From the IMG/VR virus record IMGVR_UViG_3300014502_000335, positions 1 through 46,814 of that record: a DNA stretch of 46,814 bases. One strand, written 5' to 3'. Below, in pieces: positions 1 through 46,814 of this stretch. The position numbers and the translations under genes were made by a program. The notes beneath the pieces are model-generated. The model had not been told where the DNA came from, searched no databases, and saw nothing but the letters and a program-made list of their open reading frames with translations. Position 1 is the first letter of the stretch, and each line of letters begins with the position of its first letter. The DNA is from a virus.

Positions 1-48
1 AACGTGACGTTTGTGGCCATTCGTGTTGAAGACGAGTCAGAACGCTAG
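1..48 (+). CDS. 3' end of an upstream gene (partial)
   Basis: The first 15 codons of frame 1 (ending VEDESER) run to a TAG at 46-48. The start lies outside the window. By position upstream of the tail assembly chaperone and tape measure it could be the end of a tail gene, but 15 residues are too few to tell. It is on the same strand as everything downstream. Confidence 0.35.
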   Translation, partial: NVTFVAIRVEDESER

Positions 49-89
49 TAATATCAGGTAGTTGTCTGTAGATGATGAATTGTTGTTGA

Positions 90-251
90 CAGGTTTCTAG
101 ACTTATAGCCACGCTGCCTTCAAAACTGTCACTTGATCCAAAGGATGCACCATCTTGTTTGTGTGGTTGTGGACAGAAAGTAACTGAGAGTAAATACAAG
201 AAAGGTACTTGGAATTGGTTTATTCCAGGTCATCAGCACCATGTCAGGTAG
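90..251 (+). CDS. short Cys/His-rich ORF without a standard start codon
   Basis: An open frame running from just after a TGA (87-89) to TAG at 249-251. Its second half reads like a small zinc-binding phage protein: a CLCGCGQ cluster followed about 20 residues later by GHQHH, giving Cys and His ligands. No ATG, GTG or TTG lies in frame, so it would need a rare start (ATA 105, CTG 114 or 126) or is the remnant of a longer gene. Small C-x-C-G-C-G proteins of this type are common in phages, but their role is unknown. I report it because the motif is unlikely to arise by chance. Confidence 0.3.
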   Translation, partial: QVSRLIATLPSKLSLDPKDAPSCLCGCGQKVTESKYKKGTWNWFIPGHQHHVR

Positions 252-282
252 TAGCCTGGTGGACAAACAGGAGAGATGAAAC

Positions 283-774
283 ATGAGAGACAAAGATCTA
301 GCCACAGCTCCAGTTCCCAAGATCAAGGACTTCTTCATCAAGTTCACTATGCCTGATGGGCAGGTGCTTGAGGGTCAATTCACGACCAAGAAGTTGAGCA
401 TCAAGGGTATCACAGCAATCCAAGTCCGAAAGATTCAGCTCAACGGTGGCTACTACTTCGACGAAGACAAGCCAGGGGTGGGTATCGACGAGCAGACGGA
501 CTGGACCAACTACATGATTGCTCATCTGGAGCAGTCGCTGGTTCGCAAACCAAACTGGTGGAACCTGGATGAAATCAGCGAAGTCGATCTTCTGATCGAG
601 GTCTTCAAGCAGGTGGCTGCTTTCGAGAATAGCTTCACCTCCCCTCCTAGAAGAGCCGCTGTCGATCTTCCAGGCAGCCAAGGAGATAGCGGCACAACGA
701 ATCAGGAATCCGGGGCTGCTGGACACGTTGCGCCGATGGGCCGAGGAGAAGTACCACCTTCCCTGGAACCATGA
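283..774 (+). CDS. tail assembly chaperone, short (unshifted) form
   Basis: 163 residues, ATG preceded by a good AGGAGA ribosome site. It lies directly before the tape-measure gene, the usual place of the gpG/gp24-type tail assembly chaperone that coats the tape measure during tail building. Residues 1 to about 120 look like a folded protein, including the stretch LIEVFKQVAAFENSF. The last 45 residues (from about TSPPRR) are Gly/Pro/Ser-rich and look like out-of-frame reading, while convincing coding continues in another frame. This is the arrangement of chaperone genes that make a short and a frameshifted long product. Function is inferred from position and architecture, not from a recognised domain. 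Confidence 0.6.
   Translation: MRDKDLATAPVPKIKDFFIKFTMPDGQVLEGQFTTKKLSIKGITAIQVRKIQLNGGYYFDEDKPGVGIDEQTDWTNYMIAHLEQSLVRKPNWWNLDEISEVDLLIEVFKQVAAFENSFTSPPRRAAVDLPGSQGDSGTTNQESGAAGHVAPMGRGEVPPSLEP
640..655 (+). other. candidate programmed frameshift site (+1 or -2) in the tail chaperone
   Basis: Frame 1 coding changes to frame 2 coding somewhere between the frame-2 stop at 593-595 and about position 660. The frame-1 codons here are TCC CCT CCT AGA AGA: a proline run followed by tandem AGA codons, which are rare in many bacteria. Moving from frame 1 to frame 2 needs a +1 (or -2) slip. The frame-2 protein is convincing from about 650 (IFQAAKEIAAQRIRNPGLL) but has no ATG or GTG. Frameshifting in tail chaperone genes is well established (mostly -1, with -2 in Mu and +1 in phage PSA). 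The exact slip point is inference. Confidence 0.45.
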
Positions 775-1123
775 GGCGTTACAGAGCCAGACACTGATCG
801 AGTTATTGGTTTCGTTCTGGGAGGATTATTACGAAGATCATCCTCTGGAAGCAAAGAAGGGCAAGGATGGTGAAGTAGTTTTCGAAACTGGTGATCAGTT
901 CATTGACAAGTGGGAGAAGGAACTGGCAATGGGACTGACACCTGATCTTCTTGAAGGCTTACCTTCGTGGCACAGGGACAAGGCTGAGCGGGCTCAGAGA
1001 GAGTACGAGAAGCAACAGAAAGCTATCCTTGAAGGAGATGACTTCGATGATGATGGTGGCTTCTCTGATGCTTATCCAGAGCCTGTAGTTTCTCCTCATC
1101 TTCCAGTTCTGGGACGAAGGTAG
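728..1123 (+). CDS. tail assembly chaperone, C-terminal extension (frame-2 part)
   Basis: The nominal ORF begins at a TTG (728) with no ribosome site, but good coding in this frame extends back to about 650 without any start codon. It is therefore most likely the T-part of a G/GT-type fusion joined to the 283 gene by a frameshift. The extension is Trp- and acid-rich (RRWAEEKYH, SFWEDYYEDH) with a long charged helix near its C-terminus. It ends 3 bases before the tape-measure ATG. In this family the extended product binds the tape measure while the short form binds tube protein. If no shift occurs, it would be a separate 131-residue protein of unknown role. Confidence 0.55.
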   Translation: MRRWAEEKYHLPWNHEALQSQTLIELLVSFWEDYYEDHPLEAKKGKDGEVVFETGDQFIDKWEKELAMGLTPDLLEGLPSWHRDKAERAQREYEKQQKAILEGDDFDDDGGFSDAYPEPVVSPHLPVLGRR

Positions 1124-1126
1124 ATC

Positions 1127-3376
1127 ATGCCTGCAGCCAATGACAAAGTAATCCTTTCGATCAAGCTTGAGCTGAAAGAAGCTCAGAAGGAGCTTAAGCA
1201 GCTCAAGGCTCAAGTTGTCGATCTGCAGAGCAAGGGTGACAAAGGCGAGAAGGTAGATAAGACTCGTCGCACCAAAAGGACGAAAGAGGAACAAGCAGCC
1301 CATAAAGAGAAGCTTCATCGGTATCATGAATGGCTTAGACTGCAGAAGAAAGAGAGTGAAGGTAGCAAGGAAGTAACTGCTCAAACCAAGAAGCAGCACA
1401 TCCTACTGCGAGACATGAGTGGGATGCAGAAGCGAATGCAGGAGAGAGTTGCTGCTTTCGCCAAGAAGCATCCTTGGCTGACCGCTTCGGCAAGGGGAGT
1501 CAGCCATGTACCCAGGATGGCAGCCAGAGGTGTTGGCTTCATAGGCAGGACCGCAGCAGCTCTTGGTAGCGGCATTCTTGGCTTCGTGATGGGTGGCATC
1601 CAGCAAGCCTATGGAGTCCACCTTGGTATCCAGCAAGCGATGGGTGGCGTCACAGGGATGGGGACACTGAGGGGCTACAAAGCTGGCACTCGTGTGTCTG
1701 GGGTTGGTGGCGGGCGGCTTGGATACATGCAGGGTCAAACCTGGCAGCATGCAGCTCAGGTTGGTAGAGCTACAGGGAACATCGGAGCGGTCTACAGGGC
1801 TCAGCAGCTCGCCAGAGCGGGTGGTGGGATGGATGTTGGTGAGGCTGCTGGCATCATGGGGCAGTTCCGCCAAGGTGGGATCGAGTTCGGCAACGAGGCA
1901 ATCGGGAAGGGTGGCAAGGGAACCAAGATCCTGGAGCGAGTTATCGCTGCAGGTATGGCTACAGGGTTAGAGAAAGCCAGGCTCCCTGAGTATCTGCACG
2001 GTGTCAGCCAATTCGTAGAGATGCAAGGAGGTCGTCAGACAGGTGTTGTTGATGTCAAAGGTATAACTGCAGGTCTGAATATGATCATGGGCATGCCCGG
2101 TATGACTGGAAAGAGGGGCATGGACATGGCCATGAAGTTGGATCAAATGATCACTTCTCCAGGTGGTGGAGAAGCTGGTCAAGCTTTGGCGTTAAGAGCA
2201 CAAGGTTTTGGTTTACCGGGTGGGACTGCTGACTACTATGGTGCAATAAAGCAACAACAGAGAGGTTTAGCTGGTCCTGGTGGTGCTCAAAGTCTGGTTA
2301 ATATGATTAAGCAGGTTTATGAGGAGGGTGGTGGCAATCTAAAAGCTGGTGGTAAGGCCGATATCAATCAACAATCTAATTTGATGCTGAGTGATATTAG
2401 TAAATTGACTCTTGATCAGGTTGAAAGCCTTGCAGATATGATTGGTCAGGGCAAGTCTCTGGAGGAAATTGAGAAGAAGATTGAGGAAGCAGTAAAAGAG
2501 AGTGGACCTATTGATAAGCAGGCGTTAGATGCAACCAAAAAGGGGTTCACTGATACTCTTAAGAGACTAGCTGGTATTGAAAAACATCAGGATGATTTAG
2601 GTAAAGCATTTCAAAAACCAATTGAAGACATAGAAAACTTCCAGTGGGCTGCACTTGGAGAAGTAGTAAAGTTCTTTAATGAACATAAGAAAGAGATGTA
2701 TGACAGTCTCAAGGCAATGGGGGACTGGGCTAGGTCAAAGGTAGTCCCAGTCGTTAAAGCTGGTGCTGAAGAATATGGGAAATCAAGAGAGAAGTTAGGA
2801 AGAGGAGTTGTTGGTTCGGCTTTGTCTGCAGTTGGAGCAGCGGCAGATGAAGCTCATACACGAGCTAACATAGAAGAAGCCAACAGGGGATTAGCAGAAA
2901 CAAGAAAGAAGTATCCTCAGTTCCCTCTTAGTAGAATAAAGGAAATCCATTCTAAGCAACGTCAGATAGATGCAATAGATAAGAAGTTCAGAGATGATGA
3001 ACATTCAATAGAAGAAAGACATGAACTCGAAAGATTGGAAAGTGCTGCACTCTCCAAGGAAGAACAAGCTGAGAAGAATGTAGAGACTCAGAAAGAGGCA
3101 GCTGCAAAAGAGCTAGAGAATGCTCGTCAGAGGATGAACAGAACTGGAGCTGAGCGAGGGGCAGAAAGAGCCAGAAGAATCATTGGTACTGGTGGCTCAT
3201 CCACAGCAGCAACTGCAGCTGGTGCTATCTCGGCTAGTACCGAGGCGTTTGGTGCAGCCATGGGCATCAAGCCACCTCCACCCCCAGTTTCGGCAAAAGT
3301 TGAAAAGCTGCTGATCACTCAACCAACTCCAGTACATCCTGGTGTCAAGCCAACTAAGTCGATGCTGAACCAATGA
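1127..3376 (+). CDS. tail tape measure protein
   Basis: 749 residues. The N-terminal 120 residues are a Lys/Glu-rich coiled coil. A Gly/Ala-rich stretch with hydrophobic segments follows (about residues 130-260, e.g. GSGILGFVMGG), then further long helices ending in charged coiled coil (about 590-690) and a Pro-rich tail. This is the typical tape-measure layout: it sets tail length and is injected at infection. Position right after the chaperone pair and before the hub supports the call. GAAGGT lies upstream of the ATG. The stop overlaps the next start (ATGA). Base composition shifts from GC-richer in the first third to AT-richer later, which may reflect mosaic origin. Tail length depends on protein length, but no figure is derived here. 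Confidence 0.85.
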   Translation: MPAANDKVILSIKLELKEAQKELKQLKAQVVDLQSKGDKGEKVDKTRRTKRTKEEQAAHKEKLHRYHEWLRLQKKESEGSKEVTAQTKKQHILLRDMSGMQKRMQERVAAFAKKHPWLTASARGVSHVPRMAARGVGFIGRTAAALGSGILGFVMGGIQQAYGVHLGIQQAMGGVTGMGTLRGYKAGTRVSGVGGGRLGYMQGQTWQHAAQVGRATGNIGAVYRAQQLARAGGGMDVGEAAGIMGQFRQGGIEFGNEAIGKGGKGTKILERVIAAGMATGLEKARLPEYLHGVSQFVEMQGGRQTGVVDVKGITAGLNMIMGMPGMTGKRGMDMAMKLDQMITSPGGGEAGQALALRAQGFGLPGGTADYYGAIKQQQRGLAGPGGAQSLVNMIKQVYEEGGGNLKAGGKADINQQSNLMLSDISKLTLDQVESLADMIGQGKSLEEIEKKIEEAVKESGPIDKQALDATKKGFTDTLKRLAGIEKHQDDLGKAFQKPIEDIENFQWAALGEVVKFFNEHKKEMYDSLKAMGDWARSKVVPVVKAGAEEYGKSREKLGRGVVGSALSAVGAAADEAHTRANIEEANRGLAETRKKYPQFPLSRIKEIHSKQRQIDAIDKKFRDDEHSIEERHELERLESAALSKEEQAEKNVETQKEAAAKELENARQRMNRTGAERGAERARRIIGTGGSSTAATAAGAISASTEAFGAAMGIKPPPPPVSAKVEKLLITQPTPVHPGVKPTKSMLNQ

Positions 3377-6183
3377 CAGCTCCTACTACATCTGATCCTT
3401 TTGGGTCAGAGGTTTTTGATATCCCAAGGCAGCATACCAAGTGCATCGCTGTGGTGCATTCTCATGTGACTGACAATCCATTTGGTGGAGTGATTGACTG
3501 TACGAAAGACATCATCAATTGTGATATCAGTAAGACCATTAAAGGTGGTGGTCAAGCTACTTTCGTTCTCGTACCACGTAAGAACTATCTAAATCTGATC
3601 TTCCCCAATGACTATGTAAATATCTACTTTGATGTTGGTGACGGTCGTGGACGTATCCGCACCTTCTTTGGATATGTTGATAGAGTCAGTCGGTCTATCA
3701 GCACTGATTCCAGCACGGGTGCCACTACGACTCGATTCCACGTACAGTGCTCTGACTTCACTAAGGCATTCGACAAGGCTCAGGTCTACTTCAACCCAGC
3801 CGTAGCCAAGAGAGTAGATCTGATCAACGAATGGGCGGGGGGTGGAAACATTGGAGGAACTGAGCTGCAGGTGATGGGTGTGGCCATGAGTGGCTCACCT
3901 GCGGACATTGTGTTGTCCTTGGCTCATCTTCTGTTTGGATTCAATGCACAATTCATCCTGCCCAAGAACTACCCAGTACCCAATCTGAAGGAGAGTCGAG
4001 CGGCCAGAAACAAATGGGCCAGGGAGAGACTATCTCAAGATGTTCTTAGGTCAGTTGGTTCCTCTAGTATTGTTGATTTTGAAGCTAGAGTAAGACAAGC
4101 AGCGGAACAGCTAGCAGAGCAGAAGGCTAAGATAGGTCAAGACATTTCAATGAGCCTTGGTGGGTCGCCTGTAAAGCTACTCTTAAAGCCTGACACACAA
4201 GTCAGTATCGAATCCTTGAATGATGTTATGACCGCAGTAAACCTTCCAACTAACTACTTCCAATCACAGGAATGGAGAACTGCACGAACTGTTGAGCGAG
4301 TCACGGCTGATGGCTTCCCAGCAAGTCTTCTGGATCTAATCGATTTCAGATATGTCGAATGGGAAGCTATTGATGGATACATTACTGATGCAGCGGTCTG
4401 CAGAGCCGAGGGTAGTCTCTGGTCTTTGATGAATTCGTGGTCAAATGGTGAACTTCTCAATGAGCTGTTCTGTGATCTCAGACCAATGCCACCGGATGCT
4501 CCAAATGGTAATGGATATGGTAAGGAGAGCGATGAGCTAGGAATGAACGTTGGATGGTCTGATGAGTTCAACAGTTCTGCAGCAGCGGTGAGATTCGCTC
4601 CTTGTCTTGTGATGAGAGAGTATCCATTTGGCACAATAGATGAGATTGATCCACCTAGTGATCTACTGGTGTTAGGAAAGACAATTGGTCCAGTAGTTGT
4701 TGGTGCATTGTTTTCTAAAGAACCTGGAGAACCTGGTCGCAAGGTCATAACTGTTCCGGCTATGAATCCAAATGTGATGGCTGAAACAGGAGGTTCGGCA
4801 ACTGCGAAGAAGCACCTGGATGTAGCTGTCATCAGTGTTCATGACATCATCCAAGAGAACATTGGTCGTAGTGATGACAACCATGTGAATCTTCTTGAGG
4901 TATACAGCGACCTAAGTAGTGGATCTATCTATAACTCAAAGTTTCTGACTCAGGAAGTGCAACCAGTTATCTCATCCATCAATGTAATGAGACATGGGCT
5001 GAGAGTAAGATCTTATTCAACTAAGTTTGCCAGATTTAGCTTTGGTCAAAAGAGTGCCAAGACTCTTGCAGAGACAAAAGCTATTACAGCACAGGCTATC
5101 AAAACTGTAGATGCGCTGCGATTCCTGTGGCCTCTTCAGGGTATCCCACAATCTCCTAGACCTCCTTCGTTGGCGTTTGGTTACAAGCGGACCACAACTG
5201 CAACACCTCATCCTCATGGTGGAATAGATATCATGGCGGCGGCAGGAACCATTGTTTTGGCTGCTGCAGATGGAAAGGTTCGTGTAGCAAAGGCTATACC
5301 TCTTTCCTTCAAGCGTGGTGGACCAGGTATGCTTCTGGTTAACCATGGGTCAGATGACTCAGGTTATTGGCAGACTCAGTGCTTTCATGTTGACCCAACA
5401 TCATTTGCTGAGTTTGGAATTAAGAATGGAACATCAGTAAAAAGAGGAGACCCAGTTTGTCGAGTTGGTTTTCTTCAATCTGGATCACATCTTCATTTTG
5501 AGACTATGTTGGATGGGATCAAAGTAAATCCAGAGCTGTACTTTGGTGATATTACTCTGAAGACCATTCCTCCAGTAGCTGACCAACCAAGTGAAACAGT
5601 CAAAGAGAATGAGAGACTTGGTGTAGATAGTATTAACAACAGAAGGCTTCTGGTTCGATGGGCTTTGATAGTAGATCATTGGTTCCAGCACAACTTAGAG
5701 TACCTTACTGGTACATTCTCAACAAGAGCCTTCCCGGAGATTCGAGTAGGGTATCGATTGGATATCAAAGAAAGGAATGAATCTTACTATGTTGAAGGTG
5801 TGAACCATAGTTGGTCGTATCCTAATGCTATGCAATCTACCTTCACAGTCAGTCGTGGTCAGCGAAACAACCCATTTCCGATTCACGTACTACCAGGCTC
5901 TGAGCACTTTGGTGGGATGAGAGGAAAGACTGGTAGTAGGTTAGCCGAGTTCTTTCATGTCATGGACACCAGTGCTACAGAGCGGGCAACAGGTGATCGC
6001 AAAGACATACCTGAGGATGGGATGAATCTTGTAGATACACCAATTATGCAACTGTGGGCTCAGAAGCAACAAGGTTACATTGCTTCAGATTCTTCAGCAC
6101 CAGATGATCAGTTGGCCACAACAAGCAGCACTCCATATCTAGATCTGAAGAAGGGAGATGTTGGGGGAGGGAAGAATGTCTGA
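3373..6183 (+). CDS. baseplate/tail hub protein with embedded M23 peptidase
   Basis: 936 residues. The N-terminal third resembles phage hub proteins (gp27/gpD type): beta-rich, with FFGYVDRV typical of that fold. Residues about 590-725 carry an M23 (lysostaphin-type) zinc endopeptidase: HxxxD at H615 and D619 (HPHGGIDI) and HLHFE at H706/H708. The remaining C-terminal part returns to hub-like sequence. The enzyme would cut peptide cross-links of peptidoglycan while the tail penetrates the wall. It starts at the ATGA overlap with the tape measure and itself overlaps the next gene. The M23 ligands are directly visible; the hub assignment rests on order and fold-like sequence. Confidence 0.8.
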   Translation: MTAPTTSDPFGSEVFDIPRQHTKCIAVVHSHVTDNPFGGVIDCTKDIINCDISKTIKGGGQATFVLVPRKNYLNLIFPNDYVNIYFDVGDGRGRIRTFFGYVDRVSRSISTDSSTGATTTRFHVQCSDFTKAFDKAQVYFNPAVAKRVDLINEWAGGGNIGGTELQVMGVAMSGSPADIVLSLAHLLFGFNAQFILPKNYPVPNLKESRAARNKWARERLSQDVLRSVGSSSIVDFEARVRQAAEQLAEQKAKIGQDISMSLGGSPVKLLLKPDTQVSIESLNDVMTAVNLPTNYFQSQEWRTARTVERVTADGFPASLLDLIDFRYVEWEAIDGYITDAAVCRAEGSLWSLMNSWSNGELLNELFCDLRPMPPDAPNGNGYGKESDELGMNVGWSDEFNSSAAAVRFAPCLVMREYPFGTIDEIDPPSDLLVLGKTIGPVVVGALFSKEPGEPGRKVITVPAMNPNVMAETGGSATAKKHLDVAVISVHDIIQENIGRSDDNHVNLLEVYSDLSSGSIYNSKFLTQEVQPVISSINVMRHGLRVRSYSTKFARFSFGQKSAKTLAETKAITAQAIKTVDALRFLWPLQGIPQSPRPPSLAFGYKRTTTATPHPHGGIDIMAAAGTIVLAAADGKVRVAKAIPLSFKRGGPGMLLVNHGSDDSGYWQTQCFHVDPTSFAEFGIKNGTSVKRGDPVCRVGFLQSGSHLHFETMLDGIKVNPELYFGDITLKTIPPVADQPSETVKENERLGVDSINNRRLLVRWALIVDHWFQHNLEYLTGTFSTRAFPEIRVGYRLDIKERNESYYVEGVNHSWSYPNAMQSTFTVSRGQRNNPFPIHVLPGSEHFGGMRGKTGSRLAEFFHVMDTSATERATGDRKDIPEDGMNLVDTPIMQLWAQKQQGYIASDSSAPDDQLATTSSTPYLDLKKGDVGGGKNV

Positions 6184-7450
6184 CGTAATCAGACCAGGTG
6201 GTGGTGTATATCCATCAGCTGAGCAGAAATACGTCGATGAGGATGTTGGTAAGCATCAGTCATTTATGCTGGGTATTATTCTTGTTGTGAATCCTTCTGA
6301 TGATAAAGACAATCTGTTAGCCAGAAGTGACCAGCAGAGTCGTGGTATCCATCACGAATGCACGGTTCTGGCAGGTACTGACTTGTACCATCCTGATATC
6401 TTCTTTCAACATGTGGTTCTGCCACCCATGCGGCACAGCGGGATGGATAACTTTGAGGAGGACCTGCCTCGGGGTTGTAGCCAGCTGATTGATGGCTCTA
6501 CCTGGAATGGTAATCAAAACGTCGATTATAACAAGTTAGATGGAGAGTGGTGTTTGTTAGGTTTCTTGAATGGTAGCCAACAGTGGCCATTCATTGTTGC
6601 TTGGTGGCCTCATCCAGCAGATAGGTTTAACCCTGCAACTAGTGGTCAGGCGTTCGACAGACAGTCTTTGGTACAAGCTGATCCAATTAAGAATCGATTT
6701 CGTTCGATCAGAGTTATCAATGGTGTGATGACGTTAGTGAATCGTGAAGGTAGTATCTACCTCGATACGTCACAAGGTGGACGTAGCATCAACACCAAGG
6801 ATGGAAAGTATGGTATCACCAAATATGATAAGGGTGGTCATGTTCAGATTGACGTTAAGAAGACTGCTCAACTGGAAATCAACTTTAATGAGAAGTCTGA
6901 GAAAGGTCCCCGTATTGGGGCTGGAAGCGAAGATGACTCTCCGATTCATGACCCAGATCTTCCTCACCCTGACCAGCCAGTCGTAGGGACGACTCCAGAG
7001 CCTAGGGAAACCACCAGAACGTACCTAAGAGGTACAGCTTACCATCTCAAGATCAAGACCAGTGGTCTTGAGTTGGTGTGTGAGGATACGTCGTCTGCTG
7101 GTGGGGAAACAGGTGTTATCAATACCAGTGTTCCAGTAAATCTCGGTGCAGACAAAGCACAGCAACCAGCTATGCTTGGCAATCTATTTGTGACTCCATT
7201 CAATCAAGTACTGACTCAGTGGAATGCCTTGAATGGCAAACTGTCAGCACTGATGACTGCTCTTGCAACACTGATGAATGCTTTGGCTGCAATGTTCCCT
7301 CCAGCAACACCAGTTGCTACAGCAACGACTCAAGTAGCAACTGAGATAACTACATTGACCACAAATATAACAACTTTGATATCAGATGGAGTTCCAGCAG
7401 CATCTGATTCCGGACCAGGTTATCTAAGCCCTAATGTGAAGCTGCGTTGA
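6176..7450 (+). CDS. baseplate spike protein, gp5/gpV-like
   Basis: 424 residues. I chose ATG 6176 because a strong GGGGGAGGG ribosome site lies just before it; an upstream TTG (6158) is less likely. The N-terminal half has the oligosaccharide-binding-fold style of gp5/gpV spike proteins (GEWCLLGFLNGSQQWPFIVAWW), followed by a beta-rich region (residues about 180-230) expected to form the spike needle. The C-terminal 80 residues are Ala/Thr-rich with a helical trimerisation-like stretch. The protein sits on the hub and pierces the outer membrane. It overlaps the hub gene by 8 bases. No lysozyme domain is visible, consistent with the peptidase being in the hub instead. Confidence 0.7.
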   Translation: MSDVIRPGGGVYPSAEQKYVDEDVGKHQSFMLGIILVVNPSDDKDNLLARSDQQSRGIHHECTVLAGTDLYHPDIFFQHVVLPPMRHSGMDNFEEDLPRGCSQLIDGSTWNGNQNVDYNKLDGEWCLLGFLNGSQQWPFIVAWWPHPADRFNPATSGQAFDRQSLVQADPIKNRFRSIRVINGVMTLVNREGSIYLDTSQGGRSINTKDGKYGITKYDKGGHVQIDVKKTAQLEINFNEKSEKGPRIGAGSEDDSPIHDPDLPHPDQPVVGTTPEPRETTRTYLRGTAYHLKIKTSGLELVCEDTSSAGGETGVINTSVPVNLGADKAQQPAMLGNLFVTPFNQVLTQWNALNGKLSALMTALATLMNALAAMFPPATPVATATTQVATEITTLTTNITTLISDGVPAASDSGPGYLSPNVKLR

Positions 7451-7460
7451 GGAGTCATTG

Positions 7461-9347
7461 ATGGCAGAAGATAAGCTGGTTCAGAGATCATCACTTTCAA
7501 ATCCTGATCCCAGGTTCTGGGGTTTCAGTGGTGGTCGAGCAACCAAAGAGCTGGCGAAGCTTTTCGTCATTGGTTTATGGGATCTACAAGATCAAGGTTT
7601 CATCATCTATAAGGAACCATTAAATGGAGGCAGTGGTTTTCAGGCGAAAAGCCTTGCGATGTACTACTTCACTACTCCTCCTCAGACCCATGAGATCTCA
7701 GAACCTGCTTCGGTGCAGATTGTTCCGACTCAAGATGGTGGAAAGTTTGTCGAGTCACAGGGAAATCTCTTCAAGGATATCCGTCTGGCTGGCACTGTAG
7801 GGTTCCGCCCGAATCCTATCTCTAATGAGCTGTTCCCTGGTCTTGAGGAAGCTGGCGGTCCTAGAATAGACAAGCCACCAGTGGTCATGAACTTCCTGAA
7901 GGATGAGCGTGGTCTTGATCCAAAGGAAGTAACTGGCTTTGATGAGCTGGTTTATCTTCGCAACATATTCCGTGCCTACTTCGATGTAAAAGCAGATCCA
8001 GAGTGGGCGAATCGCATTGTAATGATTTTCATGAATACGAAAGAAAGTGAGCTGTATACTGTAGAGCCAATCAATTTCACTACCTCAAGAGATAAGTCCA
8101 GTCCTCTTAGCTGGCGGTACAATATCTCACTTAGAACATTGTTCAAGTGGAATGAAACTATCAGTATGGCTAAAGATCCACTGAATTGGTATCAGTCAAT
8201 TCAAAGTGCATCTCAGACATTGAGGAAGGTCTGTCAAGATATTGCTACTTCCTTGCATCAGATAGCCAATCTGATCACTTACTTTGCTAATCTTCCGGCT
8301 AACTTGGTTAACAGCATTATGAATTGTGCAATGACGGTTTACAATGGAATCAATGCAATCAGGAACGCTGGTGCCAGCTTTGCCGACACAGTAACGCAAA
8401 CTCTCGTCAACACCCTCAAGAGTCAGACCAATGAGCTGAGGAGTGTATTTGATACGAAGTACACTCCAGGTGTTAATGATCCTCCAGACGGTCTGATGGC
8501 AGATGATATTGGTTCAGCTCGCTGGGCTCTTACAAAACTCTCACGATGTGCAGAAACTCTGCTGTCTTTGGATTCTTTGTGGGTGCAGTCTAAGCAAGTT
8601 CAGGTTTCCGATTACAGCAAAGCTTATCATGATGAATATGGGAACCCACCCTACAATTCTGGTTCTGCTCTTACAGTTCAGAATATCAAGCTTTCGGCAT
8701 CAGCTACTGAGGTAGAAGTTGTTGGTGTGACTGACATTCGAGCATTGGCCAAGCAGTATCTTGGTGATGAATCCAAATGGAAGATGTTGGCAATTCTGAA
8801 CAACCTGAAGCCGCCCTACGTTTCAGCGGTTCGTGGAGATGGAGTTCTTGCCCCGGGTGACAAGCTACTGATCCCAAAGAATCAAGGCACTGAGCAAAGT
8901 CAGGTTTCCCGAGCCATCAATACTGATCCTGCCATGGAAGCTCAGTCTCCCATGATGAAGAAGTACGGTCGTGATCTTCTCATTAGTGACAGTGGAACTG
9001 ATACAGCAGGAGCTGACCTGCAGGTCGGGCAGCGGGGGGATCTTGCCACCAACGAAGGTCTACCAAATGTCGATCAGGCAATGAAGATTAAGTTCTCCAC
9101 AGAACAGGGAGAGTTGGCTATTCATCCTGATTTTGGTGCGAAGTATCCCATTGGTACCAAAATCACAATGTTGAGGATTCAGGAGTTCTACATCTCGACA
9201 CGACAAACGTTTCTCTCTGATCCTAGAATTCAGTCGATCAATTCAATGAAGATAGCATCTGATGGAGATAGAGTTTATACCAGTTCGAAACTGAAGTTGA
9301 AGGACACCAATCAAGAGCTGCCTGTTACGTTCGCAGTGAGGAGATAG
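7461..9347 (+). CDS. baseplate protein with LysM and gp25-like domains
   Basis: 628 residues from ATG 7461, preceded by GAGGAG. The N-terminal region (about 1-230) is a beta-rich phage tail domain I cannot name. A helical linker follows. Residues about 419-470 look like LysM (ALAKQYLGDESKWKMLAILN, then GDKLLIPK). Residues about 537-628 resemble GPW/gp25 baseplate-wedge proteins (GELAIHPDFGAKYPIG, FLSDPRI). In contractile tails gp25 joins sheath to baseplate; LysM domains hold tail proteins together or bind peptidoglycan. The order spike, LysM/gp25, gpJ is as in many myoviruses. The fusion of LysM and gp25 in one chain is notable. Confidence 0.7.
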   Translation: MAEDKLVQRSSLSNPDPRFWGFSGGRATKELAKLFVIGLWDLQDQGFIIYKEPLNGGSGFQAKSLAMYYFTTPPQTHEISEPASVQIVPTQDGGKFVESQGNLFKDIRLAGTVGFRPNPISNELFPGLEEAGGPRIDKPPVVMNFLKDERGLDPKEVTGFDELVYLRNIFRAYFDVKADPEWANRIVMIFMNTKESELYTVEPINFTTSRDKSSPLSWRYNISLRTLFKWNETISMAKDPLNWYQSIQSASQTLRKVCQDIATSLHQIANLITYFANLPANLVNSIMNCAMTVYNGINAIRNAGASFADTVTQTLVNTLKSQTNELRSVFDTKYTPGVNDPPDGLMADDIGSARWALTKLSRCAETLLSLDSLWVQSKQVQVSDYSKAYHDEYGNPPYNSGSALTVQNIKLSASATEVEVVGVTDIRALAKQYLGDESKWKMLAILNNLKPPYVSAVRGDGVLAPGDKLLIPKNQGTEQSQVSRAINTDPAMEAQSPMMKKYGRDLLISDSGTDTAGADLQVGQRGDLATNEGLPNVDQAMKIKFSTEQGELAIHPDFGAKYPIGTKITMLRIQEFYISTRQTFLSDPRIQSINSMKIASDGDRVYTSSKLKLKDTNQELPVTFAVRR

Positions 9348-9349
9348 CT

Positions 9350-11167
9350 ATGGCATTCGTCCCTCGCAGTTTCGAGCAAATCCTCCTGGATATGGTTAAC
9401 CATGTCCGAGCCAATACGACTCTGACTGACTTCACTGTGGGGTCAGTGATTCGAACGCTTCTAGAAGCTGCAGCTCTCGAAGATGACGAACAGTATTACC
9501 AGATGGTTCAGTTGCTTGATGTCTTCAGAATTGCAACTGCTGTGGGGACGGATCTGGATGAGAGAGCGGCAGATTTAAATGAGACACGTCTGCCTGCCAA
9601 AGCTGCCTTTGGGAAGGTAGTCATTACCAATGAAGGTCTGGCTAAGGACATTCTGTCCTTTGATGGTTTCCCTGCTGATCCATCAGTAATGGTGGATGAT
9701 TCAACTGGATTTCCTGCCACTCCTCCAAACTTCGATATTCGAGTTGGTGAGGGAACTCCTCAAGTTGAAGATATGACTATTACTGGTAATGACACTTCAA
9801 CTGGAGTCCTAACACTTCTAGTTCCGTTAGTGAAGGATCATTTCAGTGGTGAGAGAGTAACTGTTCTGTCTGGATCTGATGTTGTCATTGCTCCAGGAGT
9901 TCAGGTTCAGGTTCCAGCACAGGGAATGAACCTGCCCATCAAATACTCCACAGTTGAGACTGGAGTGATCGTCAAGGGGAACTATGAGTCGGGGTTGATT
10001 GCCGTCAGAGCCAATGAGGTTGGTAGTTCAGGTAATGCCCCAGCAGGGAGTATCTCTCAGTTTGTTTCGGCTCCTCCGTTTGGGGGGGCTGGGGTAACCA
10101 ACCCGGCTGATGTGGTGGGTGGTCGAGATCTGGAGACAGATGACCAGTTCCGAGACAGGTTGCTTCACAAGTACGCTCAGCTGTCTAGAGGCGTTCCTGA
10201 AGCTATCACACAGACTGTCATTGGTGTTGAGGACAACAACACTGGGCAGCGAATTGTAGCTGCCAAGTTGCGTGAGGATTTCATCATCGATCAGCACACG
10301 CTTTTCATTGATGATGGAACAGGACTGGTTCCTGATTTCGTTGCGATGGGTTCGTCTACTTTGACAGCTATTGCAACTTCTGGTGTTACTACAGTTCTGG
10401 CTGTCATTGACGCAAGTGGGTTTCCGTCTAGTGGATTGCTCATGCTCAATGATGCCAACATCGAACTTGTGGAGTTCAGTAGTAAAGGTCCAGGAAACAA
10501 TCTCAATCTGACAGCTCCAGTAGCTTATGGTCATTCCATAGGTGCTGAAGTCATGCTTGTGGATGATCTAGGTACAGCTACAGATGGTCAGAACTTCTTC
10601 CAACTTCGAAACTTCCCTGTTCTGAGAAACAGTTATGCAATCTTCGACAATGGGTCTGGCACCTTCCAGCGGAGAACAGATCCTACTGATTTCTTCCTCA
10701 ACAGAACCAATGGAGAGTTGGAGTATGTTGGAGCTGGTCTGTCTGCTGGAATAAAAGTGGTAGCAAACTACAACTACTACACTGGTCTTGTTCAGCTGGC
10801 TCAGAAGGTACTGAATGGTGATCCAAAGGATAGTGTGAACTATCCTGGTGTTGTTGCAGGTGGCATCATCATCCATATCGATGTCCCAATACTGCGTCGT
10901 ATCACTGTGCTACTGGGTCTGTCGATCCTGAATGGGTTCGACAATGCAACAGTAGTTTCTAATGTGATCAGATCTGTGAAAGCCTACATCGACAACTTGA
11001 ACATTGGTGACAGCGTTATCAGAGCCAAGATTATTGAACTGGCCATGTTGGTGAGTGGTGTAGAAAATGTCATAGTCAAAATGCCTACTGAGGATATCAT
11101 CGTTCTGGAAGATGAGCTTCCAGTTTCGTTTGATTCCAATGGGAACAGCCTGATTTCGGTGTATTAA
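9350..11167 (+). CDS. baseplate J-like protein (gp47/gpJ family)
   Basis: 605 residues. The start is typical of the family: a helix-rich N-terminus with DFTVGSVIRTLLEA (residues about 25-40), then TDLDERAADL. The middle has baseplate-J-like beta strands with GRDLETDDQFRDRLL, a family hallmark. An extra beta module is inserted at about residues 340-405 and resembles modules in the next gene. The protein is a wedge component controlling sheath contraction. The ATG is 2 bases after the previous stop and the stop overlaps the next ATG (TAATG), so translation is probably coupled. Confidence 0.85.
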   Translation: MAFVPRSFEQILLDMVNHVRANTTLTDFTVGSVIRTLLEAAALEDDEQYYQMVQLLDVFRIATAVGTDLDERAADLNETRLPAKAAFGKVVITNEGLAKDILSFDGFPADPSVMVDDSTGFPATPPNFDIRVGEGTPQVEDMTITGNDTSTGVLTLLVPLVKDHFSGERVTVLSGSDVVIAPGVQVQVPAQGMNLPIKYSTVETGVIVKGNYESGLIAVRANEVGSSGNAPAGSISQFVSAPPFGGAGVTNPADVVGGRDLETDDQFRDRLLHKYAQLSRGVPEAITQTVIGVEDNNTGQRIVAAKLREDFIIDQHTLFIDDGTGLVPDFVAMGSSTLTAIATSGVTTVLAVIDASGFPSSGLLMLNDANIELVEFSSKGPGNNLNLTAPVAYGHSIGAEVMLVDDLGTATDGQNFFQLRNFPVLRNSYAIFDNGSGTFQRRTDPTDFFLNRTNGELEYVGAGLSAGIKVVANYNYYTGLVQLAQKVLNGDPKDSVNYPGVVAGGIIIHIDVPILRRITVLLGLSILNGFDNATVVSNVIRSVKAYIDNLNIGDSVIRAKIIELAMLVSGVENVIVKMPTEDIIVLEDELPVSFDSNGNSLISVY

Positions 11168-13968
11168 TGACTACGTTCAAGTCAGCGATCAAAGAATGTA
11201 AAGATCAGCTGTTCCTTGATCGAGCAGTTGCTAAGTATCTGTCGCATGTCACATCCAATCTAAGCTTTAATCGACCCATGTTTGGATTCAGTGATGACAG
11301 TATCTGGAGAGCTGTAGTCAGGAGACTGGCTCTAGATTATAGGCAAGTTCTCCCTTTGTTCTACGACCTGATGACAATTATCTTTGGTCCTCGTAGAACT
11401 GTATCATCTGTTCTGGCAGAGAATGTAGCGATTAATGATGACACAGTTTCAGTAACAGATTGGATGAATATTCCACAACGGGGTGTGCTGGTAATTGATG
11501 AAGGTTTGGCTAGTGCAGAGACAATTGAATACACTTTCCGTGATCCTAGAAATGGAGTTGTTACCTTAGAAAGTATTGCAACAAAGGTACACACAGCAGT
11601 TGTAAACAATGCTCTGGGATATCTGACAGCAGCTATTGCTCCTGCAGCAGTTACTTTAGTGCTGGAAGACACTAGCCAGTTTCCAATTCCAGCTGGTGGT
11701 GCCCAGTACACCATGATTGTTGATCAAGGGGAGGACAACGAAGAAGTAGTCCTCTTGTCTGCTAACGTGCCTGCGACTAGCACGCTGACCATCGCTGCTG
11801 GTCTGGTCAACAATCATGCTGGACCAACACCAACTCCTACCACGGGACAGGTTTTGCAAATCCTGGCAGGGGGCAGCGTTCTCAAGCTGAACAGCACTCG
11901 CAACTTCCCTGCGCAAGGGCTCATCCGAGTGCAGCAGGATGTCCTGGCGGGCACTCCTACTATCACGCTTCGGTATGTGGAGAATGATGTTGACAATGAC
12001 CTTCTGACGCTTGCAAAGCCTGCTAGTGGGGCCTACACACTCCCAGGAGCCGGGACTGTGACAGTGACGCTCATGAAGCCTGGAGCAACCGTCCAGATGG
12101 CTCAGGTGCAGGTCAAGGGGGTAGGTTGGGACATCTTCCAGACCAGGCCCAAGCTGGTCCAGATTTATCTACCACCAGACATCATTCGGAATCGATTGGT
12201 TGATGCTTCATTCCTTCATTCTGCGGTGATTGCATCACCACCAGCTTTGACTGCAACTGCTGGGGCTACTGTTGGTGATACTATTCTTTGTGCAGTTGCC
12301 ACTGATCCTAACATTCTTCCATTCCCTAGTTCTGGGATAATTGTCATTAACTCTGGTGGTGGTACTGAGGAATATATTGGATACACAATTCCTGATCAAG
12401 TCAAGACAGAAGTTCTCACTAGTGTTGCAGCTGGAGTAACTGAGATATACGTCAACGATGTTAAAGCACTCAAAGACTGTGAAATAGTAAATCCAGACAA
12501 GTGGGTTTGCTTATCGCAGAATAGTGTTGTCAGATATGAAAGAGTAAAATACACTGATTTAGATCTTGCAACAAACAAGATTACTCTCGCAGCAGTAACA
12601 GCCAAAGCTCACAACAGTATTGACACTGTTGGAGCCCTGAATGCTGGGTCTGGCTTCTATCTGTCTAGACCGTTAGCTCATACTCATCTTGCAGCAGAAC
12701 CAGTGAGCCTGGTCCAGATTCCTTGGGTTGGAACTTTGCTTGAGGATGGTCGGATATCATTCACCCCTGGAAGCAGGAAGTTCTCAGGACATTACGTTTA
12801 TGATCCTGCGTCTTATTATGCCAGAACTATCCAAACTACCCTGGCTGAGAATCTAGCGGGTCCCATTGGGATGACAGTAGATCAGCATCTTGGTCGATTT
12901 GCCATTGAAGTCAAAAACGCTGAGCTATTCAATGCTGCTGGAGCTTTCAGTGTACGTTTGAGTCGAGGTGGGGATGAGGAAACTATCCTGACCCAGAAGG
13001 TCGTGACCAGAGCTACCTTCAAAGCTCTGGGAGTGGTCACCACGACTGGCACTGCGGGAGCATTCGTACTTACAGTTGTGGGAATGCCAATTTGGATTGG
13101 TGATCTATTAGGAATACGATTGCTAGTTAATGCTGGTACTGCCACCGAAGAAGTAGTTATCCTGAAGAAAGTAGTAGGAGCTACATCCATTACTTTGGAA
13201 GAACCATTGGTTTACAGCCATGGTGCGGCTGAACCAATTGTCTTGATGTCTGATGTGATTCTGTTAACTGAAGGATTGGTCAACAATCACTTTGGTTATG
13301 CAGGTTGGACTCAGAGAAAGGTTCGCTATCCCGGAAGAGGTCATTGTGGTGACCCAGGTTTACACATTGACAGCATAATTACCAAAGTTGAGGAAATCAG
13401 AACCAGAATCGATGTGGTTAGTGCAGCTACACTACCAGCCACAGAAGATGGTGTTCTGATTAACTTTGGTAATCAGAAGATAATGGCTGAGAATCAGATT
13501 GCAGCAGATACTGCTGCGGCTTCAGGAACTATCACATTGGTCAACTCGGCTGCTTTTCCAGTAGTAGGTTATCCATACATGGTTGAAGTTGGTGTTGACT
13601 GTGATGTGCTGGAGATACTAGGAGTTGCTGGAAACGTAGCTAATGTTCTGACTCTTTCTGGGACGACTCAGTTTGCTCATAAGAAGGGTGAATGGGTCAG
13701 ATACCGTCCAGGAGCAACGGAGAAAGTAACTTACACGAGCACGGTTACAGGTGGGCCAGAACGTCTGCTGTTTGCAGATGGGATCAGATTCACTGATAGC
13801 CATCTCAAGGGAGAAGTTGTTTCTCTTAACAATAGAAATAGCATTCCTTCGAAGTATGGCACTGACTATCCTTTGACTCTTCCTGCGGATTGGATGAGTC
13901 GGTTACAGTACCTCTTTGATCATGGTCGGGCTGCTGGTGTCCAGATCGTGATAATCGACAGCAAGTAA
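11167..13968 (+). CDS. large baseplate/tail-tip protein made of repeated beta modules
   Basis: 933 residues. A short helical N-terminus (YRQVLPLFYDLMTIIFGP) probably anchors it to the baseplate. The rest contains about six or seven degenerate copies of a roughly 65-residue beta module (pattern: short strand, FP..G, strand, EEVVIL or similar, LTL, H..GE). Examples begin near residues 160, 400, 615 and 780. The same module occurs in the gpJ-like protein and the tail spike. Position suggests a gpI-like or wedge-to-fibre connector, but I do not recognise the family. ATG overlaps the gpJ stop. Confidence 0.6.
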   Translation: MTTFKSAIKECKDQLFLDRAVAKYLSHVTSNLSFNRPMFGFSDDSIWRAVVRRLALDYRQVLPLFYDLMTIIFGPRRTVSSVLAENVAINDDTVSVTDWMNIPQRGVLVIDEGLASAETIEYTFRDPRNGVVTLESIATKVHTAVVNNALGYLTAAIAPAAVTLVLEDTSQFPIPAGGAQYTMIVDQGEDNEEVVLLSANVPATSTLTIAAGLVNNHAGPTPTPTTGQVLQILAGGSVLKLNSTRNFPAQGLIRVQQDVLAGTPTITLRYVENDVDNDLLTLAKPASGAYTLPGAGTVTVTLMKPGATVQMAQVQVKGVGWDIFQTRPKLVQIYLPPDIIRNRLVDASFLHSAVIASPPALTATAGATVGDTILCAVATDPNILPFPSSGIIVINSGGGTEEYIGYTIPDQVKTEVLTSVAAGVTEIYVNDVKALKDCEIVNPDKWVCLSQNSVVRYERVKYTDLDLATNKITLAAVTAKAHNSIDTVGALNAGSGFYLSRPLAHTHLAAEPVSLVQIPWVGTLLEDGRISFTPGSRKFSGHYVYDPASYYARTIQTTLAENLAGPIGMTVDQHLGRFAIEVKNAELFNAAGAFSVRLSRGGDEETILTQKVVTRATFKALGVVTTTGTAGAFVLTVVGMPIWIGDLLGIRLLVNAGTATEEVVILKKVVGATSITLEEPLVYSHGAAEPIVLMSDVILLTEGLVNNHFGYAGWTQRKVRYPGRGHCGDPGLHIDSIITKVEEIRTRIDVVSAATLPATEDGVLINFGNQKIMAENQIAADTAAASGTITLVNSAAFPVVGYPYMVEVGVDCDVLEILGVAGNVANVLTLSGTTQFAHKKGEWVRYRPGATEKVTYTSTVTGGPERLLFADGIRFTDSHLKGEVVSLNNRNSIPSKYGTDYPLTLPADWMSRLQYLFDHGRAAGVQIVIIDSK

Positions 13969-13979
13969 GGAGATGATCA

Positions 13980-16900
13980 ATGTCCGTTCAAGCAACTAGA
14001 CTCAGCCCGAACGAGCGTCTTGACAAAGAGGACATGGATAATGTTGAGGTGTTCGCTAAGGGTTATTCTGATCTGAAGACGAAGCAGGCATGGCTTGACC
14101 TGAGATCGAGAATCCTGAGAGGATTCAGAATTGAGCTTCCCGATCAAGATCTATATCCTGGTCGTGTCACGATCCATGCTGGAGTCGCTCTCGACATGAA
14201 TGGGCAGTTGATTTTCAATGAGGGTCAGCCTGATGTGTCCAGAACTATTACGCTTCAGGGAGCTGCTACAACCTTCTTTCTGGAGATCCAATTCGTAGAG
14301 GCAGCTGCTGGATTAGACTCTCGTGGGTTCTGGGACCCCACAGTTGACAACGGGACAGATCCGTCTGGTGACCCACGACCTGATGGTCAGGAGTTCAGCT
14401 CTGCTGTTGCAACCAGAACCACAAGGGATTGGAAGATCTTCCAACCTGTTCGTACTGGAGGCAGCAAGTTCTCCGTTGACGGTGATCCTACTTCTACTGT
14501 CATCCCTCTGGTCAAGCTCATCACTGATGCTTCGAACAAGATCAAGGTAGCTGTGAATCCAGGGTTGTTTACAGAGATGGCTGCCACAACGATCTTGGAA
14601 GTGATTTCTGCAACTTCAATTAGAGTTCAAGATTCGACTCTCCTGTCTGATGCTGCTGGATCATTGGTTGTTGGTGATGGTCTTGCTGCACCACCAAAAG
14701 AGACAGTAACTGTCACTACAAACGACAGAGCAACTAATATTGTGACAATCTCTGCTTTGGCTAATACTCATTATCCTGGAGAGATTGTTCGTGTAGCAGC
14801 TGGTGGTCCAACCTTCATTGTTGAAAGTCCATATGGTAGATATGCAAAAGGAACAAATCCAATTGATTACAGAGACAGAATGTTTCAGGGGGATGAAGAA
14901 CATGGTCATCTTCTAGCACGAGGCAGAACAGGTGTTGTCACTGACAGATCTGATGTCAGTCTCCAGTCTTTGAAGGACTACGTGGATTTCCTTTCGGCTC
15001 AGATTCAGGAGTTGAAGTGGGGGGCTACGAGTCCTTATCTTCCTGCAACTGCAGCGGAGAGGCTTCCTCCTGGTCTGGCTGTGCCTCTAGATACTGTTCC
15101 TCGCTACTACAGCCGGTCCTCTGGGGTGAATGGGGCTCGCACAGCAGCCATCACCATTGGGGATGGTGTGACCTCGTGGGGTGACATCAATGGAACCTCT
15201 GAGGTTGTTCTGCAAGCAGCCCACGATGCTCTTCCGGCTGCTGGAGGTAGAATCTTCCTCAAGAGGGGTTCTTACACTCTAGCTAATGATCTGGATTGGA
15301 CCAACACTGGATCAGTCACTATTGAAGGTGAGGAAGGATCTATCATCGTTGTTAGTGGTGGACGTATTCACATCGCTACTACTGGAAGTATTGCACTCAA
15401 GAACATCATCATCCAGGAAGGTACTACTGTGGTTGGCATCCTTGTTGACACTGCCAATCCAAATGGGTTCTGGATGGAGAATGTATTGATGTCTAATGCA
15501 GCTTTCAATTTGAATGCTGCACTTCCGTCTACCTCTTCATTCAGAAGAGTGACTTTTGGTGCTGCTAGTATCGGAATGGCAGCAACACCATTGTTCTGGG
15601 TTGGTACTACTGGAACCGTTTCTGGTACATTCAACGAATGTGACTTCTTCCATGCTTCTATGGTATCTGCATCGTGTTCCTTGATTGATTGTATCAATGG
15701 TACACCAACAATTGCTATGTCTGGTGCTAACTTCGTTGATTGTAGCTTCCTTACACTTCTGACAAATGTTGAGAGTGTAAATCTTGGTTACACCTCAAAT
15801 CTTGTGGCCTTTGACAGATGCTACTTCGCATCTGGTCTTACTCTTTGTCATGTTCGAGCCTTTGGTGGAACTAATATCAAATTCACTAACTGTATCGGTA
15901 TGGATTCTATTGCTGCATTCTTCCAAGGCATTGATGTAACTCATGTTGAGGTGTCTGGATACCTCAATAACAACACTGTTGCTTTTCCAGCAGTTGAACT
16001 AGTCAACTGTAACAGAGCCAGAATCAGGGGTTGTGATGTAAAAGTTAATTCAACGGTGTCTTTGGCTGGATGTGCTTTTCTAATCACATGTACGACTGGC
16101 ATCGTTGAAGACACTTTGATTGAAGGCAATACAATTAAGGGTGACACTACCAAGGGGCCGCCTACAGACTTCTCTCTGACGACTGGGATCATCTTCAGGA
16201 ACAATGGTGGTGCTCTCACAACTTTCAGTAACATCAGAGTTAGGGGAAACTGTTTTGACAGTGTTGAGACTGGAATCTATTTTGCCAACCCAGGAGTGAC
16301 AGGTATTTATGCTGGTGTAAATGTTAGTGGTAATCAGTTCACAGACAATTCTGGTGGTCTTGGCATAGCTCTCAATTTTAAGTTGGGAGTTCTGTTTGGG
16401 GCATCCAGCGTTCTGAACGATGTTGATGTTGTCGAGAATTGTTTCGAGGGTATTGGTGCTCGTGTTGTGGATCTAGTTGCTGGCAATCCTCGTACAGCAA
16501 TCAGATTCTTGGGAGCATTTAACAACAACATAAACATCCTGAGCAATGTTATAAGTGGTGTTGGTAGTTTAGTTAATACTACTAGTGATAGTGCAGGTAT
16601 TTACCTTTCAACGTTAGCAAGTGGATCAATTGTTGGAAATACCGTTCAATCTGTTTGTGGGATAGGATCTTGGGGGATTCATGTTGGTGGCTATTTGTAT
16701 AGCTGCACTGTTACGGGCAATGTGTTCAAGGATATCAATTCTCCTACTGGAGATGCAGCTGGAATCAATATTCCTAACTGCAGTGACTCTACATTGTCTT
16801 CCAACACGTTCAATAACATCACTAGCACTGCTGGTGGCATGGGCTACGCTATCCTAGCTTCCACAATTACAGGAACCATAGAAAACGTTTCTATGGTTGG

Positions 16901-17546
16901 CAACAACTGCTTCAGCGGAGATGCAACATCAAGTTTTATCAAAATCAATGTTTTCACTACAAAGAAGGTATCTATTACTGGAAACACCTTTAACAACATT
17001 GTTGGTGCTGCTGCAGAGGGAATTCTTGTTATGGCAGCAGGCACTGGTGGTGACCTACAATCTATTACCATTACTGGGAACATTCTAACATGTGCCCAAG
17101 ACGGCATCACTGTAGATTCCATCACAGCAGCAGTATACAAAAATGTAGCTATTCAAGGTAACAACATAACTGCATTGACAGAGAATGGTATTAATGTATA
17201 CAGGATCATAGGTTGTACTATTACTGGAAACACAATTCACTGTTATGCAGATAAGTGGAACATCTACTGTGAGTATTGTACCTGGCTTAGTATCACAGGA
17301 AACAACTTATGGCAGGATGTTGGCACAGCAGCGGGTAATATCGAGCTGGAAGTTGGTTGTGATAACTATCTTGTGCAAAGCAATACCTGTTATATAACAG
17401 GAGCATTCTTCACCATACAAACCTCAGCTGCAGTCGGTGGAGGTAAAGGTATGGTTTCGGAAAATCTAATTAGTGATGGTGCAGACCTTAGGGTTAACGA
17501 CAATGCAGTTGGATCTGGAACTGGAAGTCCAAACATTCAGATTTAA
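13980..17546 (+). CDS. tail spike with parallel beta-helix
   Basis: 1188 residues with AAGGAG upstream. Residues about 1-200 form a baseplate-attachment region containing one beta module like that of the preceding gene. From about residue 390 to the end the sequence is a right-handed parallel beta-helix of the pectate-lyase/NosD type: many turns with ITGNTF, VSGNQF, IQGNNI and similar, each ending in N or C/F stacks. Phage spikes of this shape bind and often cleave surface polysaccharide. I cannot identify catalytic residues, so enzymatic activity is possible but unproven. The many GN-turns are visible directly; the receptor role is inferred. Confidence 0.75.
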   Translation: MSVQATRLSPNERLDKEDMDNVEVFAKGYSDLKTKQAWLDLRSRILRGFRIELPDQDLYPGRVTIHAGVALDMNGQLIFNEGQPDVSRTITLQGAATTFFLEIQFVEAAAGLDSRGFWDPTVDNGTDPSGDPRPDGQEFSSAVATRTTRDWKIFQPVRTGGSKFSVDGDPTSTVIPLVKLITDASNKIKVAVNPGLFTEMAATTILEVISATSIRVQDSTLLSDAAGSLVVGDGLAAPPKETVTVTTNDRATNIVTISALANTHYPGEIVRVAAGGPTFIVESPYGRYAKGTNPIDYRDRMFQGDEEHGHLLARGRTGVVTDRSDVSLQSLKDYVDFLSAQIQELKWGATSPYLPATAAERLPPGLAVPLDTVPRYYSRSSGVNGARTAAITIGDGVTSWGDINGTSEVVLQAAHDALPAAGGRIFLKRGSYTLANDLDWTNTGSVTIEGEEGSIIVVSGGRIHIATTGSIALKNIIIQEGTTVVGILVDTANPNGFWMENVLMSNAAFNLNAALPSTSSFRRVTFGAASIGMAATPLFWVGTTGTVSGTFNECDFFHASMVSASCSLIDCINGTPTIAMSGANFVDCSFLTLLTNVESVNLGYTSNLVAFDRCYFASGLTLCHVRAFGGTNIKFTNCIGMDSIAAFFQGIDVTHVEVSGYLNNNTVAFPAVELVNCNRARIRGCDVKVNSTVSLAGCAFLITCTTGIVEDTLIEGNTIKGDTTKGPPTDFSLTTGIIFRNNGGALTTFSNIRVRGNCFDSVETGIYFANPGVTGIYAGVNVSGNQFTDNSGGLGIALNFKLGVLFGASSVLNDVDVVENCFEGIGARVVDLVAGNPRTAIRFLGAFNNNINILSNVISGVGSLVNTTSDSAGIYLSTLASGSIVGNTVQSVCGIGSWGIHVGGYLYSCTVTGNVFKDINSPTGDAAGINIPNCSDSTLSSNTFNNITSTAGGMGYAILASTITGTIENVSMVGNNCFSGDATSSFIKINVFTTKKVSITGNTFNNIVGAAAEGILVMAAGTGGDLQSITITGNILTCAQDGITVDSITAAVYKNVAIQGNNITALTENGINVYRIIGCTITGNTIHCYADKWNIYCEYCTWLSITGNNLWQDVGTAAGNIELEVGCDNYLVQSNTCYITGAFFTIQTSAAVGGGKGMVSENLISDGADLRVNDNAVGSGTGSPNIQI

Positions 17547-17558
17547 TAGGAGAAGATA

Positions 17559-17738
17559 ATGGCGAATCCAAGTTTTCCGCCTGTGCTACCTGATAGGGTT
17601 AAGAAGTACATTACAGTGGAAGTAGTTGACGAGAATACAATCAAGTTCAAAGCACTGGATGGAACCGTGCTACAAACTCTCACCAAAGCTCAGTACGAAG
17701 CAATGGTGAAGCCGGACATCAAACCAGTTGTTGGATAA
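17559..17738 (+). CDS. small hypothetical protein, 59 residues
   Basis: ATG 17559 after TAGGAGAAG, stop TAA at 17736-17738. The protein starts MANPSFPPVLPDRVKKYITV and has a short beta-rich centre (EVVDENTIKFKALDG) ending KPVVG. It lies between the spike and the holin-like gene and its end overlaps the upstream part of that gene's reading frame. No family recognised; its position could suit a spike accessory or chaperone. The strong ribosome site and sensible composition make it a likely real gene. Confidence 0.65.
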   Translation: MANPSFPPVLPDRVKKYITVEVVDENTIKFKALDGTVLQTLTKAQYEAMVKPDIKPVVG

Positions 17739-17748
17739 GGAGACTGCC

Positions 17749-18240
17749 ATGAAGAAGTTCCTGTTCGTGCTGGTGTTTTCGATTCTCATCGCCATCCCAC
17801 TGATCGCCTTCGCTCAGGTGCTGGACCCTAGCTTGTCCGCCCCATGGTGGAAGGTTCTGCTGAGCAATCTCCTGCAACTGGTCTTCTCTATTCTAGGTGT
17901 CATGGCTTCGATTCTTGTGACGGTGTTGCTAAAGAAGTATGGGTTTGCAGCTTACACTGACAAACTGAACACTGTCCTAGATCGATGCACAAGTTACGCT
18001 GAGCAGATGGCTCTTCAGGCTCTGAAACTCAATGGAGTACCCATGGGTAGTGCCGCAAAGCTAGAACTAGCTTTGCAGTTTGCTATGGAGAGAGCTAAAG
18101 AACTGGGGCTACCAGAAAAGGGTAAGGAGTGGTGGACTAAAAGGGTTGAATCATGGCTTGGCATTAAAAGCATTGATGTAAACATGGAAATGAAAATGAC
18201 CCGTATTGTCAACAATGGAGCAGTCATAGAGGGCAAGTAA
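17749..18240 (+). CDS. holin-like membrane protein (LLH-type candidate)
   Basis: 163 residues from ATG 17749 (AAGGAG upstream). Two hydrophobic segments lie near the N-terminus: residues about 4-23, which could be a signal peptide ending at AFA, and about 35-60 ([17 protein letters not shown]). A soluble helical part follows with [15 protein letters not shown]. This plan, an N-terminal membrane anchor then an amphipathic helical region with Y/A-EQ motifs, matches phage LL-H-type holins. A holin makes the inner-membrane hole for lysis. The alternative is a membrane protein anchoring the tail-fibre region. Placement among tail fibres rather than beside the endolysin is a caution. Confidence 0.5.
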
Positions 18241-18247
18241 GAATATC

Positions 18248-20230
18248 ATGGGTTCCTTCGATAGAATCTCAGCAGCAATCAAGTCATGGGGTGATAGTGA
18301 TCCTATTACCAAACCTGTATTTGGTACAGATGGATCATTCTGGATTGCTACATCATGGTTTTACAATACGTTAAAGAAGATTGCTGTTGAAATTGATTTC
18401 ATTCGAGGAGTCCATGAATCAGGAGGAGCAGATCTAACTGTTCAATCCTGGGGGGATGGTCTCTACGCGAAACGTGTGGGGACGACTATCATTGGTGCCC
18501 CTGGTGGTGGAGCCACTGGTCCAACAGGACCAACAGGTCCCACAGGTCCCGCTGGTGGTCCTACAGGCGTGTCTGGACCTACAGGACCAACAGGCCCCAC
18601 AGGGATGACAGGTCCTGCTGGTGGAACTGGGATAAAAGGAGCTACTGGTCCCACAGGAATGACAGGTCCTGCGGGCGGCCCTACAGGTCCCTCTGGTCCT
18701 TCTGGACCCTCTGGACCTACTGGTCCTTCTGGGATGACAGGACCCAGTGGTGTCATAGGTGGCACTGGAGGAACAGGTAAAGCAGGACCTACTGGTCCCA
18801 CAGGATCAACAGGTCCCATAGGGATGACGGGTCCTGCTGGTGGAACTGGTCTTACTGGTCCTTCAGGTCCTTCTGGTACGACAGGTCCTTCTGGCCCATC
18901 GGGTGTGTCTGGACCATCGGGTGTGTCTGGTGTGTCTGGCCCATCAGGAACTACAGGTCCCTCTGGTCCTTCTGGGATGACGGGTCCAGCTGGTCCTACA
19001 GGTGAGTCTGGTCCTACGGGTCCTGCTGGTGGCCCTACAGGAGTGTCTGGACCCACAGGTGTGTCGGGACCTACAGGGATGACGGGTCCTGCTGGTGGCA
19101 CTGGAGGAACAGGATCAGCTGGAGGAACTGGTGGGACAGGACCAACTGGTCCTACGGGGATGACGGGTCCTGCTGGTGGCACTGGAGGAACAGGATCAGC
19201 TGGAGGAACTGGTGGAGTAGGACCCACTGGTTCCACAGGGATGACGGGTCCTGCTGGTGGCACTGGAGCTTCTGGTCCATCTGGAGTCTCTGGGGCTTCT
19301 GGAGTTCCAGGAACAGGTGGCACTGGTGGTGCTGGTGGAACAGGTGGCACTGGTGGAGTAGGATCAACTGGTCCAACTGGAGAGACTGGTCCTGCTGGTG
19401 GACCCACTGGACCTACTGGACCCACGGGTGAAACTGGTCCTGTTGGTCCTTCTGGTCTCTCTGGTCCCTCTGGAACTACAGGTCCCTCTGGACCATCAGG
19501 TGTGTCAGGTCCTTCTGGTCCCTCTGGTGTGTCAGGTCCCTCTGGACCATCAGGCGTATCAGGTCCCTCTGGAACTACAGGTTCCACAGGGATGACAGGT
19601 CCAGCTGGTGGAACAGGCGGCACTGGTGGAATAGGTGGCACAGGTGGAGCGGGTGGAACAGGTGGCACTGGAGCTTCTGGTCCATCTGGAGTCACAGGAG
19701 CCTCTGGAGTTCCTGGAACTGGTGGAACGGGAGGAACAGGATCAGCTGGAGGCACTGGTGGAGTAGGACCAACGGGTCCAACTGGAATGACGGGTCCTGC
19801 TGGTGGAACAGGTGGGACTGGTGGAACAGGTGGTGGTGGAGGTGGAGGTGGTGCTACCGATATCTGTGTGCTGCTTGATAAGAGCACAGACAGTCCAAAT
19901 GATAGTGCGAAGGGAGCCTTTAGCTTCGATTCAAATGACTATTCCACGGCTACTACGATCAAATTCAAAGCCACAGGCTACACCACGAATGTGTCTGCAG
20001 CACTCACAGGCACACTCACGCTCTACAACAAGACTGATAGTGCAGCCGTAACTAGTGGTGCATTGACTTTCAACTCTGTGACGATGGGGCAACAGATCAC
20101 AGTAGACATCAAAGCAAACCTTCCAGCATCGCTCAAAGTTTATGAACTGCGATTGAAGGTCACAGGTGGTGGTGGTCCTGGTTCACAAGATCTGCTAGTC
20201 ATCGAATCCGCTTACATGGAGATCAGGTAA
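18248..20230 (+). CDS. collagen-like tail fibre protein
   Basis: 660 residues. The N-terminal 80 residues are globular ([11 protein letters not shown]) and probably attach to the tail. Residues about 85-535 are almost unbroken Gly-X-Y triplets ([31 protein letters not shown]), which would form a collagen-like triple helix. Residues about 540-660 form a beta-sandwich-like head with acidic residues ([15 protein letters not shown]). Collagen-like stalks occur in phage fibres as trimeric spacers. The repeats are highly similar at DNA level, so length changes by recombination are likely. The antisense strand of the repeats is also open but is a by-product. Its stop overlaps the next ATG. Confidence 0.8.
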
Positions 20231-21240
20231 TGGCTCTCGTCTACAGCACCAACAACACGCCTGCTACTGCGAGTGGCGCGATGTGGCTGCTCCGCGCGCT
20301 CCTCGTCTCTGCGGGCTGGACAGTCCCGAAGGACAGCGACGGGTCCAACTACTCCAACACCGGGGCACAGATCACCGGGGCGGGGACTGGAGCCAACGGC
20401 ATCGATAACAACTATGCCTGGTACGTGATCGTCATGCCGGGGTGCTCGCGGAGCTTCATGTTCCAGCGCAGCACCAACAGCTACACCTGGACGGTCCGCT
20501 ACAGCCCCGCTGCTGGGTTCGTCGGCGGCTCCCCGAACGCCACGACTCCGCCGACGGCAACGGACTCCGTACTGTGCTTCAACGCGGCCAACCTCTTCGG
20601 CAATACCGTCAACGAGGACATGCGGTGGAGCGCCTGCGCGCAGAACGCCGCGCCCTACGGCTTCATGGCGTTCGGGTTCCAGAAGACCACCCTCTATCCG
20701 CTCCACGCGTTGGGGCTGGACCCGATCTCGGACCCCTGCGCTGCGGACGCGGACCCCTACGTAGTCCACTGCTGCGGGAACCTTGCCACGTCAGCTTACG
20801 GGTCCGCCAACTCTGCCTGGCACGCGAGCTGTTTCAACTACAACTACTCCTCCCCGTACCGGCAGCTCCACGGGATGGCTTACTACTACAATGCCGGGGT
20901 TCAGGCGCTGGTCTGCGGTGGGGCGTACACGCCGACCCTCTACGGAGCAACTCCGACCTTGTACTACGGGGCGCCGAACAACACCTACGACGGGCTCGCC
21001 CACTACCTCCAGGCCAACGTCGATCAGAAGGACGACGCCTACCCGGTCTTTGTGGTCGCCTCGCAGGAGGGCGTCTACAACAGCGCACACATGTACCGGA
21101 AGGGGCACCTCACCCTCTGCCGCTGGGTGATGCAGCCGAGCCGCTCGACGGGCTCTCGGGGAAGCATTGGTGGGACCAACGACTCCATCGTGGTCGGGCA
21201 CCTCTGGCTACCTTGGGACGGTTCGGCCGTGACGGTCTGA
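20230..21240 (+). CDS. tail tip/receptor-binding candidate, GC-rich
   Basis: 336 residues, aromatic- and Gly/Ser/Asn-rich, Cys-containing (about ten Cys), rich in Tyr and Trp (YYYNAGVQALVCGGAY, FNYNYSSPY). It looks like a beta-structured extracellular or virion-surface protein. No family named with confidence; phage proteins with the same N-terminal style (TPATASGAMW then AGWTVP..SDG) are known as tail-region hypotheticals. The ATG overlaps the collagen-like gene stop (TAATG). Base composition is far from its neighbours, pointing to horizontal exchange of a host-range determinant. Role in adsorption is inferred from location and composition only. Confidence 0.6.
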   Translation: MALVYSTNNTPATASGAMWLLRALLVSAGWTVPKDSDGSNYSNTGAQITGAGTGANGIDNNYAWYVIVMPGCSRSFMFQRSTNSYTWTVRYSPAAGFVGGSPNATTPPTATDSVLCFNAANLFGNTVNEDMRWSACAQNAAPYGFMAFGFQKTTLYPLHALGLDPISDPCAADADPYVVHCCGNLATSAYGSANSAWHASCFNYNYSSPYRQLHGMAYYYNAGVQALVCGGAYTPTLYGATPTLYYGAPNNTYDGLAHYLQANVDQKDDAYPVFVVASQEGVYNSAHMYRKGHLTLCRWVMQPSRSTGSRGSIGGTNDSIVVGHLWLPWDGSAVTV

Positions 21241-21310
21241 GGTGAGCTGTGGCCGACTACGACTGCCTCGACGCGCCCGCCTCCGTGACCTCCGGGGCGA
21301 TGGTCCTCCC
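20230..21310 (+). other. GC-rich island within the tail-fibre region
   Basis: From the start of the 20230 gene to about 21310 the sequence becomes visibly much richer in G and C, with mostly G/C third codon positions, while both sides have the ordinary phage composition. The left edge coincides with the gene junction; the right edge falls about 20 codons into the next gene. This is the signature of a recently imported tail cassette. Confidence 0.7.
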
Positions 21311-21536
21311 GGAGCCTGGGTCCATCAATGGGACAACTTTGAATCTGCCGCCAACTCAGCTTGTGATTAACCGAGGGACTAACTCAGGTGGAGGTGCTGC
21401 ATTCGCCTATTGGATGTCACCAGACAAACCAGACCCTATGGGTGTCTACTATGCAGGTTCTCGCAATACAATTCCGTGGGCTCAACTCATCGATATTATC
21501 TCAGTAGGTACTGTCATTCCTACACGGTGGTGGTGA
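21249..21536 (+). CDS. small tail-region protein with mosaic composition
   Basis: 95 residues, GTG start at 21249 with GAGGTGAG upstream. The first 20 codons (MADYDCLDAPASVTSGAMVL) are GC-rich like the preceding gene. The rest has ordinary phage composition, so the recombination junction lies within the gene. It contains YWMSPDKPDPMGVYYAGS and ends in RWW. No family recognised. It may be an adaptor between the imported tip protein and the resident tail-tip proteins. The stop overlaps the next gene's start region. Confidence 0.55.
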   Translation: MADYDCLDAPASVTSGAMVLPEPGSINGTTLNLPPTQLVINRGTNSGGGAAFAYWMSPDKPDPMGVYYAGSRNTIPWAQLIDIISVGTVIPTRWW

Positions 21537-21540
21537 TGTG

Positions 21541-23421
21541 ATGGTCGCCTCGCTTCGCAACATCTTCTTTGACGGGTTGTTCAACCATGTGGTCGACAGT
21601 CCGATCAAAGCCATCACTGGAATGGTTTATCGAGAAGAAGTTAGTTGGGCATGGGACGATTTTGATTTCGCTGGTGGGGCTGGAACTCCAGCAGCTCTTA
21701 TTGACTGGCCACACCCTGCCATGATCTTTCGACGGTTAGTGGGGAGTGTGGAGATTCCACCAGGCGGGATGTATCGATTTGAAGGTCAGGGATACCAGCT
21801 AGTTCGGGATAAGACTGCTCGTGGCATCTTCATTGGATCGGAGGATTGTTCGGATGGTTATTTAATTGAAGGAAACTGGAGTAGCTTTCCATATGATTTC
21901 AATCACAAAGTCTACAAAGCTACAGGTGGAAGTCTCACTCTTATCTGTGATGGACCATCACAGTGGGATCTTAATGGTAGCAAGATTCATTTGATCTATC
22001 TTAATCTGGATAGTGTACCTCACTCCATTGAAGCTGGAGCAGAGATTCTAGCACCTGGAGATATATCTTTCTGGAAAGCTGACGATTATCCAGGACATGA
22101 CACTTCATTTGTTCATGTCTACACAGTTACGGCTACTGGAATAGTCAAAACAAACCTTTCGAGTTGCGTCTTTGGAAAATACATACGGAATGTAGCTGGA
22201 ACTACTAATCTGTTTGGTACGGTTGTTCATAACTTTGGTCGTGACCTTGTTCAACGAAGCACGTCACGAATCTGGCTTCCACCAACAGATGCTTTTGATA
22301 CAGAGCTTGGAAGTTACACTACTCTTCTGGGGGACAACCTAACATTTCACACAGTGAACGCACCTCGTACAGCGATGGGGTGGGATCAGTGTCCAATCTA
22401 TTTTGAAGAATTAGAAGATATTATTGATCCTGCTTACGGAGGTGGGTTCTTTCGTTTCGTAGTTCAGTTCGCCTCAACAGTACCTATACACACAACAGAT
22501 GATACAGCTTATGGAGTATTTCTTACTTCAGGCTCCAATCGACAGAATGGCTATATTCTGGAGATACAACGTACTGTTGGCCCGATTTACACAATCAAAG
22601 TGTATCGAGTCGTTGCTGGAGTATTAACTGAGATTGGTTCTTCTGCTATTGCCAACCCATATAATCGCACGAGTCTTATTGTCTATTGGAATAAAACCAG
22701 CATTACACGTCCAACACAAGATACCATCCTAGGAAGCACTAACGTTCCTATGAGTAATATTGCATTTCTCTTTTGTAATACAGACTCTGGAAGAATCGTA
22801 GATAGCTTCACGGAGACCTTAGTTTACCAGGAAGATAGCTCCACAGTTCTCACTGGGTTTCCAATAAACCGAATAGGATATTACCAGCGGTCTCTGGCAC
22901 CTGGGGCAAACATCAGTCAGAACTGCTCTGCGGTAGAGGTCATACTAACTCAGGATGTTGCTCCACTACTGCCTCCAGCTAATCTATCCACGACTGTACT
23001 TCAAGATCTGTTTGTGGTTGCTAAAGATGTCATCATGGTGATTCTATCTAACAATGTTATCAACAACAAGTTCCTAAACAATGCTTCAAACTACACCATC
23101 ACTAACCTGTCAGGAGGTGTTGCTGGTGTTGTTGATAGGGTTCTTCCAGCTTACGGTAGGTCTGTAAACTCATTCTTTCTTCACGTCAAGATGCTGCAAC
23201 TTGGCCAGACTTACAAATTGACCATTAAGGATAGATCTATCTTTGACAGTAGTGGGCTTCCAGTTCCTCAGGCAGAGATTACCTGGTTGATGCACAGAAC
23301 CAAAGTTGACATGACCATCAGAACCTTGGCTGATCTCTACAACAAAGAGGTTGGTTCGGTGATTAGATCTCTGGTCGAAGCCATGATGATCAGTGATGAG
23401 AAGATTGGTGGAGACTTCTGA
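21541..23421 (+). CDS. tail-tip structural protein with C-terminal tip module
   Basis: 626 residues from ATG 21541 (a GTG three bases before is possible; the ribosome site is weak either way). Beta-rich throughout, with a lectin/LamG-like middle (about residues 280-440: GGGFFRFVVQFAST, NGYILEIQRT). Residues about 480-627 form a module shared with the 24287 gene: an Ig-like domain with GQTYKLTIKDRSI then LYNKEVGSVIRSLVEA and ISDEKIGG. Likely a virion adhesin or tip connector. The stop overlaps the next ATG (TGATG). Confidence 0.55.
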   Translation: MVASLRNIFFDGLFNHVVDSPIKAITGMVYREEVSWAWDDFDFAGGAGTPAALIDWPHPAMIFRRLVGSVEIPPGGMYRFEGQGYQLVRDKTARGIFIGSEDCSDGYLIEGNWSSFPYDFNHKVYKATGGSLTLICDGPSQWDLNGSKIHLIYLNLDSVPHSIEAGAEILAPGDISFWKADDYPGHDTSFVHVYTVTATGIVKTNLSSCVFGKYIRNVAGTTNLFGTVVHNFGRDLVQRSTSRIWLPPTDAFDTELGSYTTLLGDNLTFHTVNAPRTAMGWDQCPIYFEELEDIIDPAYGGGFFRFVVQFASTVPIHTTDDTAYGVFLTSGSNRQNGYILEIQRTVGPIYTIKVYRVVAGVLTEIGSSAIANPYNRTSLIVYWNKTSITRPTQDTILGSTNVPMSNIAFLFCNTDSGRIVDSFTETLVYQEDSSTVLTGFPINRIGYYQRSLAPGANISQNCSAVEVILTQDVAPLLPPANLSTTVLQDLFVVAKDVIMVILSNNVINNKFLNNASNYTITNLSGGVAGVVDRVLPAYGRSVNSFFLHVKMLQLGQTYKLTIKDRSIFDSSGLPVPQAEITWLMHRTKVDMTIRTLADLYNKEVGSVIRSLVEAMMISDEKIGGDF

Positions 23422-24287
23422 TGGCACCACCAACCAAAAGAATGCTTGCCGTATCTTCAAGTGATAAGAAGCTTTACTTCAGGGAAGCCGGTGTGGCTAG
23501 TGTGTGGCAGGAATTCTCACCTCAGCCAAGCTTTGGTGGAATTGGTGATAGTGTTTATTCATCCACGGTTCACGGTCTACCAGGCGGGGGAATCATCGTA
23601 GCTTGGGATGGTGATGGTGGAACCAAATACTGTCATTTCGATTCTGTTACATCTACGTGGTCCTATCACGATTCACCGACTCCTGGTGTTACGCGGCGTC
23701 ATGGTTTCGTAGTTTCAGATACCTGTGTGTTCTGCATGGGCAGTCTCATAGAGGGAGTTGATTACTGGGATGGAGCTACCTGGACTCAACTCCCTCTGGA
23801 AGAAGCTACGGGAGAACAGATCGCTGCAACAAGTGCAACAAACGTTTGGGTAGCTACAAATCTATATCATCTGGAAGGTAGCATATGGGTCGATCATGTA
23901 GCTGAAGCTAAGGTTGCTTTAGGATTCGGCAATGCCATGAACTTCCTTTGTTGTTGGGCTATGGGTGGATCTGTCTACTTTGGTGCTCTTAATTATGATG
24001 ATTCGACTATCTGGATGTTTAAGAATACTGGTGGTGTGTGGGCTATGGTTGGAAGTCCTTTTCCTGGTTACCTTATACGAGGCATTTGGGGTACTGATGA
24101 AGCACATCTGTGGATTCTTGTCGCTGATTACGATAGTGGAGCAGACTCAGTGATAAGATACGATCCAGGTACAGGAACTTGGATCACAGAGTCTATCATG
24201 GAGTCTTACTCCTCACCATCTGGTATCCCTATATTTGGTATTAGTGATGATGAAGTTTGGGTTAACACTGTGACAGGATATGAATAA
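23421..24287 (+). CDS. beta-propeller-like tail protein
   Basis: 288 residues. It contains repeated blades of the kind found in kelch/Sialidase-like propellers: VDYWDGATWTQLP, IWMFKNTGGVWAMVG, VIRYDPGTGTWITES, and short strands ending in NVWVATN, HLWILVAD, EVWVNTV. Such proteins in phage tails are presumed to bind sugars or protein receptors. It is flanked on both sides by genes that share a C-terminal module, with TGATG and TAATG overlaps, so the three are probably made together. Enzymatic residues of sialidases (Asp boxes in SxDxGxTW form) are not evident. Confidence 0.6.
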   Translation: MAPPTKRMLAVSSSDKKLYFREAGVASVWQEFSPQPSFGGIGDSVYSSTVHGLPGGGIIVAWDGDGGTKYCHFDSVTSTWSYHDSPTPGVTRRHGFVVSDTCVFCMGSLIEGVDYWDGATWTQLPLEEATGEQIAATSATNVWVATNLYHLEGSIWVDHVAEAKVALGFGNAMNFLCCWAMGGSVYFGALNYDDSTIWMFKNTGGVWAMVGSPFPGYLIRGIWGTDEAHLWILVADYDSGADSVIRYDPGTGTWITESIMESYSSPSGIPIFGISDDEVWVNTVTGYE

Positions 24288-24886
24288 TGGGCTACCCACT
24301 CCACAGAACGTTCGACGGTAGCACCTGGGACGATGATGTACCTTGGATTGGCAAGAGTACAATCGATTGTCTTGGAGCACAGGTTCTACAAAATGTGCCT
24401 CCAGTACCTCCACCTACACCTGTGTTCTCGAAAGCTGGGTTCTCAAACATTCAAATCATTGACCACAACATAATCAAACTGATGTTTCCATTTGATCTGT
24501 CCATTGATGTGGATGCTCTTAGTGTAACTTCGTATCAGATATCTTCTGTTGACGGTACTCCAACAGTCATACAAAAGGTGTTTGCAGATGATAAGGTAAC
24601 CAACTTCGTGTTACTGCAAGTGTCACCACCTCCTCAAATCGGAAAGATCTACAAACTTACCATCGTTGACAGTAAACTTAAAAGTACAGCTGGTGGTCTG
24701 CTGCCAGCAAGCTATGTGAAGTGGCTGCACTCACTGACAAAGACAGATTCTATAATCTCCAAAATTCCAAAGATGTACAACAAAGCTCTGGGGTCACAAC
24801 TAAGAATCATCGCACAAGCCATTACGATCAGTGATGAGCAAATCAGTGGACAGTTCCTCAACTGGTCGGGTCAGCTGATCCGATAG
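24287..24886 (+). CDS. tail-tip protein, paralogue of the C-terminus of the 21541 gene
   Basis: 199 residues. Residues about 50-199 align by eye with the end of the 21541 protein: GKIYKLTIVDSKL versus GQTYKLTIKDRSI, MYNKALGSQLRIIAQAITISDEQISG versus LYNKEVGSVIRSLVEA plus ISDEKIGG. The first 45 residues are distinct. The shared helix may be a docking signal for the tail tip. The TAATG overlap with the propeller gene suggests coupling. Function unknown beyond a structural role. Confidence 0.55.
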   Translation: MGYPLHRTFDGSTWDDDVPWIGKSTIDCLGAQVLQNVPPVPPPTPVFSKAGFSNIQIIDHNIIKLMFPFDLSIDVDALSVTSYQISSVDGTPTVIQKVFADDKVTNFVLLQVSPPPQIGKIYKLTIVDSKLKSTAGGLLPASYVKWLHSLTKTDSIISKIPKMYNKALGSQLRIIAQAITISDEQISGQFLNWSGQLIR

Positions 24887-24893
24887 GAATATC

Positions 24894-25238
24894 ATGAGAA
24901 GCTTGATTCTAATCATCCTGGTTTTGTCTGGGTGCCCTGCCTTCCAGCTGGTTCACCCTCCAAGAATGAAGGTGACACCAACTTCAGCTCCTGCTATTGA
25001 CTGTTCCAAGTTGCAGACACCTTATCTGATCTGGGGTGGGCTGGCTGTTGGATTCGGAGCCCTTGCAGGGGCTTCTGGAGTCAGCACACTTGCACCCAAA
25101 GCCAACTCAGATGGATCACCTTCAAAAGCCCAATTAGGTCTTGCGATTACTTCTGTGGTCGTGGGAACATTCAGTGCCATCGCTACCTTTGTCGCAGGCA
25201 ATTATGCCTCGGCATATACGAAATGTGTTGCACAGTGA
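24894..25238 (+). CDS. putative lipoprotein with two membrane segments
   Basis: 114 residues. The N-terminus has a signal peptide with lipobox LSGC (Cys14). After a Pro-rich spacer come two hydrophobic segments, about residues 45-65 (GGLAVGFGALAGASGV) and 80-103 (LAITSVVVGTFSAIATFVAG). It is the first of two consecutive lipoprotein-like genes. Possible roles are an outer spanin-like lysis component or a superinfection-exclusion lipoprotein; nothing in sequence decides. ATG is 7 bases after the tail gene's stop, with GATAGGAAT upstream. Confidence 0.55.
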   Translation: MRSLILIILVLSGCPAFQLVHPPRMKVTPTSAPAIDCSKLQTPYLIWGGLAVGFGALAGASGVSTLAPKANSDGSPSKAQLGLAITSVVVGTFSAIATFVAGNYASAYTKCVAQ

Positions 25239-25249
25239 AGGGAAAAACC

Positions 25250-25720
25250 ATGAAAGCCATGAATGCCATTCTGATCTGTGTAGTTACAATCCTTACTCTC
25301 ACCGCAGCTTCTTGTCCGACCAAACCTGATCCTTATGCTATTGCCAGGGACTCGATTGCCATTGGGCATCTCGCTGCTGATTTTGCTGAAACAGGATTTA
25401 ACCTCTGGTGTCCCCATACGGCTGACAACTGTGCAGCAGCCCGTCCTAAGTTTGAGCAGATCCGACTCGACTTTCTGAATGCTTTGTCGGTTGCTACAGC
25501 AGCTATTGATTTGGCTCAGTCTCAGAGCACAGGTTTCAATCTGGCTGCACTTCTTGGTCCTGCAGAGGCTCTCTACCAGAATCTGCTCAAGTTCCTGGCT
25601 GACCTTGGTGTGACGATTCCTGGCAGCGTGCCAACTACTCTGCCTACAATCAAACAGGCTCCCCCGGTTAATACGCTTCTTGTGAACAAGCTCCCCAAGA
25701 CGATCCTGCCGCCGAAGTAA
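25250..25720 (+). CDS. putative lipoprotein or secreted protein
   Basis: 156 residues from ATG 25250 (AAGGGAAAA upstream); an earlier in-frame ATG at 25223 lies inside the previous gene and is less likely. Signal peptide ending LTAASC (Cys22), an imperfect lipobox. The mature part is helical (FEQIRLDFLNALSVATAAID) with a Cys pair (LWCPHTADNC) and a Pro/Leu-rich tail. Paired with the preceding lipoprotein and followed by the papain-like peptidase. Unknown function; may act in the periplasm or outer membrane. Confidence 0.5.
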   Translation: MKAMNAILICVVTILTLTAASCPTKPDPYAIARDSIAIGHLAADFAETGFNLWCPHTADNCAAARPKFEQIRLDFLNALSVATAAIDLAQSQSTGFNLAALLGPAEALYQNLLKFLADLGVTIPGSVPTTLPTIKQAPPVNTLLVNKLPKTILPPK

Positions 25721-25732
25721 GGGGAGAAAATC

Positions 25733-26551
25733 ATGCACAACAGTCTAAACTCTATTGAGGTTGATGGTGTACTTCGACACATGGGTGGGTGGAAGCCCGA
25801 CCTTCCAGACTTTCGAGACTACAAGGTACCTGATTACCTGCCTTCACTGATTTCTCCATCAGCAGTGCCAAGCAGTCTCCTTGTAGATGACTTTCAGATT
25901 CCTGTGTTTGACCAAGAGTATCTTGGTTCATGTACAGCTAATGGAACTATCTTCGCTTATGCCCAGCTTGCAGGATTGCTTGGCATTCCCATCCCAATAT
26001 TGAGCCGTCTCTACAATTACTACTTCACCAGGGTCAATTACGAGCACATTGATCCCAATGAGGATTCTGGGGCTCAGATCAGAAATGCTATCAAGTGCAT
26101 CGCGCAGTTTGGTTCTTGCTTGGAGAGACATTGGCCTTATGATCCAGAGCCAGGAATTCGTTTCAATGTGAGGCCCAATCGAGGAGCCATCAAAGAAGCG
26201 CACCAGCACATGGCTATCAAGTACGCTTCTGTTGCGGCTACTGTCACCATGGTCAAGCAGGTGATGACCCAAACCAAGCGTCCTGTTGTGATCGGCTTCT
26301 CCTGTTACGAATCGCTGCAAAGCGAACAGGTTTCCAAGACAGGAATCATCCCCTTCCCCAAGGCTGACGAAGCTCAGATCGGTGGCCATTGTGTGGCTAT
26401 CAGAGGCTTCCGCACTGACCAGAAGCTCTTTCGTGTCCGCAACTCATGGGGTCCGAGCTGGGGCGATCATGGTGATGGCTACCTGCCTGAACAGTATCTA
26501 GAAGCAAAGCTTGCAGCCGACTTCTGGATGCTCATGACTGAGATGGGCTAA
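25733..26551 (+). CDS. papain-like cysteine peptidase (family C1)
   Basis: 272 residues, with AAGGGGAGAA upstream of the ATG. All catalytic elements are visible: oxyanion Gln six residues before the nucleophile (FDQEYLGSCTANG, as in papain Gln19/Cys25), catalytic His in IGGHCVAIRGF, and Asn in RNSWGPSWGDHGDGY. The N-terminal GWKPDLPDFRDY is typical of bacterial and viral C1 members, which often lack a classic propeptide. No signal peptide is seen. It could process virion or host proteins, or act on cell-surface proteins. It follows two lipoproteins and precedes two tiny membrane proteins. The enzyme call is firm; the substrate is unknown. Confidence 0.85.
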   Translation: MHNSLNSIEVDGVLRHMGGWKPDLPDFRDYKVPDYLPSLISPSAVPSSLLVDDFQIPVFDQEYLGSCTANGTIFAYAQLAGLLGIPIPILSRLYNYYFTRVNYEHIDPNEDSGAQIRNAIKCIAQFGSCLERHWPYDPEPGIRFNVRPNRGAIKEAHQHMAIKYASVAATVTMVKQVMTQTKRPVVIGFSCYESLQSEQVSKTGIIPFPKADEAQIGGHCVAIRGFRTDQKLFRVRNSWGPSWGDHGDGYLPEQYLEAKLAADFWMLMTEMG

Positions 26552-26578
26552 CCTAACCGTGGGGGCAGGAGGTGATTG

Positions 26579-26755
26579 ATGTTGATGCTTCTAATTGTGT
26601 TGTTGATTCTGTCGGTAGCTCTTGGTGGTGTTTGGCACACCAAGTGGAACGGCGGCTATGTAAGCTGGAGCCCATTGGGTGTGATTCTGTTGATCTTCGT
26701 CATCTTGTGGTTGACTGGAAACCTTGGCAGTCTTCACTGCAGTCACTGGAGGTGA
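26579..26755 (+). CDS. tiny two-segment membrane protein (DUF3309-like)
   Basis: 58 residues, ATG 26579 behind a near-perfect AGGAGGT site. Two hydrophobic stretches (LLIVLLILSVALGGV; LGVILLIFVILWLTG) flank WNGGYVSWSP. The pattern of Leu-rich segment, Gly/Tyr/Trp turn and second Leu/Ile-rich segment matches the small DUF3309 proteins of bacteria, whose function is unknown. A longer open frame (26572-26925) overlaps this gene and the next but lacks such features. Could influence lysis or membrane state. Confidence 0.6.
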   Translation: MLMLLIVLLILSVALGGVWHTKWNGGYVSWSPLGVILLIFVILWLTGNLGSLHCSHWR

Positions 26756-26758
26756 GAT

Positions 26759-26920
26759 ATGCTCTTCCATACGAGCTTCGTGCTGTTCTTGATTCTGCTG
26801 CTGCTCATCGTGCTGTACCTGACACCCAAGCCAGTGGGTTGGCCTCGCCTGGCAGTCTGGCTGGGTCTTGTGCTCATTACCGTCCTGCTGTGGAAGCTCG
26901 GAGCCATCGGGTTTGGTTAA
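26759..26920 (+). CDS. tiny two-segment membrane protein
   Basis: 53 residues, ATG 26759 with GGAGGTGA at its ribosome site; it begins 3 bases after the previous stop. Two hydrophobic helices (FVLFLILLLLIVLYL; VWLGLVLITVLLWKLG) are joined by a short TPKPVGWPR turn. Size and topology suit a small holin/antiholin-type or membrane-modulating protein, but no family is recognised. Likely co-translated with the preceding tiny membrane protein. Confidence 0.6.
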   Translation: MLFHTSFVLFLILLLLIVLYLTPKPVGWPRLAVWLGLVLITVLLWKLGAIGFG

Positions 26921-26921
26921 C

Positions 26922-27389
26922 ATGAGCCACCATGATCTTTTAGCCAGAGCTGCTCTAAGAGAGCTGGAATCTTTGGCGAAGGGGCTGAAACCTGGCGAGG
27001 CTCCTACTCGCTTGTGGGAAGATCCTCAGCGACCCAAGATTATTGCTGTCGACGTGGATGGGACGATCCTGAAGTATGATCGGAATTCCCATCTAGGTGA
27101 ATACGGTCCTCCCATTCAAGGAATGATCAGGGAGCTTCAGATGCTTCGTGACCATGGATGGAAGATCGTAATCTGGACTTGCAGGACAGACAACGAAGAC
27201 CTGAGACATCACCTAGACCTATCTGGAATCCCATACGACTTCATCAACAATCATCCGTGGAATGGTCCTGAAGAACCACGCAAGATCATGGCAGACGCCT
27301 ACCTTGACGACAGAGCGATCACTTGCAACGGCAAAGCTGAAGGGTTAGCAAAACGAGTAATGGAATTCAAACCATGGTGGCAGGACTGA
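26922..27389 (+). CDS. HAD-superfamily phosphatase
   Basis: 155 residues from ATG 26922, one base after the previous stop; a longer reading from 26868 is rejected. HAD motif I is DVDGTI (nucleophile Asp and acid Asp), motif II is WTCRTD, and the C-terminal DAYLDDRA supplies the Mg-binding acidic pair. Short cap-less HADs like this in phages are phosphatases, often on nucleotides or polynucleotide 3' ends. Substrate not predictable here. The next gene starts inside its end. Confidence 0.75.
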   Translation: MSHHDLLARAALRELESLAKGLKPGEAPTRLWEDPQRPKIIAVDVDGTILKYDRNSHLGEYGPPIQGMIRELQMLRDHGWKIVIWTCRTDNEDLRHHLDLSGIPYDFINNHPWNGPEEPRKIMADAYLDDRAITCNGKAEGLAKRVMEFKPWWQD

Positions 27390-27832
27390 TCAAACCTGAG
27401 TTGATTTACTTCATCCAGTTGTCCAGCAAAACTGCGTTCTGGAAGTTGGATGATCTATTCCCTGAGTGCGCTCTGTTCCGTGAGCAATCCCCACGCATAG
27501 AACCTCTGGTTTGCATTCGAGAAGATGCTTGCCATGTGGGCCACAACTGCATGGAGATTCTAGCCCACAGACTGCAGGCTCTTTTCACAGAAGTCATGCC
27601 CCAGTACGTCAATCTGATCCTACTCTACTACAAGAAAAGGAATGTAGAGGGGATTGGTGCTGGGGTCTTCTGGCGGGACTTCCGTACACCACGGGTGATC
27701 ACCATGAATCCAGGTGGCTGGAAGCGTGTGAAGCTGCGTGGTGAGGTCTTTCGCTTTACCCCTGGTGAAACCTTCTTCCTTTCAGGCCGCGCCGCTCCTC
27801 CTGAGGCTGAACCTAAAGTTTCAGTGCCTTAG
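27374..27832 (+). CDS. hypothetical protein
   Basis: 152 residues, starting with ATG 27374 inside the end of the HAD gene (16-base overlap). It contains a Cys/His-bearing middle (REDACHVGHNCMEILAHRL) and a beta-rich C-terminal half (GIGAGVFWRDFRTPRVITM, LRGEVFRFTPGETFFLSG). No family recognised. The stop is followed by a hairpin at 27842-27873, so it may end a transcription or processing unit. Confidence 0.55.
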   Translation: MVAGLIKPELIYFIQLSSKTAFWKLDDLFPECALFREQSPRIEPLVCIREDACHVGHNCMEILAHRLQALFTEVMPQYVNLILLYYKKRNVEGIGAGVFWRDFRTPRVITMNPGGWKRVKLRGEVFRFTPGETFFLSGRAAPPEAEPKVSVP

Positions 27833-27841
27833 CTGCAAAAC

Positions 27842-27873
27842 ACTCCCCTTGCCGTTACTATAGGCCAGGGAGT
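27842..27873 (+). other. intergenic hairpin between the 27374 and 27882 genes
   Basis: ACTCCC (27842-27847) pairs with GGGAGT (27868-27873), and inside it GCC pairs with GGC around the loop GTTACTATAG. No T-run follows, so it is not a standard terminator. The right arm holds the GGGAG that probably serves as ribosome site of the next gene, so the stem could limit its translation. Confidence 0.4.
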
Positions 27874-27881
27874 ACCTATCT

Positions 27882-28460
27882 ATGCAGAAACCCATTGATT
27901 TGAAGGATGGAACCCTCGCCCTCAAGGTCTGCTTGAAGAAGGGCTGGTCGAAGAAGCCGACCTACTGGGTCGAAGTCTGGCAGGTCCCTGTTAAGATCGG
28001 TCAAGTAACCAAGGTGCAGTGGGTTTGTAATCGATCCTGGAAGTTCACCAGGAAAGATCGATCCACTGGCAAGGCTGAAGACATGGCAGGATCAGTTCCA
28101 TACGATGGCAAGAGCAGCTTCTATCTTGCTTACGAGCAAGCTGTGAACTCAGTGGATATCCAATTGGAGAAAGACTACACCATCGATACGGTTCGGCACA
28201 AGATCGATGCAATCAAGCCACTAGAGCACCAAGAGATTCTAGAAACGATCAAAGGTTCCATGAAACGATGGAGTGAATTCTTGAAGAAACCCATACCGTT
28301 GGTTTTCACGGATGGAAGTGCTATGGTGATTGGTCAAGGCAATCCCAAGATCAAAGGGAAAGCTACTTATGACCCAGACATGATGACGACTCCACCTCCT
28401 CTTCCTCCAACTGGCTTCAAGGCGGCTCAAGCCAAGAGAGCCAAGAAGGCAAGATGGTGA
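27882..28460 (+). CDS. hypothetical protein
   Basis: 192 residues, ATG with GGGAG upstream. Lys-rich, with beta-rich N-terminal half (KPTYWVEVWQVPVKIGQV, VQWVCNRSWKF) and a Pro-rich then Lys/Ala-rich C-terminus (TPPPLPPTGF, KRAKKARW) that could bind nucleic acid. No recognised domain. Its stop overlaps the start of the HNH gene. Confidence 0.55.
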   Translation: MQKPIDLKDGTLALKVCLKKGWSKKPTYWVEVWQVPVKIGQVTKVQWVCNRSWKFTRKDRSTGKAEDMAGSVPYDGKSSFYLAYEQAVNSVDIQLEKDYTIDTVRHKIDAIKPLEHQEILETIKGSMKRWSEFLKKPIPLVFTDGSAMVIGQGNPKIKGKATYDPDMMTTPPPLPPTGFKAAQAKRAKKARW

Positions 28461-28840
28461 ATAAAACACCATTCATAAAACCTAACTTCAAGGGTTTTGG
28501 TAATAGGTATAAGAAGTTGTCAATCCTGGAACGATTTGAAGCCCAATTCATAAGAGGCAGACAAGACGAATGTTGGATCTGGATCGGTACTAAAAAACAA
28601 AAAGGGTATGGTGAATTGAGTCTTGGTATTAAACCCCGTAAGCTGATCAAAGCTCATAGGTTAGCATGGATACTAGCTTATGGTCCTATTCCAGATAATC
28701 TATTTGTACTACATAAATGTGATCAACCGAGCTGCGTAAATCCAGATCATCTCTTTTTAGGAACAAATGCAGATAATATGGCTGACTGTTTCTTAAAAGG
28801 AAGAACAGCATCAGGGAACGTAGTGGTAGAAGTAAATTAA
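28454..28840 (+). CDS. HNH homing endonuclease, C-terminal domain out of frame
   Basis: 128 residues, ATG overlapping the previous gene's end. The HNH_3 pattern is clear: HRLAWILAYGPIP, then VLHKCDQPSCVNPDHLFLG and NADNMADC, with the two-His/Asn metal finger and structural Cys. Such free-standing nucleases cut DNA and spread themselves between phages. The protein stops at VVVEVN, but the helix-turn-helix tail normal for this family continues in the -1 frame (28816-28968). The gene is more AT-rich than its surroundings, as expected for a mobile gene. As written the nuclease would lack its DNA-binding tail. Confidence 0.75.
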   Translation: MVNKTPFIKPNFKGFGNRYKKLSILERFEAQFIRGRQDECWIWIGTKKQKGYGELSLGIKPRKLIKAHRLAWILAYGPIPDNLFVLHKCDQPSCVNPDHLFLGTNADNMADCFLKGRTASGNVVVEVN

Positions 28841-28968
28841 CAGAAGATCAAGTAGTGGAAATTAGAAGTCGCTACAGTAATGGTATACCTACAAAACAGT
28901 TAGCTAAAGAATTCAATATTAGTAGAAGCAATATCTACCATATTCTCAACAAAAGAAGTTGGACATGA
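28816..28968 (+). pseudogene. frameshifted C-terminal HTH segment of the HNH gene
   Basis: In the -1 frame relative to the HNH gene the sequence reads GERSGRSKLTEDQVVEIR followed by LAKEFNISRSNIYHIL, the common C-terminal helix-turn-helix of HNH_3 endonucleases. It ends in a TGA that overlaps the helicase ATG (ATGA), the normal coupling seen in this genome, which shows it is the original 3' end. One missing base near the GGG at 28814-28816 (e.g. GGGG to GGG) explains the break. No slippery heptamer is present, so mutation or sequencing error is likelier than programmed shifting. Confidence 0.65.
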
Positions 28969-30455
28969 AAAGGTCTGTACAGCACATAGAGCTACTCAGA
29001 AAGAGTAAACAGAGTGCCCTGGAAGCAGTAGGCAGACAATACAACTGTATTATAGTGGTAACTGGAGCTGACGCTCGAATCGACGGCTCCTTCCCTGTAG
29101 ATGTAGTGGTGAATGCAACGTCGTACTTCTCCCCTGGATACAAGTTCACGCAGAAGTACCGTTCCGGTTTGTGGGATGGGCGAATCAAGCTATTCAGTAA
29201 GATCAAACGAACCTTCCCAGCTGGACTTGCAAACCTGGTTCTGGAGGAGCTGAGGAAGCACAAGGTTCAGGTGCAGCTGGATGATCGTCGCTACTGTCCC
29301 AACTTCACCGTCCACTTCCCTGAGACCTTGCCAGGGGCATCCTTTGCCCACCCCTTTGACTTCCAGCCCGTCTGTGCCTTTGAGATGGCTAGAAGACAAA
29401 GAGGAATAATTGGAGTAGCAACTAATGGGGGTAAATCCACCATCGCAGCGTTGTTCATTGCTGCAACAAAGATTCCAACGTTGTTTATGGTGCCCAACAG
29501 GACACTTCTTTATCAGACACAAAAGGTTCTGGCTCAACGTTTGAGTTTGAAACTTGAGGAGGTAGGACTTATCGGAGATGGACACTGGGAACCCAAACAA
29601 TGGGTGACTGTTTCCACAGCTGATACCCTTTATGCCAGATTGACAACTCCAATCTGTATAGACTTCTTGAAGTCTATACAATTACTGATAGTTGACGAAT
29701 GCCATCACCAGGGGGCAGACTCTTGGTATATGGTATCTCGTGCTTGTCCAGCCTTCTATCGATTCGGTTTGAGCGGCACACCTCTGAAGAGATCTGATGG
29801 TGCTGACCTCAGACTGATTGGTGTCACAGGACCAGTCATCTTCGAAGTGAAGAACAAGGAACTGGTTGAGAGGAAGATCAGTGTGCAGCCTATCATTCAC
29901 TTCTTGAAGATCACCAAGCCTTTGCTACCAAATAAGATGCCATACCGAGAGGTTCACAAGCTGGGCATCGTGGAGAACCCCTACCGCAACAACGAGATCT
30001 GCAAGGCGGTAGCTGACTTCGTGGAGCAGGGGTTGAGTGCTTTGATCGTTGTTGACGAAATCAAGCACGGAGAGATTCTAGACAAACGGTTGTGGACCTT
30101 CAAACAGAAGCTGTTCATCCCTCACCAGTTCATTAACGGTCAGGAAGAGATGGAGATCAGACACAAAGCTCTGGATGACTTCAGACGAGGGGACCTGAAG
30201 GTGCTCATCGCCACCAGCATCCTGAATGAAGGTCTGGACATGCCCAACATCGATGTCCTGGCTTTGGCTGCTGGGGGCAAGAGCCTCATCAACCTGCTGC
30301 AGAGGATTGGTCGTGGGCTTCGTCGGGGAGGGAATTCAGACCAGCTGCATGTGATTGACACAGCTGACTTCCAGCACAAATATCTGTTGAAACACTCCTT
30401 GCAGAGAATGCAGGAGTACCGTGACCAGGACTGTTTTGAGATAAAGGTAGCATAG
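28965..30455 (+). CDS. superfamily 2 DNA helicase, UvsW-like
   Basis: 496 residues from ATG 28965. An N-terminal domain (about 1-110) with YKFTQKYRSGLWDGRIKLF is characteristic of UvsW-type phage helicases. Then Walker A ATNGGKST (about 153), DECH box VDECHHQ (about 243), SGTP motif III (LSGTPLKR), and motif VI QRIGRGLRRG (about 446). These ATP-driven enzymes branch-migrate and unwind recombination or R-loop intermediates during phage replication. The Walker A has Asn-Gly-Gly instead of the usual Gly-x-Gly. It follows the HNH gene by an ATGA overlap and overlaps the next GTG. Confidence 0.85.
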   Translation: MKRSVQHIELLRKSKQSALEAVGRQYNCIIVVTGADARIDGSFPVDVVVNATSYFSPGYKFTQKYRSGLWDGRIKLFSKIKRTFPAGLANLVLEELRKHKVQVQLDDRRYCPNFTVHFPETLPGASFAHPFDFQPVCAFEMARRQRGIIGVATNGGKSTIAALFIAATKIPTLFMVPNRTLLYQTQKVLAQRLSLKLEEVGLIGDGHWEPKQWVTVSTADTLYARLTTPICIDFLKSIQLLIVDECHHQGADSWYMVSRACPAFYRFGLSGTPLKRSDGADLRLIGVTGPVIFEVKNKELVERKISVQPIIHFLKITKPLLPNKMPYREVHKLGIVENPYRNNEICKAVADFVEQGLSALIVVDEIKHGEILDKRLWTFKQKLFIPHQFINGQEEMEIRHKALDDFRRGDLKVLIATSILNEGLDMPNIDVLALAAGGKSLINLLQRIGRGLRRGGNSDQLHVIDTADFQHKYLLKHSLQRMQEYRDQDCFEIKVA

Positions 30456-30700
30456 TGACTGGCTTCCAATATCGAATGATGCGTCTTATGCATCATGAAG
30501 TTGTTTCAGAAGCCATAGACTTAGGTAGACTGATGGGTTGCTCATACAGAAGTGTTGCCATGAGCTTGGCTGCGTGCAGAAGACATGGATGGATTACATT
30601 GTGGTGTGGTTATCCAGAGACATTCACCATAACAGACCTTGGCAGAGAAGCTCTGAAACGATATACGAATCGAAATCTCAAGTACAAGAAGGAGAAGTAA
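30455..30700 (+). CDS. small winged-helix-like protein
   Basis: 81 residues with GTG start inside the helicase stop (TAGTG). Helices EAIDLGRLMGCSYRSVAMSLAACRRHGWI followed by a short hairpin (TLWCGYPETFTITDLGREALKRY) resemble a winged helix-turn-helix of DNA-binding type. Could be a small transcriptional regulator or a helicase partner. Weak family recognition, but the pattern of recognition helix and wing is good. Confidence 0.5.
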   Translation: MTGFQYRMMRLMHHEVVSEAIDLGRLMGCSYRSVAMSLAACRRHGWITLWCGYPETFTITDLGREALKRYTNRNLKYKKEK

Positions 30701-30702
30701 CA

Positions 30703-31503
30703 ATGATTAACGGAACAGGACTGATCATCAATGGTGAGAGAGTGTTGGTTCCTGGGCTCAATGTTATAAACTATCTTGATGATCATCGTTGTGCTCTCTT
30801 CATGGGTAAGAACATGAGATTAAGGAACACAAGGTGGATCAGAGCCATCATCCATCACAATACTAAAAATGTAGCTACGGTGTTGTTACCTGGTGCTGGA
30901 CCCAGTGAAGACCTTGGAGCCAGGTTGATGAGATTCTGGTCCTTGAACACCACCAAGCCTGCAGGGGCTCACACAGCGGTGGATTGGGACGGGACGGTCT
31001 TCTGCTTGGCAGACCTTATGAGGATGGCTGCCTATCACGCCAGCATGGAGAACGAAGTATCAGTGGGTAACGAGATGTTCGAAGATGAGAAGGGTCATAT
31101 CTATCAAGTACAGCTTGACGCCAACGTCAAGCTCACTGAATTCCTCTGCCATTATTTTGGCATCCAACGGCAATGCCCACCATCAGGTTATACTGCTCAA
31201 ATCAACAGACTGTCCAACAATCTTGGTCACAATTGCGGTGTAGACATGGTGGGAGTTTTTGGTCACTGTCACCAGAATCATCCTGCAAAAGCTAATGATC
31301 CTGGTATTCATATCTTCCAGGCTCTTGTAGATGCAGGTTTCCATACATTTGACTTTAATCACTATGAAGACAAAAACTACTGGAAAACGATTCAAGACAA
31401 ATTAGGTGTCAACAAGGATGGTGTACCAGGTCCTCACACTAGAGACGCTCTTCATGCCCATGGCTTTGAGGCTGGTCTGTACGATTTTGTCACAGCATTA
31501 TGA
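30703..31503 (+). CDS. N-acetylmuramoyl-L-alanine amidase (endolysin)
   Basis: 266 residues from ATG 30703, with AAGGAGAAG upstream; a longer frame from 30538 overlaps the previous gene and is rejected. Amidase_2 signature: first zinc His in IIHHNT, central TAVDWDGTVF, and late ligands in FGHCHQNHPAKANDPG (typical H...DPG end). The C-terminal 45 residues (YWKTIQDKLG, GVPGPHTRDALHAHGF) are a short peptidoglycan-binding type repeat. The enzyme cleaves the amide between MurNAc and stem peptide during lysis. No signal peptide, so it depends on a holin. It overlaps the next gene by ATGA. Confidence 0.8.
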   Translation: MINGTGLIINGERVLVPGLNVINYLDDHRCALFMGKNMRLRNTRWIRAIIHHNTKNVATVLLPGAGPSEDLGARLMRFWSLNTTKPAGAHTAVDWDGTVFCLADLMRMAAYHASMENEVSVGNEMFEDEKGHIYQVQLDANVKLTEFLCHYFGIQRQCPPSGYTAQINRLSNNLGHNCGVDMVGVFGHCHQNHPAKANDPGIHIFQALVDAGFHTFDFNHYEDKNYWKTIQDKLGVNKDGVPGPHTRDALHAHGFEAGLYDFVTAL

Positions 31504-31838
31504 TTATGTTCCTTGCTAGGACATCACAGACCATAGTACAGGAGATGATCAACAACCTCAGCCGAAGCATACCTGGGGTTGATACAAGTTTAGGATCAAA
31601 CTTTCGCATGCTCTTGGAGGTGGTAGCAGAGCAGATTGCTGATTTGGAGATACGACTAGCAATGTCTGTAGGAGTTGTTAACATCTGTCATATTTGTGGT
31701 CACAACATTGCAGAACAGCCAGGTAATGTTTGTAACCTTTGTAAGATAGCGGTTAACAAAAAGATGTCAGAGAAAGAAGAGGAGTTTGTAGGACCACCAG
31801 AGCCTCACCGTCCTCCTGGTTATTGGAATATTCCATGA
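31500..31838 (+). CDS. hypothetical protein with zinc ribbon
   Basis: 112 residues, ATGA overlap with the amidase. The N-terminal half (VQEMINNLSRSI, then GSNFRMLLEVVAEQIADLEIRL) resembles the N-terminal helices of gpJ-like proteins. The middle has a CxxC..CxxC zinc ribbon (CHICG, CNLC) separated by 15 residues, followed by a Pro-rich end. No named family. The stop overlaps the methyltransferase start. Confidence 0.5.
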   Translation: MIMFLARTSQTIVQEMINNLSRSIPGVDTSLGSNFRMLLEVVAEQIADLEIRLAMSVGVVNICHICGHNIAEQPGNVCNLCKIAVNKKMSEKEEEFVGPPEPHRPPGYWNIP

Positions 31839-33523
31839 AGACTCCATTCCGCAAAGATGCATTCTGGGGGTCAGTACCTCTTCCTATGACCAAGGTACTA
31901 GGTGGAGTGATCTGGCAGATGGATGCAGTCGATTTGGTAAGGAGTCTCCCTGACGAGTCTGTTGATCTTGTCGTTACGGACCCAGCATGGGAGTCGCTTG
32001 AGAAGTGGAGATCTACAGGCACCACAACACGACTCAAGCATTCCAAAGGATCAAGCAATGACTGGTTTCAGACGTTCCCAAACTCTAGGTATTACGAACT
32101 GTTCCACGAATTCTATCGTGTCCTGAAACCAGGATCATTCTTGTACATGTTCGCTGATGAGGAGACTCGTGATCTAATCTGCACAGGCTACTCTCCGCAG
32201 ACAGACAGGTACATCACAGTGGATGAAGGACAGGTCCAGCTGGGGCATGGTCCTCTGCTTTCAGCCAAGTTCAAATACTGGAAGGCTTTGGTTTGGGACA
32301 AGATGTGTGTTTCAGATGATACTGAAGCTTTGACACCTAATGGATGGCAACCACGATGTAACTTAAAGGTTGGTGATCTCATAGCTTCAGTAGAACGCCC
32401 TAAAACAAGATTGGTTTGGAGACCAATCGAAGCTATGAATAGTTATTCTGTGATTAATGAACCTATGGTTCATGTAAAGACATCACTAGTAGATATGCTT
32501 ATGACTGAGAATCATAATCTATTTATTAGAGGAAGAGAATTAATCACAGCAAAAGATTTACTTTCAATGAGTAAGCATAATTGGAAAATACCAGTAGGTG
32601 CTGAGAGTCATCTTCATGGTAGAAATGGATATCCAGGATCACTTGCAGTAGCTGAGCTAAAAGGATGGTATGTAGCAGAAGGATCTCCTTTAAATACTGG
32701 AGCTTTGATATATCAAACAAAATCACAAGGACGAAATCGAATAAAATCACTGTTGGACAAACTTGAATGGACTTATACTAATAGACCAGATCGTTTTTAC
32801 GTTCATGCATCATCTGCACAAGATCTTCGGTCTTATGGAAAAACAATCAGGAGAGAGTCTCTTAGTTGGCCAGAACCAGAGATGAGAGCATTCTTTAATG
32901 GACTAGTAGGTGGTGATGGTCATCTATTTGAATCTGGACGGTGTCATTTCTGGCAAAAAGACAAAGATCAAATTGATTTGTTTCAAGAGCTTTCAATAAA
33001 ACTTGGATATTCTTGCAATGTCAATAAGTGTAAAGGAAAGAATCTTTGGATTGCATCGGCTAGACTAACACGGTGGACTAGTTTTAGGCAATCTAATGTT
33101 TACCAAGAGATGTATTCTGGTATTGTGTGGTGCCCAACAGTAGATACCGGGTACTGGCTAGCAAGACGTAACGGGAAACCATTTATCACTGGTAATTCTA
33201 GAGGTATGGGATACCACTTCCCAGCACAGCATGAGTTCATTATCATGGCTGAGAAGGTGAAAGGCTCCAAGCATCGTCGGTTGAATAACAATGCTATTGG
33301 TGATGTTGTTTCAGTAAAGAGATTGAAAGGTAAAGCTTACTATCCCACGGAAAAGCCTATTGAGTTGATCAGAGTTCTCATCTTTGAATCAACCAACGAA
33401 GGAGATTGTGTCCTTGATCCCTTTGCTGGTAGTGGTGTGGTTGGAATAGCATGCAGAGGACTAAAGAGACAATTCATCCTTGGTGATATAGAACCCAAGG
33501 AAGCTCTCCGGAGACTGGGATGA
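31835..33523 (+). CDS. DNA methyltransferase interrupted by an intein
   Basis: 562 residues before splicing, from ATG 31835 (ATGA overlap). Extein N-part: catalytic motif TDPAWE (about 47-52), a DPPY/DPPW variant, then a GSFLYMFADEETR strand. Extein C-part after the intein: GMGYHFPAQHEFIIMAEK, PTEKPIELIRVLI and SAM-binding DPFAGSG (about 530). This order (catalytic motif first, SAM motif last) is the beta class of N4-cytosine/N6-adenine methyltransferases. An intein occupies residues 158-454; the spliced enzyme would be 265 residues. The product may guard phage DNA from host restriction. TDPAW rather than DPPY/W is unusual. Confidence 0.8.
   Translation: MKTPFRKDAFWGSVPLPMTKVLGGVIWQMDAVDLVRSLPDESVDLVVTDPAWESLEKWRSTGTTTRLKHSKGSSNDWFQTFPNSRYYELFHEFYRVLKPGSFLYMFADEETRDLICTGYSPQTDRYITVDEGQVQLGHGPLLSAKFKYWKALVWDKMCVSDDTEALTPNGWQPRCNLKVGDLIASVERPKTRLVWRPIEAMNSYSVINEPMVHVKTSLVDMLMTENHNLFIRGRELITAKDLLSMSKHNWKIPVGAESHLHGRNGYPGSLAVAELKGWYVAEGSPLNTGALIYQTKSQGRNRIKSLLDKLEWTYTNRPDRFYVHASSAQDLRSYGKTIRRESLSWPEPEMRAFFNGLVGGDGHLFESGRCHFWQKDKDQIDLFQELSIKLGYSCNVNKCKGKNLWIASARLTRWTSFRQSNVYQEMYSGIVWCPTVDTGYWLARRNGKPFITGNSRGMGYHFPAQHEFIIMAEKVKGSKHRRLNNNAIGDVVSVKRLKGKAYYPTEKPIELIRVLIFESTNEGDCVLDPFAGSGVVGIACRGLKRQFILGDIEPKEALRRLG
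32306..33196 (+). mobile_element. intein with LAGLIDADG homing endonuclease
   Basis: 297 residues. Splice block A: CVSDDTEALTPNGW with Cys1. Block B: MLMTENHNLFIR (TxxH motif). Endonuclease blocks: LKGWYVAEGS and FFNGLVGGDG, two degenerate LAGLIDADG helices with the catalytic acids. Blocks F and G: VDTGYWLARRNGKPFITGN, ending in Asn, followed by Ser as +1 nucleophile. The penultimate residue is Gly where His is usual. Joined exteins read ALVWDKM-SRGMGYHF, matching the uninterrupted methyltransferase family. The segment is AT-richer than the exteins. Confidence 0.85.
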
Positions 33524-33837
33524 GGACACCATACAAGTCTCCTAAACCAGCTCTGCTATTGTCAGACGAAGAGATTCAAAAGATCGCCAAAGAGCTGCTA
33601 CAAAACAAAGAGCTGTTCCAGAATCAACAAAAGATAGCCATCAAAATCAAAGAGCTTCGTATCAAGAAGGGCTATGCCTATCAATTTGTGACGGGAGCTG
33701 TAGAAGACATGTGGTTCCCTGAGGGGCGAGGACCGTGGCCGATCAACCACCAGCTCTACAGGGCCATCGGAGAAGCCATCTGTCGGGAAGCAGCCAGGCG
33801 ACTCAACGAGCCCTTTGAGTACCCATGGAGTGATTGA
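33520..33837 (+). CDS. hypothetical protein
   Basis: 105 residues, ATGA overlap with the methyltransferase. Helical, Lys/Glu/Gln-rich N-terminal half (LSDEEIQKIAKELLQNKELF) and a C-terminal helix (LYRAIGEAICREAARRL). No recognised domain. Belongs to the same coupled run of genes; the stop overlaps the radical-SAM ATG. Confidence 0.5.
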   Translation: MRTPYKSPKPALLLSDEEIQKIAKELLQNKELFQNQQKIAIKIKELRIKKGYAYQFVTGAVEDMWFPEGRGPWPINHQLYRAIGEAICREAARRLNEPFEYPWSD

Positions 33838-34091
33838 TGAGAGAGATCACTTTTGAGTTGACCAACTTCTGCGAAAACAGCTGCAAATACTGCTCTACCA
33901 ACACAGTCAAGAGTAAGACTGAGGCCACATACCTTGAGTATGATCTTTTCCATAAGATCCTAACTGAAGGTTCACCATACGACAGAGTGATCTTTAGTGG
34001 TGGAGAACCATTGGCTCACCCTGGGCAGCGGGTAAGGAAGCACGAGAGAAGTGGAAAGCAGAGAAGAAAGCTCACCAAGATCAATTTTTGA
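33837..34091 (+). CDS. truncated radical-SAM protein
   Basis: 84 residues from ATG 33837 (GGAG upstream; an in-frame TTG lies 3 bases before). The radical-SAM cluster motif is intact (CENSCKYC, the Cx3Cx2C that binds the 4Fe-4S cluster), and FSGGEPLAHPG is the SAM-binding GGE motif. After that the sequence turns basic and ends at 34091, while real radical-SAM enzymes need 200 or more residues. The sensible downstream reading is in another frame. Most likely a gene with an internal deletion, so probably inactive. Confidence 0.6.
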   Translation: MREITFELTNFCENSCKYCSTNTVKSKTEATYLEYDLFHKILTEGSPYDRVIFSGGEPLAHPGQRVRKHERSGKQRRKLTKINF

Positions 34092-34156
34092 AAGAGTACA
34101 GAGAGAGCAAAGAGACAGCTGACCTACCTGTACCCCTCATCGAGGTTCCTCATTGA
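34025..34156 (+). pseudogene. out-of-frame 3' end following the radical-SAM fragment
   Basis: In the frame starting at 34025 the sequence reads AAGKEAREKWKAEKKAHQDQ and ends DLPVPLIEVPH with TGA at 34154-34156, which overlaps the TTG start of the next gene. Composition and coupling suggest this is the true end of a gene whose front is the radical-SAM fragment or was deleted. It is open only back to 33998 and has no start of its own. Confidence 0.45.
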
Positions 34157-34578
34157 AGCAGCCCTACGTCTTCTCCAAGGTCGCCGTCGTGGGTTCCAGG
34201 ACGTTCATGCGTCTGGACCTGGTTCGCCTCCTGGTGAGGCTCCTGGGCCGCTGCATCATCGTCAGCGGAGGGGCCATTGGAGTGGACACAGTGGCTGCTG
34301 ACGAAGCCAGGCGGTTGGGCTACCCAGAGCCATTGATCTTCCCTGCGAACTGGAAGAAGTACGGGAAGCCAGCAGGTATGATCCGCAACAAACAGATTGT
34401 GGTTGCTAGCGACGGCTTGGCTATCTTCTGGGACGGTCAATCACGAGGAACTCACGGAGCCCTCATCGAAGCCAAGCGGTCCAAGAAGCCTATCATCTTA
34501 GTGACAGAAAGTGATGCAAAGGTTACGATAGAACCGATTGGATGGGAGCATGTCCCAGGTCCTCAAGCTAGAGTTTGA
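34153..34578 (+). CDS. SLOG/DUF2493-type nucleotide-binding protein
   Basis: 141 residues, TTG start overlapping the upstream TGA. Rossmann-like features of the DUF2493/YAcAr branch of the SLOG superfamily: VAVVGSRTF, IIVSGGAIGVDTVAADEA, WKKYGKPAGMIRN and FWDGQSRGTHGALIEA. SLOG proteins bind nucleotide-derived ligands and occur in nucleotide-signalling and modification systems as well as phages. Specific ligand unknown. The end overlaps the start of the DnaJ-domain gene. Confidence 0.75.
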   Translation: MKQPYVFSKVAVVGSRTFMRLDLVRLLVRLLGRCIIVSGGAIGVDTVAADEARRLGYPEPLIFPANWKKYGKPAGMIRNKQIVVASDGLAIFWDGQSRGTHGALIEAKRSKKPIILVTESDAKVTIEPIGWEHVPGPQARV

Positions 34579-35050
34579 TCCTGTTAATCCTGAGTGGGTG
34601 GGATTTCATTTTGCTCACAATGAGCGAATGCTGAGTCACATCCAATACGGAATCAAGCCAGCTTCCTACCGTCGCTGGAACCCTGAGAAGAAGCGGTGGG
34701 AGGTCCATAGAAACAAGTTTCTAGCATCAGTGGGGATGGGCAAGCGGTTCTTCAACCACGTCGACTACAGTGGGCTTCCAGAGGGGTTCCAAATCCTCAT
34801 CGTGAAGTTCCTCAAGGACCACGCAGGAGGCTCTCCAGGAGGCCCAGGAGCCCCTCAGAGCGAAGACCCCTATCAGGTCCTCCACCTGCTACCCTCGGCC
34901 CCGTGGTCGGTTGTGCAAGCGGTGTACAAGGTTCTGGCATTCGAATCCCATCCCGACCGAGGAGGTGACCAGAACCTTTTCCTGCGAATTGATGCAGCGT
35001 TTCATCAGCTGAAGAGAGCGCGAGAGTCACGAGAGGTTTCCAGTGGTTAG
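34550..35050 (+). CDS. DnaJ-domain protein
   Basis: 166 residues; I chose ATG 34550 with GGATGGGAG upstream over a TTG at 34538. The N-terminal 80 residues include YRRWNPEKKRWEV, a motif like the HARP/SNF2-associated region. A Gly/Pro linker follows. The C-terminal 55 residues are a J-domain: DPYQVLHLLPSAPWSVVQAV, HPD in ESHPDRGGD, then FLRIDAAFHQLKRA. J-domains stimulate Hsp70; phage ones may recruit host DnaK for replication or assembly. Followed by the long structured non-coding stretch. Confidence 0.7.
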   Translation: MSQVLKLEFDPVNPEWVGFHFAHNERMLSHIQYGIKPASYRRWNPEKKRWEVHRNKFLASVGMGKRFFNHVDYSGLPEGFQILIVKFLKDHAGGSPGGPGAPQSEDPYQVLHLLPSAPWSVVQAVYKVLAFESHPDRGGDQNLFLRIDAAFHQLKRARESREVSSG

Positions 35051-35116
35051 AAGTTCCTCGAAAAATAACTAGACACCCTACCACGTTCGGAGGTACGGTG
35101 GCAATTCTCAGATCAG

Positions 35117-35247
35117 TGGCCTGGCAAAGTTTCCGTTCAAGGACAGAATGACCAGATAAATCAGTTACATACAATTCCCCCAACCCGGTGAGCCGGGGAA
35201 TCGCCCAGATTCCCGACTCCTTGGACGGTATGCGGCTTGCCAGGCCA
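35117..35247 (+). ncRNA. candidate structured RNA (or DNA structure)
   Basis: Two nested long stems (35117-35127/35237-35247 and 35133-35143/35218-35228) enclose mutually exclusive tip hairpins: CCCGG-TGAG-CCGGG (35184-35197) and GGGAATC-GCCCA-GATTCCC (35196-35214), which share bases 35196-35197. A different pairing of 35177-35188 with 35264-35276 would put a GC stem directly before ATTTTTC. The set looks like a switch with alternative folds. Confidence 0.45.
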
Positions 35248-35282
35248 ATGTCGGTCAAGGCAGCCGGGACTGGGGGATTTTT
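35177..35282 (+). terminator. possible attenuator/terminator arm (alternative fold)
   Basis: CCCCCAACCCGG (35177-35188) can pair with CCGGGACTGGGGG (35264-35276): five GC pairs, a short internal loop, then T-A and five GC pairs. It is followed at once by ATTTTTC, as in a Rho-independent terminator with a very large loop. It crosses the 35117/35247 stem, so the two folds compete or form a pseudoknot. Confidence 0.3.
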
Positions 35283-35285
35283 CAT

Positions 35286-36926
35286 TTGCGAGGAGTTGAT
35301 CCTGTGGCACGAGTAGCCTTCAAATACCCTCCCAAGCAGGATCAACTTTCAGAAGATCAAGATCAGCCAACAGAAGATCAAAAACGATCTCCAAGATCAA
35401 AACGATTGACCGAGGTACTCAGAGTCCTCGCTTCACTGAACAAACGTTCAGCCCCCCTAATATCAAATCAGGATCGATCTTCAAGATCAAATTCCGAGGC
35501 ATGTGTTCTCGGTCATGGAGTCCTTGTACCTACCAGGCGGGTACTCCCGCCTGTTAACTTCAGTATCTCTAATAGGGATAGTAGTATCCTAATAAGCGAA
35601 CGTAGTGAGCTTATTAAGGATACTACTATTAGTACAAGAGATACTGAAGTTGACTCTAATACCAAATCAATTAATTCAGAGAATATAAATACTAATACAA
35701 GAAATATTAATACTCAGACGCGCGATCCCCGTACTACGGAGGCCCAGAGTGGAAACCAGAAAGCAAGTCGATCTCAAGATCAATCAGAAGATCAAAAACC
35801 AACTAAGCCTGTGGCAGCAAAGGAATCAGGAAAGCGAACAGTTCTGGAATCACATCCAGAAAACCCCAGACTACCAGTTAGAGTTTCAGTTTGGACCGCC
35901 GAAGGAGTAGCTCCGGAAACCGCTTTAAAACGTTCTCCCAGAGAAGTCACTTTAAAAGCCCCTTTAAAACGTTCTCCATTGCAGGTGGTTTGTGAGCGAA
36001 GCGAAAGCCAGAAAGACCGCATTGGTGAGGCTGGCAAAGAAGCTGGTCGAGGAGATCAAACAAGACCTCGAACAAGCTTCAAAAGGTCCGTGGGAAAGAA
36101 CCCTGACCCTGAGGCTCATCACGGACGAAGACCATCCAGGCGAGCTGCAAATGATTTTGGAGACTCAAAGAGGCCAAGTCCCAAAGACGGTGATTCAGGC
36201 AGCTCAAAGGCTCCTCAAGCAGCTCCAAGGCGTCAGGCCCATAAAGCCCCTCTCAAGCCGCCGAAAGCCCTTCTGGAGCCTCTCAGGCCCGTCCAAGGCA
36301 CCCTCCACAAAGCCACTTTAAAAGCAGCTCAGAAGGCCAAGCGGATTGCGTTGGGTCAGGAGAAACGCAAAGCCATCCTCGGTGATGAAACTCTATTACC
36401 GAAGATCAAAGAAATGGCTTATGCCTACGAAGCTGTCTTGGGTGAATACGTTCACAATCATCGATTGAGATTCATCAAAGGTAGCATCTCCCCAGAGCAT
36501 CGATCATTCGCACAATTCAAGAGGGCGGTACTGATTGCAGATCAGATTGGCGTTTCCTATGAAACCTACGTCAGAGCCCAGTTCTATTGGTTTGATAAAT
36601 GGTTCAATCGAGCCCCACACCCATACGAGCTTTCCGGTTTGAAGTCGAAGTTTCCTGCCCCAGAGCGCGTTCGCAAGTATCTCCAGCTGGTCAATGAAGG
36701 ACAAACCAAAGGGATCGTCACCTGTATCGGGAAGCGGGTACAGATCGACGCCAAAGAGCTTGACAAAGCTAATGATCAACGGTTGGATCAACTGATGCTC
36801 GCATGGGGTCTCGACGAAGAAGGAGTGCTGCTTCGATTTGCCAGATCTGGAGTCGGTTACTTTGATCATGAGTGGTTGAAGAAGAATCCAACATGGCAGA
36901 GGCTGAGACAGGAGAAGAAGCTGTGA
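35286..36926 (+). CDS. large ORF: disordered N-terminus and helical C-terminal domain
   Basis: Up to 546 residues from TTG 35286. Residues 1 to about 340 are low-complexity (Ser/Asp/Gln/Arg/Lys; repeated SEDQ, RSPRS, LKRSP) and are encoded by DNA full of direct and inverted repeats. Residues about 345-546 look like a folded helical domain (SFAQFKRAVLIADQIGVSYETY, FYWFDKWFNRAPHPYELSG, QRLDQLMLAWGLDEEGVLL). The real gene may start internally, e.g. TTG 36351 or ATG 36414, leaving the front as non-coding. A second, more protein-like frame overlaps at 35992-36321. The position before replication genes would suit an initiator-type protein, but this is a guess. Confidence 0.45.
   Translation: MRGVDPVARVAFKYPPKQDQLSEDQDQPTEDQKRSPRSKRLTEVLRVLASLNKRSAPLISNQDRSSRSNSEACVLGHGVLVPTRRVLPPVNFSISNRDSSILISERSELIKDTTISTRDTEVDSNTKSINSENINTNTRNINTQTRDPRTTEAQSGNQKASRSQDQSEDQKPTKPVAAKESGKRTVLESHPENPRLPVRVSVWTAEGVAPETALKRSPREVTLKAPLKRSPLQVVCERSESQKDRIGEAGKEAGRGDQTRPRTSFKRSVGKNPDPEAHHGRRPSRRAANDFGDSKRPSPKDGDSGSSKAPQAAPRRQAHKAPLKPPKALLEPLRPVQGTLHKATLKAAQKAKRIALGQEKRKAILGDETLLPKIKEMAYAYEAVLGEYVHNHRLRFIKGSISPEHRSFAQFKRAVLIADQIGVSYETYVRAQFYWFDKWFNRAPHPYELSGLKSKFPAPERVRKYLQLVNEGQTKGIVTCIGKRVQIDAKELDKANDQRLDQLMLAWGLDEEGVLLRFARSGVGYFDHEWLKKNPTWQRLRQEKKL
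35534..35553 (+). repeat. perfect 8-bp GC hairpin
   Basis: CAGGCGGG and CCCGCCTG flank the loop TACT. It lies one base before the long palindrome at 35555-35652. Confidence 0.6.
35555..35652 (+). repeat. 98-base near-perfect palindrome
   Basis: Outer arms 35556-35570 (AACTTCAGTATCTCT) and 35637-35651 are perfect 15-base complements, with a T-G closing pair outside. The inner arms ATAGTAGTATCCT (35578-35590) and 35617-35629 are perfect over 13 bases; AATAAGC (35591-35597) pairs with 35609-35615 around an 11-base loop, with one bulged A. This is one of the strongest secondary structures in the window and is unusual inside an open frame. Confidence 0.65.
35923..35977 (+). repeat. 16-base direct repeat CTTTAAAACGTTCTCC
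   Basis: Two exact copies at 35923-35938 and 35962-35977, spaced 39 bases apart, with a partial third (ACTTTAAAAG) between them at 35949 and another at 36315. In frame they encode LKRSP twice. A short TTCTC-CCA-GAGAA hairpin overlaps the first copy. Confidence 0.55.
35992..36321 (+). CDS. hypothetical protein overlapping the 35286 ORF in another frame
   Basis: 109 residues, GTG 35992 with AGGTGG upstream. In this frame third codon positions are mostly G or C and the product looks folded: KKLVEEIKQDLEQASKGPW, TLTLRLITDED, ELQMILETQRGQV, TVIQAAQRLLKQLQG. The overlapping frame of the 35286 ORF gives a disordered Arg/Ser/Pro-rich string over the same bases. I think this frame is the genuine one here, at least up to about 36250. 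Function unknown. Confidence 0.5.
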   Translation: MSEAKARKTALVRLAKKLVEEIKQDLEQASKGPWERTLTLRLITDEDHPGELQMILETQRGQVPKTVIQAAQRLLKQLQGVRPIKPLSSRRKPFWSLSGPSKAPSTKPL

Positions 36927-37129
36927 CCTTCATCAAGGCTGGTACGACGGCTGATGGCAAGAAGTCGACCAAGATCTACATGCAGGAAGACACAGCAGGT
37001 AATAAGTATTACTCCGAATTCGAAGATGGCAGCACGGCTCCTGTACGAACCTGGACTGAGAGACCCAACGAAGGGCAGGACGAAAGACCATGGGATGTGG
37101 TACTGCCTGATTACCATTCACAGAGGTAG
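36893..37129 (+). CDS. hypothetical small acidic protein
   Basis: 78 residues from ATG 36893, overlapping the end of the previous gene. Acidic N-terminus (MAEAETGEEAVTFIKAGTTA) then a beta-rich middle (STKIYMQEDTAGNKYYSEF) and a Trp/Pro-containing end. No family recognised. An in-frame start at 36872 is possible but ATG 36893 is preferred. Confidence 0.5.
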   Translation: MAEAETGEEAVTFIKAGTTADGKKSTKIYMQEDTAGNKYYSEFEDGSTAPVRTWTERPNEGQDERPWDVVLPDYHSQR

Positions 37130-37132
37130 AAC

Positions 37133-37630
37133 ATGAATTGCTGGAGTCTCACGACTACTGAATTCAGGGATAAGGTTCCTGACCCAAAGGATCGGATTTG
37201 GGTATCTTGTGAGTTGAGACGAAATGATACATTGATGATTCGTCGGATAGTTCCAATTGATCTCATGTCTGAGATCATCCCAGCTATGCAGATGATTGGT
37301 CAGGGAATGGCAGTCATCGAGATTAATCCTCGGTACGTGAATGATATCCCTTCAAGTCCTGAGCGAATCGACACACTGCTGGAATTTCTGGCTGAGAAGT
37401 TCGGTGCAGCCCCAACGACGGAATTCATCATCAGTAAGGTGGATGAGATTCTGAGCAAGTCTGGTGTGACGAAGAAACCAAATTTCCATCTGGTTAAAGA
37501 TCAGCATAGAGCAGAACAGCCTGGGCTAGAGGCTTCCTTCGATAGCACAGACATTTCAGAGAATGCTAGAACTGATCCTAATACTGAGGGTGTTGAGCCC
37601 AGAGGCAGCAAGACATGCGAACCTGATTGA
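37133..37630 (+). CDS. hypothetical protein
   Basis: 165 residues, AGAGGT upstream of the ATG. Alpha/beta N-terminal part (IWVSCELRRNDTLMIRRIVP, SEIIPAMQMIGQGMAVIEIN) with helical middle and acidic, polar tail. No family recognised. The 3' end overlaps the transglycosylase gene by 68 bases. Confidence 0.5.
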   Translation: MNCWSLTTTEFRDKVPDPKDRIWVSCELRRNDTLMIRRIVPIDLMSEIIPAMQMIGQGMAVIEINPRYVNDIPSSPERIDTLLEFLAEKFGAAPTTEFIISKVDEILSKSGVTKKPNFHLVKDQHRAEQPGLEASFDSTDISENARTDPNTEGVEPRGSKTCEPD

Positions 37631-38075
37631 ACGGTACTCGATACAGTACCATTTTGATCCTCTTCTGACAGCTTCAATCATACAGAAGGAATCAAAGTTC
37701 AGGAACAGCACTTGTCATCGAGGGTCTCATGGTCTCATGCAGATCCAGATGTCGCCTCGTTCGTGTGAGAAGACCTTGGCACAAGCCAAGGCCGATGGAC
37801 TCTACACGCCTAGATCGAACATTCGGCGTGGAGTTCAGATAATGGCAATGTGGAGAGATTGGGTTGAACGCAACGAGATGAATCATAACTGGTTGCTCAA
37901 CTATAATCAGGGCTATGGACATTGCCAAAAGAAAGGTAGGAGATGTGATAACAAGGGGCGTGTCCCAGTAGATACAGGGTACGCTGATCGTGTCTTACTG
38001 ATTTATAAGAGGCTCCGGAGAGTGCAGGAGGTTATTCGTGGCCGACTTAAATCCAAGAGAAACTTCAATTCTTGA
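37563..38075 (+). CDS. lytic transglycosylase (SLT-like)
   Basis: 170 residues from ATG 37563; GTG 37590 is an alternative start. Hallmarks of the lysozyme-like SLT fold: LLTASIIQKESKF with the catalytic Glu, GSHGLMQIQ, and LLNYNQGYG. The enzyme cuts the glycan strands of peptidoglycan between MurNAc and GlcNAc, forming anhydro-MurNAc. It is away from the amidase and not in a tail gene, so it could be a second lysis enzyme or be packaged in the virion. The end is basic (RLKSKRNF). No clear signal peptide. Confidence 0.75.
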   Translation: MLELILILRVLSPEAARHANLIERYSIQYHFDPLLTASIIQKESKFRNSTCHRGSHGLMQIQMSPRSCEKTLAQAKADGLYTPRSNIRRGVQIMAMWRDWVERNEMNHNWLLNYNQGYGHCQKKGRRCDNKGRVPVDTGYADRVLLIYKRLRRVQEVIRGRLKSKRNFNS

Positions 38076-38277
38076 ACAAGCGGTCCTGTTGACTAGTACA
38101 AAAGATTCAAAACAAGAGATTCAACTTAAGCTAGAAGCAGATCATGAAATACGACGTGAGCTTCATGCACTGGAGATACTAGCACTGTCTCTGAAGCCTC
38201 TTGATGAGAAAGCACGGTTCCGAGTCCTGCAGTGGGCAGCATCCAAGTTCCTTCCACCAGATTGTCATTTGTGTTAA
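38038..38277 (+). CDS. hypothetical small helical protein
   Basis: 79 residues, GTG start inside the end of the transglycosylase gene, with a perfect AGGAGGT site. Helical and charged (SKQEIQLKLEADHEIRRELH, ARFRVLQWAASKFLP). No domain recognised. Confidence 0.55.
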   Translation: MADLNPRETSILEQAVLLTSTKDSKQEIQLKLEADHEIRRELHALEILALSLKPLDEKARFRVLQWAASKFLPPDCHLC

Positions 38278-38291
38278 TCCTGGAGGTGAAC

Positions 38292-38363
38292 ATGAATTGG
38301 ATAGCTGCTGCATTCCTAATTCTAGCAGCATTGGTGGCTATTGTATTGATTTGGAAATCTTGA
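38292..38363 (+). CDS. 23-residue membrane microprotein
   Basis: ATG 38292 with GGAGGTG upstream; MNW, then a single hydrophobic helix (IAAAFLILAALVAIVLIW), then KS and TGA. The stop codon lies within the GATACCC hairpin at 38356-38378, so its translation could affect that element. Single-helix phage microproteins often act on membrane partners. Confidence 0.5.
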   Translation: MNWIAAAFLILAALVAIVLIWKS

Positions 38364-38378
38364 TACCCTTTGGGGATT
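38356..38378 (+). promoter_or_regulatory. GATACCCTTT-loop hairpin, copy A
   Basis: AATCTT (38356-38361) pairs with GGGATT (38373-38378) through two wobbles, exposing the loop GATACCCTTT (38362-38371) plus G. It lies between the microprotein and the 38383 gene. The same loop occurs in copies B, C and D. Confidence 0.45.
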
Positions 38379-38382
38379 GTGG

Positions 38383-38622
38383 ATGGATCAGGAAAAGCAA
38401 AGAAGACAGAAGCAACGTAAAGAGCAGTACGATGCTGGTTGGGTTGAATGGCTTGAGTGGAACAGGCTCTGCTGGGAATTCGTCCCTGAGCCAGAGAAGC
38501 TTCTCCCACAGCTCTACCATACTTGGTCTAGGTCCGTGCAACCGTTTCGGATTAGACGGATAAGGATCAGATCTAGGTATCGTCGAGAACACAGACCAAG
38601 GGCACGTAGGGGGGTCGCTTAA
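38383..38622 (+). CDS. hypothetical small basic protein
   Basis: 79 residues from ATG 38383 (TTG 38377 also possible). Trp-rich middle (DAGWVEWLEWNRLCWEFVPE) and Arg-rich C-terminus (RRIRIRSRYRREHRPRARRG), which suggests nucleic-acid contact. It has no clear ribosome site and sits directly behind hairpin A. Immediately upstream of the DnaB-like helicase gene. Confidence 0.45.
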   Translation: MDQEKQRRQKQRKEQYDAGWVEWLEWNRLCWEFVPEPEKLLPQLYHTWSRSVQPFRIRRIRIRSRYRREHRPRARRGVA

Positions 38623-38623
38623 A

Positions 38624-39979
38624 GTGGCTTTTCGTTTCTATAGGGATTTTCAAATCAAAATACTTGCACTGATGCATCAGGACTTTGACTTCCTGATTGC
38701 AACACATGAATTAGTGCTTCCTGAGTATTTTAGTGATGAGATACTTTGCTGGTACTTCCTGGCCATTCGAAATCACTACATGGATTACCAGATGAGGATG
38801 GGGCAGGACGCTCTGCGAAACGAGCTTCTCAAAGCTGCAGGTAGGAAGAAGATTAAGGATGCTGACTTCCCAGCTTATGCTCAAGTTTTTACTACAATGC
38901 TGGAACCAGTTCACGACAAGAAGTACATACAGAATGAGGTGCTTAAGTTCTGCAGGCACCAGGCGATCAAAGCTGCTGTTCTCAAGTCTCCTCAGTTGTT
39001 GCAGGATGACAAGTTCGATGAGATCGAATCGACCATGGTGGAAGCTGTTCGTACAGGCTCCAACGTGGCTGATATTGGAGAGTTGTACTTCATCAATTGG
39101 CCAGAGAGACTGAAGCGTCGAGCTATTGAAGAGTCGACGCTGATCATTCCCACAGGGATAACAGGGCTGGACATCTTGCTGGGTGGGGGCATCCACGGAG
39201 GTCAGGTGGGTCTGTGGATGGCTCCCACGAATCGTGGCAAGAGTGCAGCGTTGGGTCACTGTGGCAAGCGAGCGATCATCCAAAGGAAGAAGGTGCTGCA
39301 CTTCACTATGGAGATGCCACAAGACGAAGTGTGTGGACGATACGATGCAACCTTCACGAAGATCAACATGCGTGACCTTCTTGATATGGAAGGTCAGGTC
39401 GCCGAGAAGCTAGAGAGGTACGGGCATCGTTGGGGCAATTGTTTGATCGTGAAGGGATACCCAACGAAGACAGCTTCTGTGCAGACGTTGCGTAGTCATA
39501 TTTTTCAGTGCTGTGCGCTCGGATTCGAGCCTGATTTGATCTTGGTTGACTATCTAGATCTTTTGAAACCACCAAGGTCATATAAGGAGAAGAGAGACGA
39601 GTTGACTTCCACCACAGAAGCTCTGAAGGGATTGGCTTTGGAGCTGAAGCGTGGGATCTGGACTGGCACGCAATCTCAGCGGGCAGCTATCTCCATGGAG
39701 ACCCATACAGAAGAGAACGTCTCTGAGGATATTGGTAAGATTAACAACGTTGACATAGCCATCACCATGAACCAGACCAAGGAAGAGGTGCGTCAAAAGG
39801 TGATGAGGCTTCTGTTGGCGAAGAATCGAAATGGTCCAAAATATGAAACAGTTACAATTAAGATGGCTCTGGAGCGTATGTGTTTCTTTGAACTCGTAGG
39901 TCCAGTTTTTGTAAATCCGCCTACGTCTCTTACTACACCTGCCAAGCACGTCAAGAGACAGCCATACAAATTGACTTGA
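38624..39979 (+). CDS. DnaB-like replicative helicase
   Basis: 451 residues, GTG start one base after the previous stop. An N-terminal helical domain (about 1-160) precedes a RecA-type core: TGITGLDILLGGGIHGGQ, Walker A APTNRGKSA (about 205), FTMEMPQDE (motif H1a-like) and Walker B LILVDYLDLL (about 310). Later Q(S)QR motif TGTQSQRAA (about 350). This organisation matches hexameric DnaB/gp41-type helicases that unwind DNA at the phage fork. Ends QPYKLT. No primase domain is seen in the window. Confidence 0.8.
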   Translation: MAFRFYRDFQIKILALMHQDFDFLIATHELVLPEYFSDEILCWYFLAIRNHYMDYQMRMGQDALRNELLKAAGRKKIKDADFPAYAQVFTTMLEPVHDKKYIQNEVLKFCRHQAIKAAVLKSPQLLQDDKFDEIESTMVEAVRTGSNVADIGELYFINWPERLKRRAIEESTLIIPTGITGLDILLGGGIHGGQVGLWMAPTNRGKSAALGHCGKRAIIQRKKVLHFTMEMPQDEVCGRYDATFTKINMRDLLDMEGQVAEKLERYGHRWGNCLIVKGYPTKTASVQTLRSHIFQCCALGFEPDLILVDYLDLLKPPRSYKEKRDELTSTTEALKGLALELKRGIWTGTQSQRAAISMETHTEENVSEDIGKINNVDIAITMNQTKEEVRQKVMRLLLAKNRNGPKYETVTIKMALERMCFFELVGPVFVNPPTSLTTPAKHVKRQPYKLT

Positions 39980-40010
39980 CATCCCGCCGTTTGAAGCTAT
40001 TTATTAGGTT

Positions 40011-40385
40011 ATGCTGTCAATCTCAAAAGAGAAGGGTACTTGTTCCTTCTGTGGGGTCGAGAGGCTTTGTGTGAAGTCAGTCTCTGGGGTATTGATCTGC
40101 ACATCATGTTTGTCTAACGCAAAGCAGATGGTGCAGGAAGCTCCTGCTCTTCTGAGCGGAGTTGTGTCTTGCCCTAAGTGCAAGGCTAAGACATTTGCTG
40201 TCACAGAGCTGGTGATGTACGAGCAAGACAAGAAGGGGAACCTCGCTCCTGTCAATGCCGTGCTCGACGAAGACCCACGGGTGCAATGCCTTGGTTGTGG
40301 GTTGGTCATGACTGGTGACATTCAGCACACGGTTCTCAATCGTGTGATGCCAGTGGTTGAAGATAAGCACCAGCGTAATAGTTAG
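40011..40385 (+). CDS. zinc-finger protein
   Basis: 124 residues. Two zinc modules: CSFCGVERLC...CTSC near the N-terminus and CPKCKAKTF...CLGCGLVM in the second half, so four CxxC-type knuckles. Such proteins in phages bind nucleic acid or partners of transcription and replication. A weak AGG lies upstream of the ATG. It is the last gene before a 146-base gap. Confidence 0.6.
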   Translation: MLSISKEKGTCSFCGVERLCVKSVSGVLICTSCLSNAKQMVQEAPALLSGVVSCPKCKAKTFAVTELVMYEQDKKGNLAPVNAVLDEDPRVQCLGCGLVMTGDIQHTVLNRVMPVVEDKHQRNS

Positions 40386-40531
40386 CCTTTCCTAGCATCC
40401 TCCAACCTCTAAAGATTGTGATTTTGTCCTGGGTACAATATCCCCGGCGGCGCAGAGGTGTGTCTAGAGATTTACGGTTTTGATACCCTTTGCGCTTCTT
40501 CCCGAATCAAACCCCACAACAGGAGAAACCA
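40386..40531 (+). other. 146-base gap with hairpin B and a possible -10 box
   Basis: No gene. A TACAAT at 40434-40439 could be a -10 element, but no -35 at proper spacing is convincing. Hairpin B (loop at 40482-40491) and the ribosome site AGGAGAAACC of the next gene follow. Probably the promoter and leader of a small operon (40532-41771). Confidence 0.35.
40465..40509 (+). promoter_or_regulatory. GATACCCTTT element, copy B
   Basis: The loop sequence GATACCCTTT (40482-40491) is exact. The flanking stem is weaker: GATT-TA-CGG on the left pairs with CCG-AATC on the right with a two-base bulge. It precedes the 40532 operon. Confidence 0.35.
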
Positions 40532-40693
40532 ATGTCGAGGCCCAAGAAGTATTCGAACGTGCTGTTCACTGTGGACTGCAGCGAGTGCGAGACGCCGCAC
40601 TGTGAGGCGTGCCAGCTGAAGCTGAAGGTGCTGGACGAGTTCAGCGAGATCGTCACCAAGTTGGTGCTGAAGCTCAACAAGAAGGGAGCATGA
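40532..40693 (+). CDS. hypothetical small protein with CxxC pair
   Basis: 53 residues from ATG 40532, with AGGAGAAACC upstream; a longer frame from 40490 is rejected. CSECETPHCEAC gives three or four clustered Cys, then a charged helix (LDEFSEIVTKLVLKLNKKG). GC-rich third positions. Its stop overlaps the next ATG. Confidence 0.55.
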   Translation: MSRPKKYSNVLFTVDCSECETPHCEACQLKLKVLDEFSEIVTKLVLKLNKKGA

Positions 40694-40908
40694 ACATGAC
40701 CCTCGTTCCGAGCTACGGACGCGACTACAAGAACGGCAAGGAAGTGAAGGAAGCCTGGGAAGCCGGCAAGGACTTCACCATCGCTGACTTCTTCAGCAAG
40801 GACGATGGACGGCAGATCAACAAGACCGATGCCATCAAGGGTGGCATCAAGTCGGTCAACATCCGGTTCAAGAAGCTTCAGAACATCGTCGTCATCAACG
40901 TCAAGTAG
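40690..40908 (+). CDS. small phage protein, paralogous to the 41185 gene
   Basis: 72 residues from ATG 40690 (ATG 40696 is an alternative). Reads LVPSYGRDYKNGKEVKEAW, DFTIADFFS, GRQINKTDAIKGGIKSVNIRF and ends VVINVK. A similar pattern in the 41185 protein (HTFVEK..., WLLNKNDVKLAGIKEVTIHF, VTVVV) marks the two as relatives. Short proteins of this type recur in phages. Function unknown. It starts in an ATGA overlap. Confidence 0.6.
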   Translation: MNMTLVPSYGRDYKNGKEVKEAWEAGKDFTIADFFSKDDGRQINKTDAIKGGIKSVNIRFKKLQNIVVINVK

Positions 40909-40924
40909 ACAACAGGAGATGAAC

Positions 40925-41173
40925 ATGAAGCCCATGTACTGTGAGCTTTCGGGTCTGTTCCTCAAGGTGATCGCTCGTGCATTCTACTACGAGCATGAAG
41001 ACATTGCCTACCGCCCGAGAGGAGCAGAGCGGAAGATCTGTGAGAAGTTGGTCAAGGAAGGTTTCTTCGTTATCAAGAACATCTTTAAGTACGATGCGCC
41101 TTCCCGCAAGTGGGTGTCCACCAACAAGAAGTATTACTGTCTATCCTCCTGGCTTCGCAAACACCGTCTCTAA
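40925..41173 (+). CDS. hypothetical small protein
   Basis: 82 residues from ATG 40925. The 15 bases AGGAGATGAACATGA at its start are identical to those at the 41185 gene, suggesting duplication of a leader or shared control. Lys-rich with aromatic residues (FYYEHEDIAYRPRGAERKIC, WVSTNKKYYCLSSWLRK). Three Cys. No family recognised. Confidence 0.5.
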   Translation: MKPMYCELSGLFLKVIARAFYYEHEDIAYRPRGAERKICEKLVKEGFFVIKNIFKYDAPSRKWVSTNKKYYCLSSWLRKHRL

Positions 41174-41184
41174 AGGAGATGAAC

Positions 41185-41427
41185 ATGATCTGCAAAACCA
41201 CGAATCACGTCAACACCACGAAGCACGTTAACCTCATCTGCAAGAACCCCCATCTCAACGAGCAGTCAGCAGTAAGGCTCTGGGAGCAGGGACACACCTT
41301 CGTCGAGAAGACTCACGGATGCAGTCGCAACGGTGGCTGGCTGCTCAACAAGAACGATGTGAAGCTGGCTGGCATCAAGGAGGTCACGATTCACTTCCAG
41401 GGCGGTTCGGTAACGGTGGTTGTCTAA
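41185..41427 (+). CDS. small phage protein, paralogue of the 40690 gene
   Basis: 80 residues from ATG 41185 (AGGAGATGAAC upstream). Ligand-like Cys/His near the N-terminus, then WEQGHTFVEK and WLLNKNDVKLAGIKEVTIHF, the same pattern as the 40690 protein. Its stop overlaps the next ATG (TAATG). Confidence 0.55.
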   Translation: MICKTTNHVNTTKHVNLICKNPHLNEQSAVRLWEQGHTFVEKTHGCSRNGGWLLNKNDVKLAGIKEVTIHFQGGSVTVVV

Positions 41428-41771
41428 TGCTAGTCGTCGAATGTGGTGAGTACCTTGCTGAGGTTAGGAAGAAGGCTTCCGAGCTGGGGCTCCTGAAAAA
41501 TCTAGAAGATAAACTTGACTACTTGGCTACCTATGCTTGCAACAGTCAAGAAGAGTACGATCCTACTCATACACGTTGTTTGCTGTTCAAAGACTGGTCT
41601 CCGCTCAGCTTTGGGTTTCTGATGGAGCTTAAGCAAAAGGACGGTAGCTACAAGAGGTGGTTCAACGGTGGATGCATCTTCTACGGTAACGGTGATGTTG
41701 GATTCGATGCTCCACAGTTCAGTGTCAGAATTGGAAATGATCTGAAAGCCGGCTGGTCGATTAACACCTGA
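41427..41771 (+). CDS. hypothetical protein (possible DUF4120-like)
   Basis: 114 residues from ATG 41427. Features RCLLFKDWSPLSFGFLMELK, then RWFNGGCIFYGNGDVGFDAP, FSVRIGN and a terminal AGWSINT. The pattern (aromatic strand, GG.I/L.YHG-like strand, GW-IHT-like end) is reminiscent of the DUF4120 family, whose role is unknown. Tentative. Last gene of this small operon. Confidence 0.5.
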   Translation: MLVVECGEYLAEVRKKASELGLLKNLEDKLDYLATYACNSQEEYDPTHTRCLLFKDWSPLSFGFLMELKQKDGSYKRWFNGGCIFYGNGDVGFDAPQFSVRIGNDLKAGWSINT

Positions 41772-41806
41772 TTCTAGAATCAAATCTCGGTGTTCGAGAG
41801 GTCTGT

Positions 41807-41832
41807 GGCTGCCTGATACCCTTTGGGCAGCC
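41807..41832 (+). promoter_or_regulatory. GATACCCTTT-loop hairpin, copy C
   Basis: GGCTGCCT (41807-41814) pairs with GGGCAGCC (41825-41832) over eight pairs (one wobble), loop exactly GATACCCTTT. A second stem follows in the same leader: GCCTTGGAC (41841-41849) with GTCCCAGGC (41873-41881), one mismatch. It heads the leader of the 41900 gene; no T-run follows, so it is not an ordinary terminator. Confidence 0.6.
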
Positions 41833-41899
41833 GGGGTCATGCCTTGGACGAAAGACCTGAAAGACCCTTTGAGTCCCAGGCAAAACAAGGAGAGTTCAG

Positions 41900-42283
41900 A
41901 TGAAGACCGACAAGATCAACAATCCCTTCACCTGCCTTAACAACCTGTTCGTGAACAGCCGAGGCCAGTTGGCCGATAACCTCGCTACCAGCCGCGCAGT
42001 GCTTGCGGTGCAGGTCAGGGCGCAGCGTGAAGCCGAGGAGCGTGGCTTCCGTTCCGCCGAGGAGCTGGAGCGGTACGAGCGGGGTCAGGAGCTGAAGTCG
42101 CTACTGGTCGACCTGAAGGATCTGGTCCGCGAGCGCGATGAGGTTCTGAAGGAGGGTGTGCGGCTGGCCCCTGAGGGACAGACCAAGATCATCAGGATCT
42201 CCAAGTTCCGTCGTGGCAACAAGCTCGCCACTGAGATCCGCGAGCTGAAGGAGCGCATCGTTCAGCTCAGGAAGAGCCTCTAG
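41900..42283 (+). CDS. coiled-coil hypothetical protein
   Basis: 127 residues, AAGGAGAG upstream. Long charged helices (QREAEERGFRSAEELERYERG, LVDLKDLVRERDEVLKEG, LATEIRELKERIVQLRKSL) predict a coiled coil. No family recognised. Preceded by hairpin C and a second stem in a 128-base leader. Confidence 0.55.
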   Translation: MKTDKINNPFTCLNNLFVNSRGQLADNLATSRAVLAVQVRAQREAEERGFRSAEELERYERGQELKSLLVDLKDLVRERDEVLKEGVRLAPEGQTKIIRISKFRRGNKLATEIRELKERIVQLRKSL

Positions 42284-42291
42284 ATCTGATT

Positions 42292-42354
42292 ATGGCTCAG
42301 CTCGGTCGCTGTCTATCTGGCGTGAACTGGCCCGTCGCCAAGAAGGAAGAGTAA
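42292..42354 (+). CDS. 20-residue microprotein or leader peptide
   Basis: ATG 42292, MAQLGRCLSGVNWPVAKKEE, stop at 42352-42354. No strong ribosome site. Followed 4 bases later by another tiny ORF. Possibly translational leaders of the 42398 gene. Confidence 0.25.
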   Translation: MAQLGRCLSGVNWPVAKKEE

Positions 42355-42357
42355 CCC

Positions 42358-42414
42358 ATGACAACCACCATCCTGCGCAACGTGGAGGGCTTGAACCATG
42401 TTCGACACCTATGA
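42358..42414 (+). CDS. 18-residue leader ORF overlapping the 42398 gene
   Basis: ATG 42358 with GGAAGAG upstream; MTTTILRNVEGLNHVRHL, stop at 42412-42414. It overlaps the first codons of the 42398 gene and could couple its translation. Confidence 0.25.
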   Translation: MTTTILRNVEGLNHVRHL

Positions 42415-42607
42415 GGACGCTTTCGCGCATGCGCAGTCTAGCGCCAATGCGTCGGGCTTCAGCTACGGTCTGGAACGGCTACCCGGGCCGATGGGCGGAT
42501 GGCACGTGTTCATGCTCCCCGCCGTCGCCAACCGCTACGGGCATGAGCTTCGGTGTCAGGAGGTGCGCTGCATGGACTTCCGTGACTGGACGAAGCAGGT
42601 GGTGTGA
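42398..42607 (+). CDS. hypothetical small protein
   Basis: 69 residues, ATG 42398 with GGAGGG upstream. Aromatic, Gly- and Cys-containing (GFSYGLERLPGPMGGWHVFM, HELRCQEVRCMDFRDW). GC-rich third positions. An overlapping frame (42411-42629) is treated as a shadow. The stop overlaps the next ATG (TGATG). Confidence 0.5.
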   Translation: MFDTYEDAFAHAQSSANASGFSYGLERLPGPMGGWHVFMLPAVANRYGHELRCQEVRCMDFRDWTKQVV

Positions 42608-43008
42608 TGGCATATCCAGGATCCGGTAGAGCACCGAGGTGTGTCCGCAACTTCTGGGTCGAGCTGGAAGTGGCTGGTCACAAGAAGGAGATCAAGACTG
42701 GTCCCATTGGAGCCAAGGGTGGCTTCTTTCTGAAGGTTTGTATTCGTGAGGATGGTCAGGTCAGCGATGCTTACCTCACGGTTCAGGGCACCTCTGACGG
42801 GGACACCAATACTCTAGAGATTCAGCTCCATGACGGCAAGAATTCTGTCAGAGAGATGTCTCTTGAGGCGTCTTCTAATGGAGCCAAGGCAGGGACGATG
42901 AAGTCCACAACCACGAGAAAGAAGGCCAAGGTCAGCGAGATCGAGGAACGTCCCGAGATCATGAAGCGTGACAAAGCTTTCTGGAGGATCAAAGAAGATG
43001 GAAAATGA
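42607..43008 (+). CDS. hypothetical protein
   Basis: 133 residues from ATG 42607 (GTG 42604 also in frame; AGGTGG upstream). Beta-rich N-terminal part (FWVELEVAGHKKEIKTGPIG, FFLKVCIREDG) and Lys-rich C-terminus (TTTRKKAKVSEIEERP). Looks like a small nucleic-acid or partner-binding protein. No family recognised. Confidence 0.5.
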   Translation: MAYPGSGRAPRCVRNFWVELEVAGHKKEIKTGPIGAKGGFFLKVCIREDGQVSDAYLTVQGTSDGDTNTLEIQLHDGKNSVREMSLEASSNGAKAGTMKSTTTRKKAKVSEIEERPEIMKRDKAFWRIKEDGK

Positions 43009-43309
43009 AATCGAGGGGCCTCCTCTTCCTACGAGCAGTGAGAAGTTGAGGAAGAAGACTCCGCAGCAAATGGTGGAGATGATCCAGCAGGTTGACAAGT
43101 TGTTGGGGTTGAGGAAGAAGCAGGAAGAGCTGATGCTGAAACTGCGGAGAACTCTCCTGCTTGAGTGGTTCGGCGAAGAGGAAAAGAAGAAGTATATCTA
43201 CACGAAGCAAAACGGAACGTTTTCATGGGAGATGCTGCAGAGGTTGCAGCTCAAGAAGCTGTGGGAGAGGTTGCAAGATTGGGCCAAGAAGGGAGTAGAT
43301 CGACGATGA
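42998..43309 (+). CDS. hypothetical coiled-coil protein
   Basis: 103 residues from ATG 42998 (GGAGG upstream), overlapping the previous gene by 11 bases. Helical and highly charged (TPQQMVEMIQQVDKLLGLRK, QEELMLKLRRTLLLEWFGEE) with a basic C-terminus. A shorter reading than the open frame from 42968. No family recognised; overlaps the next ATG (ATGA). Confidence 0.5.
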   Translation: MENEIEGPPLPTSSEKLRKKTPQQMVEMIQQVDKLLGLRKKQEELMLKLRRTLLLEWFGEEEKKKYIYTKQNGTFSWEMLQRLQLKKLWERLQDWAKKGVDRR

Positions 43310-43533
43310 CTATTGAAGTGGGAGGACAGCGGTTTCTGGTGCGTCCGATGGACCAGTGGTCAATGGGTGTGGTGATTGAGGAAGGAACCAACTCTCTCAT
43401 CCTTGGATGGTACAGAGAAGATGGAGAGAAGATTCATGTCTTCGATCAGGACGAAGACAAGCGATGGAAGGGTGAAGGACTTATTGAGACACTCACAACC
43501 GCATTGGTTGACATTCACAGAAGGAGCAACTGA
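43306..43533 (+). CDS. hypothetical small protein
   Basis: 75 residues from ATG 43306 (ATGA overlap). Beta-rich (TIEVGGQRFLVRPMDQWSMG, NSLILGWYREDGEKIHVF) with a C-terminal helix (LIETLTTALVDIHRRS). No family recognised. End of the operon preceding hairpin D. Confidence 0.5.
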   Translation: MTIEVGGQRFLVRPMDQWSMGVVIEEGTNSLILGWYREDGEKIHVFDQDEDKRWKGEGLIETLTTALVDIHRRSN

Positions 43534-43538
43534 TCTGT

Positions 43539-43567
43539 GGGTCGCTCGATACTCTTTGGGGCGGCCC
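43539..43567 (+). promoter_or_regulatory. GATACTCTTT-loop hairpin, copy D
   Basis: Nine pairs including wobbles: G43539-C43567 plus GGTCGCTC (43540-43547) with GGGCGGCC (43559-43566), loop GATACTCTTT and one G. The stem sequence differs from copy C but pairing is preserved, which supports an RNA or single-stranded structural role. Located just after the stop of the 43306 gene and upstream of the 43662 gene. Confidence 0.6.
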
Positions 43568-43575
43568 GGCGGCAA

Positions 43576-43634
43576 GACTCACAGAAAGATCTGGAAGCCG
43601 CGCCCTAGCTAAGATGCTCAGGGGGCTGTGAGTC
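43576..43634 (+). repeat. inverted repeat in the leader of the 43662 gene
   Basis: GACTCACAG (43576-43584) and CTGTGAGTC (43626-43634) are perfect 9-base complements around a 41-base loop. With hairpin D before and the ribosome-site hairpin after, the 128-base leader is highly structured. Confidence 0.5.
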
Positions 43635-43641
43635 ACAACCA

Positions 43642-43656
43642 TACCCTAGGAGGGTA
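43642..43656 (+). promoter_or_regulatory. hairpin sequestering the ribosome site of the 43662 gene
   Basis: TACCCT-AGG-AGGGTA forms a perfect six-pair stem with a three-base loop, and its right arm and loop contain the AGGAGGG ribosome site 6 bases before ATG. Translation would require opening of this hairpin. Confidence 0.5.
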
Positions 43657-43661
43657 GCAGC

Positions 43662-44009
43662 ATGGCAAGAACGGCAGTGGCAAAGCAGCAGACGGTGAAT
43701 GCGAGCAAGGCGATCACGGCAGCGACGAATCAGTCGGCGAAGCCTGGGTTCAAGTACGACCCTAGCCTCCACAAGCTGCATTTCGAATCTGACCCCATCG
43801 ATGTGGGGCACAATGGCGTTCTCTCCGTCCAGGTGTACAGCTACAATGGAAACGTGCCCCGCATTGGGGTCTACCGGGTGGGCATTAGCAAGAAGACTGG
43901 CCAGCCGTGGCAGGTGAAGGAGCTGTGCCCTCTCGACGCGAAGCAGGCTCAGCTGCTGAGCAAGGCTCTGCTGGAGGCAGCCGGGTTTCTGGCGAAGCTG
44001 AAGGTGTGA
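43662..44009 (+). CDS. hypothetical protein (possible PC4/whirly-like ssDNA binder)
   Basis: 115 residues, AGGAGGG ribosome site inside a hairpin. The central beta strands followed by a C-terminal helix (VLSVQVYSYNGNVPRIGVYRV, KKTGQPWQVKELCPLDAKQA, QLLSKALLEAAGFLAKL) resemble the PC4 single-stranded-DNA-binding fold. Weak match; the N-terminal 25 residues are Ala/Thr/Gln-rich and flexible. Strong translation signals and a structured leader suggest a regulated, abundant protein. Confidence 0.5.
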   Translation: MARTAVAKQQTVNASKAITAATNQSAKPGFKYDPSLHKLHFESDPIDVGHNGVLSVQVYSYNGNVPRIGVYRVGISKKTGQPWQVKELCPLDAKQAQLLSKALLEAAGFLAKLKV

Positions 44010-44011
44010 TC

Positions 44012-44251
44012 ATGGCGAACCTTGCATGGATTCTGAGGACAACTCTAGAAAATCTAGAGAGCGATGTGATTCATTGTGAGAGACTCATTAGTTTGCATGG
44101 TCATGTGATCATTTCGCACAATGAGCTTGGTACATTGAGAGTGAATCTCAACGTGGTCAATAATGCTCTTTCGGTTGCGACGGCAGAGCAGGGGATGAAA
44201 GCTCTGGATCTGTCACGACGAGCCGAGAAGATTCTCAATAGGAAGGTGTGA
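44012..44251 (+). CDS. hypothetical helical protein
   Basis: 79 residues from ATG 44012, with AAGGTG upstream; the longer frame from 43907 overlaps the previous gene and is rejected. Helical (LRTTLENLESDVIHCERLIS, VATAEQGMKALDLSRRAEKIL). No family recognised; likely a small regulatory or structural accessory. Confidence 0.5.
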   Translation: MANLAWILRTTLENLESDVIHCERLISLHGHVIISHNELGTLRVNLNVVNNALSVATAEQGMKALDLSRRAEKILNRKV

Positions 44252-44253
44252 CA

Positions 44254-44760
44254 ATGAAGATCATGACGACACTGATCGCACTGGATAGTGATCTAAGGGT
44301 CGAGGATTCATACGGGGTTTTGAAGATGACTCTAGCTCTGGCTAGGATGCTTCTCGGTAGGAAGCTGCTGATGGAGCTGGCTGGGGCTCTCCAGGTCGAA
44401 TACTTCGTGATGGAATTCACGGAGGATTCGATGAAGGTGATGAGCGAGATTGACCCGAAGTTTCAGATCTTCGCTGATGCTCTCATGCAGGGGAGTGCAG
44501 AGTGGTTGGAGGTCTTTGACATTCCCGAGACGGGGAAGGTCATTCACAAGATCGGATTTAGTGCGTGCCGACTCACCAAAGATGCATTTTGGTGGGTGAT
44601 GGAAGTGGAGTCCGCTGATGGGTTTCCTAGTATGCGGGAGTGTACTAAGGTTCGCACGGGTAAACTCCCGTGGGATTTGGTGACCAAAGCGGCTGGGGAT
44701 TTCGATCCAAAGGCAGCAATCGCTGATGAAAGTTTCCTCATTCACTGGGGGGAGGAGTAG
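44254..44760 (+). CDS. hypothetical protein
   Basis: 168 residues from ATG 44254 (AGGAAGG upstream; an in-frame GTG at 44248 is less likely). Helix-rich N-terminus (YGVLKMTLALARMLLGRKLL), then beta-rich alternation (VEYFVMEFTEDSMKVMSEID, WWVMEVESADGFPSM). No family recognised. Confidence 0.5.
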   Translation: MKIMTTLIALDSDLRVEDSYGVLKMTLALARMLLGRKLLMELAGALQVEYFVMEFTEDSMKVMSEIDPKFQIFADALMQGSAEWLEVFDIPETGKVIHKIGFSACRLTKDAFWWVMEVESADGFPSMRECTKVRTGKLPWDLVTKAAGDFDPKAAIADESFLIHWGEE

Positions 44761-44764
44761 GACA

Positions 44765-44962
44765 ATGAAGAAGAAGATCGTGTGGTTCGCCAAAGGTGGT
44801 GGAATCGCCAAATGCGGGCCATTCAAGAATCAGATCGAAGCAACCAACGCAATTCGTCTTGCAGCACCAGTGAGACGATCTTATGAAGTTTTTCCTCCAC
44901 TGGCAGTAGATCAGTCTCTGTTTCCTGCTGATGCATTCGTGTGGCCAGAGGAAGAGGAGTAG
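44765..44962 (+). CDS. hypothetical small protein sharing a C-terminal repeat with the 45339 gene
   Basis: 65 residues from ATG 44765 (GGAGGAG upstream). N-terminal KKIVWFAKGGGIAKCG, then an Ala/Arg helix; the C-terminus DAFVWPEEEE is encoded by a 31-base stretch repeated exactly in the N-terminus of the 45339 protein. Function unknown. Confidence 0.5.
   Translation: MKKKIVWFAKGGGIAKCGPFKNQIEATNAIRLAAPVRRSYEVFPPLAVDQSLFPADAFVWPEEEE
44929..44959 (+). repeat. 31-base exact repeat, copy 1
   Basis: Begins TGATGCATTCGTGTGG; encodes DAFVWPEEE(E) at the end of the 44765 gene. Identical to 45386-45416, 457 bases downstream, in the same coding phase. Confidence 0.8.
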
Positions 44963-44966
44963 GAAC

Positions 44967-45335
44967 ATGAAAAGTCTCGCTCTGTGGATCATCGTGATCA
45001 TTCTACTTTGTACTCTTGTGCCGGCTGGGTCTTGCCTGATGTGCGGAGCTTTGACTTGTGCTGGTGTCAGCAGCGTGGTTAGTCCTTCACACACAACTCC
45101 TTCTGTAGAAACTCCAACTCCTGCTTCACGACCAGTTTTTGAGAAAGTGCAATTTCTCAATGGCTGTAACATGAGAGCGGATCATTCTACTGCCAGTGAG
45201 AAGGTTGGAGTTGTCAAACCAGGTGTGGAATACTACCGGATTCTTGACCGGTTCGGAAGTAGATGGAAGAAGATCAATGCCGATGGAGGGGATGGTTGGG
45301 TGGGTTGTACTCCAACTGATATTGAGCAGGAATGA
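44967..45335 (+). CDS. membrane-anchored or secreted SH3-domain protein
   Basis: 122 residues from ATG 44967. An N-terminal hydrophobic segment (LALWIIVIILLCTLVPAGSC), either a signal anchor or a lipobox-like end at Cys, is followed by a Ser/Thr/Pro-rich linker and a bacterial SH3-type domain (about 62-115: FLNGCNMRADHSTASEKVGV, GSRWKKINADGGDGWVGC). Such domains bind peptidoglycan or peptides. May work at the cell envelope. It lies between the two genes that share the 31-base repeat. Confidence 0.65.
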   Translation: MKSLALWIIVIILLCTLVPAGSCLMCGALTCAGVSSVVSPSHTTPSVETPTPASRPVFEKVQFLNGCNMRADHSTASEKVGVVKPGVEYYRILDRFGSRWKKINADGGDGWVGCTPTDIEQE

Positions 45336-45338
45336 GCG

Positions 45339-46727
45339 ATGATCATCAAGAAGACGACAGACCAGAAGAAGCTTCATAAGAGGCTTGATGCATTCGTGTG
45401 GCCAGAGGAAGAGGAGGCTGAGGGTGGCAAGCTTCGCATCTATCGTGTGTGTCGTGGTCCAACACGATGTGTGGTTTGTGCTACCGCAATCGTGGACCCT
45501 CGTAATCGTCGGGTGTTTCTCAAGACGAATCCATCACTGAAGCGAAGGATGGAGGACCCTGAGAAGACGAACGGGAAGCCGATGTGTGTCCAGTATTGGC
45601 TTCAGGAGGATACTGGTCAGCTCATTGGTCCGTGTGGAGCGGCGTGCGGTCCTAAGGCGGTTGAGAATGCCTGGATGAAGGAACGCCGTGATGAAATCCG
45701 CCAGCAGTTGCTGGCTGCTGGTGTGCCTTCAGCTGAGGTGGAAGCCAGGCTTGAGCAGATCGCCCACCAAGAGTGGTTGAACATGCTCAAGGTCTACCGT
45801 GAGGCAGAGAAGGCTGCCAAGAAGCTGAAGATCGATACCACTAGCATGACGGTGGATGAGATTGTTGCAGCGGTCAAGAAAGAGAAGGAGTATCGGGCTT
45901 TCAAGCGAGAGGTGGAGTTTGCTCAGCATCAAGGGATTCCTGTGCAACTCACTTCTTACGGAGCTGATGTTGGTGGTGCTCCTTGTAAGGACTATCAGCA
46001 GGTTCGGGATGCTATTCGTTCTTGGGAAGAGCAACAGCACAAGGTCAGAAATCAGGCTGCTGTGCAAATGCGACAAGCGAATAGGGCTAAGTGTCCTGAT
46101 CATGTTGCATTCATCGAGTGGGCTCAGAGGACAACCGAGCCGGGGACTGGACCTAATCAGAATAGCATCAGGGCTTGGGATAGGGACAACTTGAACAACG
46201 CTCTTACATACATCGATCTTGGCAGACCTTACCCCAAGACGTTGCAGGCCACTGAGGAAATTGCTGTGCGGGCTCGTGGCTGGGCACAGCCATGGACAGG
46301 TAGGTTGGGTAGCCAGCCATCGATGATGTCACCAGCGCAGGGAGTAGGACCTCAGGGAGTGGTGGGGCTTACGGCTGGTCCTAGTCAGCCGAAGTGTCCC
46401 GCCTGTGGTCGGGCTTTGGCTCGTCGTAGTGGATACAGCAACAAGGGTCGCCATTACGACTTCTACGGTTGCACGGGCTTCCCGAAGTGCAAGGGCTCCA
46501 TGGAGGTTCGGGACTACGAGAAGGCTCTGCAGGGAACTCAAGTAACTATGGGTGGACCACTTCCTTCTACTCCTCCTGTCATTCAGGCGAGCAAGGCAGT
46601 GGCAGCTCTGCAGGCCCAGGCTGCAGCTCTTGGGGTCAAGACTCCTGATCCACGGCCTCAAGAGGAAGAGGAGATTCCAGAAACTCCCAAGAAGAAGGAC
46701 AAGAAGCGGAGAGGATATTGGTCATGA
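45339..46727 (+). CDS. hypothetical protein with C-terminal topoisomerase-type zinc finger
   Basis: 462 residues. Near the N-terminus is DAFVWPEEEE, shared with the 44765 protein. Cys clusters (RCVVCATAIV, PCGAACGP) may bind zinc. The middle is helical (LLAAGVPSAEVEARLEQIAH, EIVAAVKKEKEYRAFKREVE). Residues about 345-385 carry a CPACGRALARRSG...FYGCTGFPKCKG finger, as in zf-C4 topoisomerase and related DNA-binding proteins. Ends in a Glu- and Lys-rich tail. Probably a DNA-binding protein, role unknown. The stop overlaps the next ATG (ATGA). Confidence 0.6.
   Translation: MIIKKTTDQKKLHKRLDAFVWPEEEEAEGGKLRIYRVCRGPTRCVVCATAIVDPRNRRVFLKTNPSLKRRMEDPEKTNGKPMCVQYWLQEDTGQLIGPCGAACGPKAVENAWMKERRDEIRQQLLAAGVPSAEVEARLEQIAHQEWLNMLKVYREAEKAAKKLKIDTTSMTVDEIVAAVKKEKEYRAFKREVEFAQHQGIPVQLTSYGADVGGAPCKDYQQVRDAIRSWEEQQHKVRNQAAVQMRQANRAKCPDHVAFIEWAQRTTEPGTGPNQNSIRAWDRDNLNNALTYIDLGRPYPKTLQATEEIAVRARGWAQPWTGRLGSQPSMMSPAQGVGPQGVVGLTAGPSQPKCPACGRALARRSGYSNKGRHYDFYGCTGFPKCKGSMEVRDYEKALQGTQVTMGGPLPSTPPVIQASKAVAALQAQAAALGVKTPDPRPQEEEEIPETPKKKDKKRRGYWS
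45386..45416 (+). repeat. 31-base exact repeat, copy 2
   Basis: Same bases as 44929-44959; here it encodes residues about 17-26 of the 45339 protein. The copies bracket the SH3-domain gene. Confidence 0.8.
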
Positions 46728-46814
46728 TCAAAGACGCATCATACTTCAAGCAAGCAGCTGAGGATATCGAGAAGGTAAGGACAACCTTATTGTTTGGCAA
46801 CGAGAATGTTGAGA
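46724..46814 (+). CDS. 5' end of a gene running off the window
   Basis: ATG 46724 overlaps the previous stop (ATGA) and the frame stays open to the window end; the visible start MIKDASYFKQAAEDIEKVRT is helical and charged. Too short to identify. Confidence 0.45.
   Translation, partial: MIKDASYFKQAAEDIEKVRTTLLFGNENVE

Follow-up and report, generated by a model that had tools for sequence, protein, structure and literature searches.

A candidate replication origin embedded in a putative initiator gene of an uncultivated phage

The replication origin of bacteriophage lambda lies within gene O, where four iterons of dyad symmetry stand beside a high-AT region (PMC6022878), and lambda P, which loads the helicase, is afterwards removed by the host DnaK/DnaJ/GrpE system (PMC6391071). 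In plasmid pIP501, RNAIII exerts copy control through antisense-RNA attenuation of rep (PMC4981023). The function of phage DnaJ homologues has been described as not well understood (PMC12619734). For most phage lineages represented only in metagenomes, both the replication start and the initiator are unknown. In this study, we analyzed the virus record IMGVR_UViG_3300014502_000335, a 46.8-kb contig whose whole length (46,814 nt) is referred to as the window, and describe concrete candidates for both.

The structured features of the locus are spread over a 253-nt gap (35051–35303) and the first 700 nt of the adjoining gene (35304–36926, plus strand), which starts with GTG and encodes a 540-residue protein designated here as Rep, a putative initiator or helicase loader. 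As in lambda, dyad repeats and an AT-rich tract lie inside the open frame of the putative initiator, a helicase gene is near, and a J-protein is at hand (in lambda, host DnaJ, which acts at that origin). Unlike the four regular 18-bp iterons of lambda, the AAGATCAA octamers of the window are irregularly spaced and a long palindrome is added, and the DnaB helicase and the J-protein are phage genes. Rep matches no Pfam or PHROG family, and no homology to lambda O was found; only a distant analogue, in Listeria phage P100, matches O-like PHROGs. The locus also resembles iteron plasmid origins in having short repeats clustered in one orientation, dyads, an AT-rich tract and an initiator gene in cis, but differs from them in its irregular spacing and its location inside a coding frame, and no plasmid Rep homologue was found. 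From this anatomy and from the relatives described below, we lean with modest confidence toward reading positions 35291–35980 as the phage replication origin, embedded in the 5′/linker part of its own initiator gene.

The Rep protein and its gene neighborhood

The open frame of Rep extends from 35286 to 36926, and its likely start is the GTG at 35304, which follows an AGGAG ribosome-binding site (35291–35306 for both, plus strand). The N-terminus reads MARV, as does that of the homologue in L100. A codon-usage score favors the Rep frame from 35500 on and is undecided for 35320–35560. The frame ends in a conserved, all-helical C-terminal domain (36414–36923, plus strand; AlphaFold2 mean pLDDT 83) that is found in other uncultivated tailed phages: the last 170 residues are about 40% identical in L003, 42% in L100 (matched part), 33% in L087, 26% in L088 and about 20% in L007–L013. 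The preliminary description had taken the frame over the palindrome to encode only low-complexity sequence; the sequence there is of low complexity, but it belongs to a real gene with this conserved domain. With the frame open, start signals present and a conserved domain at its end, a purely non-coding stretch of 0.9 kb is ruled out. A structure search with the C-terminal domain gave no significant PDB match and weak phage matches only, the Foldseek viral matches including P100 gp43 (E 0.8). No confirmation of a winged-helix N-terminus was found, and the L087 Rep, folded at full length from its sequence alone, gave too poor a model. A second frame (35992–36321, 109 aa, GTG start) overlaps the Rep linker and has a globular-looking translation; we rejected it as an overlapping gene, as it has no Pfam match and a worse codon score than the Rep frame.

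The surrounding genes, all on the plus strand, form a conserved replication neighborhood that begins with a UvsW-like helicase gene (28959–30455; Pfam ResIII/Helicase_C/UvsW_N), 37–52% identical in L005–L013. Directly upstream of Rep lies the gene for a J-domain (DnaJ-like) protein (34538–35050), whose match to DnaJ PF00226 (E 1.6e-4) is under the Pfam gathering score; it carries the HPD motif, which is present in 11 of the 12 J-proteins compared, and the J-proteins of L087, L025 and L011 exceed the Pfam cut-off. A DnaB-type replicative helicase gene follows at 38624–39979 (DnaB_C, E 9.5e-17; phrog_19, E 4e-67). In L007–L013, the UvsW-like helicase gene is followed in order by those for a small protein, the J-domain protein, Rep and DnaB; in the window, further genes separate Rep from each helicase. 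The order J-protein to Rep is kept in L003, L087 and L088, with the UvsW-like gene upstream in L003 and L088 and DnaB near Rep in L087 and L088; no DnaB gene was found in the L003 contig. This steady pairing of J-protein and initiator would offer a role for phage DnaJ homologues. Genome G001 (UvsW 52% and Rep 42% identical) has its Rep elsewhere, with a short linker that has none of the window features. In its locus L025, a long tRNA-like run (15020–18500) comes right after the J-protein, the place of Rep in other phages.

Herelleviruses have a similar arrangement. SPO1 and P100 encode one protein (gp20.1 and gp43; PHROGs 14232 and 1098, respectively) between two helicases, just as Rep lies between the UvsW-like/DNA helicase and DnaB, and the top matches of the window DnaB are SPO1 gp21.1 and other herelleviruses; a single-protein scan using this DnaB yielded no loci. 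The PHROG of SPO1 gp20.1, phrog_14232, was reached by two of nine Rep family members (best E 2e-4), and P100 gp43 has an N-terminal HTH that resembles O-like initiators. Direct hhalign comparison with the herellevirus proteins was weak (probability 5–28%, P 6e-4 to 7e-3). Judging from position and these profile matches, the Rep family is likely tied to the herellevirus inter-helicase protein. Since the counterpart in SPO1 and P100, weak as its similarity is, lies between the two helicases, Rep probably acts as an initiator of replication or as a helicase loader. Unlike the window family, SPO1 and LysYB1 have no annotated J-protein between the helicase and the Rep counterpart. The literature searched held nothing usable on a mapped origin of SPO1 or another herellevirus. 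The module is present in more than 10 uncultivated phage contigs, and its possible link to SPO1 and P100 matters in that their counterpart is accessible to laboratory work.

Repeats, hairpins and the AT-rich tract inside Rep

The repeats listed in the preliminary description were all recovered. Six AAGATCAA octamers, all on the plus strand, fall into two clusters. The first (35353–35490) comprises the octamers at 35353, 35374, 35393 and 35483, which are candidate iterons, together with the dyads GATCTCCAAGATC at 35386 and GATCTTCAAGATC at 35476, while the second (35770–35795) comprises the dyad GATCTCAAGATC at 35770 and the octamers at 35776 and 35788. An 8-bp G+C hairpin, CAGGCGGG-TACT-CCCGCCTG, occupies 35534–35553, and two plus-strand copies of the 16-base direct repeat CTTTAAAACGTTCTCC start at 35923 and 35962 (35923–35977). 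The palindrome, which had been described as a near-perfect one of 98 bases, is real and is the contig's best inverted repeat by gap-free score (35553–35654), but it is not near-perfect: its arms (35553–35590 and 35617–35654) are 84% complementary and enclose a mismatched internal loop. Capable of forming a hairpin or cruciform, it folds with its flanks to −70.6 kcal/mol, compared with −32.1 for shuffled sequence (z −9.9). Two further features had gone unnoticed. An 11-bp perfect inverted repeat, AGTTGATCCTG-(32)-CAGGATCAACT (35294–35347), spans the Rep start, and the AT-richest tract of the contig, a candidate DNA unwinding element, adjoins the palindrome, starting at 35653 with a 60-nt window (35653–35712, 18% GC) or at 35611 with a 100-nt window.

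Over the whole contig, AAGATCAA occurs 23 times against 3.3 expected, and the densest cluster is the six in 442 bp found here. Their spacings (21, 19, 90, 293 and 12) are not those of regular iterons, and they occupy two reading frames. Contig-wide, the octamer has a strong strand bias, 19 of the 23 copies lying on the plus strand, and GATC sites are numerous (320 in the whole window).

Synonymous-codon shuffles (n = 60) that preserve the protein and its codon usage demonstrated an excess of both hairpin and octamers at the DNA level. The best 110-nt fold of the locus (−53.1) was reached by none of the 60 shuffles (−32.3 ± 3.4), and none contained six octamers (mean 1.25). Comparable excesses were seen for the hairpins of L003 (−54.0 versus −37.0, 0/60) and L010 (−38.9 versus −28.3); that of L087 was borderline (2/60), and those of L007, L008 and L013 showed no excess. 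Because hairpins and octamers were the grounds on which the region was picked, independent evidence comes only from the AT-rich tract and from the comparison with relatives.

No close nucleotide relatives of the window were found in phage records, and since the palindrome and the octamers occur in no relative, it is the anatomy that is common and not the sequence. The same part of the gene in L003 contains a 13-bp perfect inverted repeat, a GATC cluster and direct repeats, and no other 100 nt in the 15.8-kb locus are as AT-rich as those found there. L087 has a repeat resembling AATGCTACGTTA in common with L003, and the AT maximum of the 10.6-kb L087 locus, taken over 100 nt, also falls in this part of Rep. 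In L008, three iterons AGAATTGAATTGTGAAAAG, 147 and 105 bp apart, are followed by an AT-rich tract. The Reps of L088, L011 and L012 are short and have no in-gene element.

The matching segment of relatives was found to be under selection at the DNA level. When residues conserved among L007, L009 and L010 were compared pairwise, identical codons were used at 55/59, 56/59 and 112/118 positions (93–95%) in the 5′ part of Rep, defined as codons 1–120 (1–150 for the closest pair), versus 76/162, 75/175 and 143/225 (43–64%) in the rest of the gene (P 4e-11 to 7e-14). A block containing CCCTATATACGTAGTATATAGGG is identical across the three.

Such features could also accumulate without function in a tolerant low-complexity linker, as repeats or an inverted duplication left by slippage or by insertion of a palindromic element. 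The linker does vary widely in length and sequence among relatives, G001 manages without the element, and the palindrome falls in the single frame without stops. This explanation appears unlikely, however, given that L003 and L010, whose sequence here is unrelated, again have hairpins in excess of what coding imposes and that the AT-richest 100 nt falls in the same place in the window, L003 and L087. As for a mobile palindromic element, a pattern search found no second copy in the genome contigs, and the sole match among viral contigs was a chance, non-palindromic one in a gene that looks structural; we therefore rejected it. Long hairpins can act as terminators, packaging sites or recombination sites, and the structure might serve such a role unrelated to initiation. 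We regard this as very improbable, because no plus-strand terminator was called at the palindrome, which sits inside the putative initiator gene and adjoins the AT-rich tract.

The leader and signs of RNA control

The 253-nt gap between the J-protein gene and Rep (35051–35303, plus strand) is the longest among the genes listed for 0.3–36.9 kb, and the gap at this junction measures 121–327 nt in relatives. It contains the nested arms noted earlier, GGCCTGGCAA/TTGCCAGGCC (35118/35238) and CCGTTCAAGGA/TCCTTGGACGG (35134/35219), which together span 35118–35144 and 35219–35247 and give a z-score of −3.2 for 35112–35254, which weakens to −1.6 once more of the surrounding sequence is included in the fold. 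An alternative fold is predicted on the same strand, in which an extended hairpin is followed by T5 at 35278–35282 (35182–35282), resembling a possible attenuator; calculated for 35182–35290, it reaches −52.1 kcal/mol (z −2.9) and is incompatible with the nested arms. A promoter-like match (9/12) lies at 35148–35175. The structured leader thus described probably controls Rep synthesis. Neither tRNA nor tmRNA was detected, no Rfam family was matched at the gathering threshold, and a permissive scan gave sub-threshold hairpin matches only.

In relatives L007, L009 and L010, this position bears a regulatory signature. All three conserve a minus-strand promoter, TTGACA-18-GATAAT (11/12), shortly after the Rep start, and in the hairpin before Rep three double changes are compensatory and every pair is retained. 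The terminator scan rates this hairpin in L007 as a minus-strand terminator of 15 pairs with a T-rich tail; in L009 and L010 it has a T run on the minus strand and a loop too long for the terminator scan. Promoter and compensated hairpin define candidate minus-strand antisense RNA loci (L010 13305–13465, L009 5790–5951 and L007 13260–13390), and this signature predicts an antisense RNA of about 125 nt over the Rep start. All three also have a plus-strand terminator-like hairpin within Rep codons ~45–55, and in L008 a 13-pair minus-strand terminator with T7 adjoins the Rep start. An antisense promoter and an antisense terminator covering the leader of the initiator gene, together with a sense terminator-like hairpin, resemble pIP501 at the level of sequence signature. 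Unlike pIP501, the window does not show it: no comparable antisense promoter was found there, and the minus-strand terminator tail is poor.

These signals raise the alternative that the locus mainly controls Rep synthesis at the RNA level, with a leader attenuator or antisense RNA setting the amount of initiator and the origin possibly located elsewhere. The two mutually exclusive leader folds, the conserved antisense promoter with its compensated hairpin and the terminators of both strands in relatives all argue for it, and the codon-conservation test fits RNA control equally and cannot separate it from an origin. Nevertheless, we consider this account doubtful as a full explanation: the signature of relatives is not matched in the window, promoter and terminator scans were mostly just slightly above shuffles, and repeats and an AT-richest tract 300–500 nt into the gene would be unexpected for a leader regulator. 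RNA control and an origin may coexist, and a regulated leader upstream of a lambda-like origin is the second part of the reading we favor.

Proposed mode of initiation

The preliminary description had offered the region as a replication origin or a regulatory locus. This reading fits the comparative evidence well with respect to the replication-module context, the DNA-level selection in relatives, the AT-rich tract, and an excess of hairpins and repeats over what coding requires. It needs amendment in that the element sits inside a putative initiator gene and not in non-coding DNA. The comparison with related phages recovered a compensated hairpin before Rep but neither the palindrome nor the octamers. 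No GC-skew switch was found in the contig. Both halves of the reading may be right, since the antisense-RNA and terminator signature appears at this place in relatives.

If the locus is an origin, we infer that Rep or a partner would bind the GATC-containing octamers and dyads, and that the Rep complex would melt the AT-rich tract (35653–35712) while the palindrome possibly extrudes as a cruciform. Recruitment of the phage DnaB helicase would then fall to the C-terminal helical domain of Rep, and the J-domain protein encoded upstream might recruit host DnaK to remodel the initiator–helicase complex, much as the host pair DnaJ/DnaK acts on lambda P. We raise tentatively that these genes constitute an undescribed module in which a J-domain co-chaperone, an initiator with an internal origin and a helicase are encoded together, a phage DnaJ-type factor drives host DnaK in helicase loading, and the locus also encodes an attenuator or antisense RNA that limits the initiator.

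Two other features of the contig were observed. A GC-rich segment (18251–19450) carries dense short repeats, with CTGGTGGA present up to 10 times per 715 nt. A DNA methylase gene (31823–33523) is split by a LAGLIDADG-containing insert, and because the L025 homologue is uninterrupted (255 aa), the comparison suggests an intein or homing insertion.
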